Shown: positions 1 to 64,000 of the stretch, in pieces
How the letters are laid out: every line of letters begins with the position of its first letter
Numbering within the stretch: the stretch's first letter is position 1
From: Asterochloris sp. CNOR1
Taxonomy: Eukaryota; Chlorophyta; Trebouxiophyceae; Trebouxiales; Trebouxiaceae
DNA length: 64,000 nucleotides
Reading direction: 5' to 3'
NCBI GenBank assembly: GCA_963969365.1
Contig: OZ017757.1
Span: 2,666,001-2,730,000 of the forward strand
Position numbers and translations under genes: made by a program
Notes under the pieces: generated by a model
The model's input: the letters and a program-made list of their open reading frames with translations, nothing else
Database searches by the model: none
Told to the model about the DNA's origin: nothing

Positions 1-428
1 GTCAGCAGAGGGTGTAAGAGTGCTGTCCCAGTTCACTCCAGCCTCTTGGACGTTCTCCTGGCTTGCTGCGTGCATGCAAAACTGCCTCTGTAATGGCACA
101 CAGGTGATAAATTCAGCCTGTCCCAGTCTTGTGGGCTGTCAGTGGCCCCACGTCTGTGCATTATGGTCTGTACGCCAAACAGCTTGATGCTTCACTGAGC
201 CATTTCAACATGTCCATGCTGATTTGATGGCCTTTCATTGGCAAGAGCACTGGTGTGAGGGCAACAGCCCATGGCAAAAGCAGGGCTTCACACAGCAAGC
301 TGGCAGGACCCACCCTATTGTGATGAAGAAAAGCCAGCACCACTATCGCTGCCAGCTTGCTGTCACGTGACGTTGACAGCATTGCTCATGTCTGACAGAC
401 GTTGGGTGCCTGTTCGCCTGATGTTCAC
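1..428. other. No resolved gene; probable continuation of a minus-strand gene
   Basis: I see no complete gene here. The exon ending at 429 on the minus strand has a GTGAAC donor and must continue leftward. A short minus-strand stretch near 290-380 reads hydrophobic and could be its next exon, but no acceptor-donor pair is convincing. Confidence 0.3.
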
Positions 429-931
429 CATGGGGTTCAGCAGCAGCAAGAGCATTGATCTCAGCAAGCTGGGCCATCACTTGAAGCTGCACAGGGCTCA
501 CACGAGCAGCACGTGCTGTCCCCATGCAATTGCTGGCATGCACTGCAGTCTTGCTCCCACCAGGCAGCAGTTGCCAGCTGCAGAGCCTGCCTGGACAGTG
601 CTGAGCATCTGCAAGGGCACGCATCTGGACCTTCCCTCGCCCGTGTTACCAATCATGTTGAGACTTTGACTGGAGCCTCCTCCTTCTGGGCCGCACAGAT
701 ATCCTGCAGCCCAGCTAGCCAAATCATCTCCCAGAATCAGATACACAGCTGGAATCACAGCCCACCTCAGCACAGCACAATGCTGCACCTTTGTCAGTGA
801 AGGCCTGAAGCCGTGCTTCTTGACAGCAGCTACAATGGCCTTACCCTGTCATCAACAGCAGCAACAATGGCCTCACCCTGTCCTTCTCTGCGTTTTGGCA
901 GGCCTTTTTCAGGGTCTGCAGCTCGCCAACA
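429..931 (-). CDS. Two linked exons of an unidentified helical protein (partial)
   Basis: Two minus-strand blocks look like consecutive exons. Exon 931..877 begins with one leftover base, reads VGELQTLKKACQNAEKDR and ends in phase 0 at an AGG|GTGAGG donor. Exon 486..429 starts in phase 0 after a TGTGCAG acceptor, reads LQVMAQLAEINALAAAEPH and ends at a GTGAAC donor. The phases agree, and both peptides are rich in Leu, Ala, Glu and Lys, as in amphipathic helices or coiled coils. I do not recognise the family. The 5' end could lie to the right, toward the exons at 3.5-3.96 kb, and the 3' end lies off the window. The acceptor of the first exon (after CGTCAAG) is weak. Product and gene extent are unknown. 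Confidence 0.35.
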
Positions 932-3060
932 CTTGACGTGTCATGCCCAGTCCCAGTAGCAGAGCCCTTTTGCTTGCTTGACAGGCGCTGCTGTCATCTC
1001 GCCAGCTGTGGCTACAAGGCTGTGCAGCAGGTGTTTAGCACTGAGCCAGCGAGCTGCAGCAGGTACCATCCTGCAAAAATCACCAGTCCCAGCGGCTTTC
1101 CAAATAAAAGCAGCACCTCTGTCCTCGAGTATGCACGATGCTGGATGTGAGTGGCTGTACAGCAGGCTTTTGGCTGTGGGCTGCATGCTTTCAGCTGCCG
1201 CTCTTAGAGTAAGCTGGGTGCATCTGTGCTGCAGGCTGCAGGTCCAGGGAAATGTTGCACCCCAAAACTGGCATGATCCTGGCACTGCTGACAGTCAGGG
1301 CATCCTGATGGGGCACTGCTGTGGGCCGCCAGATGCTGGGGGGCGGCCCCTTGGCTGTCCTCACTGTGTGCCTTGCCTGAGGTGCTCACCTGTTCCCTTG
1401 GGCTGATTGTGTGTGGGATGAGCCCTTGTACGTTGGCACTTCTGACCCACCCAGTAACACTGTACAGCAGTCATTCTGGAGGCTGAGCAGCACAGTGCCA
1501 ACCTGGGAGATGTGCATCAGTAGATCTGGCTGCTTGCAAGGGAGGTGTCCTTGCACTGGAAGAGAAGATTGGCTAAGAATAATTCATGGGGACAAAATCA
1601 GGTCAGCTTGTTAGAACACATCAAGATCAGCTGAGGATGAGGGAAACTGCCCAGCTTCATACTGTTGAGGCTGTGGCACCCATGTCTTTCCAGTAGAGCA
1701 CATTTGCAGTGGGGCCAGCTGCCATGCCATGACAGCAGCACACATGCAGCCTGGACCTGGACAACAGGACTTGGATCCTGGGGCAGGGTGCTGTCTGCAT
1801 CAGGCACTGGGAAGAGTTTGGAGCCCAAGAGTAGGTAGCACTGAAGGTGCTGGCAACATGCTCCTGCCAGAACAGCCTGGAGGCCGTCCAAACACCCATG
1901 CACCAGCATGTCTGCATCTGATGTCATGTTTTGAGAGATGCTGCATGTAGAGGTTTGCTGCAGTGAGGGCCTGCCCAATGGCAGAGCAGCTTGCAGCATT
2001 TCCCAGCTCCATGCAGCCTTGGGCTTCCCTGAGGCGACCTCCAGCAATTGCAGCCACACACCTGCCACCATACAGATTACAAGGGCGCCTCACAGCACAA
2101 TGCACTTTGGGTCAAGAACAGCTCCCTTTTGGACCTTGTTCCCCGAGGGGGGCCCTGCCATGCAAGGCTGCCCTTCAAAGTGCTCAGGGCCAATGCATTG
2201 AGGATTTCTGGTGCGTCTAGCCGCAGAGGTTCGAGCACTCTGCAGGAGGCAACCTTGCCTCAATCATGCCCTGACGAAAGCATGTGAGCTGAGCCCATTC
2301 TTTGATGTTGCTGCTGCTCTGCTGGCTGGCTGGTGCATCAGAACCTCAATACTGCCCCCGGAGGTCCCAGTGGGTTGTGAGACAAGAGAGAGAAGCGCAG
2401 CATGGTCCTGTTTGACTGCCGTCATCACTGTGCCCTGCAGGCCGCATACAGCAGTGCCTGTTGAGAAACCCAAGGCAGCCAGGCCATGCCTTGCACTTCA
2501 CCCGTGCTTGTCTTCATTCTGCCAGCAGCTCTTGGATGCAGGCGCTGGCCTGGCATATGAGGGGAGACGGAAGCCAGCGCTGGGCTACACAGCACTGTGA
2601 GGACCCTTCCAACCTGTTGTGCCTGCTGATGCTGCGGCCATCGACCAACCTGCACAGGCATGTGCCATGTGCATCACAGCCACTTGCATGCCTGGTGCCC
2701 TAAGGCCTCTCTTGCAAATTCCAGGCATACCTTTCATCAGTGCACCTCTCAGCAGCAGTGCTGCAGAAAGCCCTCGAGATCCTCACACTGGCTCCTGGTG
2801 TGCAGGTTCCCAAGGACAGCTCTGGGTGAGACGACACCCCGTGGTGCACTCACCCCCCAGACCTCGCTGAGGGTGTGGCCCATGCTGCATCAGGCAGGCA
2901 GGGCATGCGGCGGCCAAGCAGGCAGCTGGTGCGGTGGCAATGCATGGGGGTCACACCTCTGAGCATCAAAGAGGTATGGCATGAGGCGGATGAGCACACA
3001 GCCGATGTGATGGCATCACAAGGAGGTTGCAGGTCTGAACACGGTCAAGTTGTGGCCGCC
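932..3060. other. Long stretch without a resolved gene
   Basis: About 2.1 kb rich in CTG/CAG trinucleotide runs on both strands. Many open frames are present, but none shows paired splice sites with a consistent protein. It may be a large intron linking the exons at 0.4-0.9 kb with a gene to the right, or plain intergenic sequence. Confidence 0.3.
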
Positions 3061-3074
3061 TGTCCTGTCAGCTG

Positions 3075-3350
3075 CGGATCCAAGGATGCTGTCCTGGCCC
3101 ACCCTGGCCTCTTGGAGGCATTCTGTGCTGTCCTAGCCCACCCTGACCTCTTGGGAGGCATCCTGTGCTGTCCTAGCCCACTTGGGAGGCATCCTGTGCT
3201 GTCCTAGCCCACCCCGACCTCTTGGAGGCATCCTGTGCTGTCCTAGCCCACTTGGGAGGCATCCTGTGCTGTCCTAGCCCACCCCGACCTCTTGGAGGCA
3301 TCCTGTGCTGTCCTGGCCCACCCTGACCTCTTGGAGGCATCCTGTGCTTG
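3075..3350. repeat. Minisatellite with mixed 31-bp and 39-bp units
   Basis: A run of about seven imperfect copies built on GGAGGCATCCTGTGCTGTCC. Long units of about 39 bp that carry an extra CCGACCTCTT alternate with short units of about 31 bp that lack it. The copies differ by only a few bases, so the array is young. There are no CRISPR features: no unique spacers and variable unit length. Confidence 0.85.
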
Positions 3351-3522
3351 CTGTGTGCACTGCCTGCATGCACAGCCTGCCCAGCACAAATTGTGACCCC
3401 GCCTGCAAGCCTGCAGCGGTGAGGAAGCATGCTGTGCGACAGGACTCAGTGCCAGCAGGGAACACATCAGCACAGCCTGTTTCCAGCTGCAAGCCTGCAG
3501 CATCATGCACAGCACCAGCATA

Positions 3523-3958
3523 TTATATTGCCGTCTGCATGGGGCTGAGCTTGTGGGTTTTGGTGAGTTTGTCAGCAATCCTTTGCATCACTTTTATTAT
3601 GGCTTCCATGACATCGGTCATAATCACACTGTGTTTAGCATGCTGGTAGATCATTGTAACCAGCTGCAGCAGCAAGAGCAGTGACGTCAGCATTCCTGGG
3701 GCCGTCACCACCTGCAGTTGGTGTGCACAGCGGCCACACAAGCAACCTATGCAATTTGATAAGGCCACAGGCGCACAGTGCCGATGTCGATCCCAGCAGG
3801 CACCAGCTGCACAGTGGACAGTGCTGAGCATGACACAGGTCCCACCTCTTCAGGCCCATGCTTGAGAGTGTGCGTGACAATGTCATTTGCAAATTTAGCC
3901 TTGGCCTCGGCCTCCTCCTGCGGGGCCCTGAAGGCCTCCTGCAGCCAGCCAGCCAGAT
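3523..3958 (-). CDS. 3' end of an unidentified gene with a hydrophobic segment
   Basis: Two phase-compatible minus-strand exons. Exon 3958..3846 starts with two leftover bases after a CATGCAG acceptor, reads through LAGWLQEAFRAPQEE and ends at GAG|GTGGGA in phase 0. Exon 3711..3523 starts in phase 0 after AACTGCAG and ends in a TAA stop. The second exon begins with a hydrophobic run (GMLTSLLLLLQLVTMIY), followed by a helical Lys-rich tail (MEAIIKVMQRIADKLTK). The hydrophobic run could be a single transmembrane helix. The family is not recognised. The 5' exons must lie to the right of 3958, but the kinase N-lobe exon at 4203 ends in an incompatible phase, so the two are probably separate genes. 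Confidence 0.45.
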
Positions 3959-4093
3959 CTGCATGAGTCATAGCGCATCTGAATCAAGGGTGAGGTGGCA
4001 CGTGCACCGAGCCAGGCCGCCTGCTGGTCGCCTGGCAGGCTCCATGCATGGTCAGCTTGCCAGCTTGGTCTGGGAGGCTACAGCTATGCATAA

Positions 4094-4144
4094 CATCAAT
4101 ATTGATTGATCAATATTGATGGCGGTACTAAATCACTAGTGATT
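4094..4144. repeat. Two adjacent perfect palindromes
   Basis: Bases 4094-4106 and 4109-4121 are 13-bp perfect inverted repeats (CATCAATATTGAT and its complement) with a 2-bp spacer. Bases 4131-4144 form a second perfect palindrome, AATCACTAGTGATT, inside a longer imperfect hairpin that reaches GGCGG at 4121 and CCGCC near 4155. The stretch is AT-rich compared with its surroundings. It lies just beyond the donor of the kinase N-lobe exon, where a rearrangement breakpoint is suspected. Confidence 0.8.
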
Positions 4145-4202
4145 CACTATGCCGCCGCAGGCCCCAGCCTGAGTCAGACTGCCCTGGAAAGCAAGGACTC
4201 AC

Positions 4203-4584
4203 TCCAGCACAAGGTAAGAGTGTTTCTGCCCATCCTGGTAGGCAGAGGAGGCCAACTCCATCTGCACAGTGTGGCTGCTGCCAGACAGGCGCCGCATCAT
4301 ATGATGCATGTCAGCCTCCCGCGCAGGAGACGGCCAGATCCAACTCTTGGCCACCTGAAAGCACAAGGCAGAGGTGGCTTGCTGCAGCAGCTGCTGTTGC
4401 AATGTGGTCCCTGCCTCTTGATGCAGCATGAATTTACCTTGACAGCATAGAGTCGGCCTGAGGCATCACAACATCTATACACCTTTCCACCACTTCCGTA
4501 GCCGATGGGGCCCGTCTGCATGAGCCAGTCTGGGTGCCAAGGGGCCTGGCAGAGACCCATGCTTAGACTGCTGTCAAGATTCAT
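4203..4584 (-). CDS. Protein kinase, N-lobe half
   Basis: Exon 4584..4438 carries an ATG, the glycine-rich loop GYGSGGKVY and the ATP-anchoring lysine in LYAVK, then a GTAAAT donor in phase 0. Exon 4354..4203 starts after TTTCAG and holds the helix-C region (READMHHMMRRL) and beta-4/beta-5 up to the hinge, HSYLVLE, ending after two bases of the Glu codon at a GTGAGT donor. No C-lobe follows on this strand. The missing half, beginning right after the hinge with the matching phase, lies 10.3 kb away on the plus strand at 14,917 (see that entry). An acceptor-like CACCAG just before the ATG means an upstream exon is possible. Kinase subfamily undetermined; the fold assignment is firm. Confidence 0.75.
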
Positions 4585-4862
4585 GCTGTCTGTCCTGGTG
4601 TGCGCAAATCAATCATCTTCGTGAAAAACAGAAAGTTCTCATCACATCTCTGTCACTGCTGCTGGGTGCATCTGGGCTGCTTCGCCAGACTCAGTCTGTC
4701 TCTCCGAGGTGGCGCTGCGCCGACCACATTGATTGACTTCGGTGAGGCGATTGGAGGCAGCAGCAACATGCCTTTGCAGACATTAGGGCCGGCGTGCCCC
4801 TCAACGGCCCTGGAAGCTTTGCTGCACTCTCACTCAGCATCCTACTGCTGCAGGACGTCCCC
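4585..4862. promoter_or_regulatory. Shared divergent 5' region
   Basis: 278 bp separate the minus-strand kinase ATG (4584) from the plus-strand ATG at 4863, so one short region would serve both genes. No TATA box is obvious. Promoter function is inferred only from the geometry. Confidence 0.3.
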
Positions 4863-4946
4863 ATGGCCAAAAGTAAGAAGAACAAGACCAAGACCCGCCC
4901 TGCTGGCGGCCAGCCCCAGCGTCCTGACCCTGCTGAAGTCGCAAGA
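4863..4946 (+). CDS. First exon of a basic protein (partial)
   Basis: The exon opens with ATG GCC and encodes 28 residues beginning MAKSKKNKTKTRP and ending PAEVAR. It stops in phase 0 at AGA|GTAAGC, a good donor. The Lys/Arg-rich start resembles a nuclear or nucleolar signal or a ribosome-associated tail, but 28 residues are too few to name the product. I find no convincing second exon before the transposon end at 5387. The gene may be interrupted by the element or continue on the far side of the rearrangement. Confidence 0.4.
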
Positions 4947-5386
4947 GTAAGCCAACAGGGGCAGCAGTCGTATGGCAGCAGTCGTATGGCAGCGATCTGA
5001 GCCCCTGCCAGCATTTTCAGCCCTTGCAAGGGCTCGCACGTGGCAGCGTCAGCAGTGTCTCAACATGCCTGGCAGCTTGACAGTACACAGCTGAAGCATC
5101 GATGATATCTGGCCACACTAAATAGCAATTTCAGTCAGTGCACGTACCAGCCAGGAGCCACAAAAGCACACTGCTGCAGTCTTAACTTTGTCAGCTGATC
5201 CTGCACAGCCCATGTGCTTGGCAGCGCTCAAAAGTGGCAGCTGGTGCAATATGCCTGACCCGCACCAAAAGCCCTGCAACCGATGTAGCCTACAGGGTGC
5301 ATGCCTGATCATGATCTTACCACAAGGGGTGTTGCACACCTGCATGGCAGCCCTCAGCGCTGACTCAGCGAGTCAGTGACCGCTGG
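4947..5386. other. No gene seen
   Basis: Probably intron of the gene starting at 4863, up to the left end of the transposon. Nothing else is supported. Confidence 0.4.
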
Positions 5387-5420
5387 CATCTGAAGAGTGC
5401 GAACAGCACAGATCTGTAGG
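5387..5420 (+). repeat. Left terminal inverted repeat of the transposon
   Basis: This 34-bp sequence begins CATCTGAAGAGTGC and ends AGATCTGTAGG. Its reverse complement recurs at 14,545-14,578 with 32 of 34 positions identical; the only differences are two adjacent bases (GA versus AG) after GAGTGC. Inside it lies an AT-richer subterminal zone full of TGTAC and GCACCAAAAG motifs, also found at the other end. Confidence 0.85.
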
Positions 5421-5794
5421 GCAGTTTGCACTAGTACACAAACTGCACCAAAAGCTTGGCACAAAGCGGTGCAAAGCTTGGCACCTGTACACATTGGTAA
5501 CACAAGCTTGTGTGCCGCTTTGCATGACTGCTTATTTTGTACAATGACTTAGAGATACAAAGTTGTACAAAATTGTGCTTGTGCAGTAAACAACATTTTG
5601 GTACCTGTACTTCATTCTACTGTCATGTACGGGTTGGGTCATGTTGCACATATCTGTACAAAAAGTTTGGTGCAAAATGGTGTCCATAGACACCAATGTA
5701 CATATTACAGTGGCGTGTGGCATAGGGCCGAGCAGTACCAGATGTGTGGCACGGCCAATACAGCTGTCATTGAGGGAGTTACAACTTGGCATCA

Positions 5795-8700
5795 TCACTT
5801 CACGTAGTGGTTGAAATAATAGCGCTGAGGGCATGTGGGGTCTGGCTGGATGTAAACGGGCCTGATGATCCTATCTGCAAGGATACAGTCGTAGTGTGGG
5901 AGTTCCGTGCGTCCCTCCTTCAGAGTGGCCCACTTGAGGCGCTGCATGCCCCTCAGCGGCCTGTCCTGGCGGCCTTTCAGAAGGCGTCCTTTAGAAGGCA
6001 GCCTGTTGCGAGTGTCAGCTGCATCATACCAGCGCACAAATGCTGCTGCGATCATCTTCCCGCTGTGGTTGCTTCTGTAGCTGAATAGCAGTCTGAGCTG
6101 TGCAAACCAAATCTGGTCAGCATTGCCCCTGCAGCACCAGTGTGATCTGGTGTATTGGCAGCAGGCCATGCAAACTTGAGCAACTAATATGGCCCAGCGT
6201 GACCTGGGTTTGGACAGAGGAGCATGCCTGATCATGGCAGGGATACCAAGCGCAGTGCGACCCTATCATGCAACCAAGCGGGCTGCTCCTTTTATCCACA
6301 TAACAAGCAGTCTTTGCGCTCACACCTGACTGCAACGTCATCAAAGACTGGGTGACCAGGGCTGCCAAAGCTTGGCGAGGCCCTCAATGTGGCTCCAACC
6401 ATATCATCGCCCACCCTGCGCTCATAGGCAACGCCCAAAGCTGAGCTAACCTTGACCTGCAAAGCATGCAAGGCACACGCAACATGCAGACACCAGACTG
6501 AACTTCACTTGGGAAGGCCATCAGTGGTGTGCATCGCATGCGGTGGGCAAGGGCCAGCTTAGATCCAGGGACTCCCAGGACAAGGGGGACCCTGCCCCCA
6601 CAGGGGGCACTGCCTCCACACCCCTGTCACATGTCACCCAATGGTGTTTGAGTGGCAGCTGCTACAGACACATGCCCGACCCGCACGACCAATAGCGCTT
6701 CAGCCTGCCACAGCTCCACACAGGCGCCAACTCGCGTGCTGACCTGACCTGACCTGTCGGACAACCCCGCAGGCGCAGGTTGTGCAGATTCTGCTCACCT
6801 TTGGATAGCTCAGCTTCGGCAGCCTTGCCAGCAATGTGGCCTCAGGGTCCTGGGGATTCCGCGTGGGGTAGCCTGCCAGCATGAGGCACACTGCTTTGTA
6901 GAGCTGTTGCAACTCTGGCTGTTGTTGCAGCAGCTCACGCTCTGTGTCACTGAGAGAGCCAAGTCTGTTCAGTGAATCCTGATGGAAGGCCCGGTAGTCA
7001 ACATCCCCGCCCCTGATTGTCATGTGTGGCAAGCCGGACTTGAGCGCCTTCTGGGCCTGCATGAGGCTGAAACGTTGTCAGTCACGACGCTGGCACAGGC
7101 TGAGCTGCCACAGGCTGAGTGAGCAGACTTGCTTGCTGGCCTGTCACAGCACTGCATGCACTGAGGCTACAAATGCGCTCACCACACTCATCGCCCTGTG
7201 CCCAGGCGCCTCATACATGTCCTCCTGAGCTTGCCGCACACCATCCAGTCGCCTGACCTGCTTGCTGATCTGCATCACAAGGATGTAGTGGCAACAGAGA
7301 TGCATAGCGCGCCACGGGCAGCACAAGCACACTCAGCATCAAGCTTTGAGATGTGCCACAGTGGTCAGCGGGGTCACACAATGAGCAGCACCTGAGAGCG
7401 TGCAGTCTTGCATGAGACTTCTGGCGGCCGAAAGTGTCCACAATCGTGTCTGGATGCAGCTGACGAATGCCATGCAGTGCGCAGACCTGGTTCATCAGGG
7501 TAGCCTTGTGGTTGTTAGTGAACAGCTTAGCTGCTTTGAAGTCCTTGTGACTGCGCTCCCCGTAGGAGGCACTCGCGATGGCGACGCTGCCAAACTCGCG
7601 AATGAGCTCCCCAAACTTGAACATGTCATAGAATTTGGGAAAAGCCCAGGACTTGTCCCCCAAGCCCACTGCCGCGCTCTGAAACCTGCAGTGTGGCGTG
7701 CACACACTGGGTACCAAGGCACCAAGGTGGAGCCTGGGCAATGCTGATTGCTGAACCATAGCCACCACCTAGCAGCGCTGATGTAACACAAGACTGCCCA
7801 GCCACCACAGCCGTCGTTGAACATGGCATGCTTTGCACTCATCGTGTGATGCTGTGGCGTACCTGACCCTGGCGTCTTGTACAGCTGCGATGGTGTGCTC
7901 GGTGTGTTGCCGCATGTCTCTGAGGTCACTCCACTCCATCAGAGCTGCAACACAAATCACAGGGGGGCCGTAAGTTATAGAAGCGCACTGAGGGCAGGCA
8001 GAGTGCCTCTCTGGCCTGAAATTGGCACCGGCAGTACAGGCTGGCCGTCAGTGAGCAAGGAGGGCCACTCTCTACTGCTTGAAGGCAGGCATGCTGAGTC
8101 ACCGTCAACCCAGCCCGTCAGCTGGGCATGCCACAGGCAGTGTCTGGTGGCCATGCATGTTGCCACGTTACCAAAGCAATTTCTGCAGAGCGTCCTTGCA
8201 CCTGTGAAAGCGTGACAGTAGGGCTCCATGTCCTCCAAGCCAAGCAGACACACGGGCATGCAAGCCCCCAGGCTGTGCCGCTGTGTTGCTGTGATGTTCT
8301 TGGCGACGAGGCGCTTGGCGGGCAAGTGCAGGTCCATGTAGGAAGGAACCTGCTTGAAGCGCTCCTTGACGATGTTGTACTGGCCACTGGCATGCAGTTT
8401 CTTCTCAGTGACGTCAAAGAGGTGCTTGATGAGGCCACAGCTGGTGTTGTGCATTGCGTCAGGGAAGACGAGGTGATGGCAGTCTACATCAGTGTTGAAC
8501 CCATATAGGCAAGTCTGCAGCGCCAAACTCGAGAGATGTCAGCATCACAGCACGAAAACGACTGCCTTGGATGGCAGGTTGCAGAAGAATGATGGGAGGC
8601 AACAGCTCAAATGTCAAGTTTGTGAGGCCCCTTCTGCAAATGAGGTCCATCATCAAGAAAACAACATGTATGCGTGCACCCACCACAAGGCAACAGGTCT

Positions 8701-11104
8701 TCAGGTAAGCATGGAGACCTTACCATCTCGGCCTCGTGGAGGGAGACCGAATCAAGCTTCTGGAGCGCCTCTTTCTCCTCGCCCTTCGCCAGCAGCGCCT
8801 TGGCAGCTTTGACCACCTTGCAAGACGGCACAACATGGGTTGTGTGAGGCCAGTGCAGCCTACATCACCAGGGCAGTCACCTGCCAGGCTGGGACTAGTT
8901 GGGCCTTGATAGTCTCAGGCTGGGCCTAATGGGGCCTCGATAGTCCCAGGCTGAGACTGTTTGGACCTCAGCAGTCCCATGCAACCTCATAAGTCAGCAC
9001 CCATCTACAGCCTGACCTGCTTCATGGCGGCTGCCGTCCTGGGCTCAAACGTCCTGTCGTACTGGTCCAGGCTGTCCTTGCGGACCAGGTCCCATGGGTC
9101 AGAGTAGTAGGCAGGGTGGTGCTTGATGTTCAGCAGGGCATTGGCGGCCTTGCGGTCGGCAATCCAGAAAGCTAGCAATGGGTAGCAACGCCTTTCAATG
9201 CCGTCTGCGTCCTTAAATATGGTGCCACTGCACAGCACATCGAGATTGTAGACTTCGCTCGACTGCTGCCAGACCAAGGCAGGAGGCAGGTGGCTGTTGG
9301 CCCCACGCAAGTCTGTCAGGCAGCCTGTGGTAGGCCACCTACAGAGTCTGGAGGCACAGTCATTCTGCAGCACCATGAATGCTGTCACTGGGTTGTGCTA
9401 CCTGCTACTGATCACCTGAAACTTGCTTCCTTCCAGTCTGCCAAGAAAATTCTGATGCAGACAGCATCCAGACGTCTCTGAAGATCTGAAAGCAGGCTGC
9501 AACAGGGGGAATGTTTCAACACCACAGTGTGTGCAGATGGGCGCAGCAGACAACACACAAATGTCTTCTCAGAGCAGAGAGAGTCTCTGCCAAGGGCTTG
9601 ACTTTGAAAGAGGACAGAAGTGTCAAGACTCACATGTTATCCCTTTTATCGTCTAGGTTGCTGCCTGGGAAGCTGCTGGCATCCACAGAGGGTAGCAGTG
9701 CCACACGGCGGTAGCCATCGCGCGACAGCATGTGGCTCAGGGGCTGAAGGGGGCAGAATATGACAACAGGGTGTGCTTTTCGGTCGCCATCTCGCTCAAG
9801 AATGGTGCCATCATTGTAACCAATCCAGGGACATACATACCCCTTTAGACGCTCCTGCACTTGGTGAGCAGCAAAGCAATTAGTCTGCATAGGTGCCAGT
9901 GCAACTGGTGTCAACACAGCAACTGTTGTCTGCAGTGGGGTGGCCAGTGCAGCTGGTGTGCAGCCCAGCAACATCTGTCCGCAGTGGTGCCTGTGCAGTG
10001 TTCAGCCAAAGCGAGAACACAGGCCTGCCTGATTGCGTCTCAGCCAATCTGCATTGTGGAATGAGCTCCAGACTCTGTCTCCAGCTTCTGAAAAGCAGTG
10101 GTTGCCATCCCAGGCAAGACGCCCTGCCTGCACATGCATGTTGCCATTGCAAGGCAACAACAGACGATATGCATTGTGGCTTGTATGATTCAAATGCAGA
10201 GTAGCACGCAGTCTGCAATGTTGCACAGCTACACAGCAGCATGAAGTGCCACTACACTGGCCTGCCAGACTCTATGGATCAGGTGACTGCACACCTTCCT
10301 ACTGCGCACAAGCTCTGCCAGCGGCTCCAAGGAAGCGCGGTACGAAAAAGGAAATGTGTACTCACTGCCTTTGACTACAATACTTACATGGGCAGGCTTC
10401 CAGTCCTGCAAATAATGGGACAGCCTCAAGTGCTAGCTTGAGGGGCAAGCCGAGTGCCAGCACATGTACTGCAACAAGCCGCCAGACTTTGAGAGACTGG
10501 CAACCACCCACCTGGGCTGCGTTAATGTCTAGATACTGGTTGAACTCCTGGGCATTCCTCCACGGCACGTTCTGCGGGTTGAAGTTAGGACGTGCAATAT
10601 GCGCAACACTGCATCCTTGGAGGCTGTCGGCAGGTCGGCGAGAGCATCCCTGAGGAGCCTATACTCCTCTGGCAGGCTGCCAATGGAGTTGTCTTCACAA
10701 CCTGTGTCATCAGGGAGCCCAGGCAGGGGCTCGGCAGCCACAACAGCAGGTGTGAGAGCCTGCTCATACTGCCTGGTGAGGGGGTTGAGCGCCAAGCCAT
10801 CTGCCAGCTGCAACTCAGGCTGCAGCTCTCGCTGCTGTTGCTGTGAGGGCTGTTGCTGGTCTAGCTGCTGAGGCTCCTCCCAAGCATCTGCACCTGTGTC
10901 TGGCAGATCATCGTTTCCATCATAGAAATGAGCAGTGTCATCAGCTGATGGTGGCTCCGACGCCGATGGTGAAGTATATTGCGCGGAAACAAGAGCCCTT
11001 CGCTTGCGGCACTTTGGTAACGACTGATGCAATCGCAGGGAATGCTCTGAAAAAGGGCCCTGACCGGGACACCAGTCACAAATCTGCGAGCCGTTCGCTG
11101 GCAT
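5795..11104 (-). CDS. Plavaka-like transposase, multi-exon and probably decayed
   Basis: From the ATG at 11,104 the minus strand encodes, in order: a C2H2-type finger (CDWCPGQGPFSEHSLRLHQ, then a further Cys); an acidic and Gln-rich linker; blocks NVPWRNAQEFNQYLDI (10.5 kb) and DWKPAHVSIVVKGSEY (10.4 kb); core blocks near 9.85-9.65 kb and 9.3-9.0 kb; FPDAMHNTSCGLIKHL plus a lysine-rich stretch (8.5-8.3 kb); WAFPKFYDMFKF followed by GERSHKDFKAAK (7.7-7.4 kb); and a C-terminal RIIRPVYIQPDP motif with the stop at 5795. A finger at the start, the 'D-x-LH..G..KHL' and 'PK-H..ERxHKD' signatures and the 'IVRPVxLxP' tail are known from Plavaka/KDZ-type DDE transposases of fungi and algae. I could not join all exons in phase. 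A frame change near 10,590 suggests decay. Exact exon borders are not given for that reason. Confidence 0.65.
8887..8979. repeat. 31-bp minisatellite, three copies
   Basis: Three head-to-tail 31-bp units, each starting CAGGCTG and ending near AGTCC, lie in a non-coding part of the transposon. The same unit recurs at 17.8 kb outside the element. Confidence 0.8.
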
Positions 11105-11177
11105 TCGCGAAAAAAAAGGAATGTTGACTTGGCGCTCTTTGACCGACGGGACTGCTCATCAGTCTGCCCATCCCAGC
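11105..11177. promoter_or_regulatory. Bidirectional promoter candidate inside the transposon
   Basis: The transposase ATG (minus, 11,104) and the second gene's ATG (plus, 11,178, or an in-frame ATG at 11,121) are 16-73 bp apart. The gap contains an A-run (AAAAAAAA near 11,110). Such closeness implies shared transcription control, or that the plus-strand gene starts at the inner ATG. This is inferred from geometry. Confidence 0.4.
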
Positions 11178-14098
11178 ATGAGTCAAGCAGGACCTAGGAG
11201 GCCTCCAGACCCCACCTCCTTGCTCAAAGGGAAAAAAGCGCGGAAGACAGGGAGCTGCTCAACACCCGGCGGGTCCACGGTACGCAGCCTTCCCAGCTTC
11301 ATCAAGCAGTCCCGGCAGATGTCCAGGGTTTGACCACTGAGTAGGCATCTGTGCTGTGCAGACACAGAGCGAGGCCACTGGCGTGCTGCAGGAAGCAGTG
11401 AGTCCGCAGACTGCCTTCTAGATTGCATCACCTTCCATGCAATGCCTGACAAACTGAGGGCGCTTTGCGCATTGATCATCTGAACTGCAGCAGGGGACCA
11501 AGTGTGGTCATTGCCCCATTGGATGCCAGTGGCCATATTGGAGTTCTGAGGCTGCTCTATTGACATCAGGACATGCAATGCCAGACAGCGATGTGCCTGT
11601 GCAGGTGTCACCTCGCCGTGGTGCTGGTGGCACAACCCAACATCCTTCCGGCAGGACTACCACTGTCGTGCCTGTGCTGGCGCATGAAGAGCTGCCTAGC
11701 CCTGAAAAGGAGCCAGGTTGGCCTCTGAATGTCTATGCACAGCTCAGAAATGTGCACTCTGTCCTCTTTACAATGCACCAGCCCGCCCTTGCAAGCTCCC
11801 ATGTTGTCAGCGCTAGGTGCTATATTGCTGGTGTGCTCTGCAGACAGTACATTTGAGGACGACCCAGAGTTCAGATTAGCCCGCAAACAGTATGCGCTGC
11901 TAAGGATTCACGTGAAAGAGGCACGACAGCTGGCAGCTACCCTCGATAGCCTACCAGACCTGTTTGCAGAGGTCATCCAGCGCGATAAGGTCTGGCTTAC
12001 AGCAGTCCTGCCTAGCTGCTGCATGCACTCTGTGTGCAGACTGGTTCCAGCCTCAGCTTTCTTGCTTCAAGCGAGGTTGGTGCTCCCCTGACTGAAAGCA
12101 CTAACCTGACTGCTTCTCCCAAGCTTTTGCAAAGCAACGCAGGGCATTGCTGTTGCTCCTGTAGGCTGGCTCGGGCAACACCAGAACCAAGAAAGACGAC
12201 AAGGGGGTGAGGCCCCCATGTCCCTGTTGCATGATCGGCAGTGGATTCTGCCACTGTGCGCTTGTGGATGAGCCTGGCCATCGGTGTGCTCATGTCAGCT
12301 CCTAGCTTGACCTCACGTAGCATCCTGCCTGTGCATGTGTGCGTGGTTTGCTTGAGGGCTGGAGCTGAGCCAAGCAGTATGCCATTGCCCTGGACTGAGC
12401 CAAGCAAATTGTGGGTGTCCATGAGAACTCTTGCGTGTCTGATTTGCAGCTCAAAAAAGACTTTGATGGGAAGTGTGAGGCGTACATGATAAGCAACACC
12501 TTCTTCCCTGATGAGCGTGACTATGAAGTGGTAGCAGCCATGGTGATGGGCTTTGGAAGTGACGCCAATGCTGCTAGGCGCGCCAATGCGGACCTGCTCA
12601 TCCAGCTGCGTGACCGGGTGCGTGCATTCATGCACAAAAGTTCCTAGTGCAAAGCCTTTATTACACTGAGGTTCCTTATTGCTAGACGTCCTGCAGGCTG
12701 TCAGTTCATGTGGCTGCTATTCTTTTATGTCATGTTTAACACTTACCCAGTACACCTCTTTGCTGGGTTCAGATGTCTGTTGCATATCCTGCATGCGCTG
12801 CAACTTGCCAAGCCTTCCTCCCGCAGCTCAGCACAAGAGTTGCCTCCCGCAGGTCATTACAGGAAGATATGAACAGGGGTGGGACCATGCTACAGTTGGC
12901 TGTCATGCCATGCAGGGCAGCAGTAAGGCCAGAGAAGTGCGAACCGCACTCAGCAAAAGGATCAAGGACGCCATGACAGACGCCTTCTCCTGGTACCAGA
13001 ATGCTGCCATGGTGACCAAGTGGGGCCCGTCGGTCTACTACTGGGAGGAGGTGGATGGCTCCAAGGAGCTGCAAATGAATCAAGAGGTGGCGCTGGGGCT
13101 GGCAGAAGGCAAGTTTCTTATTGTCATGCAAACTTACCCTGGCAATGACTGTCAAACCGCTTGCCAGCTGCCTAGCTTGTCATGGCAGCGCAATTTGCAC
13201 TGCAACCCGCTGACCAAGCACACACCTACAGTCGGTTTGATGCACACTGCTTCTGGCACTGTTTGACGCCCAAACCTGCTGTATGTGCAGGTGGGACCTG
13301 GTGCTCTTACCAAGAGCCGGGCAGCAACAACCCTGGTGAGCAACAAGGGGATGCTGACCCCTACGGCTTTCCCCCATTTGTGGACACAGTACAGTCTGTG
13401 CTGGACCGCCTGCCAGATGAGGATGGCAGGGTCCCAGTCACAGCTGCGGAGATAGCATACGTGGGAGTTATGGTGAGCGAACTATGCCTCACCTATTGGA
13501 GTTTCTCATTGGCGGGCCCATGCTATAGCCCAGGCCATGTTGCATCAGCGTGTGCCTCCTCAGGTTATATCCGGCTTGCTTTGTGCCACCTGATGCCACC
13601 TGCTCCCAACACTGCACCGTGTGTCGCCGTGGTTTGCAGGTTCAGTTCCAGCTGATATCTGAGACTCCAAAAGCTGCTCTGCCACAGCGTCTTAATGAGC
13701 AGGGTCCCATGAGAGACTTGCATAAGATGTTGCTGGATGACGCTCAGCACAACCTGCCCTTTTCTCGCCGGTTCAAGAAACGTTGCTGCCCTGATGCCGA
13801 GCAGACGCCTCAACAGGTACTGCTGATGCGCCTGCTGCAGTGCTGCTGCCTCAGCCTCTGTCACGAGCTGCACCTGGCAGCAGATGCAACACCTGTTTCA
13901 CCTCATCTGAAGAGTGTCTCTGAAGTATGTGACCGTCGGACGCCCTGCTTCTCAGCGTTGCAGTTTGTGCGGCTGCAGGCACGCCCTCGTAACCGTTCAG
14001 CTGTACAGAGCAGGCCTGCCCCAGGATCACAAGCGCAGCCGTCAACAGGAGGGCGCCCCAGGGCTCCTACATACATCAGCACAGACCTCAGCCCCTGA
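11178..14098 (+). CDS. Second gene of the transposon, 434 aa, unknown function
   Basis: Nine exons join in phase: 11178..11279, 11605..11716, 11844..11989, 12165..12206, 12450..12617, 12853..13108, 13291..13472, 13640..13816, 13979..14098 (1305 nt including TGA). The N-terminus has a basic KGKKARK motif, a likely nuclear signal, and a Pro/Ser/Thr-rich linker. The middle is mixed alpha with WGPSVYYWEEVDGS and DPYGFPPFVDTVQSVLDRLP. The tail is Arg/Pro/Ser-rich. Intron 6 would use a GC donor (GAAG|GCAAGT). Two points are uncertain: exon 5 could instead read on to a TAG at 12,645, and the last exon could start at 13,962 (also phase 0). No known domain is recognised. Position inside the inverted repeats and head-to-head with the transposase suggests an accessory transposition or regulatory protein; that is inference. 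Confidence 0.6.
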
Positions 14099-14544
14099 AG
14101 TTCAGGAAGCCCTCATCAGACGCCGACTCCAGATCTGTACACATCCATCTGGCCTTAGGCAGCCACAGTGGCTGCACATTGTCTGTGTGAACAAACTGGC
14201 CCTGGACTGAAATCTGTCGCAGTCAAATGTGGTACTATGCATTGTCTGCACCCTGGAGCTTTGGAGTGCCCTGTTTGTACAGTCTTCTGCGCGGCTACTC
14301 TTTTGCACAGCTACAAAGGCTACAGAACTACTCATCTGTTGCAGCTGTACAAAAATGTAAGGACAGTTCTACACGTGCTATATCGTACAAGACTAGTAGG
14401 TACCTATTTGTATAAATTTTGACCTAGACTGCAGAGGTACCAAAACCTGCCTGCACAGCAGGGGCAGCAAATGGCACTACATCGTACCGGCACCTTTTGG
14501 TGGAGGTGCAAACAATCCTTGTAAGTTTGTACCCTTGTCTATCT

Positions 14545-14578
14545 CCTACAGATCTGTGCTGTCTGCACTCTTCAGATG
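14545..14578 (-). repeat. Right terminal inverted repeat of the transposon
   Basis: Reverse complement of the left repeat at 5387-5420, 32 of 34 positions identical. Its outer edge is CAGATG at 14,578. Confidence 0.85.
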
Positions 14579-14916
14579 TCTGCTGCGCGCTCTGCTGCTG
14601 ACGAGTCAATCACCTGGCCAACATCTCGGTGGGTGTCTTTTGGCTGGGCATCCTATCGATAGCAGTGCAGTGCAAAGTGATGTGTGTGGTGCAGTGCAAA
14701 GTGATTTGTGTGATGCAACACACTTGTCTGCCATCAAGACCTTGCCGCTCTCTGCTGGCTTCTCCCCCTTGTTCTCCGCCCTGACCTCCTGGTGGCCCCC
14801 ACCTACAATCCTCTGCTTGCTGCCGCTAGCGCGCAGGCTGTCCCACACGGCCTGACCCGGATAGGGAGGTGGTGCAGCTGGCAAGCTGGGTGCTGACCTA
14901 ACTCCCTGGCCTGCAG
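14579..14916. other. Flank and presumed intron upstream of the kinase C-lobe
   Basis: Holds a short direct repeat, GTGCAGTGCAAAGTGAT, twice near 14,665-14,705. I see no exon. If the kinase was split by an inversion, one breakpoint should lie in this stretch. Confidence 0.35.
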
Positions 14917-17070
14917 GTACCTGAGTGGCCCTGGGCTGTTGGAGACGTTGCAGGCAGCATTACATGCTCGAGCTCCGGGGCTGCAGCCCCAGCCTGAAGA
15001 CCTTGCCAAGCTCAAGCTCCTGGGCAACCTCTTGGCGCTTCATGGCGCAAGTGTGAGCAAATGCACTTTGTGATGCATAGCAGCCATGTCGAGCAGCATT
15101 TGGTGGTCAGTATAGCAGCCAGTCTGACGCTGTGCACCTGACCTGACCAGCTGCTTGCAGGCCCTGAGAGACTGCCACGCCCAGCAGTTTGTGCACCGGG
15201 ACGTCACCCTTGACAACCTGTTCTGCTGTGGCCCCAGCAACGTGTTACAGCCAGGCAGCAATGTGAAGCTGCTTGACTTTGGTATGCACAAATACTACTC
15301 ACCGGCAGGCAAGTTTGGGCTTGGCTCTGTTGTGTCTGTAGTGCTACACAGGTGTCCACCCTCCCAAATCAAGCTCTTCAGCACAAAGTCCGGTCTTGTC
15401 ATGGGCCAGCCCTGTTGGGTGCAGGCCAGTCAGAATCTGAGTGGCCAAACAATTATGCTAAGGAAGACTATGAGTCACCAGAATTGGTACTGGCACGTAT
15501 GGCAGGCGAGTTGGGCAGCACTGTCAACCTGCCAGCCCAGGACATGTGGGCTCTGGGGGCCTGTCTCCTCAAGCTCTTGACTGGTAGGCTTGTTTGCCGT
15601 GATTGAAGCTTGCAAGCTATGCAGCAGAATCCCTAAAGTTGCTCAGGTGCCTGCTCAGAGCACTCTCTAAATGTGTGGCTTTGGCTGTGCTGAACTGCAT
15701 GGCAACCTAGTAGGCCACATGTGTACAGATCAGATGCTGGGGGAGCCTCCCCACTGCATGCTAGCTGATACTTGCTCAGGTGTTTCAGCGGATTACTTGA
15801 TGGATCTGCTGCAGATTACTTTCCTCGATACGGCTTGGAGCAGGCGTCAGGTACAGACTTCGCCAACTTGCCATCTACACTTGCAGCACGGAACTGGGTG
15901 AGAATCCTCCTGACAAGCTCAGGCGCATCTGCAGGGGGCGTTGCTGTCATGCAGGGCCCCACTCTGTTCATTCATAGAGACATGTCTAGATTTCATCTCA
16001 ATAGCCTACTGCAGAGCTCTTGCAGAGCAGCATCAAAGAGTGAGCAGTCTGCCTCAAGCTGTCTGTGAACGCCCCTGATCCGCGCATCTCCCAGTTCCTG
16101 TGCAGGCATGCTCTAGGCACCTCTTGCCTACCAAAAAAGTGCAAGCGTTGCCCCACACTGCCTATGCATGGCTCTGGGTGCAGCAAGCTGCGTCATGCAG
16201 CGCCTCAGCACAGCAGAATCTGAGCAACAGTGCCTTCTGTTCCATGGCCGCTGCAAGTGCTGGTGTGGAGTATCTGCAACCACCGGCAGCCCTCCATGCC
16301 TCTGCTGCCAGCCAGGCCACACTGGGTGCAAGCGCCTTGCACTCTGACAACTTTCGAGCACGCATTGCCCAGACAACTGCATCAGGTATGTCACAAGCCC
16401 TGAGGATAGTGAATAGTAGTGTAAGCTCATGCAAACAGCCTGCAGCAGCGGCTAGCCCAAGTTCATCTATACAAAAGCACTGCCTGTGCGGCAGCAAGCT
16501 GTCACCCTGATGCAAGTGGCACTACTGCCCACGATGCATGTTTCAAACACGCGTGGGTCCTGGACATGACAGCTGTTGTGCCTGCTGCAAGCCTTGTCCG
16601 CACAGCGTCCAAGCCTTCCACTGCAGGGCTGGGCAGCGACACCCTTCAGTGGGAATGCCACAAGGCCCATCCTGCATGGCTGCATCGACTGCTGAGGGCG
16701 ACCGGCGGGTGGGACACAGGCCCGACAGCAAGCTCTGTCCAGTGCTGAGCGTTTTGCTCCCCAGCTCCACCTCACCTTCTTGGACGCCCACCACTGCAGT
16801 GCTGCAAACCAGCCACAGTCTCTGGCAATCCTCAGTCAAGTGTGCGCGTGACCCCATGCTGCAGGCAATGAGACCTATGGTGCTGCCTTCACAAACTGAG
16901 CGCGAGACTGAATCGCTGCATGCTTGTTGCAGACGGTCTCTGCCCTGGCGAGAGCATGGCAGCAGGCGCAGTCAACCGCGTGGAAGCTGGCTCCTGCGCC
17001 CCACCTGACAGTCTCGGTCGCCCGCAAAAAGCAGTTGCGCCTTCAGCCCATGCCCTTTGCTGCCGGCAAC
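14917..17070 (+). CDS. Protein kinase, C-lobe half and tail (partial, enters gap)
   Basis: Exon 14917..15052 starts with one base that completes a Glu codon and reads YLSGPGLLETLQAALH, the region directly after a kinase hinge. Exon 15161..15281 has the catalytic loop HRDVTLDN and the DFG region (VKLLDFG). Exon 15425..15583 continues with DYESPELVLA and DMWALGACLLKLLTG (the APE-like and helix-F segments). Exon 15780..15850 reads ADYLMDLLQITFLDTAW. All phases agree. In the catalytic loop the usual Lys two after HRD is Thr. Further plus-strand blocks near 16.20-16.39, 16.62-16.84 and 16.93-17.07 kb look coding, low in complexity and Ala/Ser-rich; the last runs into the N gap. No N-lobe precedes on this strand. 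The phase-matching N-lobe is at 4203-4584 on the opposite strand. Confidence 0.65.
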
Positions 17071-17270
17071 NNNNNNNNNNNNNNNNNNNNNNNNNNNNNN
17101 NNNNNNNNNNNNNNNNNNNNNNNNNNNNNNNNNNNNNNNNNNNNNNNNNNNNNNNNNNNNNNNNNNNNNNNNNNNNNNNNNNNNNNNNNNNNNNNNNNNN
17201 NNNNNNNNNNNNNNNNNNNNNNNNNNNNNNNNNNNNNNNNNNNNNNNNNNNNNNNNNNNNNNNNNNNNNN
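17071..17270. other. Assembly gap of 200 N
   Basis: Exactly 200 unknown bases, probably a placeholder of arbitrary size. A plus-strand exon enters from the left (reading through LRLQPMPFAAGN) and a minus-strand exon from the right, so two gene ends are hidden here. Confidence 0.95.
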
Positions 17271-17751
17271 AGATGTTGCTGGTGTCGATTGTCTGCATCA
17301 GCTGATAGCATCACTAGCGCTGCTGCCGCTGGGGTCTCAGCGGCAGGCTGAGACCCCTTCCGCCTGCGAAGTGTACGACCAGAGGCTGGAACTGCCTGCA
17401 GGACAGAGGCGACTGTGTTGCCTGGATGTTGGAGGCAGCCACTTGTGCTGTGACTGTGCACAGCAGGTATTGGCACCACATCCACAGGAACACAGCACCT
17501 TAGGGATGTTCTCTTGGTCAGCGCGACGCTTCTTGCCCTCATTGGCGGCAGGCTGTGTAGCCTCCCTCAAGCACATTCATGGTAGCGCCAAGCACAGAGG
17601 CTGCCAGTCTTGCCTGGTTCTCCGCAATATTGTCCACGCGACGTTGCGCGTACTCATTCAGTGGCCCAAGTGGCTCCTCCTGTAAGTGCATGATCATCAA
17701 GATTGGAAGCAGTTGTGGCAGGAGGCTGCACTTATCACCTCCAAAGAGCAT
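17271..17751 (-). CDS. Unidentified basic protein, 5' part, with a frame break
   Basis: The ATG is at 17,751. The first block reads EEPLGPLNEYAQRRVDNIAE and, after the codons for MNVLE, the frame shifts by one base at a GAGGGAGG run (17,560-17,571, plus coordinates). In the new frame it continues EATQPAANEGKKRRADQEN and ends at an AAG|GTGCTG donor in phase 0. A second exon begins after CCTGCAG near 17,402, reads RTLRRRKGSQPAAE and runs into the gap. KKRR and RTLRRRKG are nuclear-signal-like. One extra G would explain the frame change, either a sequencing error beside the gap or a real mutation. The family is not recognised. Confidence 0.4.
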
Positions 17752-18178
17752 GGTGGGTGCTTGTCACATTCAGTGAAACTCTGGAAACTTGAAAAGGACC
17801 TTGGGACTGTTTGGACCTTGATAGTCCCAGGCTGAGACTATCTGGCCCCCGATAGTCCCAGCCTGAAGATGCAGCCAGCTTGTGGGGCCCTAAGCAGAAG
17901 ACTCCAAGCAGAAGAGGTACTCTTAAGAGCAGACACATCACAGATAACAATTCTTCTGACCTTAGGACACTTTGGGGAGTTACCACTACCCACAGTCCTC
18001 ACAAGCAATACGGAACCACGTGGCAGACATATATTCATGGGGTGTCACATGGCCTGTGATGGTATGACCTATTTCAATCTTTGCTTTCTCTCCCATGCTT
18101 TAGTGCATGGGCTTGGCTATGCCTGGGTCCGGAGCAATGGGCAGCTTGTGCTGTCGTGATACATAGCACTACTACAAC
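17752..18178. other. Intergenic region
   Basis: Divergent spacer between the minus-strand gene starting at 17,751 and the plus-strand gene starting at 18,179. Apart from the 31-bp repeat I see nothing specific. Confidence 0.4.
17805..17872. repeat. Second copy of the 31-bp minisatellite
   Basis: About two units of the same 31-bp repeat found at 8.9 kb inside the transposon (core CAGGCTGAGACTAT...GATAGTCC). It lies outside the element and upstream of the gene at 18,179. Confidence 0.7.
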
Positions 18179-20934
18179 ATGTCTTTTCAAGGCAGGCTAG
18201 CAGCCCTCGAGGGCAAGTACTTCAGGGAGGAGGAGGTCCTGGCCACAAGAAAGGCCGTCGAGAAGCTCATCGAGGAGGGCAAGCTGCCATCAGATGCCCT
18301 CAAGGCCCTGGATGAGGCTCAAAGCAGGAGCAGTGGCATCTCCAGCACCAGCCACGATGACAGTGACACAAGCATGCACAATCTGCCGACCACAGTGAAC
18401 AGGGGCAGGCAAGCACAGCAGGGCTTTGCTGCTGTCCCTACACAGCTTCATGCAGATGCGGCCACTGTGCTAAGTGGTGCAAGCGTGTGCTGCAGGCAAA
18501 ACGTGGTGTACAACCATGTCCCAGGCATCCTGCCAGGTACATCACAGGCTGGGGCATACCGGCTGATGCAGTGCAGTGCCTGCTGTTCGTCCTGCAAGTG
18601 CTCTGCTTGTAAGGAGCCCAGAGCTGCTCCCTGTAGCTGTGGCTGCTGTTCATTGGCCCATTGGCTTCACACAAGCATGCACTCCCAATCACTGCTGCAG
18701 CTCATGCCTTGTCTGCATGCTGCAGTGCCCCGGCAGCAGGTCTCTTGGTCCACGCTCGGGACGCCCATCAGCTTTGGGCGGGCCAGGTGGGCACTGCTGC
18801 GCTTTGCTCCCAGCGCTTGGCACAGTAACATCATGCCAGTGCATGCCCAGCTGGTGCCACACAGCACGAGTGACGTTCCAGCAACAAACTAAAAACAGCA
18901 GGTCAGGGCTGGAAGCAGCAGTCTCCTGCGACTCCAGTCAGTCTGCATCACCGCTCTTGAGGCATGACCACCCCCTAGTGCGCTTGTGTTGGACACTGTA
19001 CGACAAAGTTTGCAACGTCTCGTCTCCACGCAACCATCCCTGCAGGCTGGGCTTCTTCTTCTTTTCTTTTACTGCCTGCTGAGCCATCTCCTTGCAGGTC
19101 ATCCTCTACAGGGGCAGGCTGCAGCGTCTGCACCTGTGACAGGGGTGGTGCTGCAGTCTGGACTCACCTTCAAGTGCTCAGGCAGGCTCAACTCTGACAA
19201 GGACTTTTGCAGGGATTTGAGGGCGGCAACACCCCTTGATCTCTGCTGTCTGTGCCTCAGTGTGTCACAGCATGAAGCTGGCAGGCTCAGCAGACAAAAC
19301 CTGATTATCTGCTGTGCAGGAGCGAGCCCTGCAGTTGACCCCATTGTGCGCCTGCCCTCTGCTGCTCCCCCACCCCCCCTTCATGCTCTGCCATCTCCTG
19401 CAGCATTTGTGATGGCCTCCTGCAGGTGGCTCTTGAATCGCTGCCTCCATCATCTCCTGCACTTGTCACCATCACTGCCCACGTCCAAACTTTTACAGCA
19501 TCAACTGATAGTGTCGTCTTTCAGCCAGACTTCATCATCTGCGCAGGTGGACGGTGGACGACGCCTCCATCTTCAGCGTGGCCGACGGCAAGAAGCTTGC
19601 CCAGACACCCCACAACCCGCCCACCTTCTACGAGCGCCTGCGCGCAGAAAAGCTGCAGCGGGCCGCGCTGGAGACGCCCCTTGTGCGCGGCATGCGCCTG
19701 CTGCCAGAATTCACCCCCGGACGTGCGATGCTGTGGGGGACAATTCTGGCCGTCTGGGGCACCGCAGCTGTCTTCGCCAGCACCGCACGCAGCCTGGACA
19801 TCAAGACCGTGAGCAGTGCTGTTTCCTGGGGCACAGCGAGGCTCTGCCTCGTGTGGGGCCACGCCAACCATTGTTGCCAGCATCATGTGCGGCTCAGCAA
19901 CGCTGCGCCTGCTGCGCGAGTCAACGCCTGGGCGGGCCATGCTGTCGGGGCCTTGTCTGGGGCCTGGTGGCCCTTCTTGCCTTTTGCCCAACAGCCCAGC
20001 GCTGCACACAGCCTGGCCATCAAGATGGGCCATGTTGTCTCTGCCGTTCTGGACAGGCTGTCGTGCCAGTGCCATCTTGCTGCAATGTGCTGGTGACCAG
20101 ACCTTTTTACACCCAGAGGAGAGTCCATGTTTCGATCTGATGTGGCCCAGGGTAGACAACTGTCCCTCTTGCAGGGTCAGCCTGTGTCTGGTGGGTGGGT
20201 GTATTCACCAAAGATAATGTTCCATTTGCTGGGTGCCCTGCAACGGGCAGATTGCAGTCCAAGATGGGCACCAACCCAGCAAATCTGTCAAGCTGCACCC
20301 CAGATAGCTGCATACCTGTCAACGTCCTTGACTGGTGTGTGATGGAGGCCATACTGACTGAGTGCCGTGTCTGGGATGGCAAGCGGCACAACAGGCCTAT
20401 GCCTGTGCATAGAAGCATGGAGGCTATGCTTTTTATGCCACCTGCTCAAATGCCTCAGGTAGGCAGGATGAAAGACTGGCGGCTGCACTGTCAGACCACC
20501 TGCCTGGATGCAGGCAGAGGATGCTCCTGAGAAGCTGCGCGGCGTGTTTGAGCCCATCGTGGGGCGCCTCTCCGGGTGGTTCACCCCCACCAAGACATGG
20601 GTGAGCCAGTCTTGAGTACAAGCTGTTGATGAGGGTGTACCTGAGCTCAGGCCTTGCGCCAAAGTCGGGGGATTGTGCTTGCCCAAGCCGCCCTGTGCGA
20701 ACCCAAGCTGCCCTGGCCGGCCCCCCTGCCTCTGCCCATGGACCTTGAGCAGTGTCATCTTGGTCGCTGGTGCCACACCTGACTGTCTTGCTCTCACGGT
20801 GTTGCGTTCACCTGCTGCAGCTGGAAAGCCAGGACTTGAAGGCCTCAGAAACCTCTGAGTTTGCAGCCAGGCTGCGAACAAAGCTGGCATCTAGCCCAAG
20901 CTCCAGGCGGCAGCCGGAAACTTTCAATCATTGA
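18179..20934 (+). CDS. Small single-pass membrane protein, 230 aa, unknown
   Basis: Four exons join in phase to 693 nt: 18179..18408, 19547..19808, 20514..20600, 20821..20934 (TGA). The first exon is charged and helical (MSFQGRLAALEGKYFREEEV) and ends in a Ser/Asp-rich linker. Its donor would be GC type (GGCAG|GCAAGC), the only border I found giving the phase the next exon needs. Exon 2 is strongly coding: KLAQTPHNPPTFYERLRAEK, then a hydrophobic segment (MLWGTILAVWGTAAVFAST) of transmembrane length. Exon 3 is amphipathic (FEPIVGRLSGWFTPTKTW) and exon 4 a charged tail. There is no signal peptide; topology and organelle are unknown. The homologous family is not recognised. An additional exon between exons 1 and 2 would remove the need for the GC donor. 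Confidence 0.6.
19900..20035 (+). repeat. Decayed copy of the 3' part of exon 2 (echo)
   Basis: About 205 bp downstream of the true exon end, the intron repeats it: CGCCTGCTGC, then an equivalent of the GGACGTGCGATGCTGTGGGG stretch, ending in CAGCCTGGCCATCAAGATG (exon: CAGCCTGGACATCAAGACC). The copy carries a net 8-bp insertion and so is out of frame. It ends in AAGATG instead of a usable donor. Confidence 0.6.
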
Positions 20935-21776
20935 CCCTTTTGGAACCAGTTGTGCAGTATGAGCTATCCCTGCAGCAGGGCTGATCACTGCTTCATGTCC
21001 TGCGTTGTGGCAACACCATGATTGCCAAACAATTGCCTGGAACGCATGGTATGCGTGACATTCATGCCATGATTTTGTGGGCGTGTCTTTCAGCAACACC
21101 ACAGTCATTTCATCGTTGAGGCTAGACCGGTTGTGCAAGTTTTCGGACAGTCAGACATGAATCATTCTAGCCCAGTGTCGTGCCCATCATTCATGCTTTG
21201 TGACTTGCAGCAAGACTTCTGTGACAAGGCACTTACGAATCACAGACTGTCCATGGCACACCTTGATCAAGGCATTCATGGCAGCTCTCAAGTTTCCTTG
21301 AGGGAAGGTCCTCAGCGTTCCCATGGTCTTTCCCGCCGTACCTAGGGTCCTTGGCATGCACATGGTGGACAGGTCGGTGCATATCAGGCCGTAGGGTGCC
21401 TTCCACCTCAGCGCCCAGCAAGGCTGATGCGCCTGCTACATAGCAGCCTCATGGTGGAAAGGTTGCTGCTCTGCCAGCCTTGAAGCACACCCTGCAACTT
21501 CATGAGGTACCGTCTGCGGCTCGCACCTCTTTAGAATTACAGCCGACCAAGCCATAAGATGTATGTGCTGAGAGCTCTTTACAACATATGTGGCTTGAGG
21601 GCTGCGCCCAACTGGGGAGTTTGTACGAGACAGTCAGGAGTTCAGGGGATGCTGCCAAATGGATTGCGTTCAGGGAGGGGGGATATCGAAAGCAGGGCAG
21701 ATGTCAGTCGCAAACAAATTGATGAAAGGTCCCTGGCAGGAATGGAGGCAGAGTGCTTCTGGCATTTAGCACCTGC
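20935..21776. other. Convergent intergenic region
   Basis: Lies between a plus-strand and a minus-strand gene end. One minus-strand stretch (about 21,410-21,250) reads KAPYGLICTDLSTMCMPRTL in an open frame and ends near AAG|GTGTGC. It could be a stray exon, but I cannot connect it to anything. Confidence 0.3.
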
Positions 21777-24700
21777 TCACAGAGCGAATAGGAAGCACTG
21801 CAGCAGCTGCTTGACGGGCATTATGTATGGCAGGGAGAACAGGTTGGCAATCAGGGCGTTGGCAGCGTCCAGGGCCTGCAAGAAGGGGCAATTGCTCATC
21901 AGGAGTACTCAGGAGTGCTGTACTCATAAATGCTCAGCAGGGCACGATACAACTGTTGTATCTGCCTGTGCAGGTACCATGCACAAGCCAGCCCATGCAA
22001 AAGCAGAAGCAAGCAGCATCACTCCAGGCTGTACCACCACAGCAGGCGCCTGCTGAGAGCAATGCTGCAGAACAAGACTGGACTCTCACCGCGACGGTGC
22101 CATTGGCAATCTCTGCATCCACAATAGCAGCGAATGCCTGCCCGAGGCAGCACAGCTTGTCTGAGCCAATGCTGTTGACGAGGCTGGCAGTCAGCTGCAG
22201 GGAGGCGGAGGTGGCCAGAGCAGAGGCGCCCACCGTCACGTTGCTGGCCTGCATGAACAAGAGGGGTTTGGCGGCAGAGTGCTTGCAGAAGAGTGTAGAA
22301 AGGGAAGCATGATGCTGGGCACTTGTACAATGCACAGAGCACAGGAGGCAGAGCTGACTTCCAGAGGACACAGGCCGCCAACATGCAGACAGCTGGCCAG
22401 CTACCTGGCACTAGCAGACTGGCTTGCACACACTACACAGACATTCAACACTCAGGAGCCTTGACAACCTCATGTGTGCGTAGCCCCTGCACACTTCATG
22501 CATACAGAGACCTCGGGTGCACAGTATGCTCCCAGATGAGCCCGCATTTTTGCTAAAGAGGGGCGGCTTAGCAATTGGCACCAACCTTGACGATACCCTG
22601 GGCTGCGACGACCGCCGAGCTGAGGACTGCGATGGGGCACTGGGGCACGATGGTTTCGGCGGCGGCGGCGCTGAGCGCCTTGGTTGATGTGGACGACGTA
22701 GAGGTGGTGAACACGGTGGCGCTCGCAGCTGCGCTGGCTGACGCCAGGGCCTGAGCGGCAGTGACAGCGGTGGCTGCAGCGCTGGCTGAGGCAGAGGCTG
22801 AGGCAGAGGTGCTGGCCTGGTTGATGACCTCTGCAGGCAGGCAGGCGGGCTTGGGTAAGGAGATGTCAGCAGATGCAGCATGCAGCAAAAATTACCTGCG
22901 TAAAGCATAGAAGAGCTCCGCAGGAGGCAGGCTAGTCGGCAGTCGCAGCATGCAGCAAACATCACCAGCACGCAGCTTGCAGAGAGCACTTTGTGCAGCA
23001 GAGCAGGCGTCTCACGTGCGATGACGTTGACGGTGGCGCTGGATGTGGCAGGGTTGGATATGCAGTTGGCCACCGCTGAGGACACTGCATTGGCAGTGGC
23101 GTTGGGACCTGCAGAGCAGCAGTAGGGCTGAGCAGGTGTGGTATCGGGTGTTGCCTTACAAGCTTGCAGCGCCTAAAGGGCGCTGTTGGAGAGACCCATT
23201 GGCCAGGTACCGGGCAGTGTGCAGCTTGCCATACGCGTAGATACAGGCTGCTCAGCAGCCAGTGCGTGAGGGCAGCCGACACATGAAGCAGCAGGCAATG
23301 GAGTGTGCCATCAACCTGGTCACTCAACATCGGGGCAAGGCGCAAGGAGCGGCTCCGCATGCAGCGCCCAGTGAAGGACAGCCGCAGCCGCGACAGGAAA
23401 GGTGGCAGCAGAGGTCCCATAAGGGCAGAGCCTGATTGCATTTCAGAGCAAAACCCCGAGCAAGTGGACTTTGCATGCAGAGATGACATGCCAGGGACTC
23501 ACCAATTGCCTGAGCAGTTGACAGGGCGATGGCCACAGCCTGGCCGTTGCACTCGGCAACAGCAGTGGCCACAGCATTTGCGGCAGGGTCAGAGGAGCTG
23601 GGGGAGACTGCAGGCAGGGGGCAGAGCGGCGTCAGGAGGGGTTTGCAGTCTGCAACGGCAGCGGCCACAGCAGGCAGGGCTACAGGGGTGGTAGAGACCG
23701 CAGGCAAGGGCCGAGCAGGCACCAGGAGGGCTGGCCGGAACCACAGTTGTGTTGGGCAGTCAGCCACATGCACAGAAGTGCTCTCACGTGGTCAGGCAGC
23801 ATGTTGAGCAAGGGTGTTGCTGAGGTGCAACAGTCGACTTGCAGCTGGCAGGAGCACAAATGCAAGCAGGCTGGCAGAACTCACGTGCTGCGGCGGTGGT
23901 GGTTGGTGCCGCTGTGGTCACGGTGGGGCTGGCTGTTGTGCCAGGCACTGCAGTCGTGCTGACAGGAGCAGCAGTGGACACGCTGGGGCCAGCAGTTGTG
24001 GTTGCAGGGGGGGCGGATGTAGTGGCAGGGACAGTGGTGGTGACAGGCACCCCAGTGGTGACAGGCGCAGCGGTGGTGGCCACAGGGGCGGCGGTGGTGG
24101 CCACAGGGGCGGCGGTGGTGGCCACAGGGGCGGCGGTGGTGGCCACAGGGGCGGCGGTGGTGGGAGCCTCAGTGGCTGGCACAGGGACGGCGCTCTGAAG
24201 CAGGCTGCGGCCTGCAGGGCAAGCAAGATGGCAGATGAGCACAAACAGGCAGGTAGGACACACGCAATGACGTGCTTTGCTGACCGTGGGTTGATGCAGA
24301 AGAGCAAACGCTGCAGTGCCCGGGATGGCGAGACCTCCCCCAGCAGCAAGACAAGTCATATGACAAGACTGGGGGCTGGGGTGCAGCCCTACGCGGCTGA
24401 TGCAGAGGTGCAGCCCCAAGCAGCCCCAAGCAACTCATGCAGAGTCGCAGTCCACAGCAGCCCCAAGCAATTGATGCAGAGGTGCAGCCCCAAGCAGTTG
24501 GTGCAGAGGTAAAGCCCCAAGCAGTTGATGCAGAGGTGCAGGCCCAAGCACTGCTCCAAGCAGTCAGTACACAGGACAGGTGGCACGCCGCACCAACCCG
24601 ACAGGACCCAGCTGGCATGCCTCACAGCAGCCACCGCACTGAGGCGACAGAGCAGCACACAGCCTGAGCAGGGCGCCTCAGACACCCAGCGCAGAGCAGA

Positions 24701-25174
24701 GCAGGACTCACCAGAGTGGTGCTCCATGCTGCGGCCTGCAGGGCAAGACACACCAGGGCTTCAGCAGGGAGGGCACAGACAGGTTGCAGCCCTGAAGGAG
24801 GCCAGCAGCCAGCATGACGAGACCCCGCCAACTGCCAGGCTGGCATGCAGCTGCAGCCGCGAGGCAGACAGAAAGGCCATCAAACAGGCTGGCAGGCAGG
24901 GCTGGCGAGACAACCAGGTGCATCAGCCCAAGCACAGGAGCACAGACACAGACCAGCAGAACAGCCCCAACAGCACTGGTGAGGGGCAGTGCTCCAGGTG
25001 GCAACAGTGACGAGACCCCATTTGGGCAGGTGCTGGGCGCAGAAGAAGCAGCAGCAGCAGATGCTCAGCACCCCAGCAAGCACGATGTGCAAGCAAGGCA
25101 GGAGGCTCACCGGAGGCCTGGAAGGGGGCGGCTGCGAGGCAGCCCGCCAGCAGGATGGCCAGGTAGCACTTCAT
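21777..25174 (-). CDS. Secreted Thr/Ala/Ser-rich protein, 363 aa
   Basis: Seven exons join in phase to 1092 nt: 25174..25111, 24211..23885, 23607..23503, 23108..23016, 22830..22586, 22248..22090, 21875..21777. Exon 1 encodes a clear signal peptide (MKCYLAILLAGCLAAAPFQA). Exon 2 is mucin-like with five near-perfect TTAAPVA-type heptads followed by Pro/Thr/Ser repeats. Later exons share a pattern of alternating Ala with one Cys (AVATAVAECNGQ, AVSSAVANCISN, TSASASASASAAATAV), ending with a hydrophobic C-terminus (IANLFSLPYIMP and LLQCFLFAL). The composition suggests an O-glycosylated wall or extracellular matrix protein. The C-terminal hydrophobic stretch could be a membrane or GPI anchor, but no clear cleavage motif is seen. 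Exon 5 could alternatively end at a TAA at 22,568. The family is not recognised. Confidence 0.7.
24058..24165 (-). repeat. In-frame 21-bp tandem repeat coding heptads
   Basis: About five copies of a 21-bp unit (plus strand GTGGTGGCCACAGGGGCGGC) within exon 2 of the secreted protein. The copies are almost identical and encode TTAAPVA repeats; copy number is likely variable between strains. Confidence 0.85.
24390..24560. repeat. Intronic repeat of 24-27 bp units
   Basis: Five or six imperfect units based on TTGATGCAGAGGTGCAGCCC and CAAGCA, inside intron 1 of the secreted-protein gene. Confidence 0.75.
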
Positions 25175-25282
25175 GGCAGCTGTGGATCAAGCGATGAGGC
25201 TGTGGGAGGCTTGGGGGGGGCCCAGGGAGGCTGGCAGGCAGAAGCAGGAGGCAAAGTGTGAAGTGGCTGCTCAGGGCTGCCC

Positions 25283-25290
25283 CTTATATG
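25283..25290 (-). promoter_or_regulatory. TATA-like box of the secreted-protein gene
   Basis: On the minus strand the sequence CATATAAGGG sits about 110 bp upstream of the ATG at 25,174, a plausible core promoter position given a short 5' leader. Confidence 0.4.
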
Positions 25291-27432
25291 CAGGGGTTTG
25301 ACCAGCGAGGCGGTCAACAACCTGGCAACTGCCAGGGTTGCCAGCTGGTGCCTCGCGGTGCAGGACGTCCGCTCTAGCTGGTGCTGGACCGTGATTTATA
25401 TCAACTTGTAGGGCATAAGAGCTGCAAATGCAGCTCCTGTGATTATAGACTGGTGGCTGGCCATCAATAGGCTGGGACCATTGTCCGATGAGTGGCCGCT
25501 GCTGCAGTGGGCTGGCCGTCCCTCGTACTCTCTGCAGAGCCTGCAAGCAGCATGTCTGAATGTCACTAGGGAAGGGCTGGCCCCAGGTTCGCCATTCAAC
25601 ATTGCTGCGCTTGCCTATCAAAAGGTTGCACTGGTGTACTCGTCTGAGGGCTCTGCCCCACATTCTGGGTGGGCTTTCTATCCTGATCTGCTCCTCTGAT
25701 GGCATCTGCCAATCAGCTGGCCCCTGGGCTGCATTGCCGGCACCCGCTTGCAGGAACACGTTTGGCAGAAACGCAGCTTTCTTGACTCTGGGCAGATGCA
25801 GGTATGCTATCACACAGGCGCTGCACAGCAGGTCAATGTTTTGTAAAAGACTTTACATGGTTCAGCCTTGCCCTTGGAATCCTGTTTTCTTTCTGCCAGC
25901 TAACATGCCACATGCCACATATCATTGCTTGGCCCTGCAGCCACTCTGACACTCCTTGCGAGCACGGCACAGAGGATTGCTAGCAGCCATGCTTTGATGA
26001 TGGATAGAAGCAGCATGGCCTCTGGAAATGGCAATGCCAGGTTTGGCAGTTATGTTGATGCAATGGATCTGAGGCATCAGTGTGGCGAAGTTCCGCAGCT
26101 CAGCGCCATGGCGTCTCTCACAGAGCATAGCCAGTGCAGTTCAACTCTGTGTCTGCCAGCCCAAGAAGAGCATCTCTGGCCACCTCTGTGTTGTTACCCA
26201 TCTTCCGCGGCAGAGCACGCCGGGCAAAGCAAATTGCACAGCTCACGGGAAACCCACAAGGAGGAGCACAACTTCTTGTCTGATAAGTTGATGGGCCCAG
26301 TGCATACAGCAGTGTAAACAGACTTCGGCTGCTCTACACGCTACAAAGCTGGGTTTGTCTCCGGGCACTGAGACGAGAGATCCAGCATGCCAACGCAATT
26401 CAGGAGAGAACAGCTGATGACTTGATCCAGACACAGACTGCAACAGTCAGCTCAGCATGGCCACTGCAGCTTGTTCATAGCCTTGCTCCAGGGAGCAGCC
26501 ACACTGCCTTGACTAAGTACAGCACAGAAATGAGTCTGCATCGGCCTTGTCCAACATGGCAGAGCAGATTGATGTGTAAAAGAGAAGGGTCTTGGGATGT
26601 AGAAGATTTACGTACTCCACTCGATCCAAACCCAGCATTGGTTCACCAGGTGGCTTGGCTGTTATCAACCCCAACATGTAAGCCCTTGAGGAACCCAGCA
26701 GCAGCATGACAAGACCCCTCTTAACACCAGCATGCTGCTGCAGCTGCAGGGCAGACAGGGCTGACAAGACCACAACACATCAGTGGGCACCAAAAAAGCA
26801 CAGGTAAACACTGGTGACTTGGGCAAGCAAGCCGCCAGGCACTTGAGAGGGGACCCTGCTGACTGAGTGAGTCCTGCTGACAGTGACCTGCCAAAGTTAT
26901 GCTTCCCATTGTCTCAGGCTGATCATTCAAGCAGACCACATGGCTGGCCAATGGCGCCGTGCATTGCATGCAGCTGACTTGGGTTTGAACTCCTCTGTTG
27001 ATAAGCCCCTAGCCAATTGTCTGGCTGAGGCCCAACAGGCGCGCAGAATGCTGCAAAGCCTTGTGGATTGGATATCAAATATCTGAAGTGCAACCCTCCA
27101 GACAAACCAAGAGAGCACGCCCCAGGCCACCCAAGGGGCACCCGACAATTACAGCTGTCTTGTTACCCCGCTGTTGCAGTACAAAAGTTTTAGTGAGGCA
27201 CTTGTAGAGCCTCCTTAATTCATGTGTGGTCTGTGCAGATGACGACAATCTGGAAAGTACTGCAAGGGGGCAGCGCTGGTGCACAACACCATGCCTTGAC
27301 CACTCACACATATATTTATTTATGGGGGGCAAGAGGGGACTGAGGCCTGCATTTGTTGCTCAATGAAACAGGTGCATGCAGATGCACTACAAGCAGGGTG
27401 CTGCCCTTCAGTGAGTTGACTTGATGTAGGAA
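25291..27432. other. Intergenic region, no gene resolved
   Basis: About 2.1 kb between two minus-strand genes. A minus-strand open frame from 25,813 to 25,271 (180 codons) includes QPFPSDIQTCCLQALQRVRG but shows no recognised domain and overlaps the TATA-like box, so I do not call it. The end nearest 27,432 should contain the 3' UTR of CDC48. Confidence 0.35.
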
Positions 27433-41765
<14,333 letters not shown>

Positions 41766-42492
41766 GCTGGCACTCACGATGGCGATACCGCAGGGCACGA
41801 GGGTGCTTGCTCAGATACAGGCGATTACACTGATGCTCAAACTACGGTGCCTTCTCAGATTGCCGCTGCAATCAAGCCACGCTGCAGAACCTGTTTGCAG
41901 AGTGAAGCTGCTGTCTTTCTAGGTATTTGCCTTCCTTCTCAAAGCTTCTCAGAGCTGACCAATGATGTCATCATGGACATCATGTTGCTTCTAGTCATTG
42001 GGTCGTCTTACAGGAAGCTGCTCTACCTCTGTCAGCACTTCAAAGTCACTGCATCTAAAGAGATATCGCCACGGCACAGCAAGGATGAGTCTGCAAGGAT
42101 CTCTGGTGTACACCTTGCCTGAGCGCAGTACAGCTGCTGCAGCAGGCGTGATTGAGTGCGCGGCCACAGCCAAGAGCGTGCATTTGGGGGGTCAGAGGGA
42201 CGGGTCCTCGAGAGGGCGAGGTTTGGTGCGTACTCACTGGGCATTCAGATGAGGATCTAGCGGGCTGTGCTGTCGCACTGCTGGCATGTGGCTGTATCAA
42301 AATGACCATCACCTGAAAAGTCGCTCGGTTGTGCGGCACAAAAAAGACATGAAAGGTGTTGATCAATGAGAGAGGGAGGCTGCTGCAGCTCTGCTGCATT
42401 GCACAAACCAAGACTTTGTGAGACTGAGTACCTGGCCGGGGAATGGGCCGGCTGTCCTGTCGAGTCGACCTTCGCTCCAGCTGTCTTGCTTC
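41766..42492. other. Spacer between two minus-strand genes
   Basis: Contains the CDC48 5' UTR and promoter and the 3' UTR of the DUF3110 gene. I see no TATA box and no supported gene; a 60-codon minus-strand frame at 42,173-41,991 is probably chance. Confidence 0.4.
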
Positions 42493-45400
42493 TCAGATGT
42501 CAAAGAGCCTCTCCAGGCGGCGCTTGGCCTGCTCCAGTTCCGACAGGTGTTCAGAGCCATAGGGGCCGGCATTGTTCTGCATGCTCCCCACCGAAGGGTC
42601 CTGCACGCCTGAAGGGCTGGTGTCGCCAATCATGCGCCACAGCCCATTCCTGCAAGACAGAAAGTGTGGTTTGCAGACTTACCAGAGAGCATAAGCTGCC
42701 TGGCTTGGAGGTCGTGGCAGGTGGCAGCGTCACTGAAGAGGCGGTGCACAGTTGCTACAGGCGGCACTGCTAGCTGCTGCAGTCTGTCTTGACTGCCCAG
42801 CCGTTGAGGCAGGTCTGTACAGGGGCAAAGGGTGCAGCAGCTGTGGGCAGTAACAGCCCGCCCATCTGGGCAGCCCCCTACCAGGTTGTGCTTCCTGGCA
42901 ACCTAATTTCAAACCTTTGGAAAAAATCTCAGCAGCTGCAGGTGCCCACCTGAGCCGCAGGGAGCGCTCCCAGTCGGTCACACTCACATTGTAGTCTGGG
43001 GGGATGAAGTGGGTGCCAGCTGCCTCCAAGCGGCAGTTGTACCCATGGTCTTCACAAAACTCTCGGAGTTCGGCTGCACCGCAGATGGAGCGTTTTCAGG
43101 CTGAGAGCAGAGGGGTACAGGCCACACACTCTCTGCCTGCACCAGCCTGTGTGGATGCTGCAGCCTCTTGAGTGCTGAGGGTGCACACCTGGCTGGCCCG
43201 CAGCAGAACATGCGCAGCTGTCAGCCCAGAGGCAGTCACTGCACATGGTAACTGCATGTGCACCAGGAACTTGCCTTGTCAGAGGGACACCAATGCAGAC
43301 TTGCACGCTGTGTGGCAAGCCTAGAGCAATACTTGGCTGTTAAACTGCAACCTCTCTCCACTGCTGTTGGCCTGGCAGCACAGCACCCCAGCTGGGCTTC
43401 TGGTGCCCTCCAGCAGGGTACCATGGCAGGCACTGTCAATGCATGCACCATCTGCAGAGGGGGCTGTACCTGGCGAGATGGGCACCACATCTGGCTTGTG
43501 GCTCATGGTGGCCTCCAGCAGGGTCGCATAGCGCTCTGCGTCCTGCAGGCACTCGAATGCCACGATGGTGTCTGTGGGCACCGTGTCATCGTCTGTGAGG
43601 GCACGCAGGGAGTAAATTCCCTCAGCATCTCCGCTGTCCACGCCAAACAGGATGACGTGCACCTGCAGGCAGAGGGTGGCAGAGTTGTACCTTTGGCAAC
43701 ACTGTGCACGCCTCAGAGAGGGTGGTGGTGATGTTTGGCAGATCTGTCTGGCCTGAGCGAGAAGCAGGGGAGCTTCCTCGCATCATTGCACCCCAGTGGC
43801 GCTGACACTGTTTGCGTCTCGCCTTGTTGTCTTGGCTTGTATTTCTGCCTATGCTGATGACGAGTGGTGGTGGTGAGTGGCAGTGCTGTCTGGCTTGAGT
43901 CAGCAGTGACTTTCACATTCCACTCTATAGAATATATGCTTTCCTGCATAGCAACCTTGTGGCCCTGCAGCAACGTGCACCAGCTTCTACTTTCTTAGGC
44001 TAATGTGCCTGTCTGAGTGAATGGACATTTGTGTACCGTCCCCTGCCATCAAGGCAGAAACCACCAAAATGATGCTGAGGATGCCTCATCCACCCATGCC
44101 AGGACAACGTTGCGCTTTTCACGGCCGTAGTAAATGACTAAATCAGCTGTGCACGCTCATTGTCTTTTGGCTACACTACTGGAGAGTCCCTTTCAAGCGG
44201 TGCTGAGTGTCGTGACGGGCAACCCCTCTGGCAGACAACCAAGCCTGTCCCCTGGCTAAGTGCCGCTTTGCCGCCAGCAACAGCAACCAGCTTGCAGACA
44301 TACAGCAGACACTGCTGGCAGTAACGATGCAGGCACCTCCGCGAAACAGATTCAAGCAATGCAGCTGGCCCCCCTACACCACAGCAAAACAGCTCACTGG
44401 ACCCAGCTGTCCCAGGCAGCTCTCCCAGTGCGCTGAACCTGGCACAAAGGGAAGCCTACAACTAGCCTGCGGGAAGAACGCAACCACTGCCAACTGCAGC
44501 GCACCTCTGCCAGGCCGCTCCAGGGATCTGCATGAGGATTCAGGTTGTACTCTCCCAGCGGCCGCTGCTGGTGGCGCTGCCACCGCTCCACGCGCTGCAA
44601 CTCGTTTGCATCCCCGCCTGGCGGAAAACTGGGGAACGGGGTGTACTGGTTGTCAGGGTGCTCAGGGTGGTCTGCAGCCACAGAGACCGGCGCTTCAGCA
44701 CATCATGTCTGGTAGTGTGGGACCAATACCCCTCCCTTCTGTTGCCAGATCTGAAGTCTGTGCATGGCAGCGGCGACCCCTTGGCCAGCCAAGGGAGGGG
44801 CAGGGTACTGGCCACCTTCCCCTGGGCAGCTCAGGGCTCAGATCAGACCCCCACGCATTGGCTGCATGCCACCTGACGTGTCTCCCGCCTCTGTGGCTGC
44901 TTGAGTCCTGTCTGCGCTGCTGCTGTGCAGCTGACAGCCAGGCCTGCGCTTGCTCCCACTGACGTCAGCCCTGGCCAGACCATGACAGTGATAGTGATAT
45001 TGACTCGCAGCAGGTGCTCCTGATGGCGCTACCCTCAGAAACTCAGCAGAGCCAGCGAGCAGCTGAGTCCAGGCAGCAGCGCCATTCAGGCGTGGGGATA
45101 CTATGCTATTGTGCTAGGTAGCCTGCTGCCCAGCCTGCTGGGTCACGCCCCTAAAGCAACCTGCCGCTGGTCCATTGCTCCACCTTGCTTCGCCAGGCTT
45201 CAGACATCTGCTGAGACGCAGACTCCTCTCCTGAGACATGGGCACTTGCCTGCTGGAAGGTCCGAAGGCGTGTCAACAAAATCGAAGGTGCTCGTGCTAT
45301 CCCAGGGCGCCTGCTGGGAATGTGGCAGCAGCTCTGGGCTGGCAAAACTGCTGTCGGACCTGGCATGCCGCTGCTTCTGCACAAATTTCTGCAGAGGCAT

Positions 45401-46399
45401 CAGGGGCAGGTGAGTTACTGGCTGCCATTGCTGTGGAGAAGCCTGTAAGACTTTAGCAGCATCTGCCATCATACAGCAGCAATGCCCCAGGACACTGCCA
45501 GGCCCTCAGCAGCACCAAGTTCTTTAGACTGGCTGCGTCAACAGATGCGACCGCTACTGTGTGAGTCATCATCTAAGCAGACAGCTCAGCGAGAAGCAAT
45601 GGTGGTGGTCGAAGCTTGTGCTTTGGGGATGGGAGGCGGCCATTGCTCACCCCCCACTCTCTGTCAACGTCCAGCTTGGCATGATGGTGCAGGCTGTCGC
45701 CGAGCCCGCCCCCGGTGCTGCTGTGCGCGCAGATCTGTGCAAAGGCGCGCTTGCGGCCATGAGGCGTCGCTCTTGAACCTGCAGGGAGTGCAATGCCGGG
45801 TTGTCAGCTCTGCTGGACTCAGATTGACAACCTTGAATGGAGCACGAACTCTGACTTTCAACATCCCTTGATCGACTCCGTAACTAGATGACACCTGCAC
45901 CTTGCAGCTGTGCTTGTAAGGATGAAGCAGGGCTGCATATTGCTTGCACAGTGAACAAGGACAGAGCTGCATGAAGTTCTGTTAGACAACTTTGCCAGGA
46001 CTGTCAACGAGCGCAGCAGGATGTCAAGGACAGCTAACCAAGGCTGCTGCCATGCAAGAGCAACCAGAGTGACCGACCCCCATCCGGTGAGATATTGGCC
46101 TGAGCAAGAAAGCGCAGGATGTTCGAGAGGGCCCCCTGCCGACATCCGAGGCGCTGGCACCAGCTCCTTGTAGCCCCTGGTGAATGCCTGGCAGAAAGCA
46201 GCTCACCCTGCCAGCAACCGCACCCCCCTCGACAGAGAAGCCAGTCTGCAGCCGCTTATGGCCGCTGCAGTCCTCTGGCACCCAATGCTGGTGCAGCCTC
46301 ACCTTCCCAGCGATGGCCGTCCTCCCAGCCAAAAGTGAGGCTGCTCCAGGTGTGGGTCTTGAACCCCTGAATCCGATGGTCAGGCACCTGCGGCAGCAT
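42493..46399 (-). CDS. DUF3110 protein, probably plastid-targeted, about 334 aa
   Basis: Six exons join in phase: 45778..45651, 45388..45250, 44671..44505, 43662..43470, 43073..42950, 42649..42493 (TGA). A first exon 46399..46303 fits in phase and gives 1005 nt in total, but it is tentative because its peptide (ATG then LPQVPDHRIQGFKT) is not a typical transit peptide. The DUF3110 core is HVILFGVDSGDAEGIYSLRA through FECLQDAERYATLLEATM, followed by ELREFCEDHGYNCRLEAAG and VSVTDWERSL, as in cyanobacterial and plastid members. Biochemical function is unknown for the family. The exon ending at 45,250 has a GC donor (CAG|GCAAGT) supported by phase on both sides. Upstream exons are Ser/Pro/His-rich and likely disordered. 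The gene is head-to-head with the WD40 gene at 46,600. Confidence 0.8.
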
Positions 46400-46599
46400 C
46401 CTGGTGGTGCACTGCTGCCGGGAGTTAGTAGCAACACGCAATCCCACTCCCCTTCTGGTCAGTCAAGGTTTTAAAGACGATCCTCAAAGCTAGGCTCCCT
46501 TTTGCAGCTCATGCAGCTACTCATTGTAACTTGAAAACACACAATCACCCTTCAGGATAACTGTGGTGGTCACTGAGGGGCAATTTGGCTTGGAGGATC
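46400..46599. promoter_or_regulatory. Candidate bidirectional promoter
   Basis: Short spacer between the tentative DUF3110 start (minus) and the MSI4-like ATG at 46,600 (plus). It is AT-richer than its neighbours around 46,500-46,560. No specific element is recognised. Confidence 0.35.
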
Positions 46600-49500
46600 A
46601 TGGCTGATGAAGAAGCAGCTGCTGCTGCCAAGGTGGAGCTCGAGCAGTACAACAAGTAAGCATGGTGCCTGAGCTCATGCAGGCACTGGCATGAGACCGC
46701 CCATGACTGGTTTCACATGATCTTGAGTCGCCCCCTGTGGTGCAGGTGGAAGCTGCTCATCCCCTACCTCTATGACTGGTTTGCCAACCACAACCTGACC
46801 TGGCCCAGCCAGTGCTGCAGGTCAGCGGCAATGGCAGCATGCATCGCCAGTTGCTGCAAACAGCACTTCAGCTGGCAATGCTCATCCAGTGCTGTATCTC
46901 CAGCGCGGGCTGACGTTTCAGGGGTGCTGCCTTGCGCCAAAGTGCCGTCCCTGCTGCTTCTTATCTGGCGTCAGGTCAGCGGCCTGCTCTGCTTGTGAGC
47001 TTTGAGCATACCTGCCTGCTGCCTGCAGATGGGGCAGCGTGATTGAGGAGCAGAGCTACAAGCGCACCCAGCGCCTGTACCTCTCAGAGCAGGTGCAAGG
47101 AAAGGCTGGAGCATTGCTGGGAGCTAGCTGGCTGTTACTCAGGCAGCTGCTTCCAGGCGCACTTGAAATGCCTGAAGGCTTGCGCAAAATGTGCACTACA
47201 GAAGCTGCCTGCATGGGCAGCAAGGTCCTGAACACCCTGCACTGGGAAGAGGTCGTCTGCGCCTGAACCCTTGTCTCTCTGGTGCTGTGCAGACTGACGG
47301 AGGCGAGCCCAACAAGCTGGTTGTCCTTAATGCCACAATTGTCAAGGTATGGCTACCTTCCCTATCGGGCTTCCAGGCATACAGTCCACATTGCTTTGCC
47401 AGACAAGATTGGCACAGGCCAATTGAGCACGGTCAGTGCGGGGCAACCAGGTCTTCCCATCTATCATAGATGGGGACGAAGGCCCTCATGTCTGCCTGTG
47501 CAGCCAGCAGCGTGCTGTGCCTGCCTTGTCACCAAAGCGTGCTGTGAACAAGCAACCCACGTTGGGTGTGCGCCCTGCAACACCAAGCTTGGCACAGTCC
47601 CTCGCAGCTGGGCCCATTGTAGCACCACCACTAGCTCATCAAATTTCAGCTTGGCCTTGCTGAAGCAGCCGAGCTTCCAAGCGTTGCATCATCAAATGCG
47701 CCCAGGCCGCTGTTCAGCAGCCGAGCTTCTGAGCCTCTTGATATGATTGAGCTTTGCATGATCCTGAGCTTGCAAGCTGCTGCAGTGTCGGTCAAGACCA
47801 TGCTGCCTTCTTCATTGTGTGCACAGCTCCCATAGAGTGCAACGTGTTCTCAAGATTGCGCCTGCTTGCTTGCAGCCGCGAGTAGCCTCTGCCGAGGTCA
47901 TTGCCAAGTTCAACCCAGCTGGCAAGCACCCGTCCATCAAACCCTTCAAGACCATCTACCACCCTGGGGAGGTGCGCACCTGCTGCAGATCCCAGCCAGC
48001 TTAGGCTGCCTCCTTAGTGCATGCACCCAGCACGCCTGGTGTCTCCTGATGGACTTGAGAAGCAGCTGCCTGTGACAAGATTCTGTGTACCGTAAGCTAG
48101 TCTCTGCCGCCAGCATGGAGCAGCATTGAGCAATGAGAACACCAGCATGTTGCAACCGGACAGGATTGCACCTTTTTTGCTCACCTGTGGTCGCTGTTCA
48201 CTGCTCCTTCCTGTGAGATGGATAATCAGGCTTGGTTGTTTCAAGTCAACAAGGTTTGGGCGGCAACTCTCAAGGCTGTGTGGTCAATGTCCTCCCCATC
48301 CGCCTCCCATGGCTGATTGTGTTGCGTCCTGCAGGTCAACAAGATCCGGGAGTGCCCCCAGGAGCCCAGCGTGCTGGTGACCCACACAGACGCCCCCGAG
48401 CTGTACGTGTGGAGCACAGAGCGCCAACACAACAGGCTGGGCGACACGGTGAGCAAGCAGGGCTGTGTGCCTCACGCGGCAACCATACCTCCTTCAGCAC
48501 AGGATGTTTCATCGGGTTTGCGTGAGGCCCTGCTGGAGTAGGTGCACCCTGGAGGACGTTCAGCTTTTTAGGCTAGGCAAGGCCTGCCAGGCGACGAACC
48601 CATGCCAGGATGTGCTTCCGTCCTGCGCGCCTGGCTTGACTCCAACAGAACATAAGGGTCTAAGTAACATGTGCAAGGCCTTGCTGGAGCATCCTGCAGT
48701 CTGTCCAGCTTCTACGGCCGTGCCAGCCCTGCAGGGCGATTCATCCACCTCAAGCTGTCTTCTCTTGCCCTGTGAAGCCCACAGGAGAGCTTAGCTGTGA
48801 GCCCTACAGCCCTGACAACACCGCACCGGCACCTTGCACACTGTTTTGCACCTTGCCATTCCTGGGCTCCAGGGCTCCCTGAACACTGGCAGGCAGGCCT
48901 CCTCACTCTCAACGAAATCAAATATTGATGACAGTCAAATCATTGCTGTATGTGCCTGCAGGACAAGGCGCCCAGCAAGCCGGACCTGGTGCTGGCAGGG
49001 CATGAGGACGTTGCACCCTTTGCCCTGGGGACCTGCCAGCCAGAGCCGTTGGTGGCCAGTGGGGGCAAGGACACAAACGTGAGCGCCACCACCGGCCTCA
49101 GCCGACACGCCTGTTGTGGCCTGGCAGTCAGTGTTGTCTTGCATGTGCAGCGCGGTGGCTGGTGCAGCTTGGCTGTGGGGCCAGGGTGCCACTCGTGAGC
49201 ACAGGGCGTGCCACCGCCAGCACCTGCAATGGGTCCTGCTGGCCTGCCCTGAGTGGGTGATCCAGTGGTCTAGTGCATGCTGCAGCCCTGCTGGCTCCTG
49301 CCTTGTCATGGTAGAGTGGCTGTGGCACTCTGCCAGCAGGGGAGCTTTCATGCTGGGGCTGTGAGGTCAGCCGCCCTGCGCATGTCCAGAAGCCCACGTA
49401 GTACCTGGCTGGCAGTTTCTTCTGCTGCCGCTGTCATGTTACAGGGGGTGTGGTAAATGTGTTGCATTGCAACACGCGCAGAGAGTCAGCAGCCAGTCCC

Positions 49501-52500
49501 TGGCAGGAGGCACCAGCTTCGGGCGCACTCTGTCGTGGAGTGCGCGGCAGCCAACCTGGGTCCGACACTGCCCTCCAGTGCTGCTTTGCCATTCCCATGT
49601 TTAAAAACACTCATTTGGAGCGTGACCGTATAGTCTGGGGGGTTGCCATGTCTGATACGACAGCCAGCCTGGCGTGTGCTGCAACCCCCCATCCTTGGCT
49701 GCTTGAACGGGAACTGTTTCCGTTGCCTGCAGGTGCTGCTGTGGAGCTTGAGCAGCTTGGATCTGCTGAAGTTTTCCACATGCCCAATTTGCGGGAGCAA
49801 GATCCTTGCTGCTCCCTGCAGATGCTGCTGCAGAGCCTAGCAGCAAACTTCAACCCAACATGCAGCAATCACTGCGAACCAACCACTTGTGTTGCTGGCA
49901 TTGCAGGTGCTGCTGTGGAGCCTGGGCGACCACGTCTCCACCCTGGCAGACGGCACTGCGGGCTCCTTTGACGGCGTGGAGACCCGAGTCGCAGCACGCA
50001 CCGTTCTCAAGGTCAGCATCAGGGACCTGCTGTGCGTTGTGCTCCTCATTATTTGTTTAGCTGAGATGGCTGCAGCCCTGTCGCTGGGGGTGAAAAAGAC
50101 CTCGCCTTTTGGGATACAACCAGGGCTGCGCTTACCCTCTGGCGTGTCCTGCACCGCAGGGGGATAGTAACAAAAGGGGGACGTTTCAAATAGCCGCACA
50201 GTTCCTCTGGGCAGCTCATTCATACTGCTGCTCATGCTTACCTACCTGTGCAGAGGCATGGCACCACCTGGGACACCGTGCATGTTTGCTTGCCACCCAT
50301 GCCGCGCTCGCCCTGTCACTGCTTCAATGCGATCGCCTGCTGCCTGTGCAGGGGCACAGCAACACATCAGGGGATGTTTTGTGTCAGCCTGGCATCATGC
50401 TGCTCTTGCCCTGTCACTGCTCCAATGCAGTCGCCCACTGCCTGTGCAGGGGCACAGCAACACTGTGGAGGATGTCGTGTTCCAGCCTGGAAGCGCTGCC
50501 GAGCTGGCCTCTGTGGCGGACGACTCAGCCCTCCTGCTGTGGGACACGCGCTCAGGGACAGGCCCCGTCCTCCGGGTGGCTGATGCCCACGGCACAGGGG
50601 ACGCAGGTCCCCTGGACCTGCATGTGGTCGACTGGAATCCTCTGCGGCCAGAGCTGCTTGCCACTGGTGGGACACTGGTGGTGAAGGCTGTGAGTTGTGA
50701 AAGTGGAACCCTCCGCGGTCTGAGCTTTTCGCCACGAGGTTCATGCCGTAGGACCGCCAGATCTGAAGGGGGCAGATCTGAAGGCGTCACACCAGTCTCT
50801 CACGCCAACACTCATCGCAGCTGTCAGCCACTGGTGTGTGGGGTGGTGGTGGTGGTGGCAAAGTTTCAGAGTCCATGGTCAGTCATGTTCACGGCAGCTC
50901 AGGCACCTCAACCTGTGAGCTTCGTCCTCAGGTGGAGTCCATGCTGTGAATGTCTCTGCCAGCGTGAACCTCTGCCGACTACAGGCGCCTCTGACGGCAG
51001 CGTGCGCGTGTGGGACCGGCGGCGAATGGGTGGTGTGGGGGCGCAGTCGCTGCATTCCTTCGGCCTGCACACGGGCGCTGTCATGAGGGTGGAGTGGTCC
51101 CCCCAGGTGGGCAGCGCTCTGCAGTCCCAGCATCCCTTCTGGGCTTTGCTACCTGCCATGGCTGTGGCCTGCATTGCGGCGGCGTGGTGAGGGTGGAGAA
51201 GTCATCTCTGGCGGGCGAGCACTGTGTCTGTGCACATCTGCTTGCTGCATCTGTGGCCTGCATGGGGGGGGGGGCGTGTCCAGAGTTGGAAGGTCACTTC
51301 CCAAGTCCATAACGCGGCTTTTGCAGCATCGTTGCTGTGCTGCTTGCTGCCTTCGTGGCCTGCACAGGGGCGGCAACGTGAGAGGTGAGGGGCCACCTCT
51401 GGCGGGCCTCACTCTGCATTTCAAGCACTGTCGCTGGGGTTTCTGCATGCCCCACTGTCTGGCGCAACAGCTGTTGCCTGCACCTTGGCCGACCAGGCCC
51501 CACAGCTGTCTGCACTGTACTGCAGAACGCCTCGGTACTGGCCAGCGGGGGTGACGATCGGCGCATCGCCATCTGGGACCTGGACCGAGCAGCGTCAGAG
51601 CCCCCGGCTGGCCTGGCCGCCTCGCCTGAGAGCAGCCCCCACAAGCACAGGCATCCCCCGCAGCTGCTGATGCAGCATGTGGGGCATCGGGCGCCGGTAA
51701 GTGAACAGCAGCAGCGCTGTCACCATTGTCACAAGCGCAGGCCTCCCCCTCAGCTGCTGCTGCAGCATGTGGGGCACGACTGCCGGTGAGTGCACAGCAG
51801 GAAGTCATCTGGCTTAGGCAGTCTTCCACATTGTGGATGACCACTCTCTGACAACGCAGCGTGACAGTCAAGCCACAGCGTGATGGCATGCTGCCCAGGA
51901 CTGCAGGCTGGTCAAAGACGCACAGCCCCTGCCACACGAGCTTGCAGTGACCCCAAGATGGTGTCACACTGTGCAGCCAATCGGTGTGTGCTCTGCCTGC
52001 AGACCACGGACTTCCAGGGAATCACTAGGATCCCTGACCTTTGAAGTGCGGTGGCCTCCCAAACACCATTCACGCTGTGCAGCCAGCTCAGCTCATTTTG
52101 CCCTGCCTGCAGATAGTGGACTTCCAGTGGAACCCCCACGACCCCTGGACCTTCATGAGCGTGTCTGACGATGTGGGCGCCGGCCTGGGGGGCGGCACCC
52201 TGCAGCTCTGGCGCGTCAACGACTTCCTGTACCGCCCTGAGCATGAGGTGCTGCAGGAGCTGGAGGAACACAGGTGGGCGACCGACCAACAGCAGGCGCA
52301 TCGCATACAGAGTGGTTGGGGGTGGCAGTACTGGAAAGACATGCTGCCGGAGCATAGTTAATGCAAATCACTCTCATCCAGAATGCTGGGCTTGGCAGAT
52401 GCCAGCTCCCCCAGATCAGCAGTGAAGGCACAGGAGGCAGCAGTCTGCCAGAGAGAAGCACTCAACAGGGTTCTGCATGGTGTGCTGCAGGGAGTCCCTG

Positions 52501-53220
52501 ATCACGGGGGCAGAGCCCAGCTCCCCCAAGTCAGCAGTGAGGGCGCAGGAGGTGACGGTCAGGGCTGAGGCCCCCGCAGCCGCATCCACAGGGCCGGCAG
52601 AGGGTGCAGGTCAGCAGTCACTGGGGCTGCACCTGGTCATGGTTCTGGTCTGCAAGACATAGTTGGAACAAGGGAGTGTGCCTTCTGGGCGTTGGCTTGC
52701 TTGGCTGTGGTCCTGTTCAGCTGCCTGTGACTTGCAGCACCCCCACTCCTCGTAGGTGGCTTGCCACCTCTGATGGGTCCTAGAATGGAGTACAGGCTGT
52801 GAGCAAGCACCAGGTGCTGTGCCAACCGCCCCCCTCACCATTGTATGCTTAAGGCCGGCTGTATGCTGTGCTGGGCCTCAGGCTGCGGTGCAAGGCGCAC
52901 TTGTCCCTGGGCGGACGCCTGAGCCGGGCAAAGCTGTACTGCTCCAGCGGAGGGCCCCGCACTTTGGCGCCCCTGCGATCAGTCATGCCGCAGCTGCCTG
53001 ATGCCGGCCAGTCTGTGCTGCTGCAGCAGATGGCCACCCGGCAGTGAGGCCCGTGTCGGTCGGACCTGAGGCCGTCAGCTCCCACCAGCCGGCTCAGACA
53101 GCCGCCAGCCACGCCAATGGGGCCGCCCAGGGCGGGGTGCACTCCCAGCTGCTGCCGCCCCTGCCACGCACACTTGCCCCTGGACCAGATACCGAGATGG
53201 CTGGTCCCCCTGGCAGCTGA
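46600..53220 (+). CDS. MSI4/FVE-like WD40 histone-binding protein
   Basis: A nuclear seven-bladed WD40 protein of the RBBP4/MSI1 class, a histone H4-binding subunit of chromatin-assembly, deacetylase and Polycomb-type complexes. Exons: 46600..46655, 46746..46820, 47029..47092, 47293..47346, 47876..47971, 48335..48448, 48962..49078, 49907..50011, 50450..50666, 50985..51106, 51526..51696, 52113..52273, 52491..52603, and a tentative last exon 53027..53220; 1659 nt, 552 aa. The N-terminal helix WKLLIPYLYDWFANHNLTWP, CCRWGSVIEEQ, RLYLSEQTDGGEPN and KTIYHPGEVNKIRE match plant MSI4/FVE rather than MSI1-3. WD motifs include LHVVDWNP, GSVRVWDRRR and RIAIWDLDRA; the last blade is DFQWNPHDPWTFMSVSDD. 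The Pro/Ala/Ser tail after LEEHR is longer than in plant FVE; without the last exon the frame stops at 52,662. Introns carry several copies of adjacent splice sites. Confidence 0.9.
49727..49850 (+). repeat. Two echoes of the MSI4-like exon 8 start
   Basis: The true exon begins TGCAG|GTGCTGCTGTGGAGCC at 49,907. Upstream, TGCAG|GTGCTGCTGTGGAGCTTG occurs at 49,733 and TGCAG|ATGCTGCTGCAGAGCCT at 49,822, at spacings of 89 and 85 bp. Both retain a usable AG acceptor. Confidence 0.85.
50240..50450 (+). repeat. Two echoes of the MSI4-like exon 9 start
   Basis: The true exon begins GTGCAG|GGGCACAGCAACACTG at 50,450. Copies begin at 50,352 (GTGCAG|GGGCACAGCAACAC) and 50,254 (GTGCAG|AGGCATGGCACCAC), exactly 98 bp apart each. 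The unit also includes the upstream pyrimidine tract CCCTGTCACTGC. Confidence 0.9.
51160..51410 (+). repeat. Three echoes of the MSI4-like exon 10 end
   Basis: The exon end GGCCTGCACACGGGCGCTG and TGAGGGTGGAGTGGTCC recurs at about 51,166 (GGCCTGCATTGCGGCGGCG, TGAGGGTGGAG), 51,258 and 51,357 (GGCCTGCACAGGGGCGGCAA), about 97-104 bp apart and progressively diverged. Confidence 0.75.
51730..51795 (+). repeat. Echo of the MSI4-like exon 11 end with its donor
   Basis: CACAAGCACAGG through CAGCATGTGGGGCATCGG and the donor CCG|GTAAGT (51,697) is repeated 89-90 bp downstream as CACAAGCGCAGG through CAGCATGTGGGGCACGAC with donor CCG|GTGAGT (51,786). The sequence between the two donors is open in the coding frame. 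Confidence 0.9.
51969..52056 (+). repeat. Echo of the MSI4-like exon 12 start
   Basis: CTGTGCAGCCA, CTGCCTGCAG and GGACTTCCAG recur in the same order at 51,969-52,018 and at 52,075-52,130; the copied acceptor is at 52,003 and the true one at 52,113. Confidence 0.85.
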
Positions 53221-54121
53221 CCTCGGAGGTGGGATCAGCTGACTGGGCGCACAGCACGGCATCCCATGATAGACACAGAGGTGCATGCTGATGCCCCCGG
53301 GCCCCGCAGAAACAGCTGCCATCTGCTTAGCAGGCACCAAGCATGCAGATGAATATCCCAGATGCTACTAATCCCCAGGGACAGCGGCCCTCTGCAATGA
53401 CTTCTGCCTTAGGCAGACATCCTCTGCCCGCTGCCCATTCTGAACATCTTGACAGACAGTTGCAGTTCAATTGTCCAAATGCCTGGCCCCCTGACAGATG
53501 TAGCTAATCAGCATGATGCTGGGCAGCCGCACAACTCATATGGAGTTCTTACAGGCTGCTCAAACTGGATGTCATCTACTTTCTCAAGTGCCTCCATGAT
53601 AGGCAACTATGTCACATAGTGCTGCTACCCTTTGACTTCCGCCAGCTGCAAGAGCTGTTGTGAGGAGCTTTTGCAGCCTTTCTGGAATCCATTCAGGATG
53701 AAGCTGAGGGCTGTCGGTCCTGATCAGGTCCTCCGTGCTACAGGCACTGAGGGCACAGCTTGCTGCTGTGTTGTGCAATGAGACGCATGGGGTGAGATGA
53801 CAAGGTGCAGGACTTCTGAGCGCCACCTGCCCACAGCTGGCCTGCTGATTGCTGTCGATGCTGGGTGTCTGTTGATGGCAGAAGCACTGCCATTGCTGCA
53901 TCTGGCAGATATAGCTGTTGCATCTGTCAGCAAGAATGTAAAAGCAGGCACCACAGCCTCACACAAGGGATACACCTGCTGAGCGGCCTGCTTCTTACTG
54001 CCTCGCTCTGTTGTTTTAGGTGGGCTGTAAATTGTCAAGCGCCACATCAGACATCAAACTGATGCTAGGTTCAGTGCCCAAGAATGCAAGTGACGAGAAG
54101 TGATCTTCACTGCAAGATTGC
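53221..54121. other. Intergenic region
   Basis: Contains the end of the WD40 gene and the start region of the PDZ gene. A minus-strand frame from about 53,740 to 53,584 reads SPQLHPEWIPERLQKLLTTA and ends in TGA. It looks protein-like but has no partner exon, so I do not call it a gene. Confidence 0.35.
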
Positions 54122-55098
54122 ATGGCAATGCTCATGTCACGAGGCCACGGGCTGTGTGCCCATGGCCTGCAAAGGCAGCCTTCATGCAGGGCAAGACCAC
54201 TTTCAGCCCATCAGAGAAGACACTGGGTGGCAGCTGCTGCAGGAGGGTGAGGCCTCAAAATGACTGCCTGAGCCCTGTACTTTTCAGCACCCTGTCTCAC
54301 ATTGCCTGATGCTTTGCAGGTTCCAGCCTGGGCAAAATGCACGTTCCACCACTGAAAGCGGGCAGCAGCTTATCAAAGTGAGCACCTGAAGCCATAGTAA
54401 CTCTGCTCAGACAGTTCTGGGGCTATCAATGTATTGCTGCCTGCAGGTGACCATCAGGAAACCTCTGGGACTTGTACTAGGAGAAGCAGAGCGTGGTGGG
54501 GCAGTGGTTGTTGAGGAGATAGTGCAGGGCGGTAATGCTGAGCAAACAGGGGTCGTCCAAGTGGGCGACGTAGTCAGTAGGTGCGGCTTTGACAAAGCCC
54601 AGCAGGGTCTCTTCATGTCAGCATGCAATATTGAGACACATGCCCAGCAGCAAGTGACTACTGCATCTTCTGAACCTGTGCTGTGCTGCCTTCAGGGTCA
54701 GCGCGACTGTGCTGAAGGAGGGCAAGTCCGGCCAGTATCAGCGTGAGGGGTATGGCAGCCAACCTTATTCCAACTTTGAGCAGATCATGTTTGACTGCCA
54801 AAATCAGGATTTCAAAAGGTGGGGTTTGTACCTTCACAAAGCTAGCAGCCACCAAATCTCCCTGACCTGCCCGATTTCTCTTTGCTACAGTGTGATGGGA
54901 GCAATTGCCAGCAACAATGAGCGGTGAGGCAGCACCTGCAATGTTGCAGCTTTGCCCCTGCTGGGTGGCTGCACATGCGGCCAAGCTTTGCTTGCTTGCT
55001 GTGCTTACAGGTGGGGCATCATGAACGTCAGGATGGAGTTTGTGAGGGACAATGCATCCACAGAGAAGGCAACATCTTCTAGCCCTGAATCATCATGA
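54122..55098 (+). CDS. Chloroplast-type PDZ-domain protein, 186 aa
   Basis: Six exons join in phase to 561 nt: 54122..54246, 54320..54377, 54447..54580, 54696..54818, 54891..54923, 55011..55098 (TGA). The first exon is rich in Arg, His, Ser and Ala and lacks acidic residues (MAMLMSRGHGLCAHGLQR), as expected of a plastid transit peptide. A PDZ domain follows: VTIRKPLGLVLGEAERGG with the GLGL-type carboxylate loop as PLGLVLG, then GGNAEQTGVVQVGDVVSR. The C-terminal part (YQREGYGSQPYSNFEQ, FDCQNQDF, GAIASNNERWGIMNVRMEFV) is typical of plant chloroplast PDZ proteins such as the PDZ part of MET1/ZKT. The TPR region of MET1 is absent, so it is not a direct equivalent. A role in thylakoid protein complexes is inferred from the family. 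Confidence 0.85.
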
Positions 55099-55290
55099 AT
55101 TCATGACAGTCCCTTACAGCACCAATAGTATGGCAGCATACAAGAAAGTTAAATTCTGTTCTGAAAATGTTTTGCAGGATGACGCGCATGCTTGGCTGCT
55201 TGTATGCAGCCTGCTCACTGATGTGTGAACTGAAAGAATCATGAAACAGGAATACTTGACACTGAGACAGAGTTGAGCAGGACTAAGATA

Positions 55291-58200
55291 TCACCTCTTC
55301 TTTTTCTTAGTCTTGGGGCGCTTGACCTCCACATCTGGGTTTAGGTGGTCAATGACAGGTGCAAAGAGGTCCTGCGCGGTCATGGCACAGTATGCCAGCC
55401 TGGCAGCAGACAGCGAGGATGTCACATCATTGCGCCAGAGCTCTCGCTCCCTGCGATGCCTCCAGATCTTGCCGTACTTGCCTGCAGGCAGCACAAAGCC
55501 TGGCAGGTCAATCTGCCGTGGGCCAGGTCAAGCTGCTGTGGGGCGGGCAAAATGCTGTGGGGCATGTGCTGCTGTCCCAAGATCGCCACATCCAGCAGTA
55601 CATTCTCCTGCTCCCTTGTGAAGGGCAGGATGGTGGGTGGCACACCCTACAGGGCACAAGCACTGGCAAATCATATTTGATAAGGCTTGCCGTTCTGCCA
55701 ATCAAGCTAGAGCATTGGCAAGGGGCCTGCACGCGGCAGGCTGTGCCGCCACTGCCATGTTCATCCCTACAGCTTGTGACATGGACAGGTAAGGAAGCAA
55801 CACACGCAAGGTGCCAACAATGCCGAGGGCTTTCAAAGTAGATGTTGCAGCTTGAGAGGCCTGCAGTGCAGTAGAGGCTGCAGCAGGCACAGGCCTGCAG
55901 TACAAAGCAGATATCTGCCATGTCACACATTAGAATGTATGTGCTGTCAGCCGACAAACCTGAAGGGCCTACAGAAATTTCCCCAAGCGTCCTCAATGTA
56001 TAGCCGATAGTCGCCTGCTGTGTTAAGCACTGCACTGCAGGCCTTGGCCATGCTGCAGCATATCCTCTGACAGTGCCCAGCATGTTGGCACACACAACAA
56101 GTGTTGAAGACGATGCCCCAGAAGTCAATATGCATATGCACTGCTGGCGCATGCAAGAAGCTCATCACATCCAGCCCACCTGCGGCCGCCCCACCGAGGG
56201 GCTCTGCAACCTCCCACATCTCCCCGCCGGACTGCCTCTCCTCGTCTGCAGCTGCCTCCTGCTCAGCTGATGCAGAGGCCTTGATGATAGAATGGGAGGC
56301 CCCTGCCTGCACCAGCATCTCCTCTCGTCGTGTCCTGCACAACATTTGAACTCCTCAATCCTCATAGTCCTCATCCTCACTCTCCTCTGGAGATTCTCAT
56401 CCTCAAAGTTTCCAGCGCATGGGATGCTAGAGGGGCATACCCTCGACGGTTTGCCCATGGTGGTGTGGTCAGAGTGCGCAACATGCTTCAAGTGGACCAC
56501 AACTGTGACTACCACGAGCAGACCTGAATCTTACATCTAACAGGCAGGCTGCCTGCAAAGGTAGCGGCGCCGTTCTGTATCACGCTTTGTTGCTGGGGGC
56601 TGTCAATGCAGGTGCGAGCAGATTTTGTTTGATGTGCCGTTGCCAGCGTACTGTCCATGAAGGTGCAGGCCTGCTGTCTGCCGGACTTTGGAAGCAAGCT
56701 GTTGGTGATACAGTGGCAATAACTGCTGTTTCCGCCTGCTGGGACAAGCGTGCTGCCCATGCAGGTGCGGGCAGACTGTATCTCACCAGCTGACTCCCGT
56801 AAGCTGCAAGCCAGGCAATGCTGAACGAGTTGCAGGCGGACCATACCTGCAGGGCTTCTTGAGGTGGGGGTTGAGACAGGTGTGGCAGTAGCCGCAGCGG
56901 TCCCCACGGCGAACCTTGGGCATCTCCTTTGCCAGGGAGGGACGGGGCACAGCGACCACAGCTGCAGCAGGGCAGCAGCCAAGTGTCAGTGGGGCCGAAG
57001 AAGGTGGCAGCAGTTGTGCATCTTGCAGGCAGTGGTGCTGCAGTCAGCAGAAGCAGAGAAAACCGTCATGAGGGCTGCAGCACAAGAGGCAGCAGCGAGC
57101 AAGGATGTCCAAGCAAAAGGTGCAGCAGGGAGACAGTCTGGTGCAGAGTCTGGTGACGTCGCCAGGGGACCAGGTGCCGGCTGCCAGCCCGTAGGAGAGT
57201 GCAGCCGCAGGCTGAAGGCACCTGCTTCCTAATTTAAACAAGCAGGCCACCCTTAAGGAACCTACCCTATGTGGTCGTAACAAATGGAAATGACGCAGCA
57301 GGAGACACCAAGTGAGAGAGCCCAGACATTGCCTTCCAGACAGCAGTTTGCGGTCTGGCGTGAGGGCAGGCAGCTCTTTTGTCCCACCTGGCTCTGGTTC
57401 AGGCTCGTTTGGGTCATTTGGCTGTCCAGATGCGTTGTAGATGCAGATCTCCGCCTTCAGCAGCCAGTTGCGCAACAGGCGACACACCTCCTCCTGGTAG
57501 CTGCCTGCAGCAGGGGCCACAGTTGTGGCACATCACGTCACAGTCTGTTGCGCAGCTCAGTGTACCTTCAGGCACCATGCAATGGCAGCAGCCCTTGCTT
57601 GGGGGCAGCATCATCAGCAGATGTTGTGTATGAGAGGGGAATTGTAGAGTGCAGCAGTCAGTCCCGCAACAGCAAACGCACCCTCTCCAGGTAAAAGCCT
57701 GCAATGGAGCCACAGTGACTCTGCAGGTCCGTGCGGCTTCAGGCACCAGGCAGTATGGCAGCCATCACCGAGGGGCAGCATCATGAGCAGATGCCGTGAA
57801 GATGCTGCCATGGGGCCTTATCCATAAGCCTGTGTGGCCACTGTTTCTGGGGGTTTTTAAAACGCAGCACCCCGCCCGTGTGGCCACTGCAATGCAGTGC
57901 GCATGAGCAAGATGGTTGACAGGGTGTGTGGGAGGCATGCAGGGCTCATGTCCCCCAGGCTGGACCATCAGAATGGCAAGACCCTGCAGTTTCGTAAGGT
58001 ATGCCACAAGCACCCCCTGGCCACCCCGCTGTGCGAACCTGCAGGGCCACACTTGCCTTCGCCATCTAAGTCTGCTTCAGGCAGCTGGCCCCTGCGGGCA
58101 GCCTGTACAGTAGCTGCCAGCGCCTGCCAGCCTCCGGGTGGGCCCAGGATGCCGGCGCGCTCGGAGTACTCTGCAATGGCACTCAGGCTGGCCATGGCGC

Positions 58201-61200
58201 CAGAGATGGCAGCGCCCTCAACTCCCTCCAGCAGCTGCATGGCAGTGCCACCCTGCTCAGGGGAGTAGCACATCATGTGGGGTGCATGTCATGACAACCT
58301 CGTTGGCAAGCCTCTTGGGGTGCAGCCCAGGCCGCGTGAGCTGGAGGTGTGTGCCCAACATTCAAGCGCCATAGACAGCATTTGCCTTTGTCAAGGCTAA
58401 ACCTCGGAAAGCAGACCCCCAAAGGTCAGGCCAGCCAGTCCCAGTGCAACGAGCTGTGTGGCTGCCCAGATTTGATGCTTGTTGGCAGCGGCACGGGTGA
58501 CCAAACAGGCTGAATGTCGCTCTTGACACTCAGGCTGTGGTGGACTGCCAATGAGTGCCAGAGTAGCGTGCTCACACCTGACTGCTGGCGCCCACTGCCC
58601 CTACACCTCTATACTGCCATGTATACCTTTATGTCTTGCAGCAGCCAATCATGTGGGCCCCCACTGCTGACACGCTTGTTGCAGGCCACCATCTGCGACA
58701 GCCCCAATGCTGACACTTGGGCCAAGGGTGTGGCCACTCAGGAGCGTGTTCTTGACTCATTCAGCCAGAGAATTTGATGAGGGGAAGATTGGCCCATGAG
58801 CAGGTGCTCCACATTCCTCCAGCCCCCAGCAGCATACCTGAGTGCCAACGCCATCCAGTGCTGCTGGTGCAGGTGAGGGCTGCTCTGTCTTTGCCACGTC
58901 CTCGCCCTGGGGCTGCATGCAACCTACAATTGCTCTGCAGCAACAAGAAGTGGAGGTATCTCAATGGAGAGCACTGCTGGAGAGCAAGGCTGTCATCCAG
59001 GCATGTGCACGAGCCTCACCAATGCGGCTATCAGCACACACTGCACAATCGCAGCAATGAGCGAGCTTGGCTTACTTGGATTACTTCTGTAGACATGAAA
59101 CTGGATTCATGAAGACCCACTGTGACAGGAGCAAAGAAGGTGTGGCAGGCAGCCACATCACAAAGATCTGCAAGTGGCAGCTTCAGTCCTGCTCTACAAA
59201 GCCAAAGCACCCTCCCTGGAGGCAGCAGGAGCAGGGCCAGGCATGACTGCACTGGCTTACTGCAGGACAGCCCTTGGCTTGCAGCTGCTCTTCTCTCATC
59301 GTCCCACCCTGAGCACTCAATCTGACCTCATGTTGGCGGCGTTGAGCGACTGCATGAGGCCTGCCTCCCGCACGCCGCGCTTGTCCAGGCTCTGCCTCAG
59401 GCTGCTCAGCTGCGCAGGCTGGGTCCAGACGCCCACCTGCCCCTCACCGCCCATCACCCACACAACATCTCGTTTCCCACCAAAGCCCCACCTGCATGGG
59501 ACAGCAAGAAAAGTTGGAATCAAAGCGTGTAATTACAAGCGCTGTGTGTAGCAAGAAAGGAACACGTGCTTTGCTTGTGTTGTAGCCAAATTGCTCGACT
59601 TACACCCCCAAACAAAGAATCTATTGCCTTTGGCTACAAACACGGCGCTTTGCAGTGCTTCACTTCACTTCCAGCAATTTTTCTGACTTCTACAGACGTG
59701 TTGCGTCCATTTGCTTTGCCCAACAGAGACGTTCATGTCAAGTCAACTGCTTGCTGAAGGTGTCAAAGACTGCTGCCATGCCCATACCACCTCCACAGCC
59801 TGTGAGCTGCAGCCCAGGCCCTGAGAGAAGTTGAGAATGCTGTTGCTTGACACAAATGCAGGAAGTTGTTGTTTCTGGCTGGCTGTGCACTGTGTAATGA
59901 CATTCTGAAGAGCCACAGAGGAGATCATCTCGCACTGCACATTTGCAGATCCCTGCTGCAGCTCACCAGTAGCTCCTGTGGTGGCGATCCCAGCCCAGAG
60001 GGGCTCGCCGCACAGCAAAGCGCTCGAGTGTGGGGTCGCTGCTCTCGCGGCGCCAATTTGCGTGCTCACGAGCGCGCTCAGCCTCCTCAGCAGCCCGCGC
60101 AGCGCTGGCTTCCGCCTGCACACACCATGACCTCCTGGTCAACAAGACACACCATCCTCCTGGTCACCAAGACACTGCACGTATAGTATAAAGTTGAAGG
60201 GGTTGGCTGCTCTTGCGGAACCGTGCTGCGTGCTCATGAGCACGCTCAGCCCCCTCAGCAGTCTGCGCAATGCTAGCACCTGTTTGCATAAACCACAGCA
60301 TTGCCTACAAAGACGTTGTGCATCTGACACACCGATTCCAAGCATGAGGGGATGAGGAGTCTGACTGAGCCGCACTGGCCTAGACCTGCACAGCATGTTT
60401 CTGTTCAAGAGCACCACATTTAGTTGCAGGACAAGTCACACCCATGAAGTTTTGTTCTTGAGCCGCGCAAGCCTCAACCTGCCCAGCACAGCTTTACCAG
60501 CAGCAGCACAGCAGAGCTGCCTGGTCCCTCACCTGCTGTTGTACTCAGCATGCACAGGTGTTATGGCCATGATCTAGCACTCAAACTGTGGGGGTGCCCT
60601 GCCCTCCAAAAAGCGGACAGCATTGGCCCCATCAGAGGGCTCCTCAAAGTAGCGTGTTGCCGCTAGCACCTCTATGTCTTACTGCCACTGCAGCAGAGCA
60701 GAGCATCAAACTGCATAGGTGGCTCCCAGCAAGAGGGCTGAGCACCATGCTGCATATGCTTCAGTGCTGCATTGGCTGTGATACGATGCCCAGCAACAGT
60801 CAGGGCTGTACCCACCTGTTGCTGGCGCCGTCGCTGCTGATCCACCTTGGCCCGCCGGCGCTGAGCCGCCTGCCACGTGGCTCGCTCAGCGTCAATCTGA
60901 CCCCGAGCTGCCTGCAGGGGCCAAGAGTTGCAAAGGTGAGTGTAGATGTAGTCCCTTGGCAGATGGAAGGCGGCACACGCAAAGGGGGAGACCACTTGCT
61001 CCAAGACGTGTGCAGAATGAAGCATCGCAGAGATTTCCGTGTAAGATGGGCCTGGTGCCCTCAAGGCTCTTAAGTCTCCCATACCCGGCCTGAATACCGC
61101 CGCCCACCTGTTGTTGCTGCTTGAACAGCAGCAAGGCGTGTCGGTCTCCCTTGTTGCCGCTGAACTCCTGCAGCTCTGGCGGCAGCTCCCAGCTGGGCTC

Positions 61201-63993
61201 TGGCGGCTCGCTGCCCTCCGCAGAGTCCAGCCCGCTGGCTGCGCGGCTCTCTAGCCTGCAGGGCAGTTGCTGAGTGATGAGCTTGACAGCAGATGCTGGG
61301 GTCACATGGGACCCTCCAGTGACTCTTGATACAATGTGCTCCTCAGCACAGTCCAGCCTGCTGGCTGCGCATCTCTCCAGCCTGCAGGGCACTACATCAT
61401 TATTTTGGAAGGGAGTTTCCTGCAACAGGTGCTGAGCTTGATGTGGCCGCGCCCAGTGTGTGCAATCTACAGTGGCATGTGGAAAGGGAGCATGCAGGCC
61501 TGCACTGGAAAAACGACAAAAGGCATCGCACTCCATAGTGTGTCATGAAGCTCTCCAAAGCTACCAGCACCCTTACATTGAGGCCTCTTGATGCAAGGGT
61601 GGCAGGCCACCACACCATGGCGGCAGTGCCTGAAGGCCTGACCTCTGTAAGTCTTCGTCGTTGTCCACTAGCAAAGCCAAGAAGCTAAAGCACAGCAGCA
61701 GCAGCCCTCATCCCTCCAGGGTCAGTATTGCACCTCAGCGGCAGCCTCCACTTTGCACCAACTCATGCTTCTCAGGCCCCCATCAGAAAGTCTGAAACGC
61801 ACGCTCAAACAACCCCTCAAGCTTTGCAGTCACTTCCCTGCAGGTGCAGCCCCTGCCAACTGGAAACACAAAGTTGACAGAAGCAGAAGCGGTACTACCA
61901 GCCTCACCCCTCCATCTTCACATGCCCCTTCCTGAACGCAGCAGCAGCACCTGCCAACCACCAGGCAGGCGGAAGATGCAACTCTGACGTCAGCAGAACT
62001 CGAACAGAGACAATCACCCCTCCATCTCTGCATCCTCCCCCCCGCCGGCGGCAGAGGCTTCCTTCCCAGCAGCTCCACAAGCGGCACTGCCTCTGCGCCC
62101 GGAGCTGCGCATGTTGCGCTGCGCGGCCGCGGCTGGCCGCCCCTTGCGTGCGTCACGTTTCGCTGCCCCTGCAGCGCTCTTGGGACGCTTTTTGCTGGAT
62201 TCCCCATCCTCTGCCTCATCCGGTGCTGTTGCCTGCAACAAGGGTAATGTGCTTGCTAGGCACCTCTGAGATGTGTGTGCACATGCAGCTATCTTGGCAG
62301 AACCTGCACGTGCAGCACTGTTGGGGCCAAAAGCAGGGCTGACTGAATATGTACACATTGCCTGAACTGGCTGCTGGCAGCCTCAACAAGGGTGCTTCCC
62401 CACCTCCCAGCCAGACTGCCTGCAGGCCTGCCACGCTGCAGGTGGGCCTTTTGCTGGGAGGCAACACATCAGTGTGGCATGGCTTCAGACAGTCCCCTTC
62501 TGCTAGGGTATTTTCAGTTAGTTTCAAGCAGGCTACATCATGACTTTGCCTGCAGCATAACCCAACGTCCACCCACCTTCAGCTTGCGCTTATTGGTGGC
62601 AGCCTCTTTTGGGGCGGGAGCCTTAGGGTTGGCCTCCCCATCCAGGCGCTCCTGGAACAGGCCGCGCATCACCTCCTGGTCCAGTATCTCATCGCACATG
62701 TACCTGCACAGACACAAGGTTGCAGTTTCCTGCACAGGCTTGAGAAACTGCAGCCTGCCGCAGCTCGTTAAACATATGTGCCTGGCCTGTATAGAGGTTG
62801 TGTCTGGGATGAGGGTGGCTCAAGCCACACCCCCGCCCTGCGCGATTCAATGTTGGTGCTTCCATACAGCATTGTGCTTTGTTCATTGGGTTGGACCTTT
62901 CCTCCGTGACATACAAGCATGCAAGGAACCCCACAGGGCAGCACTGGATACTTGGCTGACCCGGTGCCCACCTCAGCAACACCAAGTGCTCGTCCGCACT
63001 CAGGCTGGTCACAGACTGCTGCCCCAGCCGTTGGCAGGCGTCCTGCACAGCCTCAGAGACCAGCAGGCGTGGTGCTGAGGGGCCAGCCCGCGACATGATG
63101 TAGCGCCGCAGCACCTCCGGCCACACGCCCTCCACATTGAGGTAGGACCAGCGCAGCTCAATGGGGTTGACCGGCGGCTGCTGCTTGCTGTTGAGCTGCA
63201 GGGCAGGGTAGGGGGCACAGGTGCTCAGGCAGGAGCCCCGCAGCTGCACAATTTGCCAGCACCAGTGCACAACTGGCAGCAGACATGGGTAAGCAGGGGT
63301 ACCACCTTGTGCCAGTCCATGCAGTGCCCTGTGGAACTTGCATAGTTGTCAGGCTAGCCGCTTATCTCTTGAGTGAGGGAGCAACCAAGCATCACTGTGT
63401 GCACATGCAGCCTGTGACGGCCCTACACATTTGAAGGCATCATTCCACTTCACCCCACACCGCTTGGCAGGGACTTGTCCACGCAGGCAAGGCATGCAGC
63501 CCAAGCAGCCTGACGGCAGCAAATGGCTCAGCACGCGCAGGCCCATGTCTGTGTGCACTTAGCTGCTGTGCACATGCAGCCTCTGGCAGCACTGTGCGCC
63601 CTGGGGTAGTATATGTACTTTACCGCCGGCCACAGTCCAAAGGCATGTCTATACTAGCACAGCATGCAGCAAGAGCAGCTCACTGACAGCAAGCGGCTCA
63701 GCACAGCCAGCCTTGCATGAACAGAGATAGATGCAGGTGTTGGCAGCACTGTGCATCTTGAGCCAACTGATGTACTTGACCGCCGGCCGCACCTTAAAGG
63801 CATGTCCACAGAAGCACAGCATGCAGTTCCAGCAGCTTACCGGCAGCAAGTGGCTCAGCAGGCCCTGGTAAACTTTCCACAGCCACTGCGGCTGTGGGCA
63901 AGCCCCTTTCTCATCAGCAGCAGGGCGGACCTCAATACTGGGAGGCTGCTGCTGCAGACTGTCACCGGCAGGACCATGGTGCTGCTTCTGCAT
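55291..63993 (-). CDS. DDT-WHIM chromatin protein with a Cys-rich CXXC-like finger (5' end off window)
   Basis: Fourteen exons join in phase (2148 nt): 63993..63841, 63195..62972, 62703..62577, 62232..62018, 61255..61108, 60911..60816, 60115..59967, 59491..59327, 58934..58838, 58252..58057, 57504..57388, 56961..56847, 56334..56180, 55481..55291. In order: DDT-like helices (WLWKVYQGLLSHLLP, VEGVWPEVLRRYIMS), LRYMCDEILDQEVMRGLF (WHIM-type), a basic linker, charged helices, then RRAPLGWDRHHRSYWWGFGG with VWVMGGEGQVGVW and LDKRGVREAGLM (the WHIM block as in plant RLT and PTM proteins). A finger RCGYCHTCLNPHLKKPC follows, then a Lys-rich tail ending KKKKR. Such proteins partner ISWI remodelers or act as chromatin regulators. 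The exon ending at 58,057 has a GC donor. The ATG at 63,993 is preceded by an acceptor-like CCACAG, so the gene probably continues beyond the window. An extra exon near 55,640-55,570 is possible. Confidence 0.85.
60198..60297 (-). repeat. Ghost copy of the exon 60115..59967
   Basis: About 167 bp upstream (in transcript sense) of the true exon start, the intron holds a recognisable copy. On the minus strand it would read GASIAQTAEGAERAHEHAAR against EASAARAAEEAERAREHANW in the exon, and an AAACAG acceptor remains. Confidence 0.85.
61335..61400 (-). repeat. Ghost copy of the start of exon 61255..61108
   Basis: GTCCAGCCTGCTGGCTGCGC and TCTCCAGCCTGCAGGGCA at 61,351 onward repeat GTCCAGCCCGCTGGCTGCGC and TCTCTAGCCTGCAGGGCA at 61,225 onward, period 126 bp. 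The copy has the same CTGCAG acceptor and would encode RLERCAASRLDCAEE instead of LESRAASGLDSAEG. Confidence 0.85.
63495..63840 (-). repeat. Two echoes of the exon end at 63,841
   Basis: The exon end CTGAGCCACTTGCTGCCG with donor GTAAGC is repeated near 63,690 (CTGAGCCGCTTGCTGTCA) and near 63,515 (CTGAGCCATTTGCTGCCG), each followed by the same CTGC-rich intron sequence. Periods are about 150-180 bp. Confidence 0.75.
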
Positions 63994-64000
63994 CTGTGGG

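Follow-up and report, generated by a model that had tools for sequence, protein, structure and literature searches.

How do the introns of a gene come to contain copies of the edges of the exons that they adjoin? The question is raised by a 64,000-nt stretch of the genome of Asterochloris sp. CNOR1 (contig OZ017757.1, positions 2,666,001-2,730,000, forward strand), here called the window, in which all coordinates below are given. It holds an RBBP4/MSI-like gene in whose introns a sequence-only reading had noticed tandem copies of splice borders.

Exon-edge echoes in an RBBP4/MSI-like gene

Over its first 460 residues the predicted protein aligns with RBBP4 chains (residues 7-417, phmmer E = 9.7e-57; other chains reach residue 442), and the alignment crosses all junctions between exons 1 and 12, for example HVGHRAP/IVDFQWNP and TVLK/GHSNTVEDV (slash, junction). 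Exons 13-17 (from 52,491) are without support from the RBBP4 match: exon 13 (residues 451-490) is predicted only, and the 3′ end of the gene model may be a fused neighbouring gene.

Introns 7-12 of this gene each carry a copy, or echo, of the adjoining exon edge (Table 1). Both edges of the 16 introns were compared with 200 mispaired controls each (32 tests, floor p = 0.005), and seven edges in the introns of 49,079-52,490 lie at the floor. An eighth floor value belongs to an 11-base match in the intron at 46,656-46,745, for which p was 0.045 under a second scoring. Together with the self-matches, these values bear out the earlier claim of edge copies at six consecutive borders (exons 8-13), and the copies proposed for the exon 8 acceptor (49,733 and 49,822), the exon 11 donor (51,786), the exon 12 acceptor (52,003) and the text of exon 13 (near 52,401; the exon itself being predicted) were all recovered. 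Other claims stood in part. Exact 98-bp steps had been read at 50,254, 50,352 and 50,450; the copy at 50,352 is clear, but 50,254 gives a weak match. Of the three copies claimed for the exon 10 end, one at floor p and a weaker one were found. Decay of the copies with distance, also proposed, is not always seen: the far copy at 49,733 is closer in sequence to the exon than the middle copy. The echo of the exon 9 end is additional to the first list. In this gene a tandem-repeat scan alone returns the 98-bp pair only, and a protein search against phage records gave no result. An alignment scoring of match 5/mismatch -4 was discarded as too lax (about 55% identity across entire introns), and its counts are not used.

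Table 1. The RBBP4/MSI-like gene and the echoes of its exon edges (window positions).
Feature	Position	Strand	Match or support	Decoy site
RBBP4/MSI-like WD40 gene (histone-binding protein)	46,600-55,098	+	17 predicted coding exons; gene finder and PDB sequence match	
Echo of exon 8 acceptor edge	49,728-49,753	+	24/26 vs 49,902-49,927, offset 174	acceptor 49,733
Second echo of exon 8 acceptor edge (middle copy)	49,817-49,842	+	20/26	acceptor 49,822
Candidate for an older, third copy of the exon 9 acceptor region (at 50,254)	50,224-50,293	+	28/70, where chance gives 18.2 (sd 3.9); weak	
Tandem copy of exon 9 acceptor region	50,298-50,392	+	78/95 vs 50,396-50,490, offset 98	acceptor 50,352
Echo of exon 9 end, donor side	50,704-50,735	+	25/32 vs 50,633-50,664; p at floor	
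Weaker copy of exon 10 end	51,166-51,226	+	vs 51,062-51,121; blastn E 0.5	
Echo of exon 10 end and donor region	51,346-51,427	+	70% of 84 vs 51,049-51,132; blastn E 2.8e-4; p at floor	
Echo of exon 11 end with donor	51,730-51,800	+	62/71 vs 51,640-51,711, offset 90	donor 51,786
Echo of exon 12 acceptor edge	51,964-52,041	+	61/78 vs 52,070-52,153	acceptor 52,003
Echo of exon 13 text (predicted exon)	52,394-52,437	+	38/44 vs 52,509-52,552	

Frequency, orientation and position of echoes in a genome sample

The survey covered 304 kb of the genome, including 200 kb outside the window. From 504 predicted introns, 12 were dropped (longer than 1500 bases or with N nearby), as were 38 of the remaining 492 whose first 60 bases equal those of another, leaving 454; tests on exon sequence alone require 40 exon bases and so cover 416 acceptors and 412 donors. 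Echoes were found at 25 of these acceptors and 29 of these donors, against 0.25 and 0 when each exon edge was set against mispaired introns. With the RBBP4/MSI-like gene left out they remain at 22/400 acceptors and 28/396 donors, and the 200 kb outside the window gave 18/299 and 19/292. Counts are small in five other protein-supported genes (2/69 acceptors and 7/68 donors vs 0 and 0.75 mispaired); four other contigs gave 0/55 and 6/57. The earlier impression that echoes are pervasive thus extends beyond the gene in which it was formed, at 6-7% of edges under the stringency used and not at every border. Three echo-bearing intron pieces appear single-locus in the 56 Mb genome, in a search that scores best candidates only.

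Orientation and position are strongly one-sided. Exon-edge matches were direct in 54 cases and inverted in 2 (acceptors 25:1, donors 29:1). In 330 exons, matches to the first 40 bases occur 17 times in the upstream intron and never in the downstream one, and matches to the last 40 bases occur 20 times downstream and twice upstream, so that echoes lie across the exon's own border in 37 cases and across the other in 2. Offsets are below 250 bases in 160 of 174 matches, in a search that allowed up to 800. Edge matches rise from 3 of 61 introns below 100 bp to 27 of 86 introns of at least 600 bp. Of 15 local duplications in exons of at least 200 bases, 13 preserve the frame. Local duplications look rarer between genes (one in 15.9 kb, 20 gaps) than in introns (85 in 156 kb), a small sample and a hint only. 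Inverted self-matches inside introns were seen in 29/454. Introns with echoes tend to lie next to each other (19 adjacent pairs, 9.4 expected, p = 0.0004; within genes 12.1 expected, p = 0.0045), which a uniform duplication process does not predict. Growth of introns in fixed steps was considered and set aside: the periodicity of intron lengths (best of 60 periods, 66 bases, z = 4.6 vs a 95% maximum of 4.1; 108 bases, z = 3.1) is too weak to claim.

Probable growth of introns by duplication across borders

These observations are probably explained by old, local tandem duplications that spanned intron-exon borders and lengthened introns while leaving the protein unchanged; the earlier suggestion that introns grow by local duplication of exon edges fits the pattern in this form. 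Local direct duplications, commonly of 60-200 bp, would strike at positions unrelated to splice sites. Within an exon they would be purged unless the frame is kept, and within an intron they would be neutral. Across a single border they would be nearly neutral if the outer site (the last acceptor or first donor) stays in use. The inner copy, made up of the exon edge, its splice site and a little intron, would then turn into intron and decay with the exon copy under selection, so that every such event would add one unit to the intron and leave behind an echo of the exon edge that contains a decoy splice site. The outer sites are presumably those that are spliced. At the DNA level a likely origin, judging from published work on small tandem duplications, is the repair of staggered breaks.

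Several properties of the copies bear on this mechanism. The intron side of the border was copied too: identity over 14 intron bases is 0.44 in 18 acceptor echoes and 0.45 in 20 donor echoes, against baselines of 0.28 and 0.26, so the border predates the duplication. Third codon positions are enriched in mismatches across 75 echo alignments (ratio 1.22, 95% CI 1.08-1.37, phase-shuffle p = 0.0018), as expected if protein selection acts on the exon copy alone; the 36 less diverged alignments have no such excess (0.103, 0.134, 0.128). The third-position excess is lower than we expected for two equally old copies.

The sequence-only reading had named in advance enrichment at borders over intron interiors as the comparison that matters. 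The outcome is mixed. Enrichment is present against a naive sliding null (acceptor edges 35 vs 16.5 expected, donor edges 19 vs 15.0), but with slower decay of the exon copy simulated, the edge share of 0.56 (59 edge introns, 47 interior) lies near the predicted 0.44-0.49. Counted as pairs, the share is 0.52, equal to that of one old-cohort tandem simulation in which fragment statistics are also roughly similar; the twelve models span 0.42-0.97. Border-spanning copies would thus be about as frequent as survivorship modelling predicts for random tandem duplications of about 100 bp that persist where the protein is unchanged.

Most of the events are probably old. When copies are taken to be perfect at birth, an age fit is incompatible with a constant rate (for two indel settings, chi-square 135 and 104 with 14 bins) and leaves the oldest bin loosely determined (bootstrap 10-90%, 26-530 and 0-858 events). 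At constant rate, 27 and 24 best matches of score at least 300 would be expected across two classes, and 2 were seen. Under such models young duplications appear to be few, which would fit an origin of most of them in an old wave. Full head-to-tail pairs (for example offset 98 aligned over 95, or offset 75 over 77) are a minority, and most pairs are fragments. Among edge pairs of at least 85% identity (n = 19), 16% are aligned over 70% of the offset, as are 5% of interior pairs (n = 21); constant-rate tandem models give 68-89% for edge pairs, a mismatch with the 16% observed, and the fragmentary pairs are approached only by an old cohort with frequent indels.

Alternative explanations

The copies could instead come from repair, a break in an intron being filled with a short, error-prone copy of nearby DNA through end joining with templated insertions or synthesis-dependent strand annealing. 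Copies would then be born short and imperfect, with a spacer between copy and source. Spacers are indeed common (median aligned length/offset 0.48 in 70 edge pairs and 0.44 in 64 interior pairs, with few full tandems), the scarcity of near-identical copies could mean imperfect birth, and the closer echoes lack the third-position excess. Local repair-mediated duplications that include splice sites, close and short like those in the alga, are described in human (PMC2671141), and in the table of that survey 4 donor sequences are partial exon/intron. However, repair capture as we read it could place a copy at any nearby site and in either orientation, whereas the echoes are nearly all direct and cross their own border; free capture should also reach the other intron, which is farther by about one exon length (mean 180 bases). 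We regard repair-templated copying as unlikely, though not to be neglected.

The splice sites inside the echoes might themselves be the object of selection, which would keep them as competitors or poison sites in the regulation of expression. The earlier claim that many decoy sites were created holds up by PWM: the decoy acceptors at 49,733 and 49,822 stand at the 100th and 99th percentile of predicted acceptors and both outscore the real site, the decoy donor at 51,786 stands at the 52nd percentile of predicted donors vs the 31st for the real donor, and the decoy acceptor at 52,003 at the 65th. All six decoys tested would introduce an early stop; splicing at 51,786, for example, would add 89 bases and a stop at residue 427 of 674. 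The copies were also said to keep AG or GT. Many do, but no more than one-sided decay predicts: AG is kept in 13 of 18 acceptor echoes (12.9 expected) and TGCAG in 9 (8.0 expected), and the donor dinucleotide is kept in 12 of 20 donor echoes (15.0 expected) and five bases in 5 (10.1 expected), if anything a faster loss. Retention of this kind is what neutral decay would give, and the offsets have no clear frame preference (remainders 0, 1 and 2: acceptor side 13, 13, 18; donor side 15, 7, 10; 15/32, p = 0.08). Selection for the decoys is thus very unlikely, and they are best read as by-products of border-spanning duplications.

Tandem duplication across an AGGT border, a mechanism of intron gain established elsewhere (PMC3443670; PMC4974935), had been offered as a route by which the introns arose. 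It would leave an in-register match between donor and acceptor, which at score at least 40 was found in 0 of 375 introns vs 1.1 expected, a count to which gains with decayed flanks are invisible; at score at least 36 there were 3 vs 2.4 expected. The sole intron with a repeat offset equal to its own length sits in an array of repeats of about 62 bp (C12:31,539-31,657). Moreover, acceptors are echoed by acceptors and donors by donors, and the echoes take in intron sequence. This part of the earlier claim is not upheld, and intron gain is a highly improbable source of the echoes. Coincidental resemblance, low-complexity sequence or misplaced exon borders can scarcely be their cause: borders outside the protein-supported genes are predictions of a home-made, self-trained gene finder that joins some genes, and a version of it without a minimum exon length called echo copies exons, but shuffled and mispaired controls are near zero and both protein support and the codon-position signal speak against an artefact.

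Relation to known systems and significance

The proposed intron growth by border-spanning duplication shares features with several described processes. Small tandem duplications, which form at staggered DNA breaks (PMC8355091, citing Messer and Arndt, 2007, and Vaughn and Bennetzen, 2014), are likewise local, direct and small at the DNA level; those in the alga are mostly decayed, probably old traces, many with a spacer, that cross splice borders and would lengthen introns. Intron gain by tandem duplication (PMC3443670) also touches exon-intron structure, and in the potato RdRp gene the duplicated piece is an intron-exon structure, with an 83-bp duplication inside an intron of the same gene (PMC4974935). 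In the alga, by contrast, an old intron would lengthen, no new intron would appear and the in-register signature is missing. Introners (PMC9860276) too concern the origin of related sequence in introns, but they are described as many similar copies at other loci, whereas the three algal pieces searched had no copy elsewhere among the best candidates scored. Among the matches listed in a literature search (titles and abstract openings, few subscription journals), there was no paper on border-spanning duplications lengthening algal introns.

A wider reading, which we put forward tentatively and regard as doubtful, is that an ancient, mostly ended wave of border-spanning and intronic tandem duplications of about 100 bp, roughly one per intron and concentrated in certain genes or stretches, did much to build the long introns found in this algal lineage. 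The spliceosome would have tolerated them by preferring outer splice sites to identical inner ones. In the consulted part of its text, a comparative Chlamydomonas study leaves the mechanism of chlorophyte intron length open (PMC8226300); if true, the ancient wave would be such a mechanism.

For annotation the echoes carry a warning, as gene predictors may call them exons, just as an early version of our finder did. For the study of introns, the slow evolution of the exon edge makes it a ruler by which old intron duplications can be detected, placed and roughly dated at ages at which purely intronic ones are already decayed. Should the pattern be genome-wide, it would become testable how compact green algal genomes came by their long introns, border-spanning duplications would be seen to be absorbable without protein change, and the genome would offer duplicated splice sites in natural sets, with which the spliceosome's choice between nearly identical copies could be studied.

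Gene models and sample

The genome studied here (56.4 Mb, 21 contigs) is similar in size and intron density to that of Asterochloris glomerata, for which 56 Mb and 9 introns per gene are reported (PMC6652019). It belongs to a photosynthetic eukaryote, since the chlorophyll a/b-binding family has 31 exon-level matches in it, and a WDR19/IFT144-like gene on another contig, C8, suggests a flagellate stage. A total of 304 kb was sampled: the window, the 200 kb on its left, and four stretches of 10 kb each from other contigs. Genes were predicted with a small purpose-written HMM gene finder trained on the same 304 kb, which returned 33 genes containing 504 introns with a median length of 325 bases; some neighbouring genes are fused and some introns are necessarily wrong. 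The RBBP4/MSI-like model aligns to RBBP4 (E=9.7e-57), the match running over the junctions that join exons 1-12, while exon 13 and later ones are predicted only; the CDC48 model aligns to CDC48 homolog A over 718 residues with no net length change, and four further predicted proteins match kinase, HECT ligase, WDR19 and NUBPL-like families. The usual acceptor is YAG; predicted introns are stricter, most of them ending in TGCAG (426/492). GC donors occur in 52 of 492 predicted introns, a large fraction provided the models hold, and in 7 of 91 in protein-supported genes, three having the strong form GCAG|GCAAGT.

Genes, repeats and decoy splice sites (window positions, or contig C12 where stated)
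Feature	Position	Strand	Details
Duplicated segment	8001-12000		C12:170345-174344, 100% identity over 4000 bases, inverted; C12:180786-184779, 99.7% identity
CDC48 gene	27,433-46,399	minus	gene model and CDC48 homolog A alignment
Tandem array	34143-34930		209-bp unit, 3.8 copies, 80% matches; within predicted CDC48 intron 32,884-35,969
RBBP4/MSI-like gene	46,600-55,098	plus	17 predicted coding exons
Introns 7-12 of this gene	49,079-52,490	plus	
Decoy acceptors	49,733, 49,822, 50,254, 50,352, 52,003	plus	
Decoy donor	51,786	plus	
~62-bp repeat array	C12:31539-31910		outside window; covers two short predicted introns (119, 142 bases) and the exon between; sole place with repeat offset equal to intron length

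The segment matching C12 twice is a recent segmental duplication, a mobile element or an assembly artefact.

Exon edges recur in their own introns

The sequence-only reading described tandem copies of exon edges at consecutive borders of the RBBP4/MSI-like gene, and each of introns 7-12 does contain at least one copy (echo) of an adjacent edge. Seven edges there reached the floor p value (32 tests over the gene); the other ten introns gave just one 11-base match and one marginal 16-base match. The strongest echoes lie at offsets of 98 bp (78/95), 90 bp (62/71) and 115 bp (38/44). Of the copies said to recur in 98-bp steps, one pair is clear and the outermost, at 50,254, is weak, and the supposed decay with distance is irregular. 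Echoes are pervasive, as had been proposed: with exon sequence alone as query, 25/416 acceptor edges (exon starts) and 29/412 donor edges (exon ends) recur in their own intron, versus 0.25 and 0 when searched in another intron. The counts are 22/400 and 28/396 without the RBBP4/MSI-like gene, 18/299 and 19/292 in the 200-kb stretch left of the window, 0/55 and 6/57 on other contigs, and 2/69 and 7/68 in five protein-supported genes. Strict scoring (score at least 72) of 454 introns and their flanks found 174 local direct self-matches, with at least one in 101 introns; shuffled sequence gave 0.5 and mosaics assembled from other introns gave 18.5. The finding is real and extends past the RBBP4/MSI-like gene.

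Echoes also cluster. Sixty-six of the 454 introns are flagged, forming 19 adjacent pairs where 9.4 are predicted from length (p=0.0004) and 12.1 under within-gene shuffling (p=0.0045). The longest run (6, p=0.007) is in the RBBP4/MSI-like gene, which has 6 flagged introns versus 1.66 expected; between-gene variation alone gives p=0.065.

Origin of the echoes

Copies are direct in 54 cases and inverted in 2. Counted over 330 internal exons, copies of the first 40 bases occur in the upstream intron 17 times and downstream 0, and those of the last 40 downstream 20 times and upstream twice. Intron bases next to the border are duplicated as well (identity 0.44 and 0.45; baselines 0.28 and 0.26). 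Direct orientation, position at the exon's own border and the copied intron side together imply that the duplicated segment crossed a pre-existing border. Intron gain, one of the two processes first proposed, is not supported because the required geometry, a donor matching its acceptor in register, is absent (0/375 introns at score 40, 1.1 expected). Only one intron (119 bases, C12:31,539-31,657), inside the ~62-base array, has a repeat offset that differs from its length by no more than 5. Intron growth by local duplication stands as the best explanation. Its ingredients are already known: small tandem duplications occur, and noncoding DNA tolerates them. These do not account for the accumulation across splice borders, its clustering or its apparent age, of which we found no report for algae among the literature matches listed.

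Whether borders are favoured depends on the null. When pairs were moved randomly within their own region, the expectation was 16.5 pairs at acceptor edges, 15.0 at donor edges and 112.5 in interiors, and 35, 19 and 90 were observed. Edge pairs, however, stay detectable for longer because the exon copy is conserved, and simulating this slower decay brings the expected share near the observed one: random tandem duplications kept where the protein was unchanged give an edge share of 0.44-0.49 (0.42-0.97 with varying age and indels). The observed share is 0.56 by introns (59 edge versus 47 interior, one intron possibly counting in both) and 0.52 by pairs (70 versus 64). Special attraction of duplications to splice sites is unnecessary; a modest attraction may exist.

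Decoy splice sites and age

Strong decoys are indeed created: the acceptors at 49,733 and 49,822 outscore the real one, and the remaining four decoys fall at the 15th-65th percentile of predicted sites. All six are predicted to bring an early stop (lengths added 174, 85, 196, 98, 110 and 89). The retention of AG and GT that had been noted amounts, at acceptors, to neutral decay (AG in 13/18, 12.9 expected; TGCAG in 9, 8.0 expected). Donors retain less (dinucleotide in 12/20 versus 15.0 expected; five bases in 5 versus 10.1), which hints that competing donors are selected against.

Across 75 echo alignments, mismatch at codon positions 1-3 is 0.192, 0.186 and 0.231, a third-position ratio of 1.22 (CI 1.08-1.37, p=0.0018). 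This excess fits silent change in the exon with a drifting echo, is below that due for two equally old copies, and is absent from the closer 36 alignments (0.103, 0.134, 0.128). Fitting match scores to simulated ages rejects a constant duplication rate and leaves hardly any events below 0.15 substitutions per site per copy. Either the duplications are mostly old, or the copies were imperfect from birth.

Gaps between genes on C12 and four other contigs appear about 9 times poorer in local duplications (1 in 15.9 kb) than introns (85 in 156 kb). If this intergenic rarity is true, transcription may matter to local duplication.
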